Shown here in pieces: positions 1 through 64,000 of a stretch of 64,000 nt of DNA. Within the stretch, counting starts at the first letter, position 1, and each line of letters starts with the position of its first letter. The DNA lies in the NCBI RefSeq assembly GCF_000423505.1, contig NZ_AUIC01000005.1, positions 124,001 to 188,000 of the forward strand, read 5' to 3'. The stretch comes from Pseudoclavibacter soli DSM 23366. GTDB taxonomy: Bacteria; Actinomycetota; Actinomycetes; Actinomycetales; Microbacteriaceae. The notes below the pieces were generated by a model, which searched no databases, was not told the origin of the DNA, and was given only the letters and a program-made list of their open reading frames with translations. A program made the position numbers and the translations under genes.

Positions 1-838
1 TCGAACATGCCACCAGTCGGGCGCGAGCGGGTTCGTCGAGCACGCTGCCGACAGCCGACAGGATGGCCGGCAGCACCGGTCGATGCGAACAGATGAGCAG
101 CGGACGTGCAGCACTCACCGCAGCCGACACCAGCCGCTCGGTCGCGGCCGGATCGGCGGTGTATGCGGCCTCGGTGAGCTGGTCGACCGGTGTGGCACGG
201 ATGCTGTGTGCTTTGAGAAACGGCGCGATGGTCGACGCGCAGCGCTGCCATGGGCTGGTGAGGATGCTCTCATACGGCGCCCAGCAGTCGAGCAGACCCA
301 CCAGAGACTTGGCCTGCGCCTGGCCTCGTTCGGTCAGCGTGCGAGTGGCCTCTCCGCCAGACCAGGCCGCTCGCGAGGTGGCTTTCGCGTGACGCAGCAC
401 ACCGACGTTGAAGGTGGGGCGGTCGAGTGCGGGAAGCATCTGCTCGAGCTGGTCGAGCAGATCGCGGTCGAACTCGTAGGTGAGCAGCCGTCGGGCCTCG
501 TCGAAAGGCAGCCAGAGCAGCTCGTCGACCTCATGGTTGGGTGTAAACCGGCGTGAGCTCTGCTTGACCTGCTCCGCGGTCACATGTGCCGTCCAGTAAG
601 AGACGGTTTTGGGCTTGCCGTTGACGTCGTAGTGCACCTCGCCCAAGAACGGCCCGAGCCGCGTGCGCAGGCAGGTCTCTTCGTAGAGCTCGCGCAGTGC
701 CGTCTCGGGAACCGTCTCACCCGGATCGAGTTTGCCTTTCGGAAACGAGTAATCGTCGTGTGCCGCCCGATGGATCACCAGAATGTAGGGGCGGCCGCCG
801 ATGTGGCGCCAGCAGAGCACGCCCGCGGCGATGATCAT
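1..838 (-). CDS. mutT1: Nudix hydrolase fused to histidine phosphatase domain (MutT1 type), 3' end off window
   Basis: Two-domain enzyme of the mycobacterial MutT1 type, expected to degrade oxidised nucleotides (8-oxo-dGTP, 8-oxo-GTP) and diadenosine polyphosphates. The Nudix box spans about residues 35-57 with E41, R49-E50 and E53-E54 present, but the usual Gly near its end is Cys56. A histidine phosphatase domain begins at the RHA motif (R149-H150) and runs off the left edge after 279 residues; the full-length family is about 310-320. The start is the ATG whose ATGA overlaps the ppk stop codon, so it is translationally coupled to ppk. The ppk-mutT1 order is the same as in mycobacteria. Identification is secure; substrate is inferred. 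Confidence 0.9.
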
Positions 839-2979
839 TTGCGCTTTGCCGCCTTACGCGTCGAAGCGATGCGAATCAGCTCGCTCTGCACATCGAGCAG
901 CGGGCGCCCATCGGCATCAAGGTGATGACGCTTCCAGACACCGTCGGTGCCCAGATGCCATGACGATGACGTGTCGGCCAGGCCCAGCGCGAATAAGTCG
1001 GTCAGCTCGGTGATCTGCTCGGGCGAGGTCAGGCGCACCAGCGCCTCGACGCGACGGTCGAGGTTGCGATGCATCATGTCGGCGCTGCCGATGTAGACCT
1101 GCGTGTCACCGTCGTTGGCGAACCAGAAGATGCGGGAGTGCTCGAGGTAGCGCCCCAACACCGAGCGCACGGTGATGTTCTCGCTGAGGCCGGGCTCGCC
1201 GGGTTTCAGCGAGCAGATGCCGCGCACCCACACCTCAACAGGAACACCCGCTTGGCTGGCACGGTAGAGCGCATCAATGACCTGCTCGTCGACCAAAGAG
1301 TTCACCTTGATCTTGATGCCACTGGCACGGCCGGCGCGGGCATGGGCGATCTCGTTGTCGACCAGCTCGATCAGGCCGGTGCGGATGGTCTTGGGGGCCA
1401 CCAGCAGTCGCTCGTACTTGGTCTCGGTGGAGAACCCGGAGAGATGGTTGAACAGGCGGCCGAGATCGTCGCCCACCTCGCCGCTGGCGGTCAGCAGACC
1501 GAGGTCTTCGTAGAGACGCGCGGTCTTGGGATTGTAGTTGCCGGTGCCCACATGGCTGTAGCGCACCAAGCGCCCCTCTTCTTCACGCACCACGAGTGAG
1601 AGCTTGCAGTGTGTTTTGAGGCCGACCAAGCCGTAAACCACATGCACGCCGGCCCGTTCGAGCTTGCGTGCCCATGAGATGTTGTTGGCCTCGTCGAAGC
1701 GTGCCTTGATCTCGACGAGGGCGAGCACCTGCTTGCCGGCGTCGGCGGCGTCGATCAGCGACTGCACGATGGGGCTGTCGCCCGAGGTGCGGTACAGCGT
1801 CTGCTTGATGGCCAGCACATTGGGGTCGGCCGCGGCATGCTCAAGGAAAGCCTGCACACTGGTGGCGAACGACTCGTACGGATGATGCAGCAGAATGTCG
1901 TTTTTGCGGATAGCCCCGAAGAACTCGGCATGCTGGTGCGGGTCGATGTTCTTGAGGTACCGGTTGGTCACCGGCACCGCCACCGGGTAGTGCAGCTCAG
2001 GGCGGTTGAGGCCGGCGATGGCGAACAGACCGGTGAGGTCGAGCGGCTCGCGCAGCTTGTACACGTCTTCGCCCTGCACGCCCAACTCGCTGACCAGCAG
2101 ATCGAGGATGCGCGGGTTGATGTCAGAGGCCACCTCAAGACGCACCGGCGGGCCGAAGCGGCGACGCAGCAGCTCTTTCTCAAGTGCCTGCAGCAGGTTC
2201 TCGGCTTCGTCTTCGTCAACCTCGAGGTCTTCGTTGCGGGTGACGCGGAAGGTGTGCGACTCTTCGACCTGCATGCCCGGAAACAGCTGGTCGAGGTGCA
2301 CGCTGATCAGCTCTTCGAGGGGCATGAAACGGGTCTTGCCTGATCCGTCGTCAGGAATCGGCACGAAGCGCTGTAGCGACTGCGGCACCTTGACGCGGGC
2401 GAACTCGCGCTTGCCGTTTTTGGGGTTGACCACCACGACTGCGAGGTTCAGCGACAGCCCAGAGATGTAGGGGAAGGGGTGCGCTGAGTCGACGGCCAGC
2501 GGCGTGAGAATCGGAAAGACCTTCTCGTCAAAGTAGGTGCGCAGGCGCGCGTGCTCGTCAGCGCCGAGCTGACCCCAGTGCACGATGCTGATGCCGGCCT
2601 GTTCAAGGGCGGGCAGCACGCCGTCGTGCAGAATCTCGCTCTGCCGGTCTTGCAGGCGATGCGCCTCGCGGCTGACGGCGCTGAGCAGCTCGAGTGGTGC
2701 CAGCCCTGAGTTCGAGGGCACCGCGATGCCGAGCGCGATGCGGCGCTTGAGGCCTGCGACGCGCACCATGAAGAACTCGTCGAGGTTGTTGGCGAAGATG
2801 GCCAGAAACGAGGCCCGCTCGAGCAGCTGCAGCGACGGGTCGTCGGCAAGCTCGAGCACACGTTCGTTGAACCCGAGCCAAGAAAGCTCGCGATCGAGGT
2901 AGCGATCGTCGGGGAGGGTCTCGACGGCGGTGGCCGCGGCCTTCGGAGTGGTCTTGCCCTTGGGTGCTGTGGTGCTCAT
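835..2979 (-). CDS. ppk: Polyphosphate kinase 1
   Basis: Reversibly transfers the ATP gamma-phosphate to inorganic polyphosphate. The 714-residue product has the normal PPK1 length and domain order: N-terminal domain with the [10 protein letters not shown] motif near residue 29, then two phospholipase-D-like catalytic domains. The phosphohistidine is expected at H457 in LKTHCKL, followed by the [11 protein letters not shown] segment near 473, and the second conserved His lies in LEHSRIFWF. The start chosen is ATG 2979, preceded by an AGAGAG ribosome site; an in-frame upstream extension overlapping mshD shows no homology-like sequence. It lies 7 nt downstream of mshD and overlaps mutT1 by 4 nt, so the four genes glnR-mshD-ppk-mutT1 look like one operon. 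Confidence 0.96.
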
Positions 2980-2986
2980 CTCTCTA

Positions 2987-3868
2987 TCATCCCACTCGCC
3001 AATGAATATCGCGTGAACGCTCGCGGAAGCCAAGACTTTCGTAGAGATGTCGGGCAGCGGCGTTGTCGGCCTCGACGAACAAAGTGACTTCGTCTGCGCG
3101 GTCGTGCAGGCGCTGAAGCCCGGCCTGCATGAGCGCGCGCCCGAGCCCGGCCCCGGCCTGTTCAGGGCGCACCCCGATCGCGTAGATCTCACCCTCGGTG
3201 GCGCCGTCGGCAGCCGACGTGACTTTCAGCCAGTTGAAGCCGACCACGGTATCGCCGTCGCACAGCAGCAGCACGTCTTCGGGGTCGAACCAAGTCTCGG
3301 CTTCGAGCGAGCGCAGCTCAGCGAGGTCGATTGCACCCTGTTCGGGATGGTCGGCAAAGGCACTCGCATTGGCGTCGAGCCAGGCCTGCTCATCGGCATC
3401 GATTTCGAACGGTCGGATGCTCAGCCCCGCTGGCAGCGCGGGCGCTGATTGCGTGCCGGTCGCCTCGTTGCTCAAGGTCAGCTGCAGCAGCTCGCGGTCG
3501 CGTTTGGCACGGATGTTCTCGGCCAGCAGTCGTGCAGTCTCGAGGTCACCATGCGACCAGAAGCCTCTCCCGCCGGCGGCAATGGCCGCACGCAGCAGGC
3601 GTCGGCCGAGCCCGTGGCTGCGCGCCTCGGGTCGCACGACGAGTTCGAACTGGTCGTCGAGCAGCACGGCGGCTGCGAGCAGCCGCTGAGGTGCCACCGG
3701 CGCGTTGAGCTGGATCGACGTGGTCATCGCCAGATCGAGGTCGGTGATGACCACGGCCTGCTCAGCGTCGAGCATGGCCCATGTGTGGTCACTGAACGGC
3801 TGGTGGCCGTCGGCGATATAGGCGGCTTGGGCCAGCTCACGCAGGGCCTGGATGTTGATTTCTGTCAT
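2987..3868 (-). CDS. mshD: Mycothiol synthase (double GNAT acetyltransferase)
   Basis: Last step of mycothiol biosynthesis: acetylation of Cys-GlcN-Ins with acetyl-CoA. The 293-residue product shows two tandem GNAT folds; the C-terminal one has a clear acetyl-CoA loop ([13 protein letters not shown], near residue 233) and the terminal [15 protein letters not shown] signature. The N-terminal repeat carries [14 protein letters not shown] near residue 80. It overlaps the stop of the upstream glnR gene by 4 nt. The glnR-mshD adjacency matches Rv0818-Rv0819 in Mycobacterium, which strongly supports both names. Presence of mshD places the organism among mycothiol-producing Actinobacteria. Confidence 0.92.
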
Positions 3869-4575
3869 TCCTCGGTGGACTCATCACTCTCATGATTGGC
3901 GGCGACCGGGGGAAACTCGCCTTCGGTGGGGTTGAAGCGGTAGCCCACGTTGCGCACCGTGCCGATCAGCGAATCGAGCTCGCCGAGCTTGGCGCGAAGC
4001 CGTCGCACGTGCACGTCGACGGTGCGGGTGCCGCCAAAGTAGTCATAACCCCAGACTTCGCTGAGCAGCTGTTCGCGGGTGAACACGCGGCCTTGGCGCG
4101 AGGCCAGGTAGCGCAGCAGCTCGAACTCTTTGAAGGTGAGGTCGAGTGGTTTGCCATTGACTTTGGCGGAATAGCTGGCCTCGTCGATGACCAGGCCGGC
4201 CGCGCGGATGATCGAAGGGTCGTCTGCGGCGACGGCTCCCGGGCGGTGTGCGAGCCGAATGCGAGCGTCGATCTCGGCTGGCCCTGCCGTGGCGAGAATG
4301 AAGTCGGAGATGCCCCAGTCTTGGCTGATTGCGGCAATGCCGCCCTCGGTGACCACCAGCAGCACGGGAAGCTCGACGCCGGCAGTGGCGATGATCGAGC
4401 AGAACTGCTTGGCGCCGGGCAGATCTTGGCGGGCGTCGACCAGCAGCGCGTCAGCCTGACCCGTCGAGAGCAGACTGCTCGCGGTGGGGGCGAGCACGGT
4501 CACATGGTGGTTCAGGAGGGCCAGCGATGGCAGCACGCCGTCTCTCGCCTTGGTGAGAACGACGAGGTCTGACAC
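3865..4575 (-). CDS. glnR: GlnR-type OmpR-family nitrogen regulator
   Basis: Orphan DNA-binding regulator expected to control nitrogen assimilation. The 236-residue product has an atypical receiver domain (1-125) and a strongly conserved winged-helix domain (about 130-215) with [30 protein letters not shown] and [10 protein letters not shown] segments that match GlnR closely. The receiver has the VDARQDLP stretch and the TEGGIAA/DWGI segments typical of GlnR, a family believed to work without phosphorylation by a partner kinase; no kinase gene is adjacent. The GTG start at 4575 follows a GGAAGG ribosome site. First gene of the glnR-mshD-ppk-mutT1 run. Confidence 0.9.
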
Positions 4576-4603
4576 GTTGGGGCCTTCCGGTACAGGTGAC
4601 TCT

Positions 4604-4609
4604 ATATTA
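4604..4609 (-). promoter_or_regulatory. Probable -10 element for the glnR operon
   Basis: On the minus strand this reads TAATAT, 28 nt upstream of the GTG start of glnR, with a GGAAGG ribosome site between them. No good -35 is visible. It is the only plausible promoter in the 88-nt divergent gap to the next rightward gene. Confidence 0.5.
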
Positions 4610-4651
4610 GTGTGCTGCGGCGCAAGATCGTGTCAGGCACAGCTGTGCGGC

Positions 4652-4657
4652 TAGACT
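4652..4657 (+). promoter_or_regulatory. -10 element TAGACT, leaderless start for gene at 4664
   Basis: TAGACT ends 6 nt before the ATG at 4664, so the predicted first transcribed base falls on or next to the start codon. No ribosome site lies between. Confidence 0.6.
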
Positions 4658-4663
4658 GAAGCC

Positions 4664-4780
4664 ATGGATGGAATTGTCGCACTTGAGATCTTCTTCGTCG
4701 GTCTGCTCGCTCTGGCCAGCGCGGCCATCGCATTCGTGGCCGGCACAGTACTGGTCAAGCTCTTTAAAGGGCAGCGCTGA
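4664..4780 (+). CDS. Small single-pass membrane protein (38 aa)
   Basis: A 38-residue ORF beginning MDGIVALEIFF and ending KLFKGQR. Residues 5-31 form one hydrophobic segment and the C-terminus carries three basic residues, implying a membrane protein with the C-terminus inside. It is too short for most gene finders, but it has its own -10 box 6 nt upstream and ends 2 nt before the next start, so it is probably the first cistron of the 4.66-6.46 kb operon. No function is recognised. The start is fixed by the leaderless promoter arrangement. Confidence 0.65.
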   Translation: MDGIVALEIFFVGLLALASAAIAFVAGTVLVKLFKGQR

Positions 4781-4782
4781 GC

Positions 4783-5397
4783 ATGCTGGAATTTGCTGAG
4801 GGGCTTCCCGCTGAGGTCGGCCCGCTCAGCTGGCTGCTGGGTGTCTGGGAGGGCACCGGCGTGGTCAGCTACGGGCTCGATGACGAGCACGTAGAGTACG
4901 AATTCGGCCAGCGGGTGAGCTTCACCAACGACGGTCTGCCATACCTGCAGTACAACGCGTACTACTGGCTGCTCGACGAAGAGCGCACGCCGCTGACCAC
5001 CGAAACCGGCTACTGGCGTCTGCGCGCGCCGTTGCGCCCGAGCGATCAGGGCCCGGCGCTGTTGCTGGGCGAGGGCCTGGCCGCCGAGCGCAGCCACGAA
5101 GACATCGACGCACTGCGCACCGACCAAGGCTTTCCGCTTGAGGTCAGCTTTCTGCATCCCGACGGCGTCAGCGAACTTTACTTGGGCGCGATCGACGGCC
5201 CCCGCGTGCAGCTGGGCACCGATGCGGTGCTACGCTCGTCGAACGCTCGCGAGTATGCCGCCGGTCAGCGCATGTACGGCCTGGTCGAAGGTCGACTGCT
5301 TTGGGCGTGGGACATCGCCGCACTCGGGCATCCATTGGCCTCACATGCCTCTGCCGAGCTCGAACGCCGCAGTGTGGGCGCTGTCGGCACCAAATGA
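4783..5397 (+). CDS. Nitrobindin / FABP-like heme-binding beta-barrel protein
   Basis: 204-residue member of the nitrobindin (DUF1794, THAP4-like) family, small beta-barrels that bind ferric heme and in characterised homologues isomerise peroxynitrite. The opening LSWLLGVWEGTGV segment (near residue 17) is the family signature (G-x-W-x-G-x-G), and the C-terminal GRLLWAWDIAALGHPLASH segment is also typical. Heme binding is family knowledge; the axial histidine cannot be assigned with certainty here. It starts 2 nt after the small membrane protein and overlaps ygfZ by 4 nt (ATGA). Confidence 0.85.
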   Translation: MLEFAEGLPAEVGPLSWLLGVWEGTGVVSYGLDDEHVEYEFGQRVSFTNDGLPYLQYNAYYWLLDEERTPLTTETGYWRLRAPLRPSDQGPALLLGEGLAAERSHEDIDALRTDQGFPLEVSFLHPDGVSELYLGAIDGPRVQLGTDAVLRSSNAREYAAGQRMYGLVEGRLLWAWDIAALGHPLASHASAELERRSVGAVGTK

Positions 5398-6461
5398 CCA
5401 CCTCGCTCGAACCGCGACAGCTCGGCGACCCCGTTGGCGAGCAGCGTCGGCTCACGGCTGGCGATGCAGTGCTGGCCGCTCCCACTCTTGACGTGGTGCG
5501 CATCACCGGCGCAGACCACCAGCGTTTTCTCGATGCCCTGCTCTCGCGCGATTTGGGGCGACTCGCACCCGATGAGAGCAGCGAGGCCCTGCTGCTCGAT
5601 GCCGCTGGCCACGTGCAGTTTGCCGTGGGCGCCGTCGCCGATGCCGACGGGGTGTGGTTGCTGCCCGATCACGGCGAGGCAGATCGGGTGGTCGACTGGG
5701 TGCATCGCATGCGCTTCATGATGCAGGTCGAGGCGCAGGCCGTCACCGACGCCTTCGTGCAGATCGGCTGGTTTGCCGCCGACCGGCCCTGGCAGGCAGA
5801 GCTCGCGCAGCTCAGCGCGTTCGTGTGGCGCGACCCGTGGGCCGAAGTGGCGAGCGGGGGCTGGCAGTATGCCGTGCATCCCACCGTCGACTATGCCGCC
5901 TGGCGTTGGAACGTCGCCTTTGTGCCTGATTCACACGCCGATCAGGCCCGGGCCCTGCTCGATGCCGCAGCGGTGACGCGTTCGGGTGCAGACGCGTGGC
6001 AGGCGCTGCGCGTCGCTGCCGGTCGCCCGCGCACGGCAGACGAGGTCGACGAGCGCAGCATTCCGCACGAACTCGACTGGCTGCGTTCGGCGGTGCACCT
6101 GAACAAGGGCTGCTATCCGGGGCAAGAGACGGTGGCGAAGGTGCACAACTTGGGGCATCCGCCTCGGCGCTTGGTGCTGCTGCAGCTCGACGGTGGTGAC
6201 ACGTGGGTCGAACACGGCGACGCGGTGCTGCAGGATGGCCACGAGGTCGGCTTGGTCACCACCGCAGGGTTGCACTATGAGATGGGTCCGATCGCGCTCG
6301 CCGTCATCAAGCGCGCCGTGCCCGTTGACGCGACGCTGCAGGTGCGACACGAAAACGTGGCTGTTGCGGCAGTGCAAGAGGTCATCGTGCCGCCTGAGGC
6401 TGGTGCGCTGGCTGCCGATGCCGTTGGTGAGTTTCGTCGGGCTAGGCGTCAGGGGCGCTGA
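5394..6461 (+). CDS. ygfZ: Folate-binding YgfZ family protein
   Basis: GcvT-like folate-binding protein involved in maintenance or repair of certain iron-sulfur enzymes. The 355-residue product contains the diagnostic KGCYPGQE motif (near residue 240) with its conserved cysteine, followed by HNLGHPPRRLVLL and a C-terminal beta-barrel-like region. The start at 5394 overlaps the preceding stop as ATGA, which decides against a longer in-frame version beginning inside the upstream gene. Organised as the last cistron of a three-gene unit; gpmA follows after 26 nt with its own promoter. Confidence 0.92.
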   Translation: MTTSLEPRQLGDPVGEQRRLTAGDAVLAAPTLDVVRITGADHQRFLDALLSRDLGRLAPDESSEALLLDAAGHVQFAVGAVADADGVWLLPDHGEADRVVDWVHRMRFMMQVEAQAVTDAFVQIGWFAADRPWQAELAQLSAFVWRDPWAEVASGGWQYAVHPTVDYAAWRWNVAFVPDSHADQARALLDAAAVTRSGADAWQALRVAAGRPRTADEVDERSIPHELDWLRSAVHLNKGCYPGQETVAKVHNLGHPPRRLVLLQLDGGDTWVEHGDAVLQDGHEVGLVTTAGLHYEMGPIALAVIKRAVPVDATLQVRHENVAVAAVQEVIVPPEAGALAADAVGEFRRARRQGR

Positions 6462-6475
6462 TGCGCTCGGTCGCC

Positions 6476-6481
6476 TAGACT
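6476..6481 (+). promoter_or_regulatory. -10 element TAGACT, leaderless start for gpmA
   Basis: TAGACT ends 6 nt before the gpmA ATG at 6488. No Shine-Dalgarno sequence separates the box from the start codon. Confidence 0.6.
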
Positions 6482-6487
6482 AGAGCC

Positions 6488-7246
6488 ATGACTGAATCGA
6501 CGTACACGCTGGTGCTGCTGCGCCACGGCCACAGCGAATGGAACGCTCTCAATCTCTTCTGCGGCTGGGTCGACGCCGACCTCGCTCCGCAGGGTATCGA
6601 AGAGGCGAAGCACGCCGGTGAGCTGCTCACCGAGGCCGGGCTGCTGCCCGACGTGGTGCACACCTCTCGCCTCAAGCGCGCGATCAAGACCGCGAACCTC
6701 GCACTCGAGACCGCCGACCGCCTCTGGATCGACGTGCGCCGCTCATGGCGCCTCAACGAGCGCCACTACGGCGCTCTGCAGGGCAAGAACAAAGCTGAGA
6801 CCCTCGAGCAGTACGGGCCCGAGCAGTTTCAGACCTGGCGGCGCTCCTATGACGTGCCGCCCCCGCCGATCGCCGACGACGACCCTTATTCGCAGGCCGA
6901 TGACCCGCGCTACGCCGACCTTGAGCAGGTGCCGGCCAGCGAGTGCCTCAAAGACGTGCTGGCGCGTCTGCTGCCCTACTGGGAGGGTTCGATCGTGCCT
7001 GACCTGCGCGACGGCCGCACGGTGCTGGTCACCGCCCACGGCAACTCGTTGCGCGCGCTGGTCAAGCATCTCGATCAGATCCCTGATGACGAGATCGCTG
7101 AGCTGAACATTCCCACGGGTATTCCGCTGGTGTATCGCCTCGACGCTGATCTCAAGCCGATCGTCGCCGGAGGCGAATACCTCGACCCCGAGGCCGCAGC
7201 AGCCGGTGCTGCCGCCGTTGCCGCCCAGGGGGCACAGAAGAAGTAG
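6488..7246 (+). CDS. gpmA: 2,3-bisphosphoglycerate-dependent phosphoglycerate mutase
   Basis: Glycolytic and gluconeogenic enzyme interconverting 3- and 2-phosphoglycerate. The 252-residue product has the phosphohistidine motif LRHGHSEWN with H13, the [11 protein letters not shown] segment near residue 97 and the second histidine in [10 protein letters not shown] near 180, with the dPGM-specific [10 protein letters not shown] segment near 210. Length is normal. The C-terminus has a short Ala-rich tail. Its position beside phoU and senX3-regX3 is the classical actinobacterial arrangement (gpm1-senX3-regX3 in mycobacteria). It ends at a hairpin terminator shared with the converging phoU. Confidence 0.96.
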
Positions 7247-7264
7247 CGCATTGCGCCCACGCAC

Positions 7265-7307
7265 AAGCGCCCGATCAACGGTTCGTCACCGATGCGGTCG
7301 GGCGCTT
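7265..7307. terminator. Bidirectional hairpin terminator between gpmA and phoU
   Basis: A perfect 10-bp stem (AAGCGCCCGA at 7265-7274 pairs with TCGGGCGCTT at 7298-7307) is followed by TT on the plus strand and flanked by AA on the other side. The 23-nt loop contains a further weak stem. It sits between two convergent genes, so it can serve both. Confidence 0.75.
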
Positions 7308-7320
7308 TTCGCTGTGTGGC

Positions 7321-7980
7321 TCAGGCGTTCTCGATATCGCCGGCCCAGTCGCCGGTGGCCAGGTAGGCCACCTTGTGAGCGATGTTGACCGCGTGGTCGG
7401 CGAAGCGCTCGTGGTACCGGCTGGCCAGGGTGACGTCGACGGTGTCGGTGGCCGCGTTCGCCCACTTGTCAGAGAGCACGGTGTCGAACACGTGCTGGTG
7501 CAGGGCATCGACCTGATCGTCGAGCTCGCTGATCTGCTGGGCGATCTCGAGATCTTGGTGCTCGAGCAGCGGTGGCACAAGGCGAGCGATCTGGATGTCG
7601 AGCTCGCCGAGGCGCTGGAAGGTGTCGTGCAGGTCGTCGGGCACCACACGCTCGGGAAAGCGGTAGCGGGCCAGCTGCGCGATGTGGCTGGCCAGATCGC
7701 CCATGCGCTCGACCGAGGCACTGATGCGCAGGGCGCTGACGATGGTGCGCAGGTCACGGGCGACCGGCTGCTGCTTGGCCAGAATGGTGATCGACAGCTC
7801 GTCGAGGTTCGCGGCGAGGTCATCGATGTGCTCGTCGTTGCTGATGACCTGTTCAGCCAGATGCACATCTGACTCGTTGAACGCAGCCACGGCCTTCTCG
7901 ATCGCGGTCACCACATCGGTAGACACCTCGACGAGCCGATTCTGCACTTCTGCAAGCTCTTGCTGAAAAACGATACGCAC
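7321..7980 (-). CDS. phoU: Phosphate-signalling accessory protein PhoU
   Basis: Negative modulator of phosphate signalling, acting between the Pst transporter and the sensor kinase. The 219-residue product has two PhoU helical repeats with the characteristic acidic, metal-binding-type motifs (RMGDLASHIAQLARYRFPE near residue 82 and the second DHAVNIAHKVAYL near 190). GTG 7980 is chosen as start because it gives the normal family length and has an AGGA site upstream; a longer in-frame version would run through the PHO-box region. It is transcribed divergently from senX3-regX3. Confidence 0.92.
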   Translation of the reverse strand: MRIVFQQELAEVQNRLVEVSTDVVTAIEKAVAAFNESDVHLAEQVISNDEHIDDLAANLDELSITILAKQQPVARDLRTIVSALRISASVERMGDLASHIAQLARYRFPERVVPDDLHDTFQRLGELDIQIARLVPPLLEHQDLEIAQQISELDDQVDALHQHVFDTVLSDKWANAATDTVDVTLASRYHERFADHAVNIAHKVAYLATGDWAGDIENA

Positions 7981-8028
7981 GGAGATCCTCACGCCTGACG
8001 GACTATTGCGCCCATTCTCACCCACCGA

Positions 8029-8057
8029 GGTGAACACTCGGTGACGGGAGACTGAAC
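8029..8057 (+). promoter_or_regulatory. PHO box: three 11-bp-spaced direct repeats
   Basis: GGTGAAC (8029), GGTGACG (8040) and ACTGAAC (8051) recur with an exact 11-nt period. Read on the other strand they are GTTCACC-N4 units, the binding site of actinobacterial PhoP/RegX3 regulators. The array sits in the phoU/senX3 gap, 49 nt from the phoU start and about 50 nt upstream of the senX3 -10, so it can control both directions. Confidence 0.7.
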
Positions 8058-8105
8058 GCTCGTAGCCTGTCACTGATCCGCACGGTGACGCAAGTTGCCA
8101 GCAGG

Positions 8106-8111
8106 TAGTCT
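8106..8111 (+). promoter_or_regulatory. -10 element TAGTCT for senX3
   Basis: TAGTCT ends 7 nt before ATG 8119. This supports ATG 8119 rather than the upstream in-frame TTG at 8095 as the senX3 start, and predicts a leaderless transcript. Confidence 0.5.
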
Positions 8112-8118
8112 GTCACTC

Positions 8119-9327
8119 ATGGAGTACTTGTCGGTCGTAGCGGCAGCGCTGATCGCCTCAGTGCTCACCGCGGTGATCGGCATGCTGCTGCTGCGCTCGC
8201 GGCAGAAGGGCGAAGCCGGTCGGCGCATGATCGAGCAGGTGCTGCCGGATGGCGTGGAACAGTCGCTCAGCGCTCTTCCGTTTCCGGCATTCGTCGTCGA
8301 GGCCTCAAATGAAGTGCTGCTGACCACCCCGAGTCTCGAAGCACTGGGAGTCGTCGAGGGGCACCGTGTGGTGGTTGATGAAATCGTCGACGGCATCGAT
8401 CAGGTGCGCGAGACTGGTGAGCACCTCGAGCAGCAGCTGGTGCTGCACCGAGGGCGCGGCGAGAACTCCGACAGTCACATCACCACCCACATCTCCGTGC
8501 TGGGCAACCGCTACATTCTGGTTGTGGTCGAAGACCGCACCCAAGCCATGCTGGTCGAGACCATGCGACGCGACTTCACTGCCAATGTCAGCCACGAACT
8601 CAAGACCCCCATCTCTGCAGCGATGCTGCTGAGCGAGGCAGTCGGCGGTGCCGCCGACGACTCCGAAATGGTGGAGCGTTTCAACGACAAGCTGCGGCTC
8701 GAGCTGGAGCGACTCGCGTCGATGGTCGCCGACATCATCTCGCTCAGTCGCATCGAGAGCGCGGCCGAAGAGACCGCGCACTTCGACGAGGTAGACCTGG
8801 CGCAGATCATCCGGCGCGCTCAGGCGACGACCAAAGTGGCTGCCGACATCAAGCACATCACGGTGACGATGCGCACCGAGGGCAATGTTCGGCTCGAGGC
8901 TGACCCCGACACCCTGGCCACCGCAATCGGCAATCTGATCGCCAATGCCTTGGAGTATGCGCCCGAAGGCGGGCTCGTCGGCGTGCTCGCCAAAGAAGAG
9001 GGCGAGCAGGTGCATGTGACCGTGACCGATAACGGTGAGGGCATTCCGGCGAAGCTGCAGTCGCGCGTGTTCGAACGCTTTTACCGAGTCGACCCGTCGC
9101 GGGTGCGCACCTCCGGCACTGGCGGCACAGGGCTCGGGCTCAGCATCGTCAAGCACATTGTGCGTCGTCACGGTGGCACCGTCAGCCTCTGGTCGAAGCC
9201 CGGCGTGGGCTCAAGCTTCACTCTGGCACTGCCACGCACGCAACGCGCTCCGCATGCCGTCATCGGAACAGAATCCGATCATCCGACCGAATCGCCGGTC
9301 GTGCTCAAGGAAGGAACCACACTGTGA
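8119..9327 (+). CDS. senX3: Phosphate sensor histidine kinase SenX3
   Basis: Membrane-bound kinase of the phosphate-starvation two-component system. The 402-residue product has one N-terminal membrane segment (about residues 4-24), a PAS-like linker (about 55-140), a dimerisation domain with SHELKTPISA and phospho-acceptor H159, and a C-terminal ATPase domain with NLIANALEYAPEGG, DNGEGIP and GTGLGLSIVKHI boxes. Start chosen at ATG 8119 because of the nearby -10. It overlaps regX3 by 4 nt (GTGA), so the pair is translationally coupled. The neighbouring phoU and PHO boxes support phosphate sensing. Confidence 0.93.
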   Translation: MEYLSVVAAALIASVLTAVIGMLLLRSRQKGEAGRRMIEQVLPDGVEQSLSALPFPAFVVEASNEVLLTTPSLEALGVVEGHRVVVDEIVDGIDQVRETGEHLEQQLVLHRGRGENSDSHITTHISVLGNRYILVVVEDRTQAMLVETMRRDFTANVSHELKTPISAAMLLSEAVGGAADDSEMVERFNDKLRLELERLASMVADIISLSRIESAAEETAHFDEVDLAQIIRRAQATTKVAADIKHITVTMRTEGNVRLEADPDTLATAIGNLIANALEYAPEGGLVGVLAKEEGEQVHVTVTDNGEGIPAKLQSRVFERFYRVDPSRVRTSGTGGTGLGLSIVKHIVRRHGGTVSLWSKPGVGSSFTLALPRTQRAPHAVIGTESDHPTESPVVLKEGTTL

Positions 9328-10001
9328 CGCATCTTCTGCTCGTTGAGGACGCACCCTCAATCAGCGAGCCGCTGGCCTACCTGCTGCGGCGGGAGGGCTA
9401 CGAGGTGAGCGTAGCCGACGACGGGCTGAAAGCGCTCGATCTGTTCGATGAGGTGCATCCTGACCTGGTGCTGCTCGACCTGATGCTGCCGGGGCTCAAC
9501 GGCACTGAGGTCTGTCGTCAGCTGCGCACGGAGTCAGACGTGCCGATCATCATGCTCACCGCAAAAGACACTGAGCTCGACGTGGTGTTGGGCCTCGAAG
9601 TGGGTGCTGATGACTACGTGACCAAGCCTTATTCAACGCAGGAGCTGCTTGCCCGCGTGCGCGCCGTGTTGCGGCGCCGAGGAGCGGTCGAAACCACCAC
9701 CTCGGTGATCAGCACCGGGGCTATCTCAATCGATCTTGACTCTCACGTGGTGCAGGTAGACGGCCAAGAGGTCTATCTGCCGCTCAAGGAGTTCGAGCTG
9801 TTGGCCTACCTGGCCGAAAATCAGGGCCGAGTGCTCACCCGCGGGCAGCTGATCGACCAGGTGTGGGGCACCGACTACTTCGGTGACACCAAGACGCTCG
9901 ACGTGCACGTCAAACGCATTCGGGCGAAGATCGAGCATGACCCGCAGCATCCGGTGCGGCTGGTGACGGTGCGAGGGCTCGGTTACAAGCTCGAGGGGTG
10001 A
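9324..10001 (+). CDS. regX3: Response regulator RegX3 (phosphate response)
   Basis: OmpR-family regulator partnered with SenX3. The 225-residue product has a full receiver domain with phospho-acceptor D52 in LLDLMLPG, the acidic pair near residues 8-9 and the VTKPYS lysine near 102, followed by a winged-helix DNA-binding domain (about 130-225) with LKEFELLAYL and DVHVKRIRAKIE segments. The GTG start overlaps the senX3 stop. The PHO boxes upstream of senX3 are the expected target and would give autoregulation. Confidence 0.93.
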   Translation: MTHLLLVEDAPSISEPLAYLLRREGYEVSVADDGLKALDLFDEVHPDLVLLDLMLPGLNGTEVCRQLRTESDVPIIMLTAKDTELDVVLGLEVGADDYVTKPYSTQELLARVRAVLRRRGAVETTTSVISTGAISIDLDSHVVQVDGQEVYLPLKEFELLAYLAENQGRVLTRGQLIDQVWGTDYFGDTKTLDVHVKRIRAKIEHDPQHPVRLVTVRGLGYKLEG

Positions 10002-10026
10002 GTCTGTTCAGCCTGCGGGGTCGCAG

Positions 10027-10044
10027 CCGCTGACTGCTCAGCGG
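10027..10044. terminator. Possible hairpin between regX3 and the convergent lipoprotein gene
   Basis: A perfect 7-bp stem (CCGCTGA/TCAGCGG) with a CTGC loop lies between two convergent stop codons. There is no T-run, so factor-independent termination is uncertain. Confidence 0.35.
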
Positions 10045-10062
10045 TGCGCGCGTGCCGAGGCC

Positions 10063-10620
10063 TCAGGCTGCGGGGGATGCGGTGGCTGATTCGCTGGCTG
10101 CCGGCGAGGCCGACTCGGTGGCGTCGTCTGCGCTCTCGCCGTCATCGGCGGTGGCCGGGGTGGGCACCAGCGAGGCGTACTCGCTGAGCGCGCCACTGAT
10201 CACCGGGATGGTCTTGGCGCTCTCGGTGGCCGAGCCAGAGGTGGCGGTGGCGGTCACGGTGGCGCCGGGCTTGACGTCGAGATCGGCGATCAGCTGCTCG
10301 TTGGCTGCGTCTTCGAGGTTGAGGCTCTTGCCAGCCTCGACGTTCCAAGTGAGCGGTGACTGGCCGTCGATGGCAAGCGAGACGGTGAGCGCCTCGGTGC
10401 CGACGTTGGAGACCTGACCGATCAGGCGCGCCAGCGTGCCCTCATCGTTAGAGACCAGGGCGATGTTGTTGAGGTGCGCATCGCCGACGGTGATGTTGAT
10501 GCCGTCGGAGGCGTTGTAGCTGTGCAGGGTCGCCGCCGGGGTGGCGAGACTGCAGCCGGTGGTGCCCATGGCGACCAGGGCGACGAAGACGGCGGCCAAA
10601 GATGCTCTGCGAATGCTCAC
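10063..10620 (-). CDS. Conserved hypothetical lipoprotein
   Basis: 185-residue secreted lipoprotein. Residues 1-23 form a lipoprotein signal peptide ending in the lipobox GTTGC with acylated C23. The mature part (about 35-150) looks like a small beta-sandwich domain involving AHLNNIALVSNDEGTLARLIG and repeated polar/hydrophobic alternation, and the last 30 residues are Ala/Ser/Glu-rich and disordered. GTG 10620 is the start because GGAGG lies 4 nt upstream. Function unknown; proteins like this are commonly found next to carD in related genera. It diverges from carD. Confidence 0.75.
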   Translation of the reverse strand: MSIRRASLAAVFVALVAMGTTGCSLATPAATLHSYNASDGINITVGDAHLNNIALVSNDEGTLARLIGQVSNVGTEALTVSLAIDGQSPLTWNVEAGKSLNLEDAANEQLIADLDVKPGATVTATATSGSATESAKTIPVISGALSEYASLVPTPATADDGESADDATESASPAASESATASPAA

Positions 10621-10740
10621 GATTCCTCCGCGGTTGCGCCGGCCTTGACTGGGCGCGGCGAGAATACAAACTGTACTCACAGTCTACCGCGAATTCTCTT
10701 CTGCTCTGAATCGACCCTGTTCAGCGGGAGGGGGCTGTGG

Positions 10741-10746
10741 TAGACT
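10741..10746 (+). promoter_or_regulatory. -10 element TAGACT for carD
   Basis: TAGACT lies 26 nt upstream of the carD ATG. Unlike many promoters here it leaves a short 5' leader that contains the GGAGGG ribosome site. Confidence 0.55.
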
Positions 10747-10772
10747 TGCCCCTTATCGGAGGGCGATATTCC

Positions 10773-11255
10773 ATGCGTTTTGAAGTCGGCGAGACTGTTG
10801 TCTACCCGCATCACGGGGCTGCCAAAATCACCAAGGTGACCAACCGCGTTGTGCGCGGCGAAGAGAAGAAGTACCTCACGCTTGAGGTGGCTCAAGGCGA
10901 TCTCACCATTCAGGTGCCAGCAGACAACGTCGAAGAAGTCGGCGTTCGCGATGTCATCGACAAAGAGGGCCTCGAGCAGGTCTTCGGCGTGCTGCGTGAG
11001 CCCTTCACCGAAGAGCCCACCAACTGGTCGCGTCGCTACAAGGCCAATGTCGAGAAACTCGCCTCCGGCGACGTCATCAAGGTCAGCGAAGTTGTGCGCG
11101 ACCTCTGGCGCCGCGATCAAGACCGCGGGCTTTCTGCCGGTGAAAAGCGCATGCTGGTCAAGGCGCGCCAGATTCTCATCTCTGAGCTGGCCCTTGCCGA
11201 GAAGACCGATGAAGAGCACGCCAGCGAGGTGCTCGATCAGGTGCTCGCCTCCTGA
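10773..11255 (+). CDS. carD: RNA polymerase-binding transcription factor CarD
   Basis: Essential actinobacterial factor that binds the RNA polymerase beta subunit and stabilises open promoter complexes, notably at rRNA promoters. The 160-residue product has the N-terminal Tudor-like domain ([17 protein letters not shown], residues 3-19) and the C-terminal helical DNA-binding domain with the [13 protein letters not shown] segment, which includes the conserved Trp near residue 86. Start at ATG 10773, 9 nt after GGAGGG; a longer in-frame start at 10737 overlaps the promoter. ispF, cysS and rlmB follow on the same strand. Confidence 0.95.
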
Positions 11256-11302
11256 GGCGACCCACACCACATTCCATGGGCGAGACCCGCAGTGCTGCTG
11301 AC

Positions 11303-11785
11303 ATGAGCTGGCGTACGGGGCTGGCCAACGACATCCACGCCTATGCCGCCGAAGTCGGTGAGCGCCCGCTGGTGCTCGCCGGGCTCACCTGGCCGGGCCA
11401 GCCACCACTGATCGGCCACAGCGACGGTGATGCCGTGCTGCATGCCATCGCAGGCGCTTTGCTCTCCGCAGCCGGGCTCGGCGATTTGGGTCAGCACTTT
11501 GGCACCGACCGGCCCGAGATGCGCGACGCCGACAGTCGATTCTTTGTGACTGAGGCGCTGCGCCTGGTCACCGAGCAGGGGTTTGCCGTCGAATTCGTCG
11601 CGGTGCAGCTGATCGCTGCCCGGCCGCGTATCGCACCCCGCCGACTCGAGGCACAGCAGGTGCTCGAGCAGCTCGTGGGTGCACCGGTCTCTTTTACTGC
11701 CACCACCGCCGACGGGCTTGGAGCCATCGGCAGTGGCGAGGGCGTGCACGCGCAGGCGGTCGCCACACTGCGCCGCCCACGCTGA
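11303..11785 (+). CDS. ispF: 2-C-methyl-D-erythritol 2,4-cyclodiphosphate synthase
   Basis: MEP isoprenoid pathway enzyme forming the cyclic diphosphate. The product has the metal-binding NDIHAY segment near the N-terminus and the GHSDGDAVLHAIAGALLSAAGLGDLG signature, with the third metal ligand His in GHSDGD. ATG 11303 gives 160 residues, the family length, and places the first metal-binding Asp near residue 9 as in characterised IspF; an upstream ATG at 11276 is possible. There is no ribosome site at either start. ispD is not adjacent, whereas in many relatives ispD sits between carD and ispF. Confidence 0.88.
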   Translation: MSWRTGLANDIHAYAAEVGERPLVLAGLTWPGQPPLIGHSDGDAVLHAIAGALLSAAGLGDLGQHFGTDRPEMRDADSRFFVTEALRLVTEQGFAVEFVAVQLIAARPRIAPRRLEAQQVLEQLVGAPVSFTATTADGLGAIGSGEGVHAQAVATLRRPR

Positions 11786-11803
11786 CGCTCGGTCGCGCGA
11801 CGG

Positions 11804-11809
11804 TAGGCT
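11804..11809 (+). promoter_or_regulatory. -10 element TAGGCT, leaderless start for cysS
   Basis: TAGGCT ends 6 nt before the GTG start of cysS at 11816. Confidence 0.55.
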
Positions 11810-11815
11810 TGAGGC

Positions 11816-13222
11816 GTGAACATCCAGCTCTATGACACTCGTACGCAGACGCTGTGCGCCCTCGAACCGGTGCGCCCAGGTGCTGTGGGCATCTACGTCT
11901 GCGGCCCCACAGTGCAGTCGGCGCCGCATATTGGGCATCTGCGCTCGGCGCTGAGCTACGACCTGATGCGCCGCTGGCTGAGCGCGCGCGGCCTCGAGGT
12001 CACACTGGTGCGTAACGTCACTGACATCGACGACAAGATCTTGGTCAACGCCGAGACTACCGGCGAGCCTTGGTGGGCGCTGGCCTATCGGGTCGAACGC
12101 GAGTTCTCAGCTGCCTACGACGCACTGCACGTGCTGCCGCCCACCTATGAGCCGCGGGCGACCGCGAGCATTCAGCGCATGCAGCTGATCATCGAGCGCC
12201 TGATCGAGCGCGGGCACGCCTACCCGGCTGCCGATGGCAGCGGAGACGTCTACTTCGACACCGCCTCGTGGCCTGAATACGGCGCACTTACGCACCAGCG
12301 CCGTGAAGACATGGTCGATGCGGCAGACGCCGACCCGCGCGGCAAACGTGACCCCCGCGACTTCGCGCTTTGGAAGGGACACAAACCCGGTGAACCCGAG
12401 ACCGCTTCATGGGCCTCACCGTGGGGCGCAGGTCGCCCCGGGTGGCACATCGAGTGCTCGGCGATGTCGACACAGTACTTGGGTGAGACTTTTGACATTC
12501 ACGGCGGTGGGCGCGACCTGCGCTTTCCACACCACGAGAACGAGCTGGCGCAGTCGGCGGCGGCGGGGTTCGAGTTCGCCCGCATTTGGGTGCACAACGG
12601 TCTCGTCTCGGTTGGTGAGCAAAAGATGAGCAAGTCGCTGCACAACTCGGTGTTCGCGGCAGATCTGCTGGGCAGTGCGCCGGCACAGGCTGTGCGCTAC
12701 TTCTTGGGCTCGGCGCACTATCGCTCAACTCTCGAATACTCGGCCACCGCGATCGAGGAGGCTCGACGTGCGGTCGAGCGCATCAATGGGTTCGTGGCGC
12801 GTGCTGCCGAGACGCTGGCCGGCGAGGTGCCCGAGGCTGCCGTGCCCGACGAGTTCGCCGCTGCGATGGACGACGATCTCAATGTGCCGCAGGCGCTGGC
12901 TGTGTTGCACGAGCGGGTGCGTGCGGGTAATGCCGCCCTGGCCACTGGCGATCTCGACGGGCTGCGATCTGCGGCGGGCGAGGTTTCAGCGATGCTGCAG
13001 GTCTTGGGCCTGCATCCTGACGACTACCGCACCGATGCGCAGGCCGAGTCAGGGCTCGAGCAGGCGCTTGACGTGCTCGTGCAGCAGCGCCTGCACGAAC
13101 GGGCAGCGGCCCGCCAACAGCGCGACTTCTCGACGGCAGACCGCATCAGAGACGAACTGACTGAGGCCGGTGTCACCATCGAAGACACCGCCGACGGAGC
13201 GAAATGGAGCATCAATGGCTGA
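11816..13222 (+). CDS. cysS: Cysteine--tRNA ligase
   Basis: Class I aminoacyl-tRNA synthetase charging tRNA-Cys. The 468-residue product carries the zinc-binding and ATP-binding [17 protein letters not shown] segment (HIGH-type motif PHIGHL near residue 42), the [16 protein letters not shown] region near 228 and the KMSKSLHN motif near 266. Length is normal. Start is a GTG with a -10 box 6 nt upstream. It overlaps rlmB by 8 nt. Confidence 0.96.
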
Positions 13223-14192
13223 GCGAAAGCGCGCAGGAGCAGTGCGCAAGCACAAGAAGGGGCCGTTGAAAGGCTCTGGTGGTCAACGCAGCAAGGGGCT
13301 CGAGGGTCGCGGGCCGACGCCCAAGGCCGAAGACCGCCCGTACCATGCCAAGGCGAAGGCCAAGGCGCGCGCCGAGCGCAGCGGTCAACAGCGCGGAGGT
13401 GACCGCCCGCGGCGAACTGGGGCACCGGCATCCACTGTGCACAAGCAGCGCACCGCCGAGGTGATCAGCGGCCGCAATGCCGTGGCCGAGGCGCTCGCCG
13501 CCCGGGTGCCGGCCACTGCGCTCTATGTCGCCGACCATATCGAGGCCGACGACCGAGTGCGCGACGCCTTGGCTCGTGCCACGCAGCAGCGCATTCCGGT
13601 GCTCACTGCTGGCCGCACGGATCTCGACCGCTTGGTGGGCGAGGGGGCCGTGCATCAAGGCATCGCGCTGCAGATTCCGCCGTATCGGTATGCCTCAGTC
13701 GATCAGCTGCTCGAAGCCGCTGGCCGGCAGGCCCCGCTGCTGGTGGCGCTCGACGGAGTGACTGATCCGCGTAACCTGGGCGCCATCATTCGCTCGGTCG
13801 CGGCGTTCGGCGGTCATGGCGTCATCGTGCCCGAACGGCGCAGCGCTGGGGTCACCGCGTCGGCATGGAAAACCTCGGCAGGTGCGGCTCTGCGCACGAA
13901 GGTGGCCATGGTGCCCAACCTCACGCAGACCTTGCGCGCGCTCAAGAAGCAGGGGTTGTTCGTGATCGGCCTTGACGGCGGCGGCGAGGTGTCGCTGCCC
14001 GATCTGCAGCTGGGCGCCGAACCGCTCGTGGTCGTGGTCGGCTCTGAGGGCGACGGGCTCTCACGCCTGGTGCGCGAGACCTGCGACGAGATTGTGTCGA
14101 TTCCGATCACCGCGAGCACCGAGAGCCTCAACGCAGGTATTGCGGCAGCGGTTGCGCTCTACGGCATCTCGGTGGCGCGTCAGGCCGGCTGA
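13215..14192 (+). CDS. rlmB: 23S rRNA (guanosine-2'-O)-methyltransferase RlmB (TrmH/SpoU family)
   Basis: SPOUT-fold 2'-O-methyltransferase for 23S rRNA. The 325-residue product begins with a very basic, disordered 75-residue extension (many Lys/Arg/Gly), then an L30e-like RNA-binding domain opening with ISGRNAVAEAL near residue 90, and the SPOUT domain with DGVTDPRNLGAIIRSVAAFG (motif 1), VGSEGDGLS (motif 2) and IPITASTESLNAGIAAAVALY (motif 3), which form the trefoil knot. The basic N-terminal tail is typical of actinobacterial members. It overlaps cysS, and its end overlaps the converging ABC ATPase gene by 13 nt. Confidence 0.92.
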   Translation: MAERKRAGAVRKHKKGPLKGSGGQRSKGLEGRGPTPKAEDRPYHAKAKAKARAERSGQQRGGDRPRRTGAPASTVHKQRTAEVISGRNAVAEALAARVPATALYVADHIEADDRVRDALARATQQRIPVLTAGRTDLDRLVGEGAVHQGIALQIPPYRYASVDQLLEAAGRQAPLLVALDGVTDPRNLGAIIRSVAAFGGHGVIVPERRSAGVTASAWKTSAGAALRTKVAMVPNLTQTLRALKKQGLFVIGLDGGGEVSLPDLQLGAEPLVVVVGSEGDGLSRLVRETCDEIVSIPITASTESLNAGIAAAVALYGISVARQAG

Positions 14193-15274
14193 GCGCCTGG
14201 CGTGCGCAGGGGCAATGCCAGCTGGATGCCGGTAGCACTGTCGAACACTGCGAGCTCATCGAGATCGATTGCGATGAAGACCCGATCGCCGGGCTCATAA
14301 CCAACCGAATCAACGCGTACCGTGCACTCTGAGCGGTCGCGATCGGTGATGCGCAGCATCAGCGACTGCGTGCCGTCATCATGACGCTCCGTGTGCTCGA
14401 CGATGGCGGGCAGCCCTTCGGCGCCGTCAGCCAAATGCAGCTGTCGTTCGGGCACGCCCACCACCACCGCAGCAGGCTGGCCTCCAACGCGGCGGCGCTG
14501 ATCGTCGAGGTGCAGGGTGCCGTCGTCATCGGGCGTCATGGTCCAGCAGGCCATCGGTTGGCCGGCCACGGTGCGCGCGACATCGAGATCGGCGGGGTCG
14601 CTGCGCAGGTGTTCGAGGCTGTCGGCCTGGCGCAGGCGCCCATGAGCGATGACGGCAACGCGTTCGATTGGATCGTCGAGCTCGGGCAGCTCGCGCGTGG
14701 CATACACGGTGGTGATGCCCAGTGTGTCGGTGAGGCGACGGATGCGCCCCACCAGTTCTCGGCGTTCGGCACGCGCCAGCCCTGTGAACGGTTCGTCGAG
14801 CAGCAGCACGCTCGGGATGCGTGCCAGAGCCCTGCCGACGGCCACGCGCTGACGTTGGCGCCCGGTGAGGTCTGCGGGAGAGGCATCCAACTGGTCGGCA
14901 AGGTCGAGGCCCTGGGCGATGAGCGCGACGCGCTGGGTGCGCTCTTCGCGAGAGACGCCGGCGACCTTCAGTGCGAAGGCCATATTCTCGCTGACCGACA
15001 TCTGCGGGTAGAGGGCGTAGTTCTGAAAGACCATGGCCACGTCGCGGTGTTTGGGCGGCAGGCGGGTGACGTCGCGGTGATCGATGAGAATGCTGCCGGC
15101 GCTGGTCTCTTCGAGCCCGGCGATCAGGCGCAGCAGCGTTGATTTGCCGGCGCCCTGCGCACCCAGCAGCACGAGGAACTCGCCGGTGCGAACAGCGAGT
15201 GACACTTCGGCCACCGACGGCGTGGCGCCGCCGGGGTAGACGCATGAGGCGTGGTCAAGGGTGAGCGACGACAT
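14180..15274 (-). CDS. Orphan MalK-like ABC ATPase with degenerate signature and H-loop
   Basis: 364-residue protein laid out like CUT1 sugar-importer ATPases (MalK/UgpC/MsmX): an ATPase domain (about 1-235) and a C-terminal MOP/TOBE-like regulatory domain. Walker A (GAQGAGKSTL, near residue 37), Q-loop (VFQNYALYP) and Walker B (SVLLLDEPF) are present. The signature LSGGQ has become LTGRQ, the D-loop SNLDAKLR has become TGLARAERR, and the switch histidine of the H-loop (usually VTHDQ) is Arg in YATREL. No permease or binding protein is adjacent. It may still energise several importers, or may be catalytically impaired. The minus-strand -10-like CATAAT lies 6 nt before the start. Confidence 0.8.
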   Translation of the reverse strand: MSSLTLDHASCVYPGGATPSVAEVSLAVRTGEFLVLLGAQGAGKSTLLRLIAGLEETSAGSILIDHRDVTRLPPKHRDVAMVFQNYALYPQMSVSENMAFALKVAGVSREERTQRVALIAQGLDLADQLDASPADLTGRQRQRVAVGRALARIPSVLLLDEPFTGLARAERRELVGRIRRLTDTLGITTVYATRELPELDDPIERVAVIAHGRLRQADSLEHLRSDPADLDVARTVAGQPMACWTMTPDDDGTLHLDDQRRRVGGQPAAVVVGVPERQLHLADGAEGLPAIVEHTERHDDGTQSLMLRITDRDRSECTVRVDSVGYEPGDRVFIAIDLDELAVFDSATGIQLALPLRTPGAQPA

Positions 15275-15391
15275 TCTTCCATTATGAGACCGAACCGATT
15301 GCAAGGTTCGACTGCTAGGATGCGAGAGGTGCGCTCGCCCACGCGAGTAGGGCACATAGTTGCAATGACAACCGAAATGGCTGAGGAAGAC

Positions 15392-16267
15392 ATGACCGAC
15401 AAGACCCCGACGACCAAGAACGAGCGACGTCAGGCCGCTCGCGAGAAGGCCAAGGCGCTGCGTGAAGAGCAGCATCGGCGCGAAAAGCGCAAGCGGCTGA
15501 TCATCCAGAGCTCTGTCGTGGTGGGCGTCATCGCAGTGGTGGCGGCCGTCGCACTGCTCGTGACCACTTTGACGAAGCCTGCCGCAATGCCAGCCAACAT
15601 GCAGAGCGATGGCATCGCGTTCACCACGGGGCTCACGCCCGTGCTCACCGACGCCCGCGAGTCGGGCAGCGACCCGGTCGCCTATGAGTCGGCTGACGAT
15701 CATATCGTCGTCGATGTGTACCTCGACTTCATGTGCCCCTACTGCCAGCAGTTCGAGCTGACGAATGGTCAGTACATCACTACGCAGGTGTCGGCTGGCA
15801 ACATCGATGTGGTGTACCACCCGGTTGAGATTCTCGACCGCCTGTCGCAGGGCACAAACTACTCGACTCGTGCTGCGGCTGCTGCGGCGTCGGTGGCCAA
15901 CTATGCACCCGACAGCTTCATCACCTTCCAGTCGCGCCTGTTCGACACCGATGTCAAGCCTGAAGAGAACACCGCGGGGCTGACCGAAGACGAGCTCGTG
16001 CAGTATGCGCGCGAGGCCATTGGCGATGACAACGCCGACCTGCAGCAGAAGGTCGAAGACTCGATTCGCTCGGGCGAGTTCAAGAGTTGGGTCGCCGCGG
16101 CGACCAAGGCATCGCCTGCCGCTGAGAACGGCACGCCTTATGTGACCGTCAACGGCGAGGCGTGGAACTCCACTGCGCAGTCGTCTGACACGCTGTACAG
16201 CGACTTCCCTGACTATGTGAACGACCTACTCGAGGCCAAGGGCATCGACCCGAACGCCGGCGAGTGA
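15392..16267 (+). CDS. Membrane-anchored DsbA/thioredoxin-fold oxidoreductase
   Basis: 291-residue thiol-disulfide oxidoreductase acting outside the membrane. The N-terminal 36 residues are highly charged and cytoplasmic, residues 37-60 form a single membrane anchor, and the extracytoplasmic part has the redox motif CPYC (C115-C118) in VDVYLDFMCPYCQQFE followed by the helical insert and a cis-Pro-type GTPYVTVNG segment near 250. ATG 15392 is chosen because GAGGAAG precedes it by 3-4 nt; two in-frame ATGs (15365, 15377) lie upstream. Likely role in folding of secreted proteins; partner unknown. Diverges from the ABC ATPase gene. Confidence 0.85.
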   Translation: MTDKTPTTKNERRQAAREKAKALREEQHRREKRKRLIIQSSVVVGVIAVVAAVALLVTTLTKPAAMPANMQSDGIAFTTGLTPVLTDARESGSDPVAYESADDHIVVDVYLDFMCPYCQQFELTNGQYITTQVSAGNIDVVYHPVEILDRLSQGTNYSTRAAAAAASVANYAPDSFITFQSRLFDTDVKPEENTAGLTEDELVQYAREAIGDDNADLQQKVEDSIRSGEFKSWVAAATKASPAAENGTPYVTVNGEAWNSTAQSSDTLYSDFPDYVNDLLEAKGIDPNAGE

Positions 16268-16273
16268 GCGAGC

Positions 16274-16317
16274 CTCCGTCACCGACCTGTAGACTATTGC
16301 AGGCTCCGGTGACGGAG
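16274..16317. repeat. 11-bp inverted repeat enclosing the tRNA-Thr promoter
   Basis: CTCCGTCACCG (16274-16284) is perfectly repeated in inverse as CGGTGACGGAG (16307-16317), with a 22-nt loop containing the TAGACT box. It starts 7 nt after the preceding stop codon. It could be a terminator hairpin for the upstream gene (no T-run) or an operator on the tRNA promoter. Confidence 0.6.
16290..16295 (+). promoter_or_regulatory. -10 element TAGACT for tRNA-Thr
   Basis: TAGACT lies 26 nt upstream of the mature tRNA 5' end, inside the loop of an 11-bp inverted repeat. Confidence 0.5.
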
Positions 16318-16321
16318 ACTG

Positions 16322-16397
16322 GCCGACTTAGCTCATCTGGTAGAGCACCTGTCTTGTAAACAGGAGGTGGCGGGTTCGAGCCCCGCAGTCGGCTCCA
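16322..16397 (+). tRNA. tRNA-Thr (anticodon TGT)
   Basis: Cloverleaf of 76 nt including an encoded CCA. The acceptor stem pairs GCCGACT with AGTCGGC, the anticodon arm is CCTGT-CTTGTAA-ACAGG with anticodon TGT, and the T arm contains GGTTCGAGCC. The discriminator base is T. Confidence 0.95.
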
Positions 16398-16553
16398 CTG
16401 TTTCTCCCCTGCGGCCAAGGGGACAAATGCACATCGGCCCCATGGCTCACCTGCACGATGAACGAGCCCGTGCAATATGCGTGCAATTCCTAGACAAAAC
16501 ACCGACACTGTGCGCCTCGAACGGGTCAGAGCAAAACATCCGCAGACACAACA

Positions 16554-16611
16554 CGATGTCGGCAGCTCGCTGGCGTGTCGTGCAGACATTGCGCAGCAGC
16601 TGCCGACATCG
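16554..16611. repeat. 14-bp perfect inverted repeat downstream of tRNA-Thr
   Basis: CGATGTCGGCAGCT (16554-16567) and its exact inverse complement AGCTGCCGACATCG (16598-16611) are separated by 30 nt. It lies in the 230-nt gene-free gap between tRNA-Thr and the end of the leftward ABC permease gene. There is no T-run. It could cap the 3' end of the permease mRNA or be a protein-binding site. Confidence 0.7.
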
Positions 16612-16627
16612 CGTCGGCTGCATCCAG

Positions 16628-18070
16628 TTACTCGGCGGCGATTGCGTCGAGCGGGGTGACACGACGAGCCCGCCGACTCGCGGCCAGGGTTGAGACCGCA
16701 CTGAGCAGCAGGGCACCGGCGAGTGCGCTGGCCACCAGCTGCCATGGCACCGTGGGCCAAAGCGAAGTCTTGCGCATGATCTCACCCATGCTGGCGAGCG
16801 CACCCACCCATCCGAAACCGATGCCGAGCAGCAGCCCGACGACCACGGCGACAACCGCAGATCGGGCGCTTTCTGCAGTGAGCATCCACAATGTCTGCCG
16901 CCGGGTCAGGCCGAGTGCGCGCAGCAGACCGATCTCACGTTGGCGCTGCACGGTGGCCAGCACCTGCGTATTCACCATGCCAACCGCGGCGATCAGCGCA
17001 GAGAAGCCCACGAGCGGCAAGAACACCAACAGCACCTGGCGCATGGAGTCGGCGAACAGGGCCAGATCTTCGGCGCTCAGCTCGCGCTGCTGTGTGGCGT
17101 AGGCGGTGAGCGTGTCCTGATAGGTGTACGCGGCCACGGCGAACATGGTGACCAGGCCGACACCGATGAGGATGCCCAGTGCACTCCGCGAACTGCGACG
17201 GGGTGCACGACGAGCGTTGCGGGCGGCCAGCAGGTCGGCGCTTCCGGTGATGCCCGGAGCGATGCGCATCAGCGGCGGCAGCACGCGATCGGCTGCAAGC
17301 ACGAGTGCGGTCACCGTGAGCACGCCGCCGAAGAAAGCGATCGGCAGCCCTGCCTGTGCTTGGTCGAGGCTGTGCAGCCCCATCTTGGCTCCGAGCGCGA
17401 GCATGCCGAGACCCAGCACCGCGATCAAGGCCGCGATCACCACGCGAGTGCGGCTGCTGCGCGCGTCTGACCCGGATTCAGTTGCCGCCTGCGCCGACCC
17501 AAAGGCCTGAATGGGCGAGATGCCGAGAATCTGGCGCGAGCCGAGCCAGGCAGAGACGAGAGTGACCAGCGCTGCGGCAACCGCAGGCGCGATCGCATCG
17601 GTGATGAACCATGGTGTCGTCGTCTGCACCGGCAGCCCCCACCAGGTGTGGGCGGCGGCGAGGCCTCCCTGCAACAGGGCAGCACCAGCCAGCCAACCAA
17701 GTGCCGCACCGGCGAGACCAACGATCAAACCCTCCTGTGCGATGCTGCGGCGTAAGGATGCGCTGGAGGCTCCCAGCAGACGCAGCAGTGCCAGCCGGCG
17801 GGCTCGTCCGGCGATGATGGTGGCAAACGTGTTGACTGTCACGATAGCGCCCACGAACAGAGCGATGCCGAGGAAGATCCACGTCATCACCCCGAGCACG
17901 GTGCGCACCTCGGTGAGCTGGTCGAACCCGTTGGCACGCATCGAGGTGACGATGGCATCGGCCGCACCAACGAGCACCGTGCCGAATGCGGCGGAGAGTG
18001 CAGTGACGATCAGAGCCGCGCTGTACTCACCAGCGCGCAGGCCCGATCCGAGTGTGGAGCGGGTACTCAT
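16628..18070 (-). CDS. FtsX-like ABC exporter permease (MacB type)
   Basis: 480-residue membrane permease with two FtsX/MacB_PCD-type modules: one near residues 50-180 and a second in the last 130 residues, separated by a hydrophobic linker with two further membrane segments. Recurrent LALLRLLGASSASLRR and GLLRALGLTRRQTLWML sequences are the coupling-helix motifs of this family, which follow a cytoplasmic face of the first membrane helix of each module. It overlaps the ATPase gene upstream by 4 nt. Probably exports or senses a peptide antibiotic, lipid or lipoprotein; substrate unknown. The two-component genes upstream suggest induction by envelope stress. Confidence 0.88.
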   Translation of the reverse strand: MSTRSTLGSGLRAGEYSAALIVTALSAAFGTVLVGAADAIVTSMRANGFDQLTEVRTVLGVMTWIFLGIALFVGAIVTVNTFATIIAGRARRLALLRLLGASSASLRRSIAQEGLIVGLAGAALGWLAGAALLQGGLAAAHTWWGLPVQTTTPWFITDAIAPAVAAALVTLVSAWLGSRQILGISPIQAFGSAQAATESGSDARSSRTRVVIAALIAVLGLGMLALGAKMGLHSLDQAQAGLPIAFFGGVLTVTALVLAADRVLPPLMRIAPGITGSADLLAARNARRAPRRSSRSALGILIGVGLVTMFAVAAYTYQDTLTAYATQQRELSAEDLALFADSMRQVLLVFLPLVGFSALIAAVGMVNTQVLATVQRQREIGLLRALGLTRRQTLWMLTAESARSAVVAVVVGLLLGIGFGWVGALASMGEIMRKTSLWPTVPWQLVASALAGALLLSAVSTLAASRRARRVTPLDAIAAE

Positions 18071-18867
18071 CGTGCCACCTCCGCGTCGACGCCCTCGGCC
18101 TCGAGTGCGAGCATCACCCGTGAGATCTCGGCGGCGGAGGTGCGCGGCAGCTGCTGCACGATGCGGCCGTCTTGCAAGATGATCACCCGGTCGGCGCGCG
18201 ATGCGGCGAGAGCGTCGTGGGTGACCATGACGATGCTCTGGCGCTGGTCGTCGGCCATGCTGCGCAGCAGATCGAGCACCTCGCGGCTGCTGCGCGAGTC
18301 GAGAGCGCCAGTGGGCTCGTCGGCGAACACCACCGCAGGGCGAGTGACCAGGGCACGCGCGATGGCCACCCGCTGCTGCTGACCGCCCGACAGCTGCGCC
18401 GGGCGATGCCGCACACGCTCACTGAGGCCAAGTCGTGCGATGAGCTGGTCAGCGCGTGCGCTGTCTTCACCGCTCGGGCGCTTGCCGGCGAGCAGAAATG
18501 GCAGCAGCACGTTCTCGCGTACATCGAGCGTGGGCAGCAGGTTGAACGACTGAAAGACGAAGCCCACGCGGTCGCGGCGCAGTCGAGTGAGGGCGTCGTC
18601 GTTGAGCGTGCCGAGGTCGATGCCATCGATCTCGACATGACCCGAGGTGGGGCGGTCGAGCCCGGCCAAGGTGTGCATGAGCGTCGACTTGCCCGACCCG
18701 CTGGGGCCCATGATCGCAGTGAACTCGCCCGGCGGCACATGCAGACTGACGTGATCAATGGCGGTTACTGCAGAGTCGCCGCTGCCGAAGCGGCGCACGA
18801 GGTCGTGGGCCTGCACCCCGGAGACGCGCTGCGGCTGAGTGGGAACAGAGGCAATTGTGGTGTTCAT
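18067..18867 (-). CDS. MacB/LolD-type ABC exporter ATPase
   Basis: 266-residue ATPase energising the adjacent FtsX-like permease. It has Walker A (GPSGSGKSTL, near residue 55), Q-loop (FVFQSFNLLP), an intact LSGGQQQRVAIARAL signature, Walker B (PAVVFADEPTGALD) and the H-loop histidine in VMVTHDALAA. The C-terminus has an extra 25 residues. All catalytic residues are present, in contrast to the orphan ATPase at 14.2-15.3 kb. Lies 97 nt downstream of the response regulator gene on the same strand, leaving room for a separate promoter. Confidence 0.92.
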   Translation of the reverse strand: MNTTIASVPTQPQRVSGVQAHDLVRRFGSGDSAVTAIDHVSLHVPPGEFTAIMGPSGSGKSTLMHTLAGLDRPTSGHVEIDGIDLGTLNDDALTRLRRDRVGFVFQSFNLLPTLDVRENVLLPFLLAGKRPSGEDSARADQLIARLGLSERVRHRPAQLSGGQQQRVAIARALVTRPAVVFADEPTGALDSRSSREVLDLLRSMADDQRQSIVMVTHDALAASRADRVIILQDGRIVQQLPRTSAAEISRVMLALEAEGVDAEVAR

Positions 18868-18963
18868 GCCTTCGACGGTATGTGAGGCAGATCGACTGAG
18901 ACATCAGGCATCGGTCGCAGCTGACTCATCCGAAAGTCTTAACCTCAGGCGCGCCGCTGGCGG

Positions 18964-19626
18964 TCAGTCGGCGAGCCCGTGTCGGTACGCGTAGACCACC
19001 AGCTGCACGCGATCGCGCAGGCCGAGCTTGCGCAACACCGCCGTCACGTGGGTTTTGACCGTGGCTTCGGCGAGAAACAGTGTGGCCGCGATCTCACGAT
19101 TGTTGAGTCCATGTGAGACCGCGCGAAAGACCTCGCGCTCGCGATCGGTGAGTTCGGCGAACTCGGGTGGTGCACTGGGGGCTTCGGGCAGACTCACCGT
19201 CTGAGCGGTGGCGATTACGTGCATGCCGGCGGCGAGAGTGCGCAGCGCGGCCAGCAGAAACTCCGGCTCGGTGTTCTTCAGCATGAAGCCGGTGGCTCCG
19301 GCTGCCAGCGCCTGACGGGTGGCGTCTTCAGTGTCGAGCGTGGTGAGCACCAGGATGCGCGGCGGCGGCACGTTGGGCTCGGCGCAGTGCGCGATGATGC
19401 GGCGGGTGGTCTCGATGCCGTCGATGCCGGGCATGCGGATGTCCATCAGCACGAGAGCTGGGTGCAGGCGTGCGACGCTCGCGATCGCGGCCTGGCCGTC
19501 ACTGGCCTGACCGATCACGGTGAAATCGGGTTGGGCATCGATGACCATGGCCAGCCCGGCGCGAAAGAGGTCTTGGTCGTCAACCAGCAGCACGCTGGTG
19601 GCTGGGGTGGCGTTGGGTTCGCTCAT
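18964..19626 (-). CDS. NarL/LuxR-family response regulator
   Basis: 220-residue response regulator. The receiver domain has acidic residues near 16-17 and phospho-acceptor D62 in LVLMDIRMPG; a C-terminal LuxR helix-turn-helix (about 155-215) contains LTDREREVFRAVSHGLNNREIA and the recognition helix TVKTHVTAVLRKLG. It overlaps the kinase gene by 4 nt (ATGA). The likely target is the ABC exporter operon immediately downstream, by analogy with LiaSR-like and bacitracin-type modules; this is inferred from context. Confidence 0.92.
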   Translation of the reverse strand: MSEPNATPATSVLLVDDQDLFRAGLAMVIDAQPDFTVIGQASDGQAAIASVARLHPALVLMDIRMPGIDGIETTRRIIAHCAEPNVPPPRILVLTTLDTEDATRQALAAGATGFMLKNTEPEFLLAALRTLAAGMHVIATAQTVSLPEAPSAPPEFAELTDREREVFRAVSHGLNNREIAATLFLAEATVKTHVTAVLRKLGLRDRVQLVVYAYRHGLAD

Positions 19627-20882
19627 GCGTGCTCCTCTGCGATGGGTGCTGCGGCAGCGTCAGCATGTCGCGGCAGCCGGGCGATGATGGTCCACGTGGT
19701 GGGGGTCTGCGACACCGAGAGCGTGCCACCAGCCGACTGGGCACGCTCCTGCATGCCGGTCAGGCCCCAGTGCCCGGGCATCCCTCGGCTGTCGCCCGCG
19801 AGCGCTGACGCGAGCAGACGCGCATTGCTGACCTGCAGCGTGATCGTCTCGCCCCAGTCGAGCAGCAGCTGCACTGGTTGTGTCGTGTCGCCGTGTCGCA
19901 GAGCGTTGGTCAGCGCCTCGCGCAGGATGCGCACTGTAGCCGCATAGCCCGGCGTCGCCAGCTCGGGTGCTCGCCCGGTGGTGCTCAGCGCGACGTCGAG
20001 CCCGGCGGTGCGCATGCGCTCGCACAGCTGCTCAACGGTGGTGGCGCTGAGCTCGTCTGGCTGTTCGGCTCGCAGCCGGGCCAAGAACGAGCGCACGTCA
20101 CCGAGTGCCTGCCGACCAGTGTCAGACACCTCGTCGAGTGCCTGTCTCGAGCGTTCGGGCAGATCGGGGGTGCCGATGCGCACGCCGTCGGTCAGTGAGA
20201 TCATCACCGACAGCGAGTGCGCGAGCACATCGTGCAGGTCGCGGGCGAGGTCGGTGCGCTCGCGTTGTCGCTGTGCCTCGCGCTGTGCCTCGCGCGTCTG
20301 GGTGCGGCTGGCCCGGTAGGAGTCGCGGCTGCGCATCAGCTGCCCGGCGAGCCAGGCGCAGCCGAGGGCGAACGACACGAACATCAGATACGCGACCTCA
20401 CCCTGCCAGATGACGCGGGAGTACCCGGGGCTGTGCAGCGCATTCTGCTGCAGAGCCGGCTGTACGAGGGTGGCCAGTGTCAGGTAGCCGCTGGCGATTG
20501 CAGCGCCGACCGGGACGGATGCTGTTGCGGCTTTTCGGGTGCGGCCCTCAGCGTGTCGGCTGACCGAGAAGAGGGTGAGCAGAATGCTCACCGATGACAT
20601 GAACGCAACCACCGACAGCGTGGCCATCTGCAATATCGCGTTCAGCCACGCCAGACCCAGCGCCAATGCGGGATGTTTCAGGCGCACCGCGAACATCGGT
20701 GCGGTGAGTGCGCTTGCCGCCAAGAGCAGCCAAGGCACGGTGGCGTTGGTGCCGAGGCCGACCGAGGCGATGTCGATGAGTGCGACGAATGCAGCCCATA
20801 GTGCTCCCCACGCCCAAGTGAGCGCGGTGCGATGCTGATCGGCCCATGCGTAGAGCCGGGCGAGTCGGCTAGGCGCCGGCAC
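19623..20882 (-). CDS. Sensor histidine kinase (HisKA_3 type)
   Basis: 419-residue kinase with five or six membrane segments in residues 20-185, little extracytoplasmic sequence, a basic coiled linker (185-210) and a HisKA_3 domain with [16 protein letters not shown] and phospho-acceptor H217. The ATPase domain near 320-405 has [15 protein letters not shown] as N-box and a [18 protein letters not shown]-box. The GTG start at 20882 overlaps the msrB stop by 14 nt, so the kinase is probably cotranscribed with msrB. Membrane-buried sensors of this type usually read envelope stress through a partner exporter. Confidence 0.9.
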
Positions 20883-21288
20883 TGGTGTCGGCCCCGGGCG
20901 CTGCCGCCTCGAAGGTCAGCGCAATGGAGTTCATGCAGTAGCGATCGCCAGTGGGCGTCTGTGGGGCGTCAGCAAAGACATGACCGAGATGCGACCCGCA
21001 GGAGGCGCAGCGCACCTCGGTGCGCAGCACGCCGAGTGACGTGTCGGGGTGCAGAGTGACCGCGCTGGATTCGGCGGGGTCGAAGAAGCTCGGCCAGCCG
21101 CAGCCGGAGTCGAACTTGGTGGTTGAGCGAAACAGCTCGGCCCCGCAGGCGCGACAGCGGTAGACGCCTTCGCGCTGTTCGTCGAGCAGTGCGCCCGTCC
21201 AGGGGCGCTCGGTTGCGGCCTCACGCAGCACGGCATATTCGTCGTCGGTGAGGCGCTCTCGCCAGTGGCGGTCGTCATGGTGTGGCAT
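20869..21288 (-). CDS. msrB: Peptide-methionine (R)-S-oxide reductase
   Basis: Repairs methionine-R-sulfoxide in proteins. The 139-residue product has the two zinc-binding CxxC pairs (CRAC near residue 45 and CASC near 95), the GCGWPSF substrate loop near 62 and the catalytic Cys in RYCMNSIAL near 118. The usual length is 130-150. It overlaps the start of the histidine kinase gene and is probably the first cistron of the leftward msrB-kinase-regulator run. Confidence 0.95.
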
Positions 21289-21361
21289 GCGGTGCTCGCT
21301 TTCTCTCGACGTGCACCGAGTCTACGCGGCACCTGTGACGTTACCGCTGCGAGTCTGGTCA

Positions 21362-21367
21362 TAGAAT
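21362..21367 (+). promoter_or_regulatory. -10 element TAGAAT, leaderless start for the DUF3263 gene
   Basis: TAGAAT ends 7 nt before ATG 21375 with no ribosome site between them. Confidence 0.55.
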
Positions 21368-21374
21368 TGCGCCT

Positions 21375-21617
21375 ATGACCGCCGAACCGCTCACTTCGCT
21401 GCAACGGCGAATTCTTGAGTTCGAACAGGCATGGCCGCCCGCTCGTGCGGGCAAAGCGGCGGCGATCCGCGAAACGTTTGCGATGAGTGCGGCGAGATAT
21501 CAGCAGATTCTGCTCTCGTTGCGACATCACCCTGAGGCAGTGCGCGCCGCCCCAGAACTGATGAATCGCCTGGTTCGCGCCGGTGCTGCACGACGTGCCA
21601 CGCCCCGAAGCGAGTGA
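21375..21617 (+). CDS. DUF3263 family protein
   Basis: 80-residue basic protein of the actinobacterial DUF3263 family. It keeps the family pattern of an N-terminal LTSLQRRILEFEQAW helix and the MSAARYQQILLSLRHHPEAV segment, which resembles a helix-turn-helix, so a small DNA-binding role is plausible but unproven. It is commonly found next to a LytR_C-domain gene, as here, where the second gene starts 22 nt downstream. Probably leaderless. Confidence 0.85.
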   Translation: MTAEPLTSLQRRILEFEQAWPPARAGKAAAIRETFAMSAARYQQILLSLRHHPEAVRAAPELMNRLVRAGAARRATPRSE

Positions 21618-21638
21618 CATTAAGGGAGAATGGCCGTT

Positions 21639-22274
21639 ATGGCGCAGAAATATCCGCAAGACGAGTTTGACGATCTGTCATCGGTGCACAAGGTCGGTGC
21701 GCATCGCGCAGCCGAACGAGGATGGCGCAGCGCGCGCATCCTGATTGGTGCGTTGGTGGTGACCGCGCTGTTGGTCGCCGGAGTCTACGGAGCGTTGCAG
21801 ATCGTTCGTAACGGCAGCGTCTTCAACGAGTATGTTGCGGCGAGCGACGACTCCGCATCGGCAGAGGCGTCTACTGAGGCTTCTGAGGCTGCTACTGATG
21901 ATGCAGATGCCACCGCCACCGAGACCGCCTCGCCCACCGAGACGACAACGCCCAGCGCCGAGCCAGAGCAGACCACGGCAGCGGTCGACCCGTATTCGCT
22001 GACGGTCGGCGTGTACAACGGCACGAGCAGGTCAGGGTTGGCAGCAACGGCTGCCGCACAGGTGAAGGCCGCCGGCTGGACGGTCAGCACAACAACCAAC
22101 GCACCTTCTGGGGTGCGTGGCCAGGCGAACTCGGTGGTCTATTACTCTGATGCCGCATACGCTGATGCTGCACAGCAACTGGCCGACGCGCTCTCGCTGG
22201 CTGGCGGCACGGTGCAGCGCAGCATCGGCACCACGCAGCTTTCCGTGGTGCTTGGCACGACATACAACCGATGA
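21639..22274 (+). CDS. LytR C-terminal domain membrane protein
   Basis: 211-residue single-pass membrane protein: cytoplasmic residues 1-30, a membrane anchor at about 33-52, an acidic Thr/Glu/Ala-rich stalk (60-118) and a C-terminal LytR_C domain (about 120-210) beginning YSLTVGVYNGTSRSGLAA. This domain occurs at the end of some LCP wall-ligases, but the catalytic LCP part is missing here. ATG 21639 is preferred over ATG 21630 because GGGAG lies 10 nt before it but only 1 nt before the other. Probably a cell-envelope protein. Confidence 0.82.
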   Translation: MAQKYPQDEFDDLSSVHKVGAHRAAERGWRSARILIGALVVTALLVAGVYGALQIVRNGSVFNEYVAASDDSASAEASTEASEAATDDADATATETASPTETTTPSAEPEQTTAAVDPYSLTVGVYNGTSRSGLAATAAAQVKAAGWTVSTTTNAPSGVRGQANSVVYYSDAAYADAAQQLADALSLAGGTVQRSIGTTQLSVVLGTTYNR

Positions 22275-22311
22275 TCGAACCCGCCAGCAGAGCATGAGCA
22301 AGGAGATTTCC

Positions 22312-23454
22312 ATGACCCATAACGACAGCAGTCAGCGACGTTCTTGGGCGCGCGTGATCACCGCTGCGGCAATGGTCGCAACGCTGGGCGTTGGCCTGGG
22401 AGCCTGCAGTCGGCAGCAAGACGAGCCGCAGCCCTCCGAGACAGCACAGGCAGAAGAGCAGCACTACTATGCGCCACTGACCGGCGTTGAGATCGAACAG
22501 GGCTCACTCGATCACGCTGCGGTGACCGTCAAGATTCCCAACGCCGCTGACGGTGCTCGCCCGCAGGTCAATCTGAACAAGGCTGATCTCATCTACGAAG
22601 AGCAGGTCGAGGGCAACATCACTCGGTATGTGACCGTCTACCACTCTCAGCTGCCGAAGGTCGTCGGGCCTGTGCGATCAGCTCGACCCACCGACGTTTC
22701 GGTGGTCTCGCCCATCAGCGGCGCCTTCGTGTATTCAGGTCTCAACAGCGAGTTCGCCTCGATCATCGGCAGTATGAATGCCACGCAGATCGACGAGAAC
22801 AACGGCACTGTGCTGCAGCGAGACAGCTCGTGGGGCAAGAAAGCCCCGAACAACCTCTTCGCCGATCCATCAGCGGCGCTGTCTGCACTGTCAGCAGATC
22901 AGCAGACCACCGCACCGGCGGCGCAGTACTCATATGCCGAACAGGGTGAACAGAGCACGGCTGCCGAGCAGGGTGACAGCCTCACATCTCTCTCGGTCAC
23001 CGTCGGCTCCGACGCGCCGCGCAGCTGGGCGTGGTCTGCCGACCTCGGCAAATGGGTGCGCTCAACTGCCGCCGGGCAGGCCGACGTCACCCTCACCGAA
23101 GATGACGCGTCATCGGCAGTGAGCGAACAGATTGCCGCAACGAACCTGGTGGTCATCCAGTCGCCCATGGGCGATGCCTACAATCTCGGCTCGAAGGGGC
23201 TGTCGCCACGGTACCTGCTCGATGGCCAGTCTGGCAGCGGGTATGTGCTCTCAGACGGCAAGGTGATTGACATCACTTGGAGCAAGGCTGACGCCACGTC
23301 GCCGTTCGTGCTGGTGGCTGCTGGCACCACGCAGCAGGTGCTGCTGAGCCCGGGCAATACCTGGATCTCGCTGGTACCGCAGACCAATGGCACCGCAACG
23401 GTGGATGGCCGGGTTGCGACGCCGACGGAAGCCTTGCCCAGCGCTGCTCAGTGA
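22312..23454 (+). CDS. DUF3048 domain lipoprotein
   Basis: 380-residue lipoprotein with lipobox GLGAC (acylated C32) and a DUF3048 domain through most of the mature protein, starting at YYAPLTGVEIEQG and including RPQVNLNKADLIYEEQVEG and KVVGPVRSARPTDV. DUF3048 proteins are extracytoplasmic and resemble L,D-transpeptidase-like or YerB proteins of unknown function. Start at ATG 22312 is set by AAGGAG 7 nt upstream; longer in-frame starts overlap the preceding gene. Ends 122 nt before groEL. Confidence 0.88.
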   Translation: MTHNDSSQRRSWARVITAAAMVATLGVGLGACSRQQDEPQPSETAQAEEQHYYAPLTGVEIEQGSLDHAAVTVKIPNAADGARPQVNLNKADLIYEEQVEGNITRYVTVYHSQLPKVVGPVRSARPTDVSVVSPISGAFVYSGLNSEFASIIGSMNATQIDENNGTVLQRDSSWGKKAPNNLFADPSAALSALSADQQTTAPAAQYSYAEQGEQSTAAEQGDSLTSLSVTVGSDAPRSWAWSADLGKWVRSTAAGQADVTLTEDDASSAVSEQIAATNLVVIQSPMGDAYNLGSKGLSPRYLLDGQSGSGYVLSDGKVIDITWSKADATSPFVLVAAGTTQQVLLSPGNTWISLVPQTNGTATVDGRVATPTEALPSAAQ

Positions 23455-23477
23455 GTGGCTCGCACAACGTCATGAGA

Positions 23478-23504
23478 CTTGCACTCGTCAGGGGTGAGTG
23501 CTAA
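23478..23504 (+). promoter_or_regulatory. CIRCE operator 1 (HrcA site) upstream of groEL
   Basis: CTTGCACTC-N9-GAGTGCTAA matches the CIRCE consensus TTAGCACTC-N9-GAGTGCTAA, with the right arm perfect and two changes in the left arm. It overlaps the likely promoter: TTGCAC (23479) with TAATTA (23502) about 17 nt further on. Confidence 0.9.
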
Positions 23505-23512
23505 TTATGTAG

Positions 23513-25196
<1,684 letters not shown>

Positions 25197-25228
25197 TCTG
25201 AGGTCAGCGACTGATCACAGGCGCATCA

Positions 25229-25268
25229 CAGAGGCCCCGAGGCAGCGCAAGCTGCATCGGGGCCTCTG
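25229..25268 (+). terminator. Hairpin terminator after groEL
   Basis: A perfect 12-bp outer stem (CAGAGGCCCCGA / TCGGGGCCTCTG) encloses an inner 5-bp stem (GCAGC/GCTGC). It lies 33 nt after the groEL stop and also faces the end of the convergent XPB helicase gene. Confidence 0.8.
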
Positions 25269-25312
25269 TCTGTGCGAAGCGTCTGGTGAGTGCGCCTGAG
25301 CGGGGGAGGGGG

Positions 25313-26947
25313 TCAGTCGGCGAGTTCGGTGTCGTCGACGATGCGATACGAGTACCCCTGCTCGCTCAGGAATCGCTGTCGAGCGAGCGCATAATCCTGA
25401 TCGACGGTGTCTGCCACCACCACGCTGTAGAACAACGAACGTGAGCCGTCACTGTTCGGGCGCAGAATGCGCCCGAGTCGCTGGGCTTCTTCTTGCCGCG
25501 AGCCGAACGCTCCTGAGATCTGAATGGCGACCCGGGCATCCGGCAGGTCAACCGAGAAGTTGGCAACCTTTGATACCACCAAAGCGCCGATCTCGCCGTT
25601 GCGGAAGCCCTCAAACAGACGCTCTCGCTCAGCAGTCGACGTTTTGCCGGTGATCAGCGGCAGGTCGTTGGCCTCAGCAACCTGCTCGAGCTGGTCAAGG
25701 TACTGTCCGATGACCAAGGTCGGGGCGTCGGCATGCTGTGCCAGCAGGTGAGTCACCGCACTCGACTTGGCCTCGGCTAACGCCGTGGCGTGGTATCGCT
25801 CGGCGTCGTCGAGCATGGCGTAGCGGTCGCGCTCGGTCTCGGTCAGGCGCACGCGCACCTCGACGCAGTCTGCCGGGGAGATATACCCCTGCGCCTCGAT
25901 ATCGCGCCAGGGTGCCTCGTAGCGCTTGGGGCCGATCAACGAGAACACGTCTGACTCTTTGCCGTCTTCGCGCACCAGTGTCGCAGTGAGGCCGAGGCGG
26001 CGGCGCGCCTGCAGCTCGGCGGTGAGCTTGAACACCGGCGCGGGCAACAGGTGCACTTCGTCATATATGATCAGGCCCCAGTCTTCGGCGCTGAGCAGAC
26101 CCAAGTGTGTGTAGTGCCCCTGCCGGCGAGCAGTCAGCATCTGATACGTGGCGATGGTGACCGGCGCGATCAGCTTGGTCTCGCCCGAGTACTCGCCGAT
26201 ATCATCGGGAGTCAGCGAGGTGCGACGCAACAGCTCGTCGCGCCACTGATGTGCTGCGAGCGTATTGGTCACCAAGATCAGTGTCTTGCGCCCGAGCGCC
26301 ACCATGCTGCCGGCGCCCACAACGGTCTTGCCCGCACCGCAGGGCAGCACGATCACGCCTGAGCCTCCGGCTGCGAAGGCATCGACGGCATCGCGCTGAT
26401 ACGGGCGCAGGTGCCAGTCGTCTTCGACGAGCTGTGTGGGAAAAGGATCGCCCTCGGTGTACCCGGCGTGATCTTCGGCGGGCCAGCCGATCTTCAGCAA
26501 CTCTTGTTTGAGCTGCCCGCGAGCCCACTCTTGCACGAGCCAGTGCGCTTCGTCGACGCGTTCGGTCAGCAGAGCGGCAACCCGCTTGTGGCCGGCCGCC
26601 TCGGTGAGCAGGCGGGGTTGTTTCGAAGTGAGCACTAGGCGCTGTTCGCGGTCGCGAATGATCTCGAGCTGACCGTAGCGGCTGATGGCGTCGGTAACTG
26701 CCCGGGTGACGGTGTCGGGTACGGCGAACTTTGCGTAGCGCTCGAGCGTCGAAATTATGTCGTCGGCGGTGACCCCTGCCGCCGCTGCATTCCACAGCCC
26801 CATGCGGGTGATGCGATAGGTGTGCACATGCTCCGGAGCGCGCTCCAGCTCGGCGAATCCGGCGATCGCCTGCCGTGCCTCGGTTGATTGAGGATGGTCG
26901 AGTTCGAGCAATACGGTTCGGTCGCTCTGCACGATCAGCGGTCCCAT
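25313..26947 (-). CDS. DNA repair helicase XPB (bacterial type)
   Basis: SF2 3'-5' DNA helicase related to eukaryotic XPB/Rad25. The 544-residue product has an N-terminal damage-recognition-like domain, Walker A (LPCGAGKT, near residue 212), the DEVH box (IIYDEVHLLPA), a TATLVREDG segment containing the RED motif and motif VI (QRLGRILRP, near 500). These are the diagnostic features of bacterial XPB as studied in mycobacteria. ATG 26947 follows GAGGAGG. It overlaps by 13 nt the upstream gene for a helicase-associated protein with which it is usually paired. Role in nucleotide excision repair is inferred. Confidence 0.94.
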   Translation of the reverse strand: MGPLIVQSDRTVLLELDHPQSTEARQAIAGFAELERAPEHVHTYRITRMGLWNAAAAGVTADDIISTLERYAKFAVPDTVTRAVTDAISRYGQLEIIRDREQRLVLTSKQPRLLTEAAGHKRVAALLTERVDEAHWLVQEWARGQLKQELLKIGWPAEDHAGYTEGDPFPTQLVEDDWHLRPYQRDAVDAFAAGGSGVIVLPCGAGKTVVGAGSMVALGRKTLILVTNTLAAHQWRDELLRRTSLTPDDIGEYSGETKLIAPVTIATYQMLTARRQGHYTHLGLLSAEDWGLIIYDEVHLLPAPVFKLTAELQARRRLGLTATLVREDGKESDVFSLIGPKRYEAPWRDIEAQGYISPADCVEVRVRLTETERDRYAMLDDAERYHATALAEAKSSAVTHLLAQHADAPTLVIGQYLDQLEQVAEANDLPLITGKTSTAERERLFEGFRNGEIGALVVSKVANFSVDLPDARVAIQISGAFGSRQEEAQRLGRILRPNSDGSRSLFYSVVVADTVDQDYALARQRFLSEQGYSYRIVDDTELAD

Positions 26948-28419
26948 GTGTCCTCCTCAGGGGTGATCTGTGTGACTGCGCTCATCGGGATAGTGCGTTC
27001 GAGCTCGGAGCCGGGCTCTCGCCCGCGAACGCGCGGGCCGCTGACACCGGTCAGCTCGAGAGTCATGGTGCGTTCGACGTCTCGAGACCGCACGGTCAGG
27101 CGCACGGGCGCATGTTCGCGCAGCGCCCAGGTCAGTACGCCTTGGCGCCGTTCGTCATCGTCGGCGTTACGGTACCCGTCGACGAGCTCGTGGGCCCGTA
27201 GCGCAGTCGCGCTGCGTCTGGGAGCCGAGCCAGAGGTGATCTCGGGCAGTGCCGGTGGGCGCGCCGCCGTTGGCGCGGGCGCATGATCCTCGGCATCGAG
27301 CACGTACTGCAGCGGTTGTGACAGGTCGCCTCGCAGCAGTGAGGCGAGAAACTCGCGAATTTCGCCCACACTCAGCCCGTGGGCTCGCCCACGCCGCACG
27401 CTGGAAGGGCTCACTTGGTAGGTGTGGGTCTCAACGAGTCGCACTGGGTCGGCAAGCAGCCGCAGGCGGCGAGCCAGGCGTGGCGGCAACAAGCCGGGCA
27501 CGAGCAGCTCGAGGTGGTTGTAGAGGTAGCCGTACTCGGTGACGGCGGGCCAGCTTTCTGCAATGTCGGCAAGCGCTGCCTCATCGCGGTTCAGCCAGGC
27601 GGCGCCAGTCGCGGTGAACGCACCGTGAGCGTCGAGAAGGCCCAAGGTGCGCCATTGCGCGAGCTGGTCGGTCAGTTTGCGTGAGAGCCACCGTCCGCCG
27701 AGTGGCCAGCGCCGCTGTGCAGCGCCGATCAGTGCGAGCGCGCCCGCACCGCCGGCGTCTGTGCGTGCGATGGTGGCCAGATCGTCATCAGCCGCAGTAT
27801 CGGCCAGTGTGCGCCAGGCATCGACCGTGGGCAGGACGAGCCAGTCGTCGGCTCGGCTCGTGACAGCAAGCCCACCGTCGACCGGGCACAGCAGGCCGGC
27901 CTGCTGTGCGATGGCGGAGAGCTGCGCGAGCGCTCCGGGCTCGAGATCGAGCACTCGAGCGGGGTCAGCGAGGGCAGAGACCGGCACATGCCCGCTGCTG
28001 GTGACCGGCACGAGGTGCCCATGCCAGGTGAGCAGCAGCGATTGCAGTGCAGTGACCGCGTGCCAGGGCTCGGGTGCGGTCTCGGAGAGGTCTGCTGTGC
28101 TCGGCTGGTCGGGTGAAACTTCTTCGAGCAGGCTGCCCACGGTCTCACGCACAGTGGGCAGGGCGTTGCCGGTGTGGTCGGCGAGCAGCAGCGCGTTGGC
28201 AGCTGCACCCGCCGGGGAGCCGGTTGCCAACGCATGCAGATCGTCTGCGCTCAAGTGCTCTGCTCGGCGTGCAATGGCTTCAGGATGTGCCAGGCGCGTT
28301 GCGAGGTCATAGATGTCGGCCGGGTGTGTGGTCGGCAGGCGAGACAGCGTGACCGTTCTGGTCAGCGAATCGGTGTCGAGAGAAAGCAGGGCATCGACGT
28401 AGGTCATCGTCGTGCTCAT
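26935..28419 (-). CDS. Helicase-associated domain protein paired with XPB
   Basis: 494-residue protein of the actinobacterial family annotated as helicase C-terminal/XPB-associated domain protein. It lacks Walker motifs and is built of many short winged-helix-like helical repeats, with an N-terminal MTYVDALLSLDTDSLTRT segment and a conserved C-terminal region containing VRLTVRSRDVERTMTLELTG and SMSAVTQI-like strands. The gene lies directly upstream of XPB with a 13-nt overlap, the usual arrangement. It is probably an accessory factor of the helicase; no catalytic activity can be predicted. Confidence 0.8.
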   Translation of the reverse strand: MSTTMTYVDALLSLDTDSLTRTVTLSRLPTTHPADIYDLATRLAHPEAIARRAEHLSADDLHALATGSPAGAAANALLLADHTGNALPTVRETVGSLLEEVSPDQPSTADLSETAPEPWHAVTALQSLLLTWHGHLVPVTSSGHVPVSALADPARVLDLEPGALAQLSAIAQQAGLLCPVDGGLAVTSRADDWLVLPTVDAWRTLADTAADDDLATIARTDAGGAGALALIGAAQRRWPLGGRWLSRKLTDQLAQWRTLGLLDAHGAFTATGAAWLNRDEAALADIAESWPAVTEYGYLYNHLELLVPGLLPPRLARRLRLLADPVRLVETHTYQVSPSSVRRGRAHGLSVGEIREFLASLLRGDLSQPLQYVLDAEDHAPAPTAARPPALPEITSGSAPRRSATALRAHELVDGYRNADDDERRQGVLTWALREHAPVRLTVRSRDVERTMTLELTGVSGPRVRGREPGSELERTIPMSAVTQITPEEDTWDR

Positions 28420-28423
28420 GGCA

Positions 28424-28663
28424 TCACGACTGCTCTCTGCGCCGTCTGACGATGGTGGCGACAGTCAGCCCCACCAGCAGCAGCATGCCTATGGGCAGGC
28501 CGATCAGGGGGATGCTCTCTACGATCGGCGCAGCCGAGCCTGCTAGCGTCGGTGCGAAAAAGGTGAGCAATATGCAGATCACCGAGAGCAGGATGACCCC
28601 CGTCGCCATGGCTCCGAGTATGGTCTCGAGACGAGAGGTGCGGGGTGTCTCTTGCGGGGTCAT
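28424..28663 (-). CDS. Small two-helix membrane protein
   Basis: 79-residue protein with membrane segments at about 17-38 and 52-72 and a basic RRRREQS tail. ATG 28663 is preferred to an upstream in-frame start because a -10 box (TATTCT) lies 6 nt before it, within which an AAGG also occurs. It ends 4 nt before the helicase-associated gene and is probably the leading cistron of that operon. No function recognised. Confidence 0.65.
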   Translation of the reverse strand: MTPQETPRTSRLETILGAMATGVILLSVICILLTFFAPTLAGSAAPIVESIPLIGLPIGMLLLVGLTVATIVRRRREQS

Positions 28664-28669
28664 CCTTAT

Positions 28670-28675
28670 AGAATA
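28670..28675 (-). promoter_or_regulatory. -10 element TATTCT for the leftward XPB operon; overlaps a rightward box
   Basis: On the minus strand TATTCT ends 6 nt before ATG 28663. On the plus strand the same bases read TAGAAT (28669-28674 region), a plausible -10 for the cold-shock gene, so two divergent promoters seem to share one AT-rich core. Confidence 0.5.
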
Positions 28676-28732
28676 CTTCTCGCACGACACAAGTGCGCAG
28701 GCCGATCACCGAATGTTCAAGAGAGAAGTGCG

Positions 28733-29116
28733 ATGCCAACCGGAAAAGTGAAGTTCTTTGACGAAGACAAGGGCTTCGGGTTCATCACCTCCGACGATGG
28801 TCAGGAGGTGTTCCTGCATGCCTCTGCGCTGCCCGCGGGTGTTACCGCGCTGCGAGCTGGCACTCGTCTCGAGTACGGCATTGCCGAGGGCAAGCGTGGC
28901 GCGCAGGCGCTTTCAGTGCGTGTGCTCGACGCGCCGGTGAGCGTCGTCAAACAGCGTCGACGCCCTGCTGAAGACATGGCGATCGTGGTCGAAGACCTCA
29001 TCAAACTGCTCGACGGCATCGGTGGTGGGCTCAAACATGGTCGCTACCCGTCTGATGCGCACGCACGCAAAGTCGCGGCAGTGCTGCGCAAGGTTGCGGA
29101 CGAACTCGATGTCTGA
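28733..29116 (+). CDS. Cold-shock domain protein with C-terminal extension
   Basis: 127-residue protein. Residues 1-67 are a cold-shock domain with RNP1 (KGFGFI) and RNP2 (VFLHAS), opening with PTGKVKFFDEDKG; the remaining 60 residues form a basic helical extension (QRRRPAEDMAIVVEDLIKLLDGIGGGLKHG), which is typical of a distinct actinobacterial CspA-like class about twice the length of CspA. It should bind single-stranded RNA or DNA. ATG 28733 follows AAGAGAGAAG. It overlaps the DUF3027 gene by 8 nt. Confidence 0.9.
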   Translation: MPTGKVKFFDEDKGFGFITSDDGQEVFLHASALPAGVTALRAGTRLEYGIAEGKRGAQALSVRVLDAPVSVVKQRRRPAEDMAIVVEDLIKLLDGIGGGLKHGRYPSDAHARKVAAVLRKVADELDV

Positions 29117-29639
29117 GGCCGACTCCGCAATGGCAGACGAACACGCACAAGACCTGCAGGCCTTCATCGATCAGGCTCCTTTGGCACAGGCTGCGTTGCA
29201 AGAGATCGCCGATGCCAGGCAGATCGGTGCGCTTCTGCGCGCCGAAGCTGAGGCCGACCCCAACGCGTGCACTCTGCGCTTTGCCTCTGATGTGCCGGGG
29301 TACCCGCACTGGGAGTGGGCCGCAGTGATGGGTCGGGCCGATGCCTCGGCCATCCCCACGGTGCTCGAAGTCGGGCTGCTGCCCGGCGAAGGTGCGCTCG
29401 TGCCACCTGCCTGGGTGCCTTGGTCTGAGCGTTTTGCCGAATACAAGGCGGCTCGCGCCGAGCAGCCTGACGAAGAGTCACCCGAAGATGCTGAAGCTGC
29501 GTCTGATACTGAGGCAGCGTCTGACGGCGAGAGTGTGCCCCACGAAGCTCTGGCGCCAGAGGCGGCAGAGGCGTCAGACGAGGCTCAGTCGGGCCAGCCG
29601 ACCGACAGCTCAGAGGCGATCGAACACGTAGTCGAGTGA
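29109..29639 (+). CDS. DUF3027 family protein
   Basis: 176-residue protein of the actinobacterial DUF3027 family. The N-terminal half is helical; the middle contains the family-type VPGYPHWEWAAVMGR and VLEVGLLPGEGALVPPAWVPW segments, and the last 60 residues are acidic and disordered (many Glu/Asp/Ala/Ser). DUF3027 genes usually follow a cold-shock gene, as here with an 8-nt overlap. Its 3' end overlaps that of the convergent serC by 30 nt. Function unknown. Confidence 0.82.
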   Translation: MSEADSAMADEHAQDLQAFIDQAPLAQAALQEIADARQIGALLRAEAEADPNACTLRFASDVPGYPHWEWAAVMGRADASAIPTVLEVGLLPGEGALVPPAWVPWSERFAEYKAARAEQPDEESPEDAEAASDTEAASDGESVPHEALAPEAAEASDEAQSGQPTDSSEAIEHVVE

Positions 29640-30716
29640 GGCGATGAGTCTGCGCACCTCGTCGGGGTCGATGGCCACGAAGGTGCTCACTCGCAGCTGG
29701 TTGCGACCAAGCTTGCGGTACGAATTGATGTCGACCACGCCGTTTTCACGCAGAATGCGATTGATCTCGGCCGCATCGTAGCGCTCGTCGAGATCAATCG
29801 TGGTAACCACCTGCGAGCGGTCAGCGGGGTCACCGACGAACGGCGACAGGTGCTCGTGTGACTCGGCCCAGGCATAGAGCAGATCTGAAGACTCGCGAGT
29901 GCGCGCATTTGCCCAAGCAAGCCCCCCATTGTCACTGAGCCACTGCAGCTGCTGTTCGAGCAGAAACAGGGTGGCGATCGCCGGGGTGTTGATCGTCTGC
30001 TGCTTGCGCGAATTCTCGATGGCACCCTGTAGCGAGAGCGCCGCCGGGATGAACCGATCGCTGGCAGCGATGCGGGCAGCTCGTTCGACGGCAGCTGGCG
30101 AAAGCAGTGCCACCCAGAGCCCGCCTTCGCTGCCGAGGTTCTTCTGCGGTGAGAAGTAATATGCGTCGAACTGCGTGGCGTCGACCTGTGTGCCACCGGC
30201 CGCTGATGTGGCGTCGACCACACTCAGGCCGTCTGCGGCGACGCGAGTCACGGGCAGCTGAACGCCTGTCGAGGTCTCGTTCTGCGGCCAGGCGTAGACG
30301 TCGACGCCCTCTTCGGCGATGTTTGTGGCTGAAGTGCCGGCGGGGGCCTCGATGAGGCTGGGTGATTCGAGCCATGGCGCGCTCGCTGCCCGGGCGAACT
30401 TGCCCGAGAACTCGCCGATGACCACATGCTGGCTGCGTCGTTCGATCAGGCCTGCGGCAGCAGTGTCCCAGAAGACGCTGGCACCGCCGAGGCCGAGCAC
30501 CACCTCATAGCCGTCGGGCAGCGCATAAAGATCGGCGAGCAGCTCTTGGATGTGCGCGACCAAGTTCTTTACCGGGGCAGCGCGATGCGATGTGCCGAGC
30601 AGTGAATGGCCGCTGGCGTGGAGCGCGTCGAGTTGCGCGTCGCGAATGCGACTCGGCCCCGAGCCGAATCGTCCGTCGAGAGGCAGGAGGTCTGTGGGAA
30701 TGTCGATCGAGGCCAT
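29610..30716 (-). CDS. serC: Phosphoserine aminotransferase
   Basis: PLP-dependent enzyme of serine biosynthesis converting 3-phosphohydroxypyruvate and glutamate to phosphoserine. The 368-residue product has the actinobacterial SerC form: DGRFGSGPSRIR near residue 14, SLLGTSHRAAPVKNLV near 38, the VDATSAAGG region near 167, and the PLP-binding lysine in YYFSPQKNLGSEGG near 192. Length is normal. Diverges from ideR and converges on DUF3027. Confidence 0.93.
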   Translation of the reverse strand: MASIDIPTDLLPLDGRFGSGPSRIRDAQLDALHASGHSLLGTSHRAAPVKNLVAHIQELLADLYALPDGYEVVLGLGGASVFWDTAAAGLIERRSQHVVIGEFSGKFARAASAPWLESPSLIEAPAGTSATNIAEEGVDVYAWPQNETSTGVQLPVTRVAADGLSVVDATSAAGGTQVDATQFDAYYFSPQKNLGSEGGLWVALLSPAAVERAARIAASDRFIPAALSLQGAIENSRKQQTINTPAIATLFLLEQQLQWLSDNGGLAWANARTRESSDLLYAWAESHEHLSPFVGDPADRSQVVTTIDLDERYDAAEINRILRENGVVDINSYRKLGRNQLRVSTFVAIDPDEVRRLIASLDYVFDRL

Positions 30717-30759
30717 GCGACTATGGTACTCGCTGGAGACTAGTCAGGCATGCGGGAAT

Positions 30760-30775
30760 TTAGGCTACACTAACC
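30760..30775 (+). promoter_or_regulatory. Candidate IdeR/DtxR iron box overlapping the ideR promoter
   Basis: TTAGGCTACACTAACC matches the first 16 positions of the 19-bp DtxR/IdeR consensus (TTAGGTTAGSCTAACCTAA) at 13 positions. The TACACT inside it can act as the -10, so repressor binding would block RNA polymerase. Confidence 0.55.
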
Positions 30776-30818
30776 ACGTTGTCTCTTCTGGGGAGAGTCG
30801 GGCGAGAAGGAGTGTTCT

Positions 30819-31514
30819 GTGACCGATCTGATCGATACCACCGAGATGTACCTGCGCACCATCCTCGAACTCGAGGAGGAAGGCATCGTGCCGCTGCGCG
30901 CGCGCATCTCTGAACGCCTCGGGCACTCAGGGCCCACGGTGTCACAGACGGTCTCGCGCATGGAGCGCGACGGGCTGGTCATCGTGAGTGGCGATCGCCA
31001 CCTCGAGCTGACGCCAGAGGGCCGTGCCAAAGCAGTGCGTGTCATGCGCAAGCATCGTCTGGCCGAGCGCCTGCTCTCTGATGTGATCAAGCTTGACTGG
31101 GATCTCGTCCACGAAGAGGCCTGCCGCTGGGAGCACGTGATGAGCGAAGACGTCGAACGTCGCATCATCCCGCTGATCAGCCGCCTCGACGAAAGTCCTT
31201 ATGGCAATCCGATTCCCGGGCTCGAAGAGCTGGGGCTGCCCGAGAACGACGACTTTCGCCACGGAGTCATCGACATCTACTCTCTGGCTCGCTCTGCCGG
31301 TGCGCCGCTGGTGCGCCCCATTCGACGCATGGGCGAGCCCGTGCAGTTCGATCCCGAGTTGCTCAAGCAGTTTCATGACGTGGGTCTCGTGCCAGACGCC
31401 GAGGTGAGCCTCGAGCCAGTAGGAGAGTACACGCGCATCAAAGTCGAGGGCCGCGACGAGGGGCTTGAGCTCGCGCCTGAGATTGCGACGCATATCTTCG
31501 TTGCGGATCACTGA
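30819..31514 (+). CDS. ideR: Iron-dependent transcriptional repressor IdeR/DtxR
   Basis: Metal-dependent repressor of iron uptake genes. The 231-residue product has the N-terminal winged helix, a dimerisation domain with every classical metal ligand at the same position as DtxR/IdeR (M10, H79, E83, H98, C102, E105, H106), and a C-terminal SH3-like domain (about 150-231). Cys102 marks the iron-responsive class rather than MntR. The GTG start follows AAGGAG by 6 nt. A likely iron box overlapping its promoter suggests autoregulation. Regulated uptake genes are not in this window. Confidence 0.94.
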   Translation: MTDLIDTTEMYLRTILELEEEGIVPLRARISERLGHSGPTVSQTVSRMERDGLVIVSGDRHLELTPEGRAKAVRVMRKHRLAERLLSDVIKLDWDLVHEEACRWEHVMSEDVERRIIPLISRLDESPYGNPIPGLEELGLPENDDFRHGVIDIYSLARSAGAPLVRPIRRMGEPVQFDPELLKQFHDVGLVPDAEVSLEPVGEYTRIKVEGRDEGLELAPEIATHIFVADH

Positions 31515-31602
31515 CTAGATCGCCCTCTTCTGGGTCGGCTAAACTGACCCTTGGGCCATCTTTTTCTGGTGGCCCACATGCACAGAGGAACTTTTTACGC
31601 CG

Positions 31603-32562
31603 ATGACCGAGCAGCCGATGACACGCAGACAACTGCGTGCACTTCGCGACCAGCAGGTTCATGAAGCGACCTCTCGCATTTGCGCAGTTGCCCATCGTCC
31701 AGCTCGCGCACAGCAGCGTTCGACAACTCGTTCCTCGACCGCAGCCTCGCAAACTGCTCCTCGCAGGGCTGCCTCCATGCGGTCCACGCTGTTCCGTTCT
31801 CCCCAGGCCAAAGCAGTCACCGGTGTGCTCATCGCTTTCGGTTTAGGGTTCACGACAGCCGTTCCGGCCTATGCTGTTTCGCCATCCGTGTCGGCCACCG
31901 TAGATCTGAGCAGTGCAGATTACCAAGAGTTCGCAGACCGTGAAGCTGAACTTGTGGCCACGGGTGCACTTGAGCCCCAAGCGCTCACCGGCTCCTCTGG
32001 TTTGGTCTCGGCCACCGACGCGTCGTCGGTCGGGGCAGAGGCTCGCGCTGTGGCGCGGTTGACTTCTGGGCGTGCGTGCACACTCGACGAAAATGTCGTA
32101 CCCGAAGGCACTGACTATGTCATCCCGCTGCCAGCCGGCAGCTACACCGTCACATCCCGCCCAGGCGCGCGCTGGGGGCGTCAGCACAACGGTGTTGACA
32201 TGGCTGCGCCCTACGGCACCACGATTGTTGCTGCCATGTCGGGCACCGTGATCAGTGTCGGCCTGGTGAATGCCAACCCCACGGTGCAGGTTCGCACCTA
32301 TCTTTCAGATGGCACCCAGATCGACAGCTTCTATCTGCATGAGACGCTTGACTCTGTTCAGGTCAAAGAGGGCGATACTGTGCGCACCGGAGATGTGATC
32401 GCCGCGGTTGCTAGCGAGGGGCAGTCGACAGGTAATCACCTACATTTCGAGATGCGGCTCAACGGTGGCGATAGCGTCTATCCGGGTGTCGGCGGAGAGA
32501 CCATCGACGGGCTCAATTGGCTCAGCGCTCATGGTGCGTACGTCCTTCCAGGGTGTGCTTGA
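31603..32562 (+). CDS. Secreted M23 (LytM) family peptidase
   Basis: 319-residue predicted cell-wall endopeptidase. It has an unusually long basic N-terminus (70 residues, including MTRRQLRAL at 6-14) before a signal-type hydrophobic segment (71-87) and an AYA cleavage site near 89-91. The C-terminal LytM domain shows the zinc-binding HNGVD (HxxxD) near residue 198 and HLHFE (HxH) near 285, so it should be active. Alternative start at ATG 31618. First of three secreted wall hydrolases in 2.8 kb. Confidence 0.88.
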   Translation: MTEQPMTRRQLRALRDQQVHEATSRICAVAHRPARAQQRSTTRSSTAASQTAPRRAASMRSTLFRSPQAKAVTGVLIAFGLGFTTAVPAYAVSPSVSATVDLSSADYQEFADREAELVATGALEPQALTGSSGLVSATDASSVGAEARAVARLTSGRACTLDENVVPEGTDYVIPLPAGSYTVTSRPGARWGRQHNGVDMAAPYGTTIVAAMSGTVISVGLVNANPTVQVRTYLSDGTQIDSFYLHETLDSVQVKEGDTVRTGDVIAAVASEGQSTGNHLHFEMRLNGGDSVYPGVGGETIDGLNWLSAHGAYVLPGCA

Positions 32563-32617
32563 AGCCTCACATGTTGTTCTGAGGTAGTCGACTCAATGCG
32601 ATTCAGGCCATGTGCGC

Positions 32618-32623
32618 TATACT
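32618..32623 (+). promoter_or_regulatory. -10 element TATACT, leaderless start for the NlpC/P60 gene
   Basis: TATACT ends 6 nt before ATG 32630. This decides the start against an in-frame GTG at 32612, which would lie upstream of the promoter. Confidence 0.6.
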
Positions 32624-32629
32624 GAACAG

Positions 32630-33274
32630 ATGCTGAAGAGAACGCCTGCAGTGAAACTGTCCAGCACATTCGCCACCGTCTTGGTTTCGGGCGCTCTGGT
32701 TTTTGCCACTGCTGTGCCCTCTCAAGCTGCGGAGGTCGAGCAGGCCGTCCAGACCGGCTACAGCGCCCAAGAGCTTCACGCTGGTGCCAGCGCAGTCAAT
32801 GTGGCCGGCAGCGGCAGCGTCGGTGCTGAGACTCCGGTCGTTGAGGTTCCGGTGACAACCACCACGACGAGCAATTCTTCCTCTACTCGGGCAGCATCTT
32901 CGACAACAAGTAATGCAGCCATTGCTGTGGTTGATGGCACAGGCGCAGGGGCACAGGGCATCGTAGCCACCGGTCTTGCATATGTCGGTGTGCCTTATGT
33001 CTGGGGCGGTGCGTCGCCGTCCGGCTGGGACTGCTCAGGCTTTGTGCAGTGGGTCTACGCACAGAACGGCATCCAGTTGCCGCGCACATCAGGTGCTCAG
33101 GGGGCGGCGGGCACTCGCACCACCACACCAGTGCCCGGTGACCTTGTGGTTTATGGCAGCAGCCATATCGGCATCTACATTGGCAACGGCATGATGGTGC
33201 ATGCCTCCAAGCCTGGTGTGGGCACGGTTGTGGCTCCGGTCTACGGCACGCCGTATTACTCGCACATCGGCTGA
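32630..33274 (+). CDS. Secreted NlpC/P60 family peptidoglycan endopeptidase
   Basis: 214-residue secreted enzyme. Residues 1-33 form a normal signal peptide (SQA cleavage), 34-105 is a Ser/Thr/Val-rich linker, and 110-214 is an NlpC/P60 domain with catalytic C135 in WDCSGFVQW, the catalytic His in SHIGIYIGNG near 180 and the third polar residue in MVHASKPG near 193. The domain ends right at the C-terminus. Predicted to cut D-Glu-mDAP or equivalent bonds in peptidoglycan stems. Confidence 0.92.
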   Translation: MLKRTPAVKLSSTFATVLVSGALVFATAVPSQAAEVEQAVQTGYSAQELHAGASAVNVAGSGSVGAETPVVEVPVTTTTTSNSSSTRAASSTTSNAAIAVVDGTGAGAQGIVATGLAYVGVPYVWGGASPSGWDCSGFVQWVYAQNGIQLPRTSGAQGAAGTRTTTPVPGDLVVYGSSHIGIYIGNGMMVHASKPGVGTVVAPVYGTPYYSHIG

Positions 33275-33297
33275 GGCCTCTGAGAAGCCTCGCAGGT

Positions 33298-33373
33298 TGG
33301 TGCCACCGGCGAGAATCGAACTCGCGACGCACAGTTTAGGAAACTGTCGCTCTATCCACTGAGCTACGGCGGC
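33298..33373 (-). tRNA. tRNA-Arg (anticodon CCT)
   Basis: 76-nt cloverleaf with encoded CCA. The acceptor stem pairs GCCGCCG with CGGTGGC (one G-T), the anticodon arm is ACAGT-TTCCTAA-ACTGT with anticodon CCT reading AGG, and the T arm is GCGAGTTCGATTCTCGC. It lies between two cell-wall hydrolase genes. Confidence 0.95.
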
Positions 33374-33406
33374 TCACCAGCGATTAAGCCTACCAGCAGG
33401 TGCCAA

Positions 33407-34363
33407 TCAGATCTTGTGTTTGAAGATCAGGTCGCCGGAGGCAATGTACTGCTGTACTTCGGCAGCTGGAATGTACCGAGTGAAGTAACCGGACGAGGCT
33501 CCGTAGTTCTCCGTGAGGATACTGCCATCGATATAAGATTTGCCGACATAGGCCACGTGACCATAGGTGGTGCTGGAGTTGAACAGACCGGTCTTTGGGT
33601 AGACGATGATGTCGCCGGCCTGAGGCTCAGTGGTGGTCTCCCAGCCGACCAAGTTGCCGCTTCGAGCCCATTCGCCGCCGTTGCCGCCATTCGGCGTAAG
33701 CACAGCGTTTGTGTAAAGCCACGGTGAATGTGTGACCCCGGCGTCACGATTGATGCGCCACGCTACAAAGTCGGTGCAGTTGTTGACCACGTACCCGACA
33801 CCCAGGGCGCCGGGGTAATCGTCGCCGGTGGGCCGCTCTGTTGCAACCAGTGATTCGTCGGGCAGCTGCGTGGGGTTTGCCTGGCTGCTGCTCGGGCCGG
33901 CGATCGGCTGAATGGTCTCAGCTGTGAGAGCCTCGGGATGCTGATACAGATATTCGATCTGAGAGGCGGTCAGTGTTTGACGCTGGGCTCGAGCCGAGAT
34001 CAGCGCTGCAGTGCTGTCTGCATAAGAGGGAAGGCTGATGCCGAGCACGAGTGCACTGGTGAGCGTGAATGTGGAAGCAGTGGCGGCGATGCGCCGCGAC
34101 TTGCGCGAGGAATTTGGCCGTACTCCGCGGTGCTCGAAGACAGAGGTTCGGTCGACGGCGCTTGAGATCTTTAGAGAGGAGGCCTTGGAGCGGCGGGTGA
34201 CCCCGACAGGGAGAAGCGCCGAAGGTGGTGTGGCAGCACTGCCGCGGCGCTCAAGTGCGCGCAGCTCACGGCGGGTGAGAGGGTGTTGAAGATCGCTGTT
34301 CGGGGCAGTGGCCGTGGCGTTCAGCGCGTGCTTCGACAAAACTGGTACTCGCCCCTTCAACAC
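33407..34363 (-). CDS. Secreted CHAP-domain amidase/endopeptidase
   Basis: 318-residue predicted peptidoglycan hydrolase. A 90-residue basic N-terminus containing LTRRELRAL (residues 29-37) precedes a signal-type segment (93-112) with a SYAD cleavage region. The C-terminal CHAP domain (about 190-310) has the catalytic Cys in NNCTDFVAW and His in YGHVAYVGKS. The GTG start at 34363 has no good ribosome site. The TRR-x-LRAL motif is shared with the M23 protein at 31.6 kb, suggesting a common cytoplasmic targeting or handling feature. Confidence 0.85.
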   Translation of the reverse strand: MLKGRVPVLSKHALNATATAPNSDLQHPLTRRELRALERRGSAATPPSALLPVGVTRRSKASSLKISSAVDRTSVFEHRGVRPNSSRKSRRIAATASTFTLTSALVLGISLPSYADSTAALISARAQRQTLTASQIEYLYQHPEALTAETIQPIAGPSSSQANPTQLPDESLVATERPTGDDYPGALGVGYVVNNCTDFVAWRINRDAGVTHSPWLYTNAVLTPNGGNGGEWARSGNLVGWETTTEPQAGDIIVYPKTGLFNSSTTYGHVAYVGKSYIDGSILTENYGASSGYFTRYIPAAEVQQYIASGDLIFKHKI

Positions 34364-34538
34364 AGAGAAAACAGAAATCGTTCAACCAATCTTACCCGTC
34401 GATGACGTAGGCGTCACAGTGTGATGGAGAATGCACAGAAGCAGTAGCTGGTTGCGTGGCAATCGGCGAGGAATGCGAAGCCCACCGGGCGATCACGGGT
34501 AGTCTGGGCTGTGATCACTGAGGCAATTGGAGGTGCAG

Positions 34539-37500
34539 GTGACGGCACAGGACGGCGAGCGTGCGACGGCGTGGTCGCAGTGGCGCACCAGACTTGCTGC
34601 GGTCGGGGCATCGGCGCGCGCTCAACAGCCGGCGGTGCTCGAACTCAGCACCGGCCATCCCGGGGGCATCGCGCAACTGCTCTCTGGCAGAGTCACCCGT
34701 CTGTCGAACCTGATTCGCGACGAAAAAAACTACGTGCGTGCGGCTCGCATCGCCCGTCAGATCGAGCACAAGGCCGCAGAGCTCTCGCAAGATCGTGGCC
34801 TTGATGCCGTTCAGCTGCTCGCTGGCGAGATGCTCTGGCATGACGGTGCTCGTTCACAACGACTTCCCGTCATCTTGCAGCCGGCGATCATCCAAGGCGT
34901 TCCCGGCGATTTCGAGCTCAAGATCACTTCGGTGCCGGTCATCAACCCCGAAGTCGTGCGGCAGCTGAGTCGGCGCTTCAACGCCGACATCGACGTGGCC
35001 GGCCTGCAAGAGCTGGCGCACAGCACCGACGGGTTTCACCCCGATGAGGCGCTGCGCCGCCTGAGTCAGGAGTTTCGACTCGTCGAAGGTCTCGAATTCG
35101 CCCGTGCGCTGAGACTCGGCATGTTCAGCAGTGCACCTCAAGAGCTGTCTGCACGCGCGGTCGACCGCATCCACCCGCTGCTCGATGCGGTCATCGACGT
35201 GCCCGGCGCGCGCTCGGCTTTGGCCGAGAACGTGCGACTCGTCACGGTCAACAGCGCCGATGAACGCAGCGCGCTGAGTGATGCGCTCATTCTCGACGCC
35301 AGTGCAGAGCAAGAGAATATTGTGGCTCAGGCCAGCACCGGCACCTCGTTTGTGGTGCGCAGCGTGCCCGGCGCCGGCGTGGTGCAGGCAGTCGCCAATA
35401 TTGTCGCCACACTGGTGCCGATGGGGCGACGCATTGCCATCGTGGCGCCGTCGCGCGCATCGCTGGATGCCGTGGCCGACAAATTGCGCAGTCGCGGCTT
35501 GGGCGGGTTGGCCGTCTCACCAGCCTCACTGCGCCGTGACCTGATCAGCGCCATCAATCGCAACGAGCACGCTCAGCCAGTCACTGACCGCGAGCAGCGT
35601 GCCGCTGGCTACGCCCGGCTGCGTGATGCACTGTTGGGCTACCGGCGCAGTCTGCAGGCAGTGCACCCCTCATACGGCGTCTCGGTATCGCAGGCGCTCA
35701 GTGAGCTCGCACGCCTGTCGCTGCTGCCAGACGCTCCGCAGACTCGTGTGCGACTGCACTCCAGTGTGCTCGAGGCCTTAGCCATCGATCGTTCCTCCGC
35801 GGCCAACCTGCTGCGACAGGCTGCCGATCTCGGCCAGTTCGACTTCGGCCCCGAAGACTCGCCGTGGTACGGGGCAACGTTTCACTCGCCGCAAGATGCC
35901 GAAAACATGTATCTGCTGGCCAAGCGTCTGTCTGAGACCGATCTGCGCACGATGGTCAGAAAAGTCTGGGCCGTCTTCGACGAGGCTGGTCTGCGCGAAC
36001 CTCAGACACTGACCGAGATCAACGAGGGGCTGCAGCTGCTGCTCAGTGTGCGAGACACCCTCGACCGCTTCCACCCGGTGGTGTATGACCGTTCTCTTGA
36101 AGAGCTCATCGCGGCGACCGCGCCGCGGCGTGACCAAGAGATGGCTTCTGGTGCTCGGCGACGTCTGCGGCAGCTGGCCAAAGAATACCTGCGCCCCGGT
36201 GCTCACGTCTCCGATGTGCATGTCGCGCTGCAGCAGATTCAGCGGGATCGCCAGCTGTGGCAGCGCCTGGCGCGCTCGCACCAGCCGCCGTCGGTGCCGA
36301 CGGGGCTGGGCGATGCGAACATCGTGTTCACTGCCGTGGCGGCCGACCTGAAAGTGCTTGCTCTGCCGCTTGACTCTGCACAGGCCGGCGATGTCAACAC
36401 CCAGTCGCTCGACCAGCTGCAGACGCTGCTCGATCAGCTCACCCGAGATGTCAGTGCGCTCGGGCATCTGCATGAGCGCGCCGAACTGCTGGCTGCGCTC
36501 GAGCGCATGGGGCTGGCCGAACTCGTCGAGGACTTCTCACGTCGTCACGTCACCGCTGAGCGTGCCGGTGATGAACTCGAACTCGCCTGGTGGCAGTCGG
36601 TGCTCGAACTGCTGCTCGAGCGCGACGGATCGCTCCTTAACGCCAACACACAGGTGCTCGCCCGGCTCGAGCGCGACTTCGTGCTCGAAGACCGCCGCAT
36701 TCTCGAAGACCATGCACGTGAACTCGCGGCCACGCTTGCCCAGCGCTGGACCGATGCCGTCGATGTGTACCCGAACGAGGCGAAGGTGCTGCGCGAGCAG
36801 CTGCTCGACGGCACCATTTCGGCCGAGACGCTGATTCAGCACCTGCCGCACGTTGGCCGAGCGGTCGCTCCTGTGTGGCTGTTCTCGCCCTATCAGTACG
36901 GCGGCGAGGTGCCTGAGCGAGCGCACTTCGACACAGTCATTCTGCTTGATGCGGCGAGCATCACCCTGACCGAGGCCGTGTTGCCCATCGCGCAGGCAGA
37001 ACAGGTGATCGCCATCGGCGACCCAGTGCTCGGAGCGCCCACCGGGTTCAGCATCGACGCCGCCGACGCCAGCCTGCGGCCGGTGGTCGATGAACCTTCT
37101 GCGTTCCGTGCCCTGGCCGACTTGTTGCCGCAGTTGCGTCTCGACTTCAGCTACCAGCCGGGCGGGCGCGCGCTTGCCGCGCTGGTGAACCGACGCTGGT
37201 ACGACCAGGCCATCCATTCACTGCCCTCAGCTGCCGAGTTCGTTGGTGAACCTGCGCTGACCACCATCGATCTTGAGGTGCACGGGCGCCAACAGCCCAA
37301 CCCCGACAGTGGCACGGTCGAGGCTATGCCGGCCGAGGTGACGCGCGTGGTCGAACTCGTGATCGCTCACGCTGTGTGGCGCCCCGATGAGTCACTGATG
37401 GTAGTCTCGGCGAGTGCGCTCACGGCTCACCGCATTCGGGCAGCCGTGCGCGCCGAGGTGCTGAAGCATCCTCAAGTCGCCGAATTCTTCGACACGCGAC

Positions 37501-38159
37501 GGCATGACCCGTTCGTGGTGCTCACCATCGCCCAGGCAGCCACTCGGCGTCGCGATCGGGTGATCTTCTCGCTTGGGTATGGCCGCACTCCGCATGGGCG
37601 GCTGCTCAGCGAATTCGGCCCCATTCGCGCCGATGACACCGGATGGCGTTGGCTCGGCATTGCCCTGACCCGCGCTCGGCGACACCTCACCGTGGTCGCA
37701 GCACTCGGTGCCCGTGACGAAGAGGTACGTCGGCTCGAGGGCGCTCCCCGTGCGCTGCTCGATCTGCTCGGTGGAGCACGTGAGCCCGAACCGGAGCGCA
37801 CCTACTTCTCGGCGCAGGCGCTGCTGGTCGATCTTGGTCGGCGCCTGCAGCGCAAGGGGCTCACCGTCGACGACCACTTCGACGACCAACTGGGGCTCAC
37901 CGTCACCGATGGCATCACCAAGATGGTCATCGAAACCGACGCCGACTACAGCCGTGACACACTGCGCGAGTCGCTTCGCCTGCATCCGTCGCTGCTGACG
38001 CGTATGGGCTGGCGCTTCCGCCGCGTGTACTCGTTCGAGTTGTTCGCCAATCCGCAGCACATCGCCGACGAGATTCAGGCTGAGTTTCAGCAGCTGGCGC
38101 GGCAGCACGAGCAGATTGAGCAGCAGCGACGCGAGACCGCGGCCGAACAGGGGCAGTGA
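34539..38159 (+). CDS. Large degenerate SF1-helicase-like protein with nuclease-like C-terminal domain
   Basis: 1206-residue protein resembling UPF1/DNA2-like SF1 helicases. The P-loop region (residues 275-283) reads SVPGAGVVQ, without the Walker A Lys-Ser/Thr. The Walker B region (about 797-810) reads TVILLDAASIT instead of DEASQ, and the motif III equivalent is IGDPVLGAPTGF. Motif VI is well kept (ALTRARRHL, near 1040). The last 110 residues (about 1090-1200) look like a Vsr/MTES_1575-type nuclease fold, ending in the FRRVYSFELFANPQ segment. GTG 34539 is chosen because GGAGG lies 5 nt upstream. It is probably not a conventional ATPase. A 68-residue gene is coupled downstream. Confidence 0.75.
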   Translation: MTAQDGERATAWSQWRTRLAAVGASARAQQPAVLELSTGHPGGIAQLLSGRVTRLSNLIRDEKNYVRAARIARQIEHKAAELSQDRGLDAVQLLAGEMLWHDGARSQRLPVILQPAIIQGVPGDFELKITSVPVINPEVVRQLSRRFNADIDVAGLQELAHSTDGFHPDEALRRLSQEFRLVEGLEFARALRLGMFSSAPQELSARAVDRIHPLLDAVIDVPGARSALAENVRLVTVNSADERSALSDALILDASAEQENIVAQASTGTSFVVRSVPGAGVVQAVANIVATLVPMGRRIAIVAPSRASLDAVADKLRSRGLGGLAVSPASLRRDLISAINRNEHAQPVTDREQRAAGYARLRDALLGYRRSLQAVHPSYGVSVSQALSELARLSLLPDAPQTRVRLHSSVLEALAIDRSSAANLLRQAADLGQFDFGPEDSPWYGATFHSPQDAENMYLLAKRLSETDLRTMVRKVWAVFDEAGLREPQTLTEINEGLQLLLSVRDTLDRFHPVVYDRSLEELIAATAPRRDQEMASGARRRLRQLAKEYLRPGAHVSDVHVALQQIQRDRQLWQRLARSHQPPSVPTGLGDANIVFTAVAADLKVLALPLDSAQAGDVNTQSLDQLQTLLDQLTRDVSALGHLHERAELLAALERMGLAELVEDFSRRHVTAERAGDELELAWWQSVLELLLERDGSLLNANTQVLARLERDFVLEDRRILEDHARELAATLAQRWTDAVDVYPNEAKVLREQLLDGTISAETLIQHLPHVGRAVAPVWLFSPYQYGGEVPERAHFDTVILLDAASITLTEAVLPIAQAEQVIAIGDPVLGAPTGFSIDAADASLRPVVDEPSAFRALADLLPQLRLDFSYQPGGRALAALVNRRWYDQAIHSLPSAAEFVGEPALTTIDLEVHGRQQPNPDSGTVEAMPAEVTRVVELVIAHAVWRPDESLMVVSASALTAHRIRAAVRAEVLKHPQVAEFFDTRRHDPFVVLTIAQAATRRRDRVIFSLGYGRTPHGRLLSEFGPIRADDTGWRWLGIALTRARRHLTVVAALGARDEEVRRLEGAPRALLDLLGGAREPEPERTYFSAQALLVDLGRRLQRKGLTVDDHFDDQLGLTVTDGITKMVIETDADYSRDTLRESLRLHPSLLTRMGWRFRRVYSFELFANPQHIADEIQAEFQQLARQHEQIEQQRRETAAEQGQ

Positions 38160-38365
38160 TGACTGGTGACCAGCCTCAGGTTCGCCGGCTCGGCCCGCGC
38201 CGGGTGGTCTATGGCGAGTTGCCGAACCCCGAACAGGCGGTGGTGCGTGACGAGACGCTCGCGGCTGCGGCCGACGGTGAACGGGCTGAGAGCTGGGGCG
38301 ATGCTTCGCCCGAACATGAAGAAGACCGCTGGCTCAAAGCACAGCGGCCTCCTCATTGGGGCTGA
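38159..38365 (+). CDS. Small hypothetical protein coupled to the helicase-like gene
   Basis: 68-residue, charged, probably disordered protein (VRRLGPRRVVYGELPNPEQ near residues 7-25; DRWLKAQRPPHWG at the end). Its ATG shares a base with the TGA stop of the helicase-like gene (TGATG), so translation should be coupled. No domain is recognised. The gene order suggests a partner or regulator of the large protein. It ends 11 nt before the convergent mscL. Confidence 0.7.
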   Translation: MTGDQPQVRRLGPRRVVYGELPNPEQAVVRDETLAAAADGERAESWGDASPEHEEDRWLKAQRPPHWG

Positions 38366-38376
38366 GACGCCTCAAC

Positions 38377-38805
38377 TCATGCGCGGGGTGCGCCTGACCC
38401 ACCCTGCTGCGCGGCGAGGGCTGCCTGGATCTCTTTGAGCACGTCGAGCTCGGTGCGGGTGTCGCCGGGCTCTTCAGCGACCGCCTTCTTGTGCTTTTCT
38501 TGGAACTCACGCAGTTTGTTGAACGGCAGCACGATCACGAAGTAGAGCGCTGCAGCCACCAGCAGGAAGTTCACGACGGCGGTGATGACCGCGCCGAGCG
38601 AGAAATCGGCACCGTTGATGGTGAAGTTGCCGACGGAGTCGAAATTGGGCTGACCGAAGATGGCGGCGATCAGCGGCATGATCAGTTTCTCGACCAGGGC
38701 GGTGATCAGAGCGGTGAATGCAGTGCCGATGACGACGCCGACGGCGAGGTCAATGGCGTTGCCTTTAGAGATGAAGTCGCGGAAGCCGGCGAAGACCTGT
38801 TTCAT
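38377..38805 (-). CDS. mscL: Large-conductance mechanosensitive channel
   Basis: Osmotic safety valve of the inner membrane. The 142-residue product begins with FRDFISKGNAIDLAVGVVIGTAF (the N-terminal amphipathic helix and pore helix TM1), has a second membrane segment near residues 72-97, and a charged C-terminal bundle helix. Length is normal. ATG 38805 follows AGGAG. Transcribed in the same direction as the 5-FCL gene upstream, with 130 nt between. Confidence 0.95.
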   Translation of the reverse strand: MKQVFAGFRDFISKGNAIDLAVGVVIGTAFTALITALVEKLIMPLIAAIFGQPNFDSVGNFTINGADFSLGAVITAVVNFLLVAAALYFVIVLPFNKLREFQEKHKKAVAEEPGDTRTELDVLKEIQAALAAQQGGSGAPRA

Positions 38806-38938
38806 GCTGGAAACTCCTGTGTGTGCGGTTCAGCCGTGCGGATGCAGGGCAGAGAGTGCGGAGATGTGCGCTCCACACGTCTTAATGCTAGTTGGCATTG
38901 GCCGTCAGCGCACGGATGACGGGGCTGGGCGCCGCCGG

Positions 38939-39538
38939 TCACTCGCCTGGGGTGCAGGTGATGATGCGTTTCGGCGTCACGATCAGGTCGATAGAGCGGT
39001 CGTGGGGCTCGAGCGGCAGATCGTCGAGAACCTCTTCGTCGAACACGAGTGCAGCCGTGGGCGGCACGTGCGACAGAGCAGCGAGCGTGCGGTCGTAGAA
39101 GCCGCCGCCCTGGCCGAGTCTGGCACCGCGTGGTGATACCGCCAGAGCCGGGATGATGATCAGGTCGACGTGTTCGATCGCCTGCGCCTCGGCCAGCGGG
39201 CCTTGTGCTTCGGGGATGCCTAAATGCGTGATCGTGTCTTCGACCTCAGCTGCCCAGACCCAGTCGAGCGCGCCGTCGGGGCGGGTGCGCGGCAGCAGCA
39301 CCGGCATCTGGCAGTCGGCGGCCCAGTGCAGCAGAGCCGCAGTGGGCGGCTCGGTGGGGGCAGAGAGAAAAGCGGCCAGGCTGCCCACCGACTGCTGCTT
39401 GGCAAGCGTGACAATCTGGGCGGCGATCGCCTGCTCGTCACGTGCTCGTTGAGTGCTCGATCGAGCCTTTCGGGCGGCGCGCAACCGGGTGCGCAGCTGC
39501 GCTTTGCGCTGCTCGGGTGAGATGTCGGTTACGGCCAC
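38939..39538 (-). CDS. 5-formyltetrahydrofolate cyclo-ligase
   Basis: Converts 5-formyl-THF to 5,10-methenyl-THF using ATP. The 199-residue product has the ATP-binding RLGQGGGFYDRTLA motif near residue 142, the DLIIIPALAVSPRG segment before it, and a C-terminal PHDRSIDLIVTPKR segment near 178. Length is normal. The GTG start at 39538 has a TAGACT box 6 nt upstream, so the transcript is probably leaderless. Divergent from galU with only 40 nt between start codons, the same arrangement as Rv0992c-Rv0993. Confidence 0.92.
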   Translation of the reverse strand: MAVTDISPEQRKAQLRTRLRAARKARSSTQRARDEQAIAAQIVTLAKQQSVGSLAAFLSAPTEPPTAALLHWAADCQMPVLLPRTRPDGALDWVWAAEVEDTITHLGIPEAQGPLAEAQAIEHVDLIIIPALAVSPRGARLGQGGGFYDRTLAALSHVPPTAALVFDEEVLDDLPLEPHDRSIDLIVTPKRIITCTPGE

Positions 39539-39544
39539 GCTGCC

Positions 39545-39550
39545 AGTCTA
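39545..39550 (-). promoter_or_regulatory. -10 element TAGACT, leaderless start for the 5-FCL gene
   Basis: On the minus strand TAGACT ends 6 nt before the GTG at 39538. It lies only 15 nt from the oppositely oriented galU -10. Confidence 0.6.
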
Positions 39551-39565
39551 GAATGCGCGAGACGG

Positions 39566-39571
39566 TAGGCT
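39566..39571 (+). promoter_or_regulatory. -10 element TAGGCT, leaderless start for galU
   Basis: TAGGCT ends 7 nt before ATG 39579. Together with the divergent box at 39545 it forms a very compact back-to-back promoter pair. Confidence 0.6.
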
Positions 39572-39578
39572 GGGGCAC

Positions 39579-40493
39579 ATGAATGAGTATGCGAACACCT
39601 CTTCACCGGTCACTGGCGTGCGCAAAGCGGTGGTTCCGGTGGCGGGGCTCGGCACGAGATTTCTGCCGGCCACGAAAGCGATTCCCAAAGAGTTGCTGCC
39701 GGTGGTTGACCGGCCAGCCATTCAATATGTGGTTGAAGAGGCTGCACGTGCTGGCCTCGACGATCTGCTGCTGATCACCGGCCGTGGCAAAGACGCCATC
39801 GAAGATCACTTCGATGCTGCACCGTATCTCGAAGAGCGCTTGGCCGCTGACGGCAAAGACGCTCTGCTGGCCGAGGTGCAACATGCCACCGAGGTGGCCG
39901 AGGTGCACGCGGTGCGACAGGGCAACCCCAAGGGGCTGGGCCACGCTGTGCTGCGCGCCCGGGAGCATGTGGGCGATGAACCCTTCGCAGTACTGCTCGG
40001 TGACGATCTGATCGACGCCGACGAACCGCTGCTCGAGCGCATGCTCGAGGTGCAGCGCACTCGCTCGGCGACCGTGGTGGCGTTGCTCGAGGTGCCCGAA
40101 GACCGCGCTCACCTGTATGGCGTTGCCGCAGTTGAACCCACCGAAGAAGCAGATGTGGTGACCATCACTGGGCTGGTCGAGAAGCCCCCGGCAGGCACCG
40201 CACCCTCGAACCTCGCCGTGATCGGCCGCTACGTGCTGCGCCCCGAGATCTTTGACGTGCTCGAACAGACTGAGCCCGGTCGTGGCGGCGAGATTCAGCT
40301 GACCGACGCCCTGCAGACGCTCGCAAGCGACGCATCCATCGCAGGGCCGGTGCTTGGTGTGGTTTACACCGGTCGGCGTTTCGATACGGGCGACAAGCTC
40401 GAGTACCTCAAAACGGTGGTCACGCTCGCATCAGAGCGCGATGACCTCGGCCCGGCGTTCAACGCATGGCTGGCCGAGCGTGCACAGCAGTGA
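39579..40493 (+). CDS. galU: UTP--glucose-1-phosphate uridylyltransferase
   Basis: Makes UDP-glucose for envelope polysaccharides and glycolipids. The 304-residue product has the nucleotide-binding VPVAGLGTRFLPATKAIPKE motif (residues about 21-40), the VLLGDDLID segment near 142 and a VEKPPAGTAPSNLAVIGRYVL segment near 206. Length is normal. It is followed by a RimJ-type acetyltransferase gene; the molybdopterin gene usually found between galU and rimJ in mycobacteria is absent. Confidence 0.95.
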   Translation: MNEYANTSSPVTGVRKAVVPVAGLGTRFLPATKAIPKELLPVVDRPAIQYVVEEAARAGLDDLLLITGRGKDAIEDHFDAAPYLEERLAADGKDALLAEVQHATEVAEVHAVRQGNPKGLGHAVLRAREHVGDEPFAVLLGDDLIDADEPLLERMLEVQRTRSATVVALLEVPEDRAHLYGVAAVEPTEEADVVTITGLVEKPPAGTAPSNLAVIGRYVLRPEIFDVLEQTEPGRGGEIQLTDALQTLASDASIAGPVLGVVYTGRRFDTGDKLEYLKTVVTLASERDDLGPAFNAWLAERAQQ

Positions 40494-40530
40494 CCCGACA
40501 CGCCGATCAGTCGCCCGAGAATGAGGCGGC

Positions 40531-41127
40531 ATGCTGAGCAGTGTTCCGGCGCTGGTCAGCGGTGACTTGACGGTTCGGCCCATTCGCAACGCTGACTGGC
40601 GAGAACTCGACCATGAGCTGGCGGTGGGTCGAGCTTGGTTGCAGCGTTGGGAGGCCACTCAGCCGGGTGTGTCGGGGCAAGCCGGCACCCGATCAGCGGT
40701 GCGTGCGATGGTCTCATGGATGCGCCGTGGCGAGAGCATCACCTGCGTGATGTGTTGGCGGGAGCACATTATCGGACAGGTGAGCGTCTCGCAGATTGCG
40801 TGGGGGTCGTTGCGATCGTGCTCGATCGGGTATTGGATCGCCGAGCGGATGGCCGGGCACGGTCTTGCCCCGACTGCCGTCGCGCTCATGGCCGATCACC
40901 TATTTCAGGCACTCGGCATGCACCGTATCGAGATTTGCATGCGGCTTGAGAACCAGGCCTCACGACGGGTGGCCGAGAAACTCGGCTTTCACTATGAAGG
41001 CGTGCGCAGGGGGTACATTCACATCGACGGTGCGTGGCGTGACCATCATGTGTTCGCCATGCTCGCCGAAGACGTTCCCGCCGGGGGTGTGCTGGCGGCG
41101 CTGCAACAGCGACGTCTTCAGGGCTGA
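40531..41127 (+). CDS. RimJ/RimL-type GNAT acetyltransferase
   Basis: 198-residue GNAT-family acetyltransferase of the type acting on protein N-termini. The acetyl-CoA-binding core is GYWIAERMAGHGLAPTAVALM near residue 108, followed by LGMHRIEICMRLENQASRRVAEKLGFHYEG (the canonical RimJ C-terminal signature) near 130-160. A GAGG lies shortly before ATG 40531. Its position after galU matches Rv0995 (rimJ). The true substrate is unknown. Confidence 0.88.
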   Translation: MLSSVPALVSGDLTVRPIRNADWRELDHELAVGRAWLQRWEATQPGVSGQAGTRSAVRAMVSWMRRGESITCVMCWREHIIGQVSVSQIAWGSLRSCSIGYWIAERMAGHGLAPTAVALMADHLFQALGMHRIEICMRLENQASRRVAEKLGFHYEGVRRGYIHIDGAWRDHHVFAMLAEDVPAGGVLAALQQRRLQG

Positions 41128-41173
41128 TCTGCGCCACACCGTGTCAATGCGTGCCGCGGATGCGGTTTGCTCG

Positions 41174-41179
41174 TACCTT
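41174..41179 (+). promoter_or_regulatory. -10 element TACCTT, leaderless start for gene at 41187
   Basis: TACCTT ends 7 nt before ATG 41187 and supports that start over an upstream in-frame one at 41151. Confidence 0.45.
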
Positions 41180-41186
41180 AGTGAGC

Positions 41187-42119
41187 ATGGATGGAGTCTT
41201 CGGTCAGATCGGTGGGGCGCTGCTGGTGCTCTGCGTCGTCGGCCTGTGGCTCGCGGTGCTGGTGCCGGGCTGGGTAGAACGCCGCAATATGCGCACCACC
41301 GCCCGAAACGCAGCACGGGTGCAGCGCGCGGTCAACGTCATCGCACGCAACCAAGAGCTTCCTGAAGAATACGAGCAAGAGGTCGATGCTCGACGGGCCA
41401 TGATCGTTGAGCGCGAGGCTCGCCGCCTCGAGCGGCAGCGGGTGCACAACGAGCGCCAGGCCGCGCGTCGTGCCGTGCCTGAGTATGTGCGCCAAGCTCG
41501 CCGTGGCATCGCGGTGGGCTCTGGCGTTGCCCTGGTGTCGATCATGGGGCTGCTCATCGGAGTCACTCAGATTCAGACCGGTCTGTTCGGCATCCTGCTG
41601 ATCACTGCGGGTTTGGTCTTTGGTGCGCTCGGTCTGCTCATGCGTTCGACTGCGCTGCGCAACCTGCGTGGCCACCATCAGAGCGCTCAGCCTGCCGCTG
41701 CGCCAGCTGACGTGCCGGTGTTCGATCAGGCAGGCTTCGCCGATGCGCAGGCCGAAGATGAGCGTGACGAGGCCAGCGCCGAACACCGCCAATGGACCCC
41801 GACGCCGATTCCCGAGCCACTCGGGGTGACCCGCGAGGCCGTCATTGCGGCCGCCCTCGCCGAAGCAGCGCGTACCGGCGAGTCGGTCGATGCACCCGGT
41901 CTGCGACCTGGCGTGCCGACAGGACCAGATGCCGAAGTGCATCGCCTGCACCCCGAGGTCTCGGGGCACAACGCCGAGGTCGACGAAGTGGTCGCTGCCC
42001 TTGAAAACGAAGAGGTCGAGCCCGGCTATGCCTGGATGGACCAGCGGGCCGGGGTCGACGCGAGCTTCGACTCGGAACGACTCGACGACATCCTTGATCG
42101 CCGTCGCGACGTCGGCTGA
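41187..42119 (+). CDS. Conserved actinobacterial membrane protein (Rv0996-like)
   Basis: 310-residue membrane protein: a first membrane helix at about residues 7-28 followed by a basic stretch (WVERRNMRTTARNAARVQRA), a charged cytoplasmic coiled region to about 106, two adjacent helices at roughly 110-155, and a long acidic C-terminal tail (160-310) with a conserved-looking PGYAWMDQRAGV segment near the end. The galU-rimJ-membrane protein order parallels Rv0993-Rv0995-Rv0996. Function unknown; no enzymatic motif is visible. Confidence 0.78.
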   Translation: MDGVFGQIGGALLVLCVVGLWLAVLVPGWVERRNMRTTARNAARVQRAVNVIARNQELPEEYEQEVDARRAMIVEREARRLERQRVHNERQAARRAVPEYVRQARRGIAVGSGVALVSIMGLLIGVTQIQTGLFGILLITAGLVFGALGLLMRSTALRNLRGHHQSAQPAAAPADVPVFDQAGFADAQAEDERDEASAEHRQWTPTPIPEPLGVTREAVIAAALAEAARTGESVDAPGLRPGVPTGPDAEVHRLHPEVSGHNAEVDEVVAALENEEVEPGYAWMDQRAGVDASFDSERLDDILDRRRDVG

Positions 42120-42179
42120 CCCTCCTACACTGCGTGTGACACTGCGAGCGGGCTGTTTTTCAGCTCTGCCGCGTAAGAG

Positions 42180-42227
42180 GTGTCGTGAAATGCGGGTATG
42201 AGCTTTCTTTTGCGCAATTGACGACAC
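42180..42227. repeat. 7-bp inverted repeat in the gap beside the truncated transporter
   Basis: GTGTCGT (42180-42186) and ACGACAC (42221-42227) are separated by 34 nt. They lie in the 125-nt gap next to the point where the MHS transporter gene breaks off and could be a terminator or the remnant of an insertion end. The local sequence is less GC-rich than its surroundings. Confidence 0.4.
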
Positions 42228-42244
42228 TTGTGTGGCTCGGTGGC

Positions 42245-42682
42245 CTACACACGCCGCATGGCGCCGCCCCACTCACCGCCGACGGCGATGCCCTGTAGAA
42301 ATCTCAGGGTGACCAGCAGTGCAGGCGCCCAGTAGCCGACCGTGTCGAAGGTGGGCAGGCAGCCCATCAAAAACGTCGAGGCACAGACCATGATGATGGC
42401 CACCTGCAGCAGGTGCTTGCGACCGTATCTGTCGCCGAAGTGCGCGAAGACGATGCCGCCGAGTGGGCGCGCAATGAAGCCCACAGCATAGGTGACGAAT
42501 GCTGCGATGATCGGCATATAGGGGTCTTCGCTCGGCGGGAAGAACACCTTGTTGAACACCAGAGTGGCCGCCGTCGCATAGAGGAAGAACTCGTACCATT
42601 CGACGATGGTGCCGGCCATTGAGGCGGCCACCACGCGGCGCAGGCCCTTCGTGGGTGCGGACGCGGGGGTGAGTGCGGACAT
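42245..42682 (-). pseudogene. Truncated MHS-family MFS transporter (N-terminal third only)
   Basis: 145 residues matching the start of metabolite:H+ symporters of the ProP/ShiA/KgtP type: [25 protein letters not shown] (TM1), [22 protein letters not shown] (the MFS motif between TM2 and TM3) and [15 protein letters not shown] (motif before TM5). After GGEWGGA the frame continues only with MRRV and a stop, where intact proteins continue for about 290 residues. Neither other frame downstream restores the family sequence, so this is a deletion, not a single frameshift. GGAGG precedes the ATG. Probably inactive. Confidence 0.85.
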
Positions 42683-42760
42683 CTGCTACCTCCTTGTAGT
42701 CAGGAATCTTCAGATCATCCTGAAACATCGAAGGTGGTGCGTCTCTGCAGCACCGGGGGA

Positions 42761-42799
42761 CGATTCTGCACAATATCTGTGCGTTAGCGCACAGAATCG
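42761..42799. promoter_or_regulatory. Nested palindromes upstream of the truncated transporter
   Basis: TCTGTGCG-TTAG-CGCACAGA (42776-42795) is a perfect 8-bp hairpin, and CGATTCTG (42761-42768) also pairs perfectly with CAGAATCG (42792-42799). The two left arms compete for overlapping right arms. It sits about 80 nt upstream of the transporter start and could be its operator, or a terminator for the leftward als operon. Confidence 0.5.
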
Positions 42800-42881
42800 A
42801 ATTCTCCCGCGAACGGCCGCATCAAGCGGCTGGTGCTGGAGTGGCGCATCCTGCCGACCAGAATCGTATATGGGTGCTGGG

Positions 42882-43622
42882 TTAACTGTGCGACTCGGTC
42901 TTGTGCAGCTCCTCGTGCAGGTCTTCGGGCGAGAGGTTGGCCGCCTCGAAGGCCTCGGTGCGTGGCAGCGACAGACGCAGGTCGGTGCCCAGACACACCT
43001 CGACGGTGCCCTCGGCCATCTGGAAGTCGAGTACGTGCCCGCCCCTGGTGTGGTCGTCGTCGATGAAGTGCACGTGGCAGCCGGGCACCGAGATGCCCTG
43101 CTCGTACACCGGAGTGCGGAAGCCGCCGACCACGCCGGTGACGTTCTCGAAACGCAGCGTCGGCTCGTTGTCGGTGGCGTCGACCATGCGCGGGTAGGGC
43201 TTGCTCTGCAACTGCACTGTGCGCGTCTTGACCCAGTCGAACGTGCCGGTGATGCGCAGCGCGTACAGGTAGTTCGGCGAGACGGTCAGCGAGTCGACCA
43301 GCGCCGACACCTCATCGCGGGTGGAGTGGGGCTTCACCTGGGCCGTGAGGTTGGTCACGAAATTGGTGACCACCGCGAACGGGGTGCGCTGATCGAGATC
43401 GGCCGGCCGCACGCTGCCGTCGACCTTCATCTGCCAGCACTTGCCGTCGAGGATGATCATCTCGCCGTCGAGCCCGTTGAAGGTGCCGAGGCCGAAGCTG
43501 CCCTGCCCGAGCAACTCGGCGATGCTCATCTCGCCGTCGTAGATGCCGTCGAGCAGTGCACTCATCAGCGAGGTCTGAAAGACCTCGTGGCGCACGATGT
43601 GACCGTTGTTTCCGTCGCTCAT
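42882..43622 (-). CDS. alsD: Alpha-acetolactate decarboxylase
   Basis: Decarboxylates acetolactate to acetoin. The 246-residue product has the [15 protein letters not shown] segment with E54 and the three zinc-ligand histidines H183, H185 and H196 in [16 protein letters not shown]. All catalytic features are present and length is normal. It overlaps the alsS stop by 4 nt (ATGA), so the two enzymes are translated together and form the pyruvate-to-acetoin branch. Acetoin dehydrogenase or butanediol dehydrogenase genes are not in the window. Confidence 0.95.
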
Positions 43623-45343
43623 GACAGGACTCCTTCTCTGAGGTCGCCGGCGAGACCGGCGAGGTTGTCGCGGTAGTCGACGGGCACGTCGATGATCGTG
43701 GGCCCGTCTTCAGTCTGACCCAGGCGGATGGCCCGGGCAAGCTCTTCGAGCGTGGTCGCGCGGTGGCCGTGGGCGCCGAACGCCTCGGCGTAGGCCACCA
43801 AGTCGGGGTGGCCGAGCTGCACGCCAGAGGTGCGGCCGTACTTCTTCATCTGCTGGAAGGCGACCATGTCGTAGGTGCCGTCGTTGAACACGATGTGAGT
43901 GAAGTTCACACCGAGACGCACCGCGGTGTCGAGCTCCATCGCCGAGAACAAGAACCCGCCATCACCGGAGACTGAGAGTACCGGCTTGCCGGGCCGCACC
44001 AGTGCGGTAGCGATGGCCCAGGGCAGCGCGACGCCCAAGGTCTGCTGCCCGTTGCTGAACAGCAGGTGCCGTGGCCGGTAGGTGCGGAAGTAGCGGGCCA
44101 GGTAGATGTAGTGGCTGCCCACGTCAGAGATCACGGTGGTGTCGTCGTCGACCAGCTCGCGCAGGGTAAGCGTCACCGCCTTGGGGTCGAGGCCGAAGCT
44201 GTCGTCGTGCCGGGCGTCGACCTGTGCAGTGGCATCGAGCCGGGCGCGCTGTTCGTCGATCACAGTGCGGTCGGCGGCAGGATGCTCGAGGCCGTCAAGT
44301 GCCTCGGCCAGCGCTTCGATGGTGGTCGGGATGTCGCCCCGCAGCTCGAGGGTCGGCGCGTAGAACGCGTCGATGTCGGCGGCCACCTCGTCAAGGTTGA
44401 TGATGGTGCGCGAGGCGTCGTGGTTCCACAGCTTCGCATCGTATTCCACCGGGTCGTACCCGATCGCGAGCACCACGTCGGCCTGGTCGAGCACCACGTC
44501 ACCCGGCTGGTTGCGGAAGAGTCCGACGCGGCCGAGGTAGTGATCCTCAAGTTCGCGCGAGACCAGCCCGGCGGCCTGGAACGTTTCGACCACGGGCAGA
44601 TCAGTGTGTTCGAGCAGTGTGTGCAGGGCCTCGGCGCCCTCGGCACAGGCCGAGCGCACTCCGGCGAGCACCACCGGAAAGCGCGCTTCGCGCAGCAGTT
44701 TCGCTGCCTGCGCGATCGACTCGGCGCGGGCCGGCCCGAGAGCGGGCACGCGATGCAGCGGCGGCAGCGGCACACTGGTTGGCTCGGCCATCACATCGGC
44801 GGGCAGCACCAGTGAGGCGGCGCCGCGGGGCATGACCTCGGCCTGCCGCAATGCGTTGACGATCGCCTCGGGCACGTTGTCGGCATCGTCAACCTCGCCG
44901 GCGAACTTCGAGACGGTGGCCAGCAGGCCGGCGGCATCCATTGACTGGTGGGTGCGCTTGAGGCGATCTGCGCGAGGCACGGCGCCGCAGAGCGCGATCA
45001 TCGGGTCGCCCTCGGTGGTGGCCGTGACCAAGCCGGTCGCCAAGTTTGAGGTGCCGGGGCCGGAGGTGACGAGTGCGACACCGGGGCGACCGGTGAGGCG
45101 GCCGACTGCCGCGGCCATGAACGCGGCGTTCTGTTCGTGCCGGCAGACCACCACCTCGATGCTGGAGTCTTCGAGCGCGTCGAAGACCTGATCGACTTTC
45201 GCGCCGGGAACCCCGAACACCCAGCGCACGCCGGCAGCCTCGAGGGCCTCGACGATGCGCTGTGCGCTGCGCACGGGTGTGGGCGCCTGTGCGGGTGCGT
45301 GGGTGTGCGCGGGTGACTGCGTGGGGGTTGCTGTCTGGTTCAT
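43619..45343 (-). CDS. alsS: Catabolic acetolactate synthase
   Basis: ThDP-dependent enzyme condensing two pyruvates to acetolactate. The 574-residue product starts with a 24-residue Thr/Pro/Ala-rich tail, then [20 protein letters not shown], the ThDP-activating glutamate E70 in [11 protein letters not shown], and the ThDP-binding [19 protein letters not shown] segment near 460. The sequence pattern and pairing with alsD indicate the catabolic AlsS/BudB class rather than IlvB; no regulatory small subunit gene is present. AGGAG precedes ATG 45343. Its start overlaps the end of a possible 57-residue leader ORF. Confidence 0.94.
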
Positions 45344-45513
45344 GAACTGCTCCTGGTGAGATTCGTTCGGTTGATGCTGATGTCGAGGGTGTGCCCACGG
45401 TGGGCGTCGGTGGTGCCAGTGGCGGGGCAGCAGGTGCCGGTGCTGGTGCCGGTGTGGCTGTTGGGCCAGCCAGCGACGGCTTCACGACTGCCAGTGTTGC
45501 TGGTATTGAGCAT
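45340..45513 (-). CDS. Possible leader ORF (57 aa) translationally coupled to alsS
   Basis: An ORF starting [17 protein letters not shown] and ending [10 protein letters not shown]. It has a very strong ribosome site (AAGGAGG, 10 nt before the ATG) and its stop overlaps the alsS start as ATGA. The predicted peptide is rich in Thr, Ser, Gly and Asn with two adjacent Cys, and shows no domain. It may be a regulatory leader peptide, a small protein, or a chance ORF in GC-rich DNA. The ribosome site and coupling are the only positive evidence. Confidence 0.4.
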
Positions 45514-45581
45514 TGGTCGAGAGCCTCCTTCGCTGGCTAATGGCGGCAATCGCCGCGCCGGCACCGAATCGTGCAGGCGCA

Positions 45582-45598
45582 ATGTGGTCAGACCACAT
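45582..45598. promoter_or_regulatory. GntR/FadR-type operator upstream of alsSD
   Basis: ATGTGGTC-A-GACCACAT is a perfect 17-bp palindrome. Its TGGTCNGACCA core is the core of E. coli FadR-type sites recognised by the GntR superfamily. It lies about 70 nt upstream of the leader ORF and 240 nt upstream of alsS. No GntR gene occurs in the window. Confidence 0.6.
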
Positions 45599-45709
45599 AT
45601 TCCTGCGAGCCGGGCTCAGGGTTTCGGGGTGGTGGGCGAGTGGCACTGCGGGTGCTTGGCTCGGTCGCCCGTCGACGTCAGCGCTCGGCGCTCGCGGCGG
45701 TGCACTTCA

Positions 45710-45719
45710 TCGTATACGA
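45710..45719. promoter_or_regulatory. Palindrome TCGTATACGA upstream of alsSD
   Basis: A perfect 10-bp palindrome with a GTATAC core, a pattern also used by FCD-class GntR regulators. It is 112 nt further upstream than the first operator and is embedded in a relatively AT-rich stretch. Confidence 0.4.
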
Positions 45720-45880
45720 CATAGATACTAGATCGATCGGGCTCGGAGCGCCACTTCAGGGCGCGCCACCGGCGATCCGTCAGCTTTTGCGTCGGTCTCG
45801 CACTGATATCTCAAGAATGAATGTAAGAACGACGCGCAAAGCGGCAATGGGGGCGGGGTGGTGATGTGCGGGCAACGGGG

Positions 45881-45956
45881 TGGTGGAGCTAAGGGGAATT
45901 GAACCCCTGACCTCTTCATTGCGAACGAAGCGCTCTACCAACTGAGCTATAGCCCC
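45881..45956 (-). tRNA. tRNA-Ala (anticodon CGC)
   Basis: 76-nt cloverleaf with encoded CCA. The acceptor stem pairs GGGGCTA with TAGCTCC (one G-T), the anticodon arm is CTTCG-TTCGCAA-TGAAG with anticodon CGC reading GCG, and the T arm is AGGGGTTCAATTCCCCT. Confidence 0.95.
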
Positions 45957-46202
45957 GAGATCCTCTCGGACCTAGCCACTTTAGCACGCTCGAGTGCCAA
46001 GGTGCTCAATCAACGCCGGTGAGCATGCATGTGCGTCAAACGCCGGCATCATGCGGGCGCGGCACACGGCGTGTCAGCGCATGCCATGAACACGCGTGCT
46101 TCTGGGCAAGCTCCAAGAATGCGAGCCGACCGTGAGCTGAGCCTCTTCTTGTGTGACCCCTGATGCCAAGCCCCAACAACGCGAGGCTCGGCGGCCTCGA
46201 CC

Positions 46203-46454
46203 TCAGATGCGGTCGTGCACCTCAAGGTCGCCGGTGGTGCGCACAAACCGGTACGTTGCGGTGGCAGCGCCGTCGTCAGGGCCGGTGTTGGTGACTTCGC
46301 CCACCTGGCGGTAGATGATCTGTGCGGTGTCGTAGGGGAACACCAGCTCTTTGCCTGACCCTGGCTCGAGCGGCAGCACCTGCCCGTCGAGTGGTCCGCC
46401 GATGAACTTGCCGATGGTGGCCTCTTGCTGCTCGGTCGCCTGCTCGTCTGCCAT
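46203..46454 (-). CDS. Conserved hypothetical small protein (83 aa)
   Basis: 83-residue acidic soluble protein. It has an IGKFIGGPLDGQVLPL segment (GGPLDG, near residues 18-23) that recurs in small actinobacterial and phage proteins, then a beta-rich region ending ATYRFVRTTGDLEVHD. AAAAGGAGG precedes ATG 46454 by 5 nt, a strong translation signal. No function is recognised. The 246 nt downstream to tRNA-Ala hold no gene. Confidence 0.7.
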   Translation of the reverse strand: MADEQATEQQEATIGKFIGGPLDGQVLPLEPGSGKELVFPYDTAQIIYRQVGEVTNTGPDDGAATATYRFVRTTGDLEVHDRI

Positions 46455-46554
46455 GGTGTCCTCCTTTTGGTTCCGCGTTCCAGTCTACGCGGCATCGAGG
46501 CCCAGCCGATGGATGCGCGGCGAGGGTCGCGGCCAAAGTTGCGGCCCCAGCGCT

Positions 46555-47583
46555 TCAGTCGAGGTATCGGTTGATGGTGATCATCGCGGTGCGGTCGGCC
46601 GGCTTTGGCGTTTCGCAGCAGCAGGCCTCGAGCCGGTCGGTCAGTAGCTGGCGGTCGAGGCCGGGGCCGATCAGTACCAGCTCAGTGTGGTCGACCTGGT
46701 GGGCGCGCTGGCGGGCGAAGCGCACATGCGGCCCTACGCTCTGTACTTCAAGCGGGTGCTTTGATGCGCCGGGGCCTCGCGTCACATTGAGTCGCACATG
46801 CCCCTTCAGCCGGTAGAGGCCGCCGGGATGCTCATACAGCAGGTCGAGCAGGGCCGCCGGGCTGAGTGGTCGCTCGGTGGTAAATGAGAGGCTGTCGTAC
46901 TGATGGTGCAGGTGGGGCTCGGCCGTGCCGGAAAGTGTCTCGAATGGCAGAGTGACCTGCCCGAAGCGCGGAGGCGTGTGCTCAACGGGGTCGAACAGCA
47001 GCGCTGGGTCGACGCGGGCGAACGAGGTGGCGAGCACGGGCGCGCCCTGTGACGAGACGCTCAGCTGTTCGCGCAGGTGCTCGAGCTCGGCGGGCTCGAC
47101 CAGGTCGGCTTTGTTGAGCACGACGAGGTCGGCCACCTTGCCGTCTTGCGCGATCTGCGGATGGCGACGCAGCGTCTCGGCATGTTCGGCCGCATCAACC
47201 ACCAGAATCGTGCCGGCATAGCGAGCGCGATCGACTTTGGTGGCGCTGACTCGACGAGCGAGGTTTGCCGGGTCGGCCAGGCCACTCGACTCGACCACGA
47301 TGGCGTCGAGCTGCAGGCGAGGCTGCGCGAGGCGCTCGATCATTCCGTCGATGGCTCCGGCGTCGGTGATGCAACACAGGCAGTTGCCCTCGAGCGTGGT
47401 CACGGTGTCGATGGCCGCATCGACCAGTGCGGCGTCGACGGCGATGTCGCCGAAGTCGTTGACGATCACGCCGATGCGCACGCCGAGCGTGTTGTGCAGT
47501 AGGTCATTGAGCAGGGTCGTCTTGCCTGCGCCGAGGTAGCCGGCCAGCACGAAAACCGGCAGACGAGGGGCAGAGGCGACCAT
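46555..47583 (-). CDS. COG0523 (CobW/YjiA/Zur-regulated) G3E GTPase
   Basis: 342-residue metal-chaperone-type GTPase. It shows Walker A (GYLGAGKTT, residues 15-23), the metal-binding CxCC motif (C68, C70, C71 in GNCLCC), a Walker B-like VVESSGLADP near 95 and the NKAD guanine motif near 155, then a CobW C-terminal domain with an HLHHQYDSLSF segment and an ECCCETP Cys cluster near residue 322. Likely delivers zinc or cobalt to a client. No cobalamin or zinc uptake genes are adjacent, so the metal cannot be assigned. No Zur box was recognised. Confidence 0.88.
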   Translation of the reverse strand: MVASAPRLPVFVLAGYLGAGKTTLLNDLLHNTLGVRIGVIVNDFGDIAVDAALVDAAIDTVTTLEGNCLCCITDAGAIDGMIERLAQPRLQLDAIVVESSGLADPANLARRVSATKVDRARYAGTILVVDAAEHAETLRRHPQIAQDGKVADLVVLNKADLVEPAELEHLREQLSVSSQGAPVLATSFARVDPALLFDPVEHTPPRFGQVTLPFETLSGTAEPHLHHQYDSLSFTTERPLSPAALLDLLYEHPGGLYRLKGHVRLNVTRGPGASKHPLEVQSVGPHVRFARQRAHQVDHTELVLIGPGLDRQLLTDRLEACCCETPKPADRTAMITINRYLD

Positions 47584-47617
47584 GGCATCCAGTGTAAAGG
47601 TGCGCGTGTGCGCTGAA

Positions 47618-47953
47618 TCAGGTGGCGCGTGCCACTCGCAGGTAGGGGCGAATGGCCGTGATCAGCCGCTGGGCGCTCTCGATGGTGAGCGTGAGCTCGT
47701 GAGCGTCGTCGGTGTCACAGCTGAGGTAGGTCTCGCCGTCGACCTGCAGCAGCCCAACAGCGCACTCCCGGGCGCGTGCGTGAGAGAGCACTTGGCCGTC
47801 GTGCGGCGTGGTCTCGCGCACGACGACGGGCACCAGTGTCATGGGGCTCAGGTGCAGCAGATGCCGGCAGTCTGGCAGTGTCGCGGCTACGGCATGCTCA
47901 TGGCGCAACAGGCACCATTCGGGGCAGGTCTGGGGTGGGGGCGTGGTGTTCAT
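47618..47953 (-). CDS. Hypothetical protein resembling DUF6907
   Basis: 111-residue protein with an N-terminal CPEWC pair followed by histidines (CLLRHEH, HLLHLS), then a region with LTLTIESAQRLITAIRPYL at the C-terminus. The CPxWC...H start and the helix at the end resemble the actinobacterial DUF6907 family, which may bind a metal through Cys and His. The ribosome site is weak. Lies 34 nt upstream of the GTPase gene on the same strand, so a link to the metal chaperone is conceivable. Confidence 0.6.
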   Translation of the reverse strand: MNTTPPPQTCPEWCLLRHEHAVAATLPDCRHLLHLSPMTLVPVVVRETTPHDGQVLSHARARECAVGLLQVDGETYLSCDTDDAHELTLTIESAQRLITAIRPYLRVARAT

Positions 47954-48062
47954 GCTGGCATTCCATCGCGAGGCACTGACGAAATGGCCCGCTTGGAGAC
48001 GGAGAATCCGAGGCTGTGGAGAAAATTCGGGAATCTCGCGCCTGTGTAGAACTGGTGGATGC

Positions 48063-48389
48063 TCAGCGCAGGTCGGGCGGGTCGCTCGGCAGCAGCTCGT
48101 GCAGTGGAGTCTGCAGCGCAGACGAGAGCGCCAACAGATTCGTCAGCTTGGGGTTCGCTGGTTCGTTGTTCTGCCCGAGGCCCTGCTCATATCGCATATA
48201 GGTATAGGGGCTGATGCCGGTCTGCGCTGCCACATACTCCTGGCTGTAGCCCAGTTGATGCCGGGCCCGCTGCAGGTTGATGCCGAACGCTGACATGTAC
48301 CGCTGCCAGCGCTCGCGCGCGGCCACGGAGAGTTCAGAGGGATTCGGCACCGAATCAGAATGAACCGTTCCCCTTGTGTACATGCCCAT
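48063..48389 (-). CDS. XRE-family helix-turn-helix regulator
   Basis: Small DNA-binding protein of about 108 residues. The HTH (LQRARHQLGYSQEYVAAQTGISPYTYMRYEQG) occupies the middle third and the C-terminus ends LQTPLHELLPSDPPDLR, typical of HTH_3/HTH_31 regulators. Candidate starts are ATG 48389 and 48383, which lie inside a perfect 36-bp palindrome, or ATG 48428 further upstream (121 residues); the ribosome site is unclear for all. The palindrome at its own start strongly suggests autoregulation. Diverges from the DUF3054 gene. Confidence 0.8.
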   Translation of the reverse strand: MGMYTRGTVHSDSVPNPSELSVAARERWQRYMSAFGINLQRARHQLGYSQEYVAAQTGISPYTYMRYEQGLGQNNEPANPKLTNLLALSSALQTPLHELLPSDPPDLR

Positions 48390-48403
48390 GTACACAAGGG
48401 GAA
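48368..48403. promoter_or_regulatory. Perfect 36-bp palindrome at the XRE regulator start
   Basis: Left arm TTCCCCTTGTGTACATG (48368-48384) and its exact inverse complement (48387-48403) are separated by CC: 17 of 17 positions pair. It covers the likely start codons of the XRE gene and lies 25 nt upstream of the -10 of the divergent DUF3054 gene, so one bound dimer or tetramer could control both. Confidence 0.85.
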
Positions 48404-48427
48404 AATCGCGTTGCGGCAGAATTGGCA

Positions 48428-48433
48428 TAGTCT
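48428..48433 (+). promoter_or_regulatory. -10 element TAGTCT, leaderless start for the DUF3054 gene
   Basis: TAGTCT ends 6 nt before the GTG at 48440. Confidence 0.6.
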
Positions 48434-48439
48434 GATCTC

Positions 48440-49024
48440 GTGAGTACTTCGACGACTGATCAGCAGAACGACGTGACCCCGGCCACCGCGGCGGCAGAAT
48501 CGCCGACCCGAGTCGAGACTGGCCCCGAGCGCGCACAACGGCTGGCCGCTGCCGGCACCGGCGGGCTCTGGGTGACCGTGGCTGCACTCGCCGACGCGCT
48601 CGCCATTCTGCTGTTCGCCTTCATTGGTGGGCGTGCGCACGGCACCGACCCGAGTTTCTGGCACATTCTCGAGGTGGCCTGGCCGTTCTTGGTCGGCGCA
48701 GTCATTGGTTGGGGGCTGGTGCGCGCTTGGCGCGACCCGCTCAATCTGTCGCACACCGCCTCAGTGATCTGGGCTTTCACGCTCGTCGGCGGCTTCGTGC
48801 TGCGCGCACTCACCCTGCATGGCGTGGCATTCGGCTTCGTTGTCATCACCAGCAGCGTGTTGGCGATTTTCTTGTTCGGATGGCGCGCGATCGTTCGCGC
48901 CGTTGTGCGGCGGTCTGCTGCTCGTCGCGTGGTGACCGTCTCAACGGCTCCCGTTGTGGCAGACCTCGACGCTGATGATGCTGATGTCGATGAGAGCGAC
49001 GCCGAGCCCGCTACGAAGATCTGA
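48440..49024 (+). CDS. DUF3054 family membrane protein
   Basis: 194-residue protein with a 40-residue polar N-terminus, about four membrane segments between residues 43 and 155 (including LADALAILLFAFIGGRAHG and AWPFLVGAVIGWGLVRAW, both family signatures) and an acidic disordered C-terminal tail (DADDADVDESD). Function unknown. The start is a GTG with a -10 box 6 nt upstream. Its 3' end overlaps that of the convergent EEP gene by 14 nt. A palindrome shared with the XRE gene probably controls it. Confidence 0.82.
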   Translation: MSTSTTDQQNDVTPATAAAESPTRVETGPERAQRLAAAGTGGLWVTVAALADALAILLFAFIGGRAHGTDPSFWHILEVAWPFLVGAVIGWGLVRAWRDPLNLSHTASVIWAFTLVGGFVLRALTLHGVAFGFVVITSSVLAIFLFGWRAIVRAVVRRSAARRVVTVSTAPVVADLDADDADVDESDAEPATKI

Positions 49025-50006
49025 CGTCGACCACAATCGGGCGGTGATCCGAGTCAGTGGCGCTGGTGCCACTGATCGCCCAGAATCCGTCTATCGTGCG
49101 TGACGACGAGGTGTAGACGCGATCGATGGCCGCGCCCATCCATGCGGGCAGAATCGTCGGCCACGTGCCCGCGTTCAGCGCCCCGTGCGCCACGCTGGTC
49201 TGCTCGGCGCAGTCGCCGAGGCTGTCGCCGATGTTGGCCGACGTGGCGTTGAAATCTCCCACAACCACCGTGTCGCCCTTTGAGCACCATTGGCCCAACC
49301 AGTTCAGATGCGACCGCCAGACATCAGCTTGTGACTCGCTGAAGCCGGGCTGTTGGGTATGTGCGACCACGATGGTCGGCAGTGAGCTGTCTTCGGGCAC
49401 CGCCACGATGCCGCCGCGCACCTGCTGTGTGGTGTCGTTGACCAGATGGAAAGCGCCCAGCTGTGTGGCAACCAGCACGGTGGTCGGCCAGGCGCTGTCG
49501 TTGTTGCGCGACGAGCCGACCACGGTGAAGTCGAGGCCGCGCTCGGCCAGAAGTGTGCTGAGCTCGCGAGCTTCGCTGACATTGGTCTCAGGCAGGGCGA
49601 TCACCTGTGGTGACACCTCGGCGGCGAGATCGGCCACTGCGGGCAGCGATTCGGCGCGGGCGCCGATATTCCAACTGAGGATGCGCAGGGTACCGGTGGT
49701 CTGCGTGCCGACCTGATCGCTAGACCAGGCGCTGGCTGACGGCTGCACTGCCTGATGTGCAGGCACTGCCGCGGCACACACCAGCCCCACACACACGATG
49801 GTCGAAACGACCGCTCGCCCAGAGAGCACCGAAGTGATCAGCAGTGCGGCACCGAATAAGGCCAGCAGCGCGACCGCCGGCACGGGAAAGGCGAGCAGCT
49901 GAGCGAACCCGATGCGCTGGCCGAGCATGGCTGGGCCCCAAACCAGGGTGGCGATGAGCGCGAGGCTCAGCAGCAGCCAGAGGGCGGTGAGCAGTCGGCG
50001 GAACAT
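49011..50006 (-). CDS. Membrane-anchored endonuclease/exonuclease/phosphatase-fold protein
   Basis: 331-residue protein with three N-terminal membrane helices (residues about 5-85) and an extracytoplasmic EEP domain. Catalytic motifs are present: LSWNIG near 110, LPETN near 137, GDFNAT near 250 and SDHRPIV at the C-terminus. ATG 50006 is chosen because GAGGAGG lies 5 nt upstream; an upstream in-frame ATG gives 10 more residues. This layout (three helices plus EEP) is common in Actinobacteria and may act on phospholipids or phosphodiesters at the cell surface; the substrate is unknown. Confidence 0.85.
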   Translation of the reverse strand: MFRRLLTALWLLLSLALIATLVWGPAMLGQRIGFAQLLAFPVPAVALLALFGAALLITSVLSGRAVVSTIVCVGLVCAAAVPAHQAVQPSASAWSSDQVGTQTTGTLRILSWNIGARAESLPAVADLAAEVSPQVIALPETNVSEARELSTLLAERGLDFTVVGSSRNNDSAWPTTVLVATQLGAFHLVNDTTQQVRGGIVAVPEDSSLPTIVVAHTQQPGFSESQADVWRSHLNWLGQWCSKGDTVVVGDFNATSANIGDSLGDCAEQTSVAHGALNAGTWPTILPAWMGAAIDRVYTSSSRTIDGFWAISGTSATDSDHRPIVVDVRSS

Positions 50007-50239
50007 GCGAGCCTCCTCTCGGTGCGGTCTGGCCATCTGACGCGCGCGTCGGGGTGCGTCGCCCTTTCATGCTAACCGCAGAGTATGGATGCCCGGCGCG
50101 GGCTGGCCGGCTTGGCTGCGACACGCCGGGGATGCGAGTGGTGCGGGCCTTTGCGAGAGCAATTTCCGGCGGGGCAATCAGGGGACAAACCGCGGAATCT
50201 CAACGAACTTTCACACTTGAGTAATTACATCGCTGTAAC

Positions 50240-50253
50240 ACACCATCTTGTGT
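50240..50253 (+). promoter_or_regulatory. NrdR-like box 1
   Basis: ACACCATCTTGTGT has the ACAC...GTGT arms and central ATCTT of NrdR boxes. Its centre is 30 nt from that of box 2, about three helical turns, as NrdR pairs usually show. Confidence 0.6.
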
Positions 50254-50268
50254 CGGGAAATCTGGCGA

Positions 50269-50284
50269 CCACTAGATGTAGTAT
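50269..50284 (+). promoter_or_regulatory. NrdR-like box 2
   Basis: CCACTAGATGTAGTAT, whose inverse complement ATACTACATCTAGTGG has the ACTAC-ATCTAGTG form seen in actinobacterial NrdR sites. It overlaps a possible -10 of the nrd operon. The nrdR gene itself is outside the window. Confidence 0.6.
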
Positions 50285-50394
50285 CGAGTACACGTTCACC
50301 GCGGTGAGCGAAAGAAGTCCGAACTGGCGTTGTGAGTCTCACAATCAGCCAGCGCATCCCATCTCGTATGGCACATGAAAGTGGAGAATCAGAC

Positions 50395-50646
50395 ATGGCA
50401 GTTACGGTCTACAGCAAGCCCGCATGCGTGCAGTGCAACGCCACCTACCGCGCGCTCGACAAGCGCGGCATCGACTACACCGTGGTCGACATCACCGAAG
50501 ACGCCGCGGCGCTCGACCATGTCAAGGGTCTGGGCTACCAGCAGGCGCCGGTCGTGGTGACCGACGCCGGGCACTGGTCGGGGTTCCGCCCCGACAAGAT
50601 CGATGCGCTGGCCGCGGCTGAGACCGCGGTGGCCAGCCTGGTCTGA
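50395..50646 (+). CDS. nrdH: NrdH-redoxin (glutaredoxin-like)
   Basis: Electron donor for the class Ib ribonucleotide reductase. The 83-residue product has the redox motif CVQC near residue 11 and the C-terminal WSGFRPDKI segment diagnostic for NrdH. ATG 50395 follows GTGGAG by 8 nt; longer in-frame starts lie in the untranslated leader. First cistron of nrdHIEF. Confidence 0.94.
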
Positions 50647-51040
50647 GCCACATCATGAGCCGGTTGATCTACTTCTCGAGCGTGTCAGAGAACACGCGCC
50701 GGTTCATCGATCGCCTGGGGCTGCCGGCACAGCGACTTCCGCTGCGCCCGTCTGACCCCCAGGTGATGGCCACCGAGCCCTTCGTGCTGGTCGTTCCCAC
50801 CTATGGCGGCGGCGATACGAAGGGCGCCGTGCCGAAGCAGGTCATCAAGTTTCTCAACGTGAAGGCCAATCGTGATCTGCTGCGGGGCGTCATCGCCGGC
50901 GGCAACACGAACTTCGGCACCGGGTACGGGCTGGCGGGTGACATCATCGCCGCGAAATGCCACGTACCGGTGCTCTACCGGTTCGAACTCATGGGTACAG
51001 ATGATGACCTGCAGGTCATCCGCGAAGGATTGGAACGATT

Positions 51041-54255
<3,215 letters not shown>

Positions 54256-54322
54256 GTCGCGCAGCGCATCTCATCGGACAGCCTGAAACTCTCCGTCGTT
54301 CGCGATCACGAGCTGGTGGGCA

Positions 54323-54829
54323 TTACCCGTCAACGTATGACCGGAGTGCTTTCATCGGGGCAATGAGGTGCAGATCGTCCACGGGCGACGAGATGAAGTC
54401 ACCGTTCGCGAGGTAGAAGGCTCGGGCGTTTTCGTCGCGGCAGTGAATGAGTACAGCCGCGGCACCGATGCTCTTGCTGAGACCCACCGATCTGAGCAGT
54501 GCATCACGCAGAAGTTCCCAGCCGAGCCCCTGCCCTGCCCACTGCCGGTCGACGGCAAGCCGCGCGAGCAGAATGCACGGGATGCTCGCCGGGCGTGAAC
54601 CCTTGAGTATATCGGCCGGTGCCGTTTCCTTTTCGATTGCCGCCATAGCGATCGAATAGTAGGCGACAACGCGCACGTCGTTGGTAATGACATAGGTGGT
54701 CGCGTTGTTGGCAGCTTGGTTTTCCCAAGCGTACTTGACGAACCACTGGTCAAGATCGGCTGCACCGCTCTCGAACCCTTCCCGGATGTCAGCCTTCGTG
54801 AGCTTCCTTGGTGCGGTGAGCTCGCTCAT
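54323..54829 (-). CDS. TacT/AtaT-type GNAT toxin
   Basis: 168-residue acetyltransferase toxin of a type II system that acetylates aminoacyl-tRNA in characterised homologues. Family features include the AADLDQWFVKYAWENQA start, ATTYVITND, IPCILLARLAVDRQWAGQGLG (acetyl-CoA loop, near residue 85-105) and the catalytic-type Tyr in ARAFYLANGDF near 140. It overlaps the antitoxin gene by 4 nt. Base composition is slightly lower in GC than the neighbours, which fits acquisition by transfer. Confidence 0.92.
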   Translation of the reverse strand: MSELTAPRKLTKADIREGFESGAADLDQWFVKYAWENQAANNATTYVITNDVRVVAYYSIAMAAIEKETAPADILKGSRPASIPCILLARLAVDRQWAGQGLGWELLRDALLRSVGLSKSIGAAAVLIHCRDENARAFYLANGDFISSPVDDLHLIAPMKALRSYVDG

Positions 54830-55125
54830 TCCGACTCAGAGAAGCGCGAGCGGCGAGAGAACAACCGGTCGAACTTGGTAGTCGATGGCAACGGCTCGTC
54901 GAGCAGGCGGACAAACTCAGCGAACTGCTCGTCTGTAGCGCTAAACCATCGACGATCAGCGAGCACACGATGCGCCTGCTCGACCGCACTGTTCAGCACA
55001 AAATCGGTGAGTGTGCGGTCGGTGGCCTCCGCAGCACGACGGAGCACCGCCTCTTGGCGATCGGTTGCGCGAAGGTTGAAGCGTTGGTTCTTCGCCGGGT
55101 GTGTCGCAGTGCCGATGTCTATCAT
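54826..55125 (-). CDS. DUF1778 (TacA/AtaR-type) antitoxin
   Basis: 99-residue ribbon-helix-helix antitoxin of the DUF1778 family, partner of the GNAT toxin. The N-terminal RFNLRATDRQEAVLRRAAEATDRTLTDFVLNSAVEQA segment (residues about 15-50) is the DNA-binding RHH and the rest is a toxin-wrapping tail. AAGGAG lies 7 nt before ATG 55125. The pair should repress its own promoter, which overlaps an ACGTACGT palindrome. Confidence 0.92.
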   Translation of the reverse strand: MIDIGTATHPAKNQRFNLRATDRQEAVLRRAAEATDRTLTDFVLNSAVEQAHRVLADRRWFSATDEQFAEFVRLLDEPLPSTTKFDRLFSRRSRFSESE

Positions 55126-55148
55126 GACGCTCTCCTTTGTGTACTCAC

Positions 55149-55177
55149 AATGTACGTACGTTGGCTTACTGTGTCAA
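55149..55177 (-). promoter_or_regulatory. Near-consensus promoter of the toxin-antitoxin operon with overlapping palindrome
   Basis: On the minus strand TTGACA (55177-55172), a 17-nt spacer and TACATT (55154-55149). This is the best -35/-10 pair seen in the window. The palindrome ACGTACGT (55154-55161) touches the -10 and is a likely operator for the antitoxin complex. Confidence 0.75.
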
Positions 55178-55303
55178 GGCGCGTGCAGTACTCCCTACGC
55201 TGGAGAGAGGGCTTCTGTGGTTTACCTGGGAGAGGGTGTGCGATGTTGGCTTGCTGACACCTCTCGCTGGTCGCTGATTTGCGGCGTCGCCTCGGCGAGC
55301 TTA

Positions 55304-55337
55304 TCCTGAACAGTGTTCTAGTGAACACTGTTCAGGA
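55304..55337. promoter_or_regulatory. Double BioQ-like operator in front of bioB
   Basis: A perfect 15-bp inverted repeat, TCCTGAACAGTGTTC-TAGT-GAACACTGTTCAGGA. It contains two 13-nt TGAAC-N3-GTTCN units (55307-55319 and 55322-55334), the form of the corynebacterial/mycobacterial BioQ site. The right end overlaps the AGGAGG ribosome site of bioB, so binding would block both transcription and initiation. Confidence 0.75.
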
Positions 55338-55348
55338 GGGGAAATTCC

Positions 55349-56485
55349 ATGGCAGACACCACTGCGTTCCACCCGCTCACCTCGCAGCCGACTGAGGCAG
55401 CACTCGGCCCGACTCATGGCGGCGTGCCGCGCACCACCAGCCGCGCGGCTGGGCCGAGCGGCGAACCTCGACCCGCTGAGCCTGAGTCGGTCACGCCGTG
55501 CAATTCCGATTGGGGTGGGCTGGCTCGGCGCATCCTTGCCGGGCAGCCTGCTGAGCGCGACGACGCACTGCGTATTCTGCGGGCGCATGATGATGACATC
55601 CTTGATCTGCTCGCCGGCGCATACCGCATTCGCCGCCACTACTTCGGCAACCAGATGAAGCTCAATGTGCTCATCAGCGCGCAGAGCGGCCGCTGCGCCG
55701 AAGACTGCGCCTACTGCTCACAGTCGATCTACGCAGCTTCGCCGGTGCCCGAGTATCGCCTCGTCGACGAAGACACCATCGTCGCCGGTGCGCACCACGC
55801 GCACGAGCAGCAGGCGGGTACATACTGCATCGTGATGAGCGGCCGTCGGGCGTCGCGCCGTGATGTCGACAAGGTGGGTGACGCCGTGCGCCGCATCAAA
55901 GACGAGCTGCCCGAGATGAAGATCTGCGCGTGCCTCGGTCTGATCGATGATGAAAAAGCAGCGTGCCTCGCCGATGCCGGCGTCGACCGGTTCAACCACA
56001 ACGTCAACACCGGCGCGAAGTTTCACGATCGCATCGTGACCACGCATACGTATCGCGACCGGGTGCGCACCCTCGAGTTGGTGAAGCAGGCTGGCATCTC
56101 GCCGTGCTCGGGGCTGATCTGCGGCATGGGTGAGAGCGATGACGACCTAGTGGATGCCGCGCTCGATCTGCGTCGTTTGGGTGCTGAGTCGGTGCCGGTC
56201 AACTTCCTCATTCCGCAGGAGGGCACACCGATGGCTGAGCGCCATGAACTGACCGCGCTGCGCTGCTTGAAGATCGTATGCATGTTTCGCTATCTGCTGC
56301 CCGACGTCGAGGTGCGGCTGGCCGGTGGGCGCGAACTCAACCTCGACCTGCTGCAACCGATGGCGCTCTACGCGGCCAACTCGATCTTCTTGGGCGACTA
56401 TCTGACCAGCAAGGGACAGGAGAGCTCGGCCGACTATCGCATGATCGAGCAGCTCGGCTTCCAGATCGAACGCGTCGCCAGGTGA
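55349..56485 (+). CDS. bioB: Biotin synthase
   Basis: Radical SAM enzyme inserting sulfur into dethiobiotin. The 378-residue product has the CxxxCxxC cluster motif CAEDCAYC (C116, C120, C123), further Fe-S ligand cysteines in YCIVMSGRR, KICACLGLI and the GISPCSGLICGMGE segment, and RLAGGREL near residue 330. It carries a roughly 50-residue Pro/Thr/Gly-rich N-terminal extension absent from E. coli BioB. AGGAGG lies 9 nt before the ATG. No other biotin genes are adjacent. Confidence 0.95.
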   Translation: MADTTAFHPLTSQPTEAALGPTHGGVPRTTSRAAGPSGEPRPAEPESVTPCNSDWGGLARRILAGQPAERDDALRILRAHDDDILDLLAGAYRIRRHYFGNQMKLNVLISAQSGRCAEDCAYCSQSIYAASPVPEYRLVDEDTIVAGAHHAHEQQAGTYCIVMSGRRASRRDVDKVGDAVRRIKDELPEMKICACLGLIDDEKAACLADAGVDRFNHNVNTGAKFHDRIVTTHTYRDRVRTLELVKQAGISPCSGLICGMGESDDDLVDAALDLRRLGAESVPVNFLIPQEGTPMAERHELTALRCLKIVCMFRYLLPDVEVRLAGGRELNLDLLQPMALYAANSIFLGDYLTSKGQESSADYRMIEQLGFQIERVAR

Positions 56486-56567
56486 CCAGTGGGGGCGCTG
56501 GAACGGCGCGATAGACTGGCTGGCGACCACGACATCCACCATTTTTGAGCGAGGAGTGAGGCACCTG

Positions 56568-57029
56568 ATGGCCAGAATCGGACTCACCGTCGAACACCCG
56601 GAGCTGCTGAGTGCGGCTGAGCAGCAAGCTGCGATCGAGGGCGCGGGCATCGACCAGCGTGCCAGCATCGCACCGCGCACCAGCGAAGACTGGCACTACC
56701 GGCTGCGTGAGGTGCTTGATCAGGCGGCGGCCGGCGACACCTTGGTGATCGCCAGTTTGAGCGTGCTGGGGTTTGGCGCGGTTGCCCTGCTTGACGCTCT
56801 GCAAGCGATCGCTGACGCCGAGGTGGGGTTGGTCTGCGCCGAAGACGGCATCGACACGGCCGCAGACGAGACCTTCCTGACTCACGTGAGCCAGCTGAAT
56901 CGCGCCATCGATGCCGGGCGCCTGGTGCAGGCGCGGGCGCTGATCGCGCAGGCCGCGCACCGCGGAGCCGTGACGCCGCCCAAGGCCCGCCTCGTCGACC
57001 GTGCCGCATGGGAGCGAGCGCAGCGCTGA
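56568..57029 (+). CDS. Degenerate serine-recombinase-like protein
   Basis: 153-residue protein whose whole length follows the N-terminal domain of serine resolvases: RIGLTVEHPELLSAAEQQ... for RIGYxRVST..Q..Q, GDTLVIASLSVLGFGAVALLDAL for GDTLVVxxLDRLGRSxxDLL, then EDGIDTAADE and a C-terminal AGRLVQARALIAQAAHRGAVTPPKARL like the helix-E linker. The nucleophilic Ser and the conserved Asp and Arg residues (LDRLGR) are replaced, and no helix-turn-helix follows. It should be unable to recombine DNA. Start at ATG 56568; an in-frame GTG lies 12 nt upstream. Perfect 21-bp inverted repeats begin 5 nt after its stop. Confidence 0.65.
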   Translation: MARIGLTVEHPELLSAAEQQAAIEGAGIDQRASIAPRTSEDWHYRLREVLDQAAAGDTLVIASLSVLGFGAVALLDALQAIADAEVGLVCAEDGIDTAADETFLTHVSQLNRAIDAGRLVQARALIAQAAHRGAVTPPKARLVDRAAWERAQR

Positions 57030-57033
57030 CCGC

Positions 57034-57164
57034 GTACCGAACTGCCCAGCGATCACTGCGCGCCGCGCACTGACGCTCGGGTGTGTCGGGCGTCGGCCGC
57101 TTGCTGCCGGGGGCTGTGGTTGGGCCATGCGGGTTTTGCAGTCGATCGCTGGGCAGTTCGGTAC
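57034..57164. repeat. Perfect 21-bp inverted repeats flanking an 89-bp segment
   Basis: The 21-mer at 57034-57054, starting GTACCGAACTGCCC, is repeated exactly in inverse at 57144-57164. The arms flank 89 bp of GC-rich noncoding DNA between the recombinase-like gene and tetR. Related 21-mers occur at about 62490 and 62542. The right arm ends 12 nt before the tetR -10 and may contain its -35. Confidence 0.9.
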
Positions 57165-57176
57165 AAGGTGCATGAG

Positions 57177-57182
57177 TAGACT
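57177..57182 (+). promoter_or_regulatory. -10 element TAGACT, leaderless start for tetR
   Basis: TAGACT ends 6 nt before ATG 57189, directly downstream of the 21-bp inverted repeat. Confidence 0.6.
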
Positions 57183-57188
57183 GAAAAC

Positions 57189-57845
57189 ATGCCAGCCCGC
57201 AACGACCGAGTGCTCGACCCGAGGGCGCAGCGCACTCGACAGGCTCTGCGCACCGCGATCATCAATCTGATCGCCTCGGGGCCGATCGAGGGCATCTCCA
57301 TCTCTGACGTGGTGCGTGAGGCTGGCGTCAATCGCAGCTCGTTCTACGTGCACTACAGCGACCTCAACGAGCTGCTGGCCGACGCCTTCGAAGAGCTTGC
57401 CGTTGACGCCAACCAGATGAACATGATTTCGCCGGGGGCCTCTCACGACGCCGAGACCGGCCTGCCCAAGACTCTGCTGCAGTATCTCAACCACATTGGT
57501 GAGTACAAAGAGGCCTATGCCTGGGCGCTCGGTCCCAAGGGGTCTGCAGCGGTCACACACCGCCTGCGCGATCGCTTTCGGGGGATCATCGAGCAGTCGC
57601 TGCTGCAGTATGCCGACCGTCGAGTGGCCAAGCCGATCGGCTTCGACGCCGACGCAGCATACCTCGCCGGGGCGCTCATCGGCACCATCTCAGTGTGGCT
57701 CACTGAGGCGCCAGAGATTCCCGCGCAGCAGGTGAGCGTTTGGATCTGGCGCCAGCTACAGGCCGACTTCCTGCGCGTGCTTGAGCGCTACGCCCTGACC
57801 AATCGGCCGGCACCGCGCATCCCCCGCCGCGGCCGACGCGGGTAG
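57189..57845 (+). CDS. TetR/AcrR-family regulator
   Basis: 218-residue regulator. The N-terminal domain (about 13-65) has DPRAQRTRQALRTAIINLIA and the helix-turn-helix ISISDVVREAGVNRSSFYVHYSDLNELL. The C-terminal region resembles the TetR_C_8-type ligand/dimerisation domain, with SAAVTHRLRDRFRGIIEQSLL and YLAGALIGTISVWLTEAPEIP near residue 160, and a basic Pro/Arg tail. The ligand is unknown. Possible targets are its own promoter with the 21-bp repeats, or bioB; neither is proven. Ends 2 nt from the convergent capA. Confidence 0.85.
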   Translation: MPARNDRVLDPRAQRTRQALRTAIINLIASGPIEGISISDVVREAGVNRSSFYVHYSDLNELLADAFEELAVDANQMNMISPGASHDAETGLPKTLLQYLNHIGEYKEAYAWALGPKGSAAVTHRLRDRFRGIIEQSLLQYADRRVAKPIGFDADAAYLAGALIGTISVWLTEAPEIPAQQVSVWIWRQLQADFLRVLERYALTNRPAPRIPRRGRRG

Positions 57846-57847
57846 GT

Positions 57848-59035
57848 TCAGCGCACTACCGTCACCGCATCGCCTAAGGTGTCGGTCACAAACTGATAGC
57901 GCTCGTCAGCGCTGCGTCCGCTGAACTCGCGGCGCACCGCGGCATCGGCATCGGCCAGCGGCAGGACGTTCAGGTCATGGCGAGTGGTCAGCGACGTGCC
58001 GACACTCACGAAGTCCATGAACGTGGGGGTGAAGCTGGCATCTTGCACCTCGACCGCGTCGTCGCCGGTCTGAACGAAGCTCCACTGGGCAACGCCACCG
58101 ACTCGATTGTTCGCCGGCACCTGGGTGGAGAGCATGTTGCCGATCGAGTTCCAGACCAACGTGCGCCCGCCATCTGGGCGGTCGAACCACTGCACGGGCT
58201 CGAGTACGTGTGGGCCGGTGCCGATCACCACGTCGACCCCGGCGGCAACGAGCTTCTCGGTGAGCTGTCGCTGAGTCTCGTTGATGCCAGTCGAGTCTTC
58301 GGTGCCCCAATGCATCGAGACCATCACTGCATCGGCGTTGGCGCGAGCCTCGGCCAACTGGCGATCGATGAGGTCGCCCTCGGTGCGATTGAGCCCATAG
58401 GTGGTGTGCAGCTGGTTGCTGTCGACGGTGTACGACAGCTGCGCCACGGTGATGCCGTTGACCTCGGCATAGCTCACGGCGTCTTGCTCGGCCTGGCTAC
58501 GATTCGCCCCAGAGATGAGCAGTGGGTCGAGCCCATCCCAGGTGTTGCGAGTCAGGTCGATGTCGCTCTGCTCGTAGTCGGCCATGTGGTTGTTCGCCAG
58601 GTTGATCGCATTGCAGCCGACGTCGCGACTCAGGCTCTCGGCAAACTGCACCGGCGCACGAAACTGCGGGTAAGTGGTGATTTGGGATGCGCTGGTTGCG
58701 CTCGAGAGCACCTCTTGGTTGCAGAACACGATATCGGAGCTCTGATAGACGGGTTTGATCGCCGAGAAGTAGTGCCCGTAGTCGTATCCGGTGTCGGTGC
58801 GGGCCTCACTGTTGACCAGCATATGGGGCAGCATGTCGCCCATCGCGCTGACGGTGACCTCGTGCGTCTCGGGTGTGGGTGAGGCAGAGGCCTCGGCTGC
58901 TGTCGCCGATCTCTCAGAGGGGTCTGCGCTCTCGGTGGTACCCGTGCATCCGGTGAGAGCAACAGCAGCGGTCAGGGTCAGCACGGCGGTGCCGCGCAGC
59001 AGGCCACGGCCTCTGAGTAAAGTCACATATCGCAC
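57848..59035 (-). CDS. CapA-family (PGA_cap) lipoprotein
   Basis: 395-residue lipoprotein with lipobox ALTGC (C30) and a metallophosphatase-like CapA domain: SAMGDMLPH near residue 63, NQEVLSS, NAINLANNHMADYEQSD near 140, MVSMHWGTE near 235 and VVIGTGPHVLEPVQWF near 270. Related proteins act in poly-gamma-glutamate capsule synthesis or envelope maintenance, but here it stands alone without capB or capC, so a capsule role is doubtful. The GTG start has a TAACAT box 6 nt upstream. Confidence 0.88.
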   Translation of the reverse strand: MRYVTLLRGRGLLRGTAVLTLTAAVALTGCTGTTESADPSERSATAAEASASPTPETHEVTVSAMGDMLPHMLVNSEARTDTGYDYGHYFSAIKPVYQSSDIVFCNQEVLSSATSASQITTYPQFRAPVQFAESLSRDVGCNAINLANNHMADYEQSDIDLTRNTWDGLDPLLISGANRSQAEQDAVSYAEVNGITVAQLSYTVDSNQLHTTYGLNRTEGDLIDRQLAEARANADAVMVSMHWGTEDSTGINETQRQLTEKLVAAGVDVVIGTGPHVLEPVQWFDRPDGGRTLVWNSIGNMLSTQVPANNRVGGVAQWSFVQTGDDAVEVQDASFTPTFMDFVSVGTSLTTRHDLNVLPLADADAAVRREFSGRSADERYQFVTDTLGDAVTVVR

Positions 59036-59041
59036 ACAGCT

Positions 59042-59047
59042 ATGTTA
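59042..59047 (-). promoter_or_regulatory. -10 element TAACAT, leaderless start for the CapA gene
   Basis: On the minus strand TAACAT ends 6 nt before the GTG at 59035. Confidence 0.5.
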
Positions 59048-59125
59048 GTGGGTCGCGGTTCCCAGTGATGCACGGGTGCCTGTGGGGCTCGACATGAGGT
59101 GTTCGATCCATCCGCGTATGGTGGA

Positions 59126-59131
59126 TAGACT
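59126..59131 (+). promoter_or_regulatory. -10 element TAGACT, leaderless start for thyA
   Basis: TAGACT ends 6 nt before the GTG at 59138. Confidence 0.6.
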
Positions 59132-59137
59132 GGGCGC

Positions 59138-59947
59138 GTGACTGACGCCATCCCCACGCCTTATGAAGACCTGCTGCGCGACGTGTTCGAGCACGGCACG
59201 CCCAAAGGCGACCGCACTGGCACGGGCACGCGCTCGCTGTTTGGGCGGCAGATCCGCTTCGACCTCTCGAAAGGCTTTCCCCTCATCACAACGAAGCGCG
59301 TGCACTTCAAATCGATTGCCTACGAGCTGCTGTGGTTTCTGCGCGGAGATTCCAACGTGTCGTGGCTGCGTGAGCACGGGGTGACCATCTGGGACGAATG
59401 GGCCGACGAACAGGGCGACCTCGGGCCGGTCTATGGCGTGCAGTGGCGTTCGTGGCCCACCCCCGACGGCGGGCACATCGACCAGATCGCGCAGGTCATC
59501 GACCAGCTGCGCACCGATCCCGATTCGCGGCGCATCATCGTTTCGGCCTGGAACGTCGCCGAGATTCCGCAGATGGCGCTGGCACCGTGTCACGCCTTCT
59601 TCCAGTTCTATGTCGCCGACGGCAAATTGTCGACGCAGCTCTACCAGCGGTCAGCCGACATGTTCTTGGGTGTGCCCTTCAACATTGCCAGCTACGCGCT
59701 GCTGACGCACATGATCGCTCAGCAGGTCGGCCTCGAGGTCGGTGATTTCGTGTGGACAGGCGGTGACTGCCATATCTATGACAACCACGTGGAACAGGTC
59801 GCGCGCCAGCTGGAACGCGAGCCGTACCCGTATCCGACCCTGCGCATCCTGCGAAAGCCCGAGAGTATCTTCGACTACAACTACGACGACTTCGAGGTTG
59901 TCGATTACCAGCACCATCCGGGCATCAAGGCGCCCGTGGCGGTCTGA
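59138..59947 (+). CDS. thyA: Thymidylate synthase
   Basis: Folate-dependent methylation of dUMP to dTMP. The 269-residue product is typical Thy[21 protein letters not shown] near residue 24, the catalytic C151 in [13 protein letters not shown], the [23 protein letters not shown] segment near 166 and the C-terminal PVAV tail. It is followed 8 nt later by folA, which regenerates the tetrahydrofolate it oxidises. Confidence 0.97.
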
Positions 59948-59955
59948 GGCCCACG

Positions 59956-60666
59956 ATGGCACGGCGTGCACTGGTCGGCTTGGTCTGGGCTCAAGACCGG
60001 CGCGGGGTGATTGGGGCAGCTGGCGGCATGCCGTGGCATGTGCCCGAAGATCTCGCGCACTTCAAAGCGGTCACTATGGGTGCGCCTGTGGTGATGGGGC
60101 GCCGCACGTGGGATTCGCTGAATCCGCGGTTTCGGCCGCTGCCGGGGCGTACCAACATCGTGGTCACTAGGCAAGCAGGATGGCCCAGCCCAGCCCCAGC
60201 CTCGGCTGCGGGCGGGGGTGCTGAGCCCGATGCCGCGATGGCCGCCGCGCTCGCTGAGGGTCGGCTGCGTGTGGCGCACGGTCTGCGCGAGGGGCTGCAG
60301 ATGGCTGTTGAACCGCTGCGCGAGGCGCATCGGCAGGGAGTGCTCGATGCGGCGCGCGGGGGCGTTGCAGGTGGTACTTATGCACGGGTCGACGGTGCGG
60401 GTGCTGGGGCTGGGGCCGGCGCTGGCGAAGCCGATGCGTGGGTCATCGGCGGTGCGCAGCTGTTTGCTGAGGCGCTCGACGCCGGAGTGGTCAGCGTGAT
60501 TGAGCGCACGCTGCTCGACCTTGACGTCACCGAGCGAGGGGTTGTCGCCGACACGTTTGCGCCCGAGCTCGACGAACGCTGGCAGCCCGTGCCCGAGGCT
60601 GGCACCGATTGGGAGTTTTCACGCTCCGGCGTGCGCTACCGATTCGAGCGGCTCGTGCGCGCCTGA
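59956..60666 (+). CDS. folA: Dihydrofolate reductase with an internal Ala/Gly-rich insertion
   Basis: Reduces dihydrofolate with NADPH. The 236-residue product is about 70 residues longer than normal. The N-terminal half is standard: [38 protein letters not shown] and [12 protein letters not shown] to about residue 78. The C-terminal half resumes at [15 protein letters not shown] near residue 153. Between them (79-152) lies low-complexity sequence rich in Ala, Gly, Arg and Glu where other DHFRs have a short helix (helix E and following strand), with an AGAGAGAGAG run. The active site appears intact. Confidence 0.92.
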
Positions 60667-60886
60667 GTCAAGTCGGTGCCGCGGCGGTGACCGAGTGTGG
60701 TTTGTGCAGTACACCCAGTGCTGGCAGATTGGCACGTGCTGCCGCGATGCTTGTGCGTCGTTTGTGCACGCATTCGCAGGCTTTGACTGCGTAAACGACG
60801 CCCAAATGCTCTGTGGGGCCGTGCACAGGAATGCGAGCGACAGCCACCGCGGCGGCAACTCTTGAGGGCTCGAGCCGGCTTGAGGC

Positions 60887-61384
60887 CTACGCGCCGATGG
60901 CTGATGCGGCGAGCCAGGCATCCTGCTGGCTGGGAAAAACCACGGTGTACATGCGCCCGTCATAGGTGCGCACGCGAATTGCCGCGGGGCCGCCGAGGGT
61001 GAGCTTGATGCCGCCGGCGGCTTTCGGCTTGCCAGTGGTCACCCAGTCGAGGCCCGAAACGGCGAAGTCGTCGGTGCCGAGTACGACCGACTCGACGATG
61101 TCGCGCCGTTCGAGCACGGAGCGGTGAAATGGCGCTGAGAAGCGCACCTCATCTGGGGTGACGGTGATGCGGATGACCGCCCAATGCAGCCACCAGATCG
61201 CCAGCAGCACGAGCGAGACGATGATGGTCGCACCCATCGCAAAGGCCACCACCGGGTTGTTCATCTCGAGGCTGGTGGTGATCACGGTGGCGGTGAGAAA
61301 CAGGAGCGGTGCGAGGGTGATCCAGCGCGTCCAGGCAGGGGGTCGCACGGCGAAAACCTGGGTGCTGTCGCCTGAGCTGCTCAT
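60887..61384 (-). CDS. PH-like domain membrane protein
   Basis: 165-residue protein with two membrane helices (about 19-38 and 47-69) followed by a bacterial PH-like beta-domain (75-165) containing ITVTPDEVRFSAPFHRSVLERRDIVESV and a C-terminal helix QQDAWLAASAIG. This two-helix plus PH arrangement is common in Actinobacteria and has no established role. The gap to folA (220 nt) has no gene. Confidence 0.75.
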   Translation of the reverse strand: MSSSGDSTQVFAVRPPAWTRWITLAPLLFLTATVITTSLEMNNPVVAFAMGATIIVSLVLLAIWWLHWAVIRITVTPDEVRFSAPFHRSVLERRDIVESVVLGTDDFAVSGLDWVTTGKPKAAGGIKLTLGGPAAIRVRTYDGRMYTVVFPSQQDAWLAASAIGA

Positions 61385-61519
61385 AGGGCAAGGGTATCAA
61401 GGGGGCAGGGGCGTGCGGTGGTGCGCGATTTCACCTTCGCGTGCAGGATATCGACAGCGAGGCGTGCTTTGCCGTGAAACTGTGCGCACAGGGTTGAGAT
61501 CGTGCGCACGTGCGCCGGG

Positions 61520-62362
61520 CTATTCGGGTATCTCAGTGACGAAGTCGATCAACTGCTCGACCCGGCCGGTCAGCGCGGGTTCGAGGTCGCGATAGGTGCG
61601 CACCTGCGCCAAAATGCGCTGCCAGGCACGACCGGTGTCGGCCGCGGTCTCGTGCGGCCAGCCGAGCGCCGCGCAGATGCCGAGCTTCCACTCGACGTTG
61701 CGCGGAATGGTCGGCCACTTAGCGAGCCCCACGCGTTCGGGCTTGACCGCCTGCCAGATGTCGACGAATGGATGCCCGACGACGAGCACCGCATCACGCG
61801 TCAGCGCCTGGGGCAGGGCGTCGACGAGTCGTGACTCTTTCGACCCCTCGACGAGGTGGTCGACGAGCACGCCCATGCGGCGTGTCGGCCCCGGTGCGAA
61901 GTCGGCCACCACCTCGGCCAAGTGGTCGACGCCGAGCAACTGCTCGACCACGACGCCCGTGGCCTTGAGATCGTCGCCCCACACCTTTGCCACCAGCTCG
62001 GCATCGTGCTTGCCCTCGACGAACAGCCTGCTGGCGCGCGCGACGCGTGCGCGCTGGTTTGGATCGACCCGCATGCCTGAGACGCCGATGTGGTGCTGCG
62101 GTGCTGCGGCGCGCGCAGTGGGGCGCTGCAGATCGACGGGTTCGCCCTCGTACATCAGGCCGGGCCCCCAGGTGAAGATTCGCACCGCACCGTGGCGGTC
62201 TTCGAGTGAGAGAGTCGCTGCGTCGTAACGCACCAGCGCTCCAACGAACCCGGATGCTGGGTCTTCGTAGACCTCGCCGAGCTGTGCGGCCAGCCGTCTC
62301 GCGCCCACCGTGTGCTGCCATGAGCGGTCGGCCAGTGGGTCGGAGTAACGGCCATCGAACAT
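61520..62362 (-). CDS. DUF3097 family protein
   Basis: 280-residue protein of the actinobacterial DUF3097 family. It begins MFDGRYSDPLADRSW and contains FVEGKHDAELVAKVWGDDLKATGVVVEQLLGVDHL (near residue 112) and MGVLVDHLVEGSKESRL, a TOPRIM-like pattern (conserved Glu in VEGKHDAEL, then a DHLVEGS acidic site), followed by VGHPFVDIWQAVKP. A nucleic-acid-processing role is therefore plausible but unproven. ATG 62362 is chosen because a TACACT box lies 7 nt upstream; the GGGAGG next to the ATG is too close to act as a ribosome site. Confidence 0.85.
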   Translation of the reverse strand: MFDGRYSDPLADRSWQHTVGARRLAAQLGEVYEDPASGFVGALVRYDAATLSLEDRHGAVRIFTWGPGLMYEGEPVDLQRPTARAAAPQHHIGVSGMRVDPNQRARVARASRLFVEGKHDAELVAKVWGDDLKATGVVVEQLLGVDHLAEVVADFAPGPTRRMGVLVDHLVEGSKESRLVDALPQALTRDAVLVVGHPFVDIWQAVKPERVGLAKWPTIPRNVEWKLGICAALGWPHETAADTGRAWQRILAQVRTYRDLEPALTGRVEQLIDFVTEIPE

Positions 62363-62369
62363 GCCTCCC

Positions 62370-62375
62370 AGTGTA
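62370..62375 (-). promoter_or_regulatory. -10 element TACACT for the DUF3097 gene
   Basis: On the minus strand TACACT ends 7 nt before ATG 62362. Confidence 0.5.
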
Positions 62376-62477
62376 GGGCGTGCACTCCTGCCCAGTGATC
62401 GTTGCACGGTTGGAATTGGTGCGGTGTTGTTCGTGGGATTGGTGCGGCAGATGTGGGGTTTCGGCGGGGTGTTGTGC

Positions 62478-62565
62478 GCGTTGGTGTGGTGATCGGTGGG
62501 CAGGACGGTACGTGTGGCTGCGCGATGGCGGCGTTGGTGTGGTGATCGCTGGGCAGCACGGTACG
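62478..62565. repeat. Two 35-nt direct repeats upstream of DUF3097, related to the 57-kb 21-mer
   Basis: Copies at 62478-62512 and 62531-62565 differ at only 2 of 35 positions and are 18 nt apart. Each contains a 21-mer of the form GATCGSTGGGCAG then SACGGTAC, matching the repeat at 57144 at 18-19 positions. A shorter, degenerate piece (TCCTGCCCAGTGATC) lies at 62386-62400 in the opposite orientation. Confidence 0.85.
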
Positions 62566-62586
62566 CAAGAGAACGCGCCCGCCAGG

Positions 62587-64000
62587 TCAGGCGAGCAGCT
62601 TGCGCAGCCGCTGCAGGCTCGCCGTCTCGGCAGTGCCGAGCTCTTGCGCCCACAGCCCGACCTGCAGTTCTTGCAGCATCCATCGGGCGTGGTCGGTCAC
62701 GGCTGCGCGCTCGTCGAGCAGCGCGTACCACCACGGGGCTGGGGCGAGAGCGCCGGCAGCCTCACACAGCTGGCGTGCGGTCTGCGCTTCGGCGCGCCAC
62801 GCGTTGTCGCGGCCGGGTGTCTGCTCGAGTTTGCGCAGCCGCATCGCGAGGCCGTCGAGATAGCGGCGCAGATGGGGCAGACGGTCGACGCCGTCTCGGC
62901 TGACGAACGCAGGGTTCACCAGCTCGTCGACCTGCGCACGCACCTCGGTCACCGTGCCGAGCACGGCCATCGAAGTCACCTGCTTGAGCGCGTGTTCGAC
63001 ATTGCGGCGAGCGGTGAGCACAGCGGCGACGGCCGAGGTGGTCTCGAACAGCTCGTCGATCATGCCGGCGCTCACCTCGTCTGCGAGTGCAGCGAACGCA
63101 GCGGCATCGCGGGGCAGCCCGGCCACGCCGGCAGCACGCACCCGCTCGGCCAAGTGACGATCGATCACCGCAAGCGCGGCATCGTCGACCACCGCCCGCG
63201 CCGAAGGATAGGGCGAGTTGGTCAAGGCCAGCTTCTCTGGGCCCGTCAGATGTTTCAGGGCATACTCGGTGGGCAGCGGCACCGTGAGTGCGATCAGGCG
63301 TCGCACTCCCGCCCAATGCGAGCGAGCGGCCTCGTCGGTGCTCGTGAACAGCCGCACCGCGACGCTGGCGCCCTCGTCAACGAGACCGGGATACGCGCGC
63401 ACCACGTTGGCGCCGAAATGCTGCTCGGTCTCGATGGGCAGCACCCCGATGCCCCGTGCGTCGGCGCTCCAGGTGGTGAACCCGCTGCGCTCGGCTTCGG
63501 CGGTGTGGCTGGCGACTGCCTGCTGCGCATGGTCGTGGTATTCGTGCTGCAGCGCGGCCAGGTCGGTCGATTCGCTGAGCGGGCGCCCGCGCTCGTCGAG
63601 CACGCGGAACGTGGGTCGCAGGTGTGAGGGCACGCGCGTCTCGTCCCAGGCGTCTTCGGGAATCGGTATGCCGCTCAGCGCACGCAACGCGGCTCCGAGC
63701 GCCACGGCAAAGCGTCGGCCGTCAGGATGCTCGGGCAGGGCTGCCAGCGCACGTCGCGCCCAGTCGGCGGCTGGCACCACATTGCGGCGATGCGCCTTGG
63801 GCAGTGACTTGATCAGCGCGATGGCGAGATCTTCGCGCATGCCGGGCACCAGCCAGTCGAACCCTTCGTCGCGAAGCTGCGCGAGCAGCGCCACCGGCAC
63901 GTCGATGTTGACCCCGTCGGTGTCAGAGCCCGGATCGAAACGGTAGCCGACGGCCAGGGTCAGGTCGCCCTGCACCCAAGTGCTCGGGTAGTCGCGGGCG
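62587..64000 (-). CDS. hrpA: ATP-dependent RNA helicase HrpA, C-terminal part (5' end off window)
   Basis: C-terminal 471 residues of a DEAH-box RNA helicase of the HrpA type. The visible portion is the DUF3418 region: DYPSTWVQGDLTLAVGYRFDPGSDTDGVNI at the start, GFDWLVPGMREDLAIALIKSLPKAHRRN, HLRPTFRVLDERGRPLSES and the C-terminal LQELQVGLWAQELGTAETASLQRLRKLLA. The helicase core lies beyond the right edge and the frame is open to base 64000. No frameshift is seen. Confidence 0.94.
   Translation of the reverse strand, partial: ARDYPSTWVQGDLTLAVGYRFDPGSDTDGVNIDVPVALLAQLRDEGFDWLVPGMREDLAIALIKSLPKAHRRNVVPAADWARRALAALPEHPDGRRFAVALGAALRALSGIPIPEDAWDETRVPSHLRPTFRVLDERGRPLSESTDLAALQHEYHDHAQQAVASHTAEAERSGFTTWSADARGIGVLPIETEQHFGANVVRAYPGLVDEGASVAVRLFTSTDEAARSHWAGVRRLIALTVPLPTEYALKHLTGPEKLALTNSPYPSARAVVDDAALAVIDRHLAERVRAAGVAGLPRDAAAFAALADEVSAGMIDELFETTSAVAAVLTARRNVEHALKQVTSMAVLGTVTEVRAQVDELVNPAFVSRDGVDRLPHLRRYLDGLAMRLRKLEQTPGRDNAWRAEAQTARQLCEAAGALAPAPWWYALLDERAAVTDHARWMLQELQVGLWAQELGTAETASLQRLRKLLA

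Follow-up and report, generated by a model that had tools for sequence, protein, structure and literature searches.

How can a genome retain a full-length helicase–nuclease-like gene whose catalytic residues appear to be missing, and what might the protein do instead? The question is raised by HEL, a 1206-residue protein encoded in the window (the whole 64,000-nucleotide stretch of Pseudoclavibacter soli DSM 23366 DNA that was analysed), and by the overlapping downstream gene for a 68-residue protein, here called the PPHW protein after one of its two short motifs (Table 1). No description of either protein was found in open-licence papers. An earlier sequence-only reading had proposed a maintained, UPF1-like helicase without a P-loop Lys-Ser/Thr, ending in a Vsr/MTES_1575-type nuclease fold, coupled to a small partner and functioning by means other than normal ATP hydrolysis.

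Table 1. Features of the HEL–PPHW locus (positions are those of the window).
Feature	Position	Strand	Basis
GGAGG, ribosome-binding-site-like	34529..34533	+	5 nt before HEL GTG start; sequence reading
HEL (1206-aa putative pseudo-helicase/pseudo-nuclease)	34539..38159	+	ORF (GTG start 34539, 1206 codons, stop 38157–38159); homologues in 296/299 family genomes
DUF4011-like N-terminal region of HEL	34626..35108	+	~residues 30–190; boundaries inferred from intact orthologues
Q-motif Gln258 of HEL	35310..35312	+	131/131 unique family sequences
Degenerate Walker A/P-loop of HEL, SVPGAGVVQ	35361..35387	+	alignment
Degenerate Walker B of HEL, ILLDAAS	36939..36959	+	alignment
Motif III of HEL, AIGDPVLGAP (GD conserved)	37011..37040	+	alignment
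Motif VI of HEL, LGIALTRARRHL	37653..37688	+	alignment
MTES_1575/Vsr-type nuclease-like domain of HEL, degenerate active site	37842..38081	+	Pfam and alignment with intact orthologues
PPHW protein, 68 aa, two short motifs	38159..38365	+	ORF (68 codons); start inside HEL stop (TGATG)
WGD of upstream short motif of PPHW protein, consensus AxEDxDxxWG	38294..38302	+	alignment
C-terminal PPHWG motif of PPHW protein, consensus NDxRLxxDxPPHW	38348..38362	+	alignment
mscL, usual flanking gene, outside the claimed system	38377..38805	-	Pfam MscL, 5.6e-32

Catalytic residues across the family

Residues were counted in 131 unique sequences of the window's family, after eight repeated family rows and one other had been dropped from a set of 184; columns with a count of 130 are limited to the sequences with letters there. 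The P-loop lysine, correctly reported as missing from the window copy, is found in 0/131 of these homologues. Gly replaces it in 103, and the position is variable overall, taking G, V, A, L, S, Y, R or I and ranking at the 52nd percentile of columns for conservation. The commonest family P-loop is TLPGTGGTQ, compared with GPPGTGKSQ in intact orthologues and a GAGVV core in the window. The Walker B region aligns without gaps from a shared FD (window, FDTVILLDAAS; intact orthologues, FDVVVFDEASQ, the motif itself reading VVFDEAS or VIFDEAS), and neither acid occurs in its standard place (Asp 0/130, Glu 0/130): the Asp position holds V, L, A or I in 130/130 family sequences, and the catalytic Glu position holds Asp (Asp804) in 129/130. 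The change in Walker B that had been read from the window is therefore real, and is refined here to an alteration of both acids of DEAS, Glu to Asp804 and Asp to a hydrophobic residue.

Other parts of the helicase core are strongly retained, namely Q258 (131/131), P-loop G278 (131/131) and G280 (130/131), motif III D828 (130/130), R873 (129/130) and motif VI R1047 (130/130). Altogether, the P-loop glycine and residues of what we take to be the Q-motif and motifs III, V and VI are 97–100% conserved in the family; G278 and Q283 rank at the 98th percentile of columns and Asp804 at the 90th. Motif VI (ALTRARRHL) is intact in the window copy, as had been claimed. At position 873 the window copy alone has Gln.

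The proposed Vsr/MTES_1575-type C-terminus holds as a likeness in Pfam (residues 1102–1181, E 3.7e-4, 20.9 bits, below the cut-off of 38.2), but its active site is itself degenerate. The Asp of the IDLAV position, which, like ExDG, we presume to be catalytic in MTES_1575/Vsr nucleases, is present in 1/130 family sequences and absent from 129/130 and from the window HEL. The nuclease Glu position reads E in 110, D in 19 and Q in 1 of 130, and the ExDG Gly position has Gly in 6/131 and a gap in 121. Three further Pfam matches of the window HEL are weaker, each with E > 0.1, and DUF4011 gave no Pfam match in this copy. By alignment, the ATP-hydrolysis residues have been lost family-wide, along with one catalytic nuclease residue in 129/130.

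Fold and described relatives

The AlphaFold model of HEL (pLDDT 86.9) matches Ighmbp2, UPF1, Dna2, SETX and Aquarius, the first four at Z 17–21; the match to Ighmbp2 has a Z of 20.7 and an rmsd of 4.5 over 499 residues. In this model HEL has an SF1B (UPF1-like) helicase fold, in agreement with the sequence-only reading, which had left room for structure prediction to show none. The comparison barely covered the nuclease-like domain, and sequence matches to solved structures were confined to short segments around the P-loop (SMUBP-2, NAM7, UPF1). HEL shares its fold and conserved motifs Q, III, V and VI with UPF1, Ighmbp2, SETX and Dna2, but lacks the P-loop Lys and a standard Walker B, and carries a large helical insertion and a C-terminal nuclease-like domain.

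Among defence-protein models, the window HEL matches ProA (8e-72), PDC-S37 (9e-77) and Hhe (5e-42), which by these scores places homology far above chance, and the domain order (DUF4011, SF1 helicase, Vsr nuclease) is identical. However, HEL is shorter (~1200 residues versus 1550–1911 for the models), lacks their catalytic residues, is a core chromosomal gene, and falls below the NCBIfam equivalog cut-offs for ProA (242 versus 1500 bits) and Hhe (143 versus 2000). The systems described in PMC3710099 also have an SF1 helicase followed by an MTES_1575-type nuclease domain; in contrast to them, HEL has no Pfam match to HEPN, transglutaminase or wHTH, and its nuclease and ATPase sites are degenerate.

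Intact orthologues and the loss of the P-loop lysine

Orthologues with an intact P-loop occur outside the window's family (six rows), so that the architecture was already known and the family is an offshoot of it in which the active sites have been lost. DUF4011, AAA_11, AAA_12 and MTES_1575 exceed the Pfam cut-offs in 4/4 intact copies tested (L128, L130, L141 and L145; MTES_1575 scores of 74–122), and because such intact-looking orthologues exist in other families, the ancestor of HEL was probably an active helicase–nuclease. The earlier suggestion that intact P-loops in most homologues would mark this copy as decaying thus finds nothing within the family (0/131), although intact rows do exist beyond it. 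In the tree, rows without the lysine are placed among rows that have it: the best trees require two changes, and all lysine-less rows form one clade in 0% of 200 bootstraps, but the AU test does not reject such a clade (p 0.249). Also outside the family, the proteins of L147–L149, L179 and L180 are still > 1,200 residues long despite a largely eroded P-loop. HEL and its relatives range naturally, in steps, from intact to dead helicase–nucleases, which makes them useful for enzyme-to-scaffold studies.

Spread, locus and selection

HEL is present in 296 of the 299 sampled genomes of the window's family and in 85/85 genera, the remaining three genomes giving no match; it is found among genomes of 0.9–1.5 Mb, and its retention even at 0.9 Mb suggests that it serves Actinobacteria in some core role that has so far been overlooked. 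The dN/dS of close pairs is 0.02–0.06 in eight of nine and 0.20 in the ninth (0.055 for L031 versus L032, from the window's genus), and by this measure HEL is under purifying selection. With 1206 uninterrupted codons, this bears out the view of a full-length, maintained gene. Near HEL, mscL lies in 65 of 80 named loci and is absent in 15, some of which are short contigs; an NTP_transferase gene is nearby in 70/80, and mscL adjoins four of the six intact-P-loop copies. These patterns suggest a core, vertically inherited gene at a mostly fixed location. Like pseudohelicases, HEL shows the loss of catalytic residues throughout a conserved group that remains under selection.

The coupled PPHW gene

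In all 78 testable named loci the PPHW gene adjoins HEL, being downstream in 67, fused in 4 and convergent in 7, the last being Subtercola loci after an inversion; in-frame fusions are spread over four or more tree branches. In the f38 family, the PPHW gene can sit 4.4 kb from HEL. Roughly half of the genomes sampled from the class encode the PPHW protein. Of the 90 positive genomes, 55 have no detectable HEL and 4 give no more than a weak HEL-like match. The coupling put forward from the sequence is thus upheld by the TGATG overlap and conserved adjacency, but the partner is not specific to HEL, occurring in many actinobacterial genomes that lack it. From its composition, the PPHW protein is probably disordered. 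A model of the fused Arthrobacter copy L090, made from few tailed sequences to look for contact between the tail and HEL, has a disordered PPHW tail (pLDDT < 50). Pfam and NCBIfam contain no matching family, one Pfam match (E 0.18) being at chance level; the PPHW protein thus emerges as a small protein that has lacked annotation although its linear motifs are strict.

A putative scaffold and its alternatives

We consider it somewhat better than an even bet that HEL is a pseudo-helicase/pseudo-nuclease turned core nucleic-acid-binding scaffold. Its ancestor would have been an enzymatically active protein combining DUF4011, an SF1B helicase and a Vsr-type nuclease, kin of Hhe, ProA and PDC-S37; in the window's family the ATP-hydrolysis residues and a catalytic nuclease residue were lost, while the remainder of the nucleotide pocket and the helicase motifs stayed in place. 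Judging by the fold, HEL may still bind nucleic acid, and perhaps also a nucleotide that serves, unhydrolysed, as ligand or switch. It would then be a scaffold or sensor, holding nucleic acid or other proteins, while the PPHW protein could be a disordered adaptor that uses its short motifs to link HEL to a third partner. A function without need of normal ATP hydrolysis, as originally proposed, appears well grounded in the family-wide loss of the lysine, the core status and the selection. There is a partial parallel in Deinococcus radiodurans PriA (PMC4504706), a pseudohelicase without ATPase or unwinding activity that still binds DNA, makes a protein contact and is proposed to help reload the replisome; both are conserved bacterial helicases in which catalysis is lost or, for HEL, probably lost, although PriA is a different helicase and in HEL a nuclease site is lost as well. 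More tentatively, a defence-type helicase–nuclease may have been domesticated in Actinobacteria with stepwise loss of both activities, and may now be a required nucleic-acid-binding scaffold, with the PPHW protein as adaptor peptide, in a basic process (transcription, replication or repair); if true, a retired immune enzyme would have entered the core cell machinery.

HEL might instead still be anti-phage, a non-hydrolysing helicase that senses phage nucleic acid and signals via its partner. Its nearest described relatives are, after all, the defence proteins ProA and Hhe and the candidate PDC-S37. Such defence proteins are mobile and patchy and lie in defence islands, whereas HEL has near-universal presence, a mostly fixed mscL locus and low close-pair dN/dS, and scores far under the curated ProA and Hhe cut-offs. 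No defence-island link was seen in the loci examined, and phage and plasmid collections yielded 1 and 99 matching records, respectively, with no close copy among the matches listed (all < 30% identity). Inactive domains are nevertheless found in defence proteins, such as the catalytically inactive HamA-like domain of AbpA (PMC12278908), and we regard an anti-phage role as unlikely. Still less probably, HEL is catalytically active through an altered ATPase site, with Asp804 and further residues standing in for the usual lysine and acids: the high conservation of G278, Q283 and Asp804 would fit, but the lysine position is variable, both Walker B positions are non-standard, and the > 1,200-residue proteins with largely eroded P-loops persist. 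An acid does stand at the catalytic Glu place in 129/130 sequences, and weak or unusual hydrolysis is conceivable; similarly, the nuclease Glu, kept as E or D in 129 of 130, could form a one-acid site. A decaying relic would account for the lost catalytic residues and the Gln at position 873, but we give it next to no credence given the long open frames, the L031–L032 dN/dS and the presence in 0.9–1.5 Mb genomes. Decay of a single copy is rejected by the low dN/dS, near-universal presence and family-wide residue loss.

It is also possible, if doubtful, that HEL and the PPHW gene are neighbours by inheritance only, the PPHW protein serving another process and HEL working alone, which would be compatible with the scaffold and the other readings of HEL. 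The 55 positive genomes without HEL, in some of which the PPHW gene is near mscL or an FmdB-like gene, and the 4.4-kb separation favour this; the unbroken adjacency, even after inversion in Subtercola, the repeated in-frame fusions and the overlap in the window argue for a tie. In HEL-less genomes, a neighbour that we take from its sequence to be FmdB-like lies near the PPHW gene in 9 of 20 contexts, and the others differ. The window's genome has 21 DNA matches to PPHW, with the full motif only in the gene beside HEL.

Retention and setting of HEL

HEL, a probable pseudo-helicase/pseudo-nuclease of 1206 residues, is a core gene of the window's family (Microbacteriaceae): a profile search (E 1e-50 or better) recovered it in 296 of 299 sampled genomes, in 265/267 genomes of good quality and in 85/85 genera. 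Among its carriers are genomes as small as 0.9 to 1.5 Mb; the genome holding the window measures 2.2 Mb. All 59 genomes of a family and order set, which includes the window's own, gave a match, some of those outside the family being weak or in pieces. Internal stops occurred in three rows of this set (G030, G038 and G042, the last from another family), and inspection of the reading frames showed those in G030 and G038 to be the true end of the HEL gene. By simple counting, dN/dS was 0.02–0.06 in eight of nine close pairs and 0.20 in the ninth; within the window's genus it was 0.055 for the HEL loci L031/L032 and 0.20–0.28 for three more distant pairs (dS 0.8–1.05). One record in the phage collection and 99 in the plasmid collection matched HEL. 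Every listed match is below 30% identity, and a single plasmid record of the 99 spans 80% or more of the protein.

The HEL start codon is preceded, at 5 bases, by GGAGG, read in the window sequence, and mscL lies on the opposite strand downstream of HEL and the gene for its 68-residue partner (the PPHW protein). The nearest named relatives of the HEL gene, at 68% identity, are those of Pseudoclavibacter sp. CFCC 11306, P. sp. 13-3 and P. caeni. Among 80 named HEL loci, mscL is nearby in 65, an NTP_transferase (galU-like) gene in 70 and the window's acetyltransferase gene in 72; short contigs end some of the remaining loci. Three adjacent genes of cell-wall hydrolase type are also present in the window, with counterparts near HEL in 3/80 (M23), 8/80 (NlpC/P60) and 2/80 (CHAP) named loci.

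Features of the window discussed in the text
Feature	Position	Strand	Description
M23, NlpC/P60 and CHAP genes	31603-34363		adjacent; CHAP on the other strand
HEL	34539-38159	+	open frame, 1206 codons, GTG start
R873 codon of HEL	37155-37157	+	Gln in the window copy
PPHW protein gene	38159-38365	+	68 codons; ATG shares bases with the HEL stop in TGATG

Loss of catalytic residues

None of the first 105 unique homologues, from the family and near relatives, has Lys at the P-loop position. Stretches from 20 further genomes were then added, several of them repeats of named loci, leaving 131 unique family sequences; Lys is again found in none (Gly in 103, V in 10, A and L in 5 each, S in 4, Y in 2, R and I in 1 each). 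The Walker B Asp and Glu are likewise absent from all 130 family sequences with letters there, replaced by V, L, A or I and, in 129, by Asp, respectively. This register was anchored on the FD preceding the strand (FDTVILLDAAS in the window HEL, FDVVVFDEASQ in the homologue L128), and is also supported by intermediates such as L137 (FDVVVVMDAHQ). In the nuclease domain, the Asp of IDLAV occurs in 1/130 sequences and the Gly of ExDG in 6/131, and the Glu position holds E in 110/130 and D in 19/130.

Other positions are nearly invariant: Q258 and G278 (131/131), G280 (130/131), D828, D1006 and R1047 (130/130 each) and R1045 (127/130). R873 is Arg in 129/130, with the window copy as the sole exception. 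In column conservation the P-loop Lys position falls at the 52nd percentile, compared with the 94th to 98th for the neighbouring G278, G280 and Q283. The hydrolysis residues have thus been lost selectively; the ATPase site as a whole has not drifted.

A HEL match at E 1e-30 or better was present in 64 of 296 genomes of a class sample. Both GPPGTGKSQT and FDEASQ are present in six HEL-type rows. The 10 long outgroup proteins all carry them too, apart from one T-to-A substitution. Four intact orthologues were tested, and all exceeded the Pfam cut-offs for DUF4011, AAA_11, AAA_12 and MTES_1575. As in the window, mscL lies within ~0.5 kb in four of the six intact rows (L128–L131, seen in L165–L168); near the other two (L169, L170), none of the window's neighbour genes was found. 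On a tree rooted on two long proteins, rows lacking the Lys fall among those retaining it; an AU test did not reject a single clade of Lys-less rows (p 0.249), and the Lys may have been lost once or several times. Which residue replaces it depends on the clade: mostly Gly in the window's family, Gln in 6/8 Micrococcaceae-like rows (L090, L097, L102, L107, L108, L109, L125, L126) and Arg in 10/11 rows of another family, f38. The Micrococcaceae-like rows, without the P-loop Lys, keep the nuclease Asp (IDxxx) in 8/8 and the Glu in only 4/8, so decay of the ATPase and nuclease sites was not simultaneous. Little of the P-loop is left in L147–L149, L179 and L180, although their reading frames remain longer than 1,200 residues; further helicase motifs are also largely eroded in some of these five.

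Fold and relation to known systems

An AlphaFold model of HEL (1186 residues, 35 aligned sequences, pLDDT 86.9, pTM 0.75) matches UPF1, Dna2, SETX, Aquarius (a helicase of the spliceosome) and, at Z 20.7 and with an rmsd of 4.5 over 499 residues, Ighmbp2, a comparison that is hardly any test of the C-terminal domain. Because of these matches, the predicted fold is that of an SF1B helicase, into which a long helical segment is inserted. The MTES_1575 nuclease was the only Pfam match with E < 0.1, and fell below cut-off. NCBIfam/PADLOC models of two anti-phage defence proteins, ProA (8e-72) and Hhe (5e-42), and of a candidate one, PDC-S37 (9e-77), gave their best matches in the second half of HEL, with scores far under the curated cut-offs where such cut-offs exist.

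By descent, HEL is a member of the DUF4011-SF1-MTES_1575 helicase-nucleases, the giant representatives of which have been proposed to act in defence (PMC3710099). HEL fails the catalytic definitions of both helicase and nuclease, scores below the ProA and Hhe cut-offs, and is a core rather than a mobile gene; it is therefore not classed as a defence protein. A change of the same style is described for D. radiodurans PriA, which has lost ATPase activity and kept DNA binding and partner contact (PMC4504706). No paper on HEL was among those that our searches of open-licence literature listed. Since the pocket and helicase motifs are kept, the hydrolysis residues absent, the nuclease degenerate and the gene almost universally retained, HEL probably binds without catalysis. 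It would hold DNA or RNA, with a nucleotide perhaps setting its shape meanwhile, and the PPHW protein would link it to another factor.

The PPHW partner

The PPHW protein is unannotated and had no match in Pfam or NCBIfam, and two class-level relatives gave no significant profile match. Its relatives have in common a basic stretch, the motif EDxDxxWG and, at the C terminus, NDxRLxxDxPPHW; in class-genome copies (L232–L251) and the window the motifs read TxDDTDxGWGE and NDDRLLxERPPHW. A match (E 0.01 or better) was found in 90 of 197 class genomes, one per genome. In these 90, HEL matched strongly in 31 and weakly in 4, and 55 gave no HEL match at E 1e-30. The PPHW protein is thus more widely distributed than HEL and, given those 55 genomes, has a role of its own; HEL may be a client of this small protein.

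In the 80 named loci, two of which run off the contig, position could be scanned in 78: the PPHW stop lies 188–425 nt downstream of the HEL stop in 67, the two are fused in frame in 4 (L084 being doubtful, with a long linker) and they are convergent in 7, all Subtercola, with 10–785 nt between stops. The same scan of 22 further loci did not find the partner in 6, in one case (L179) because the tail continues past the PPHW motif. Further fusions occur in L125, L162, L164, L167 (with an intact P-loop) and L180, and fused rows occupy at least four tree branches; in a fused copy modelled for docking, the tail was disordered. In the Subtercola loci L035, L036, L039, L046, L069, L085 and L091, the PPHW gene is inverted, yet stands directly behind HEL.
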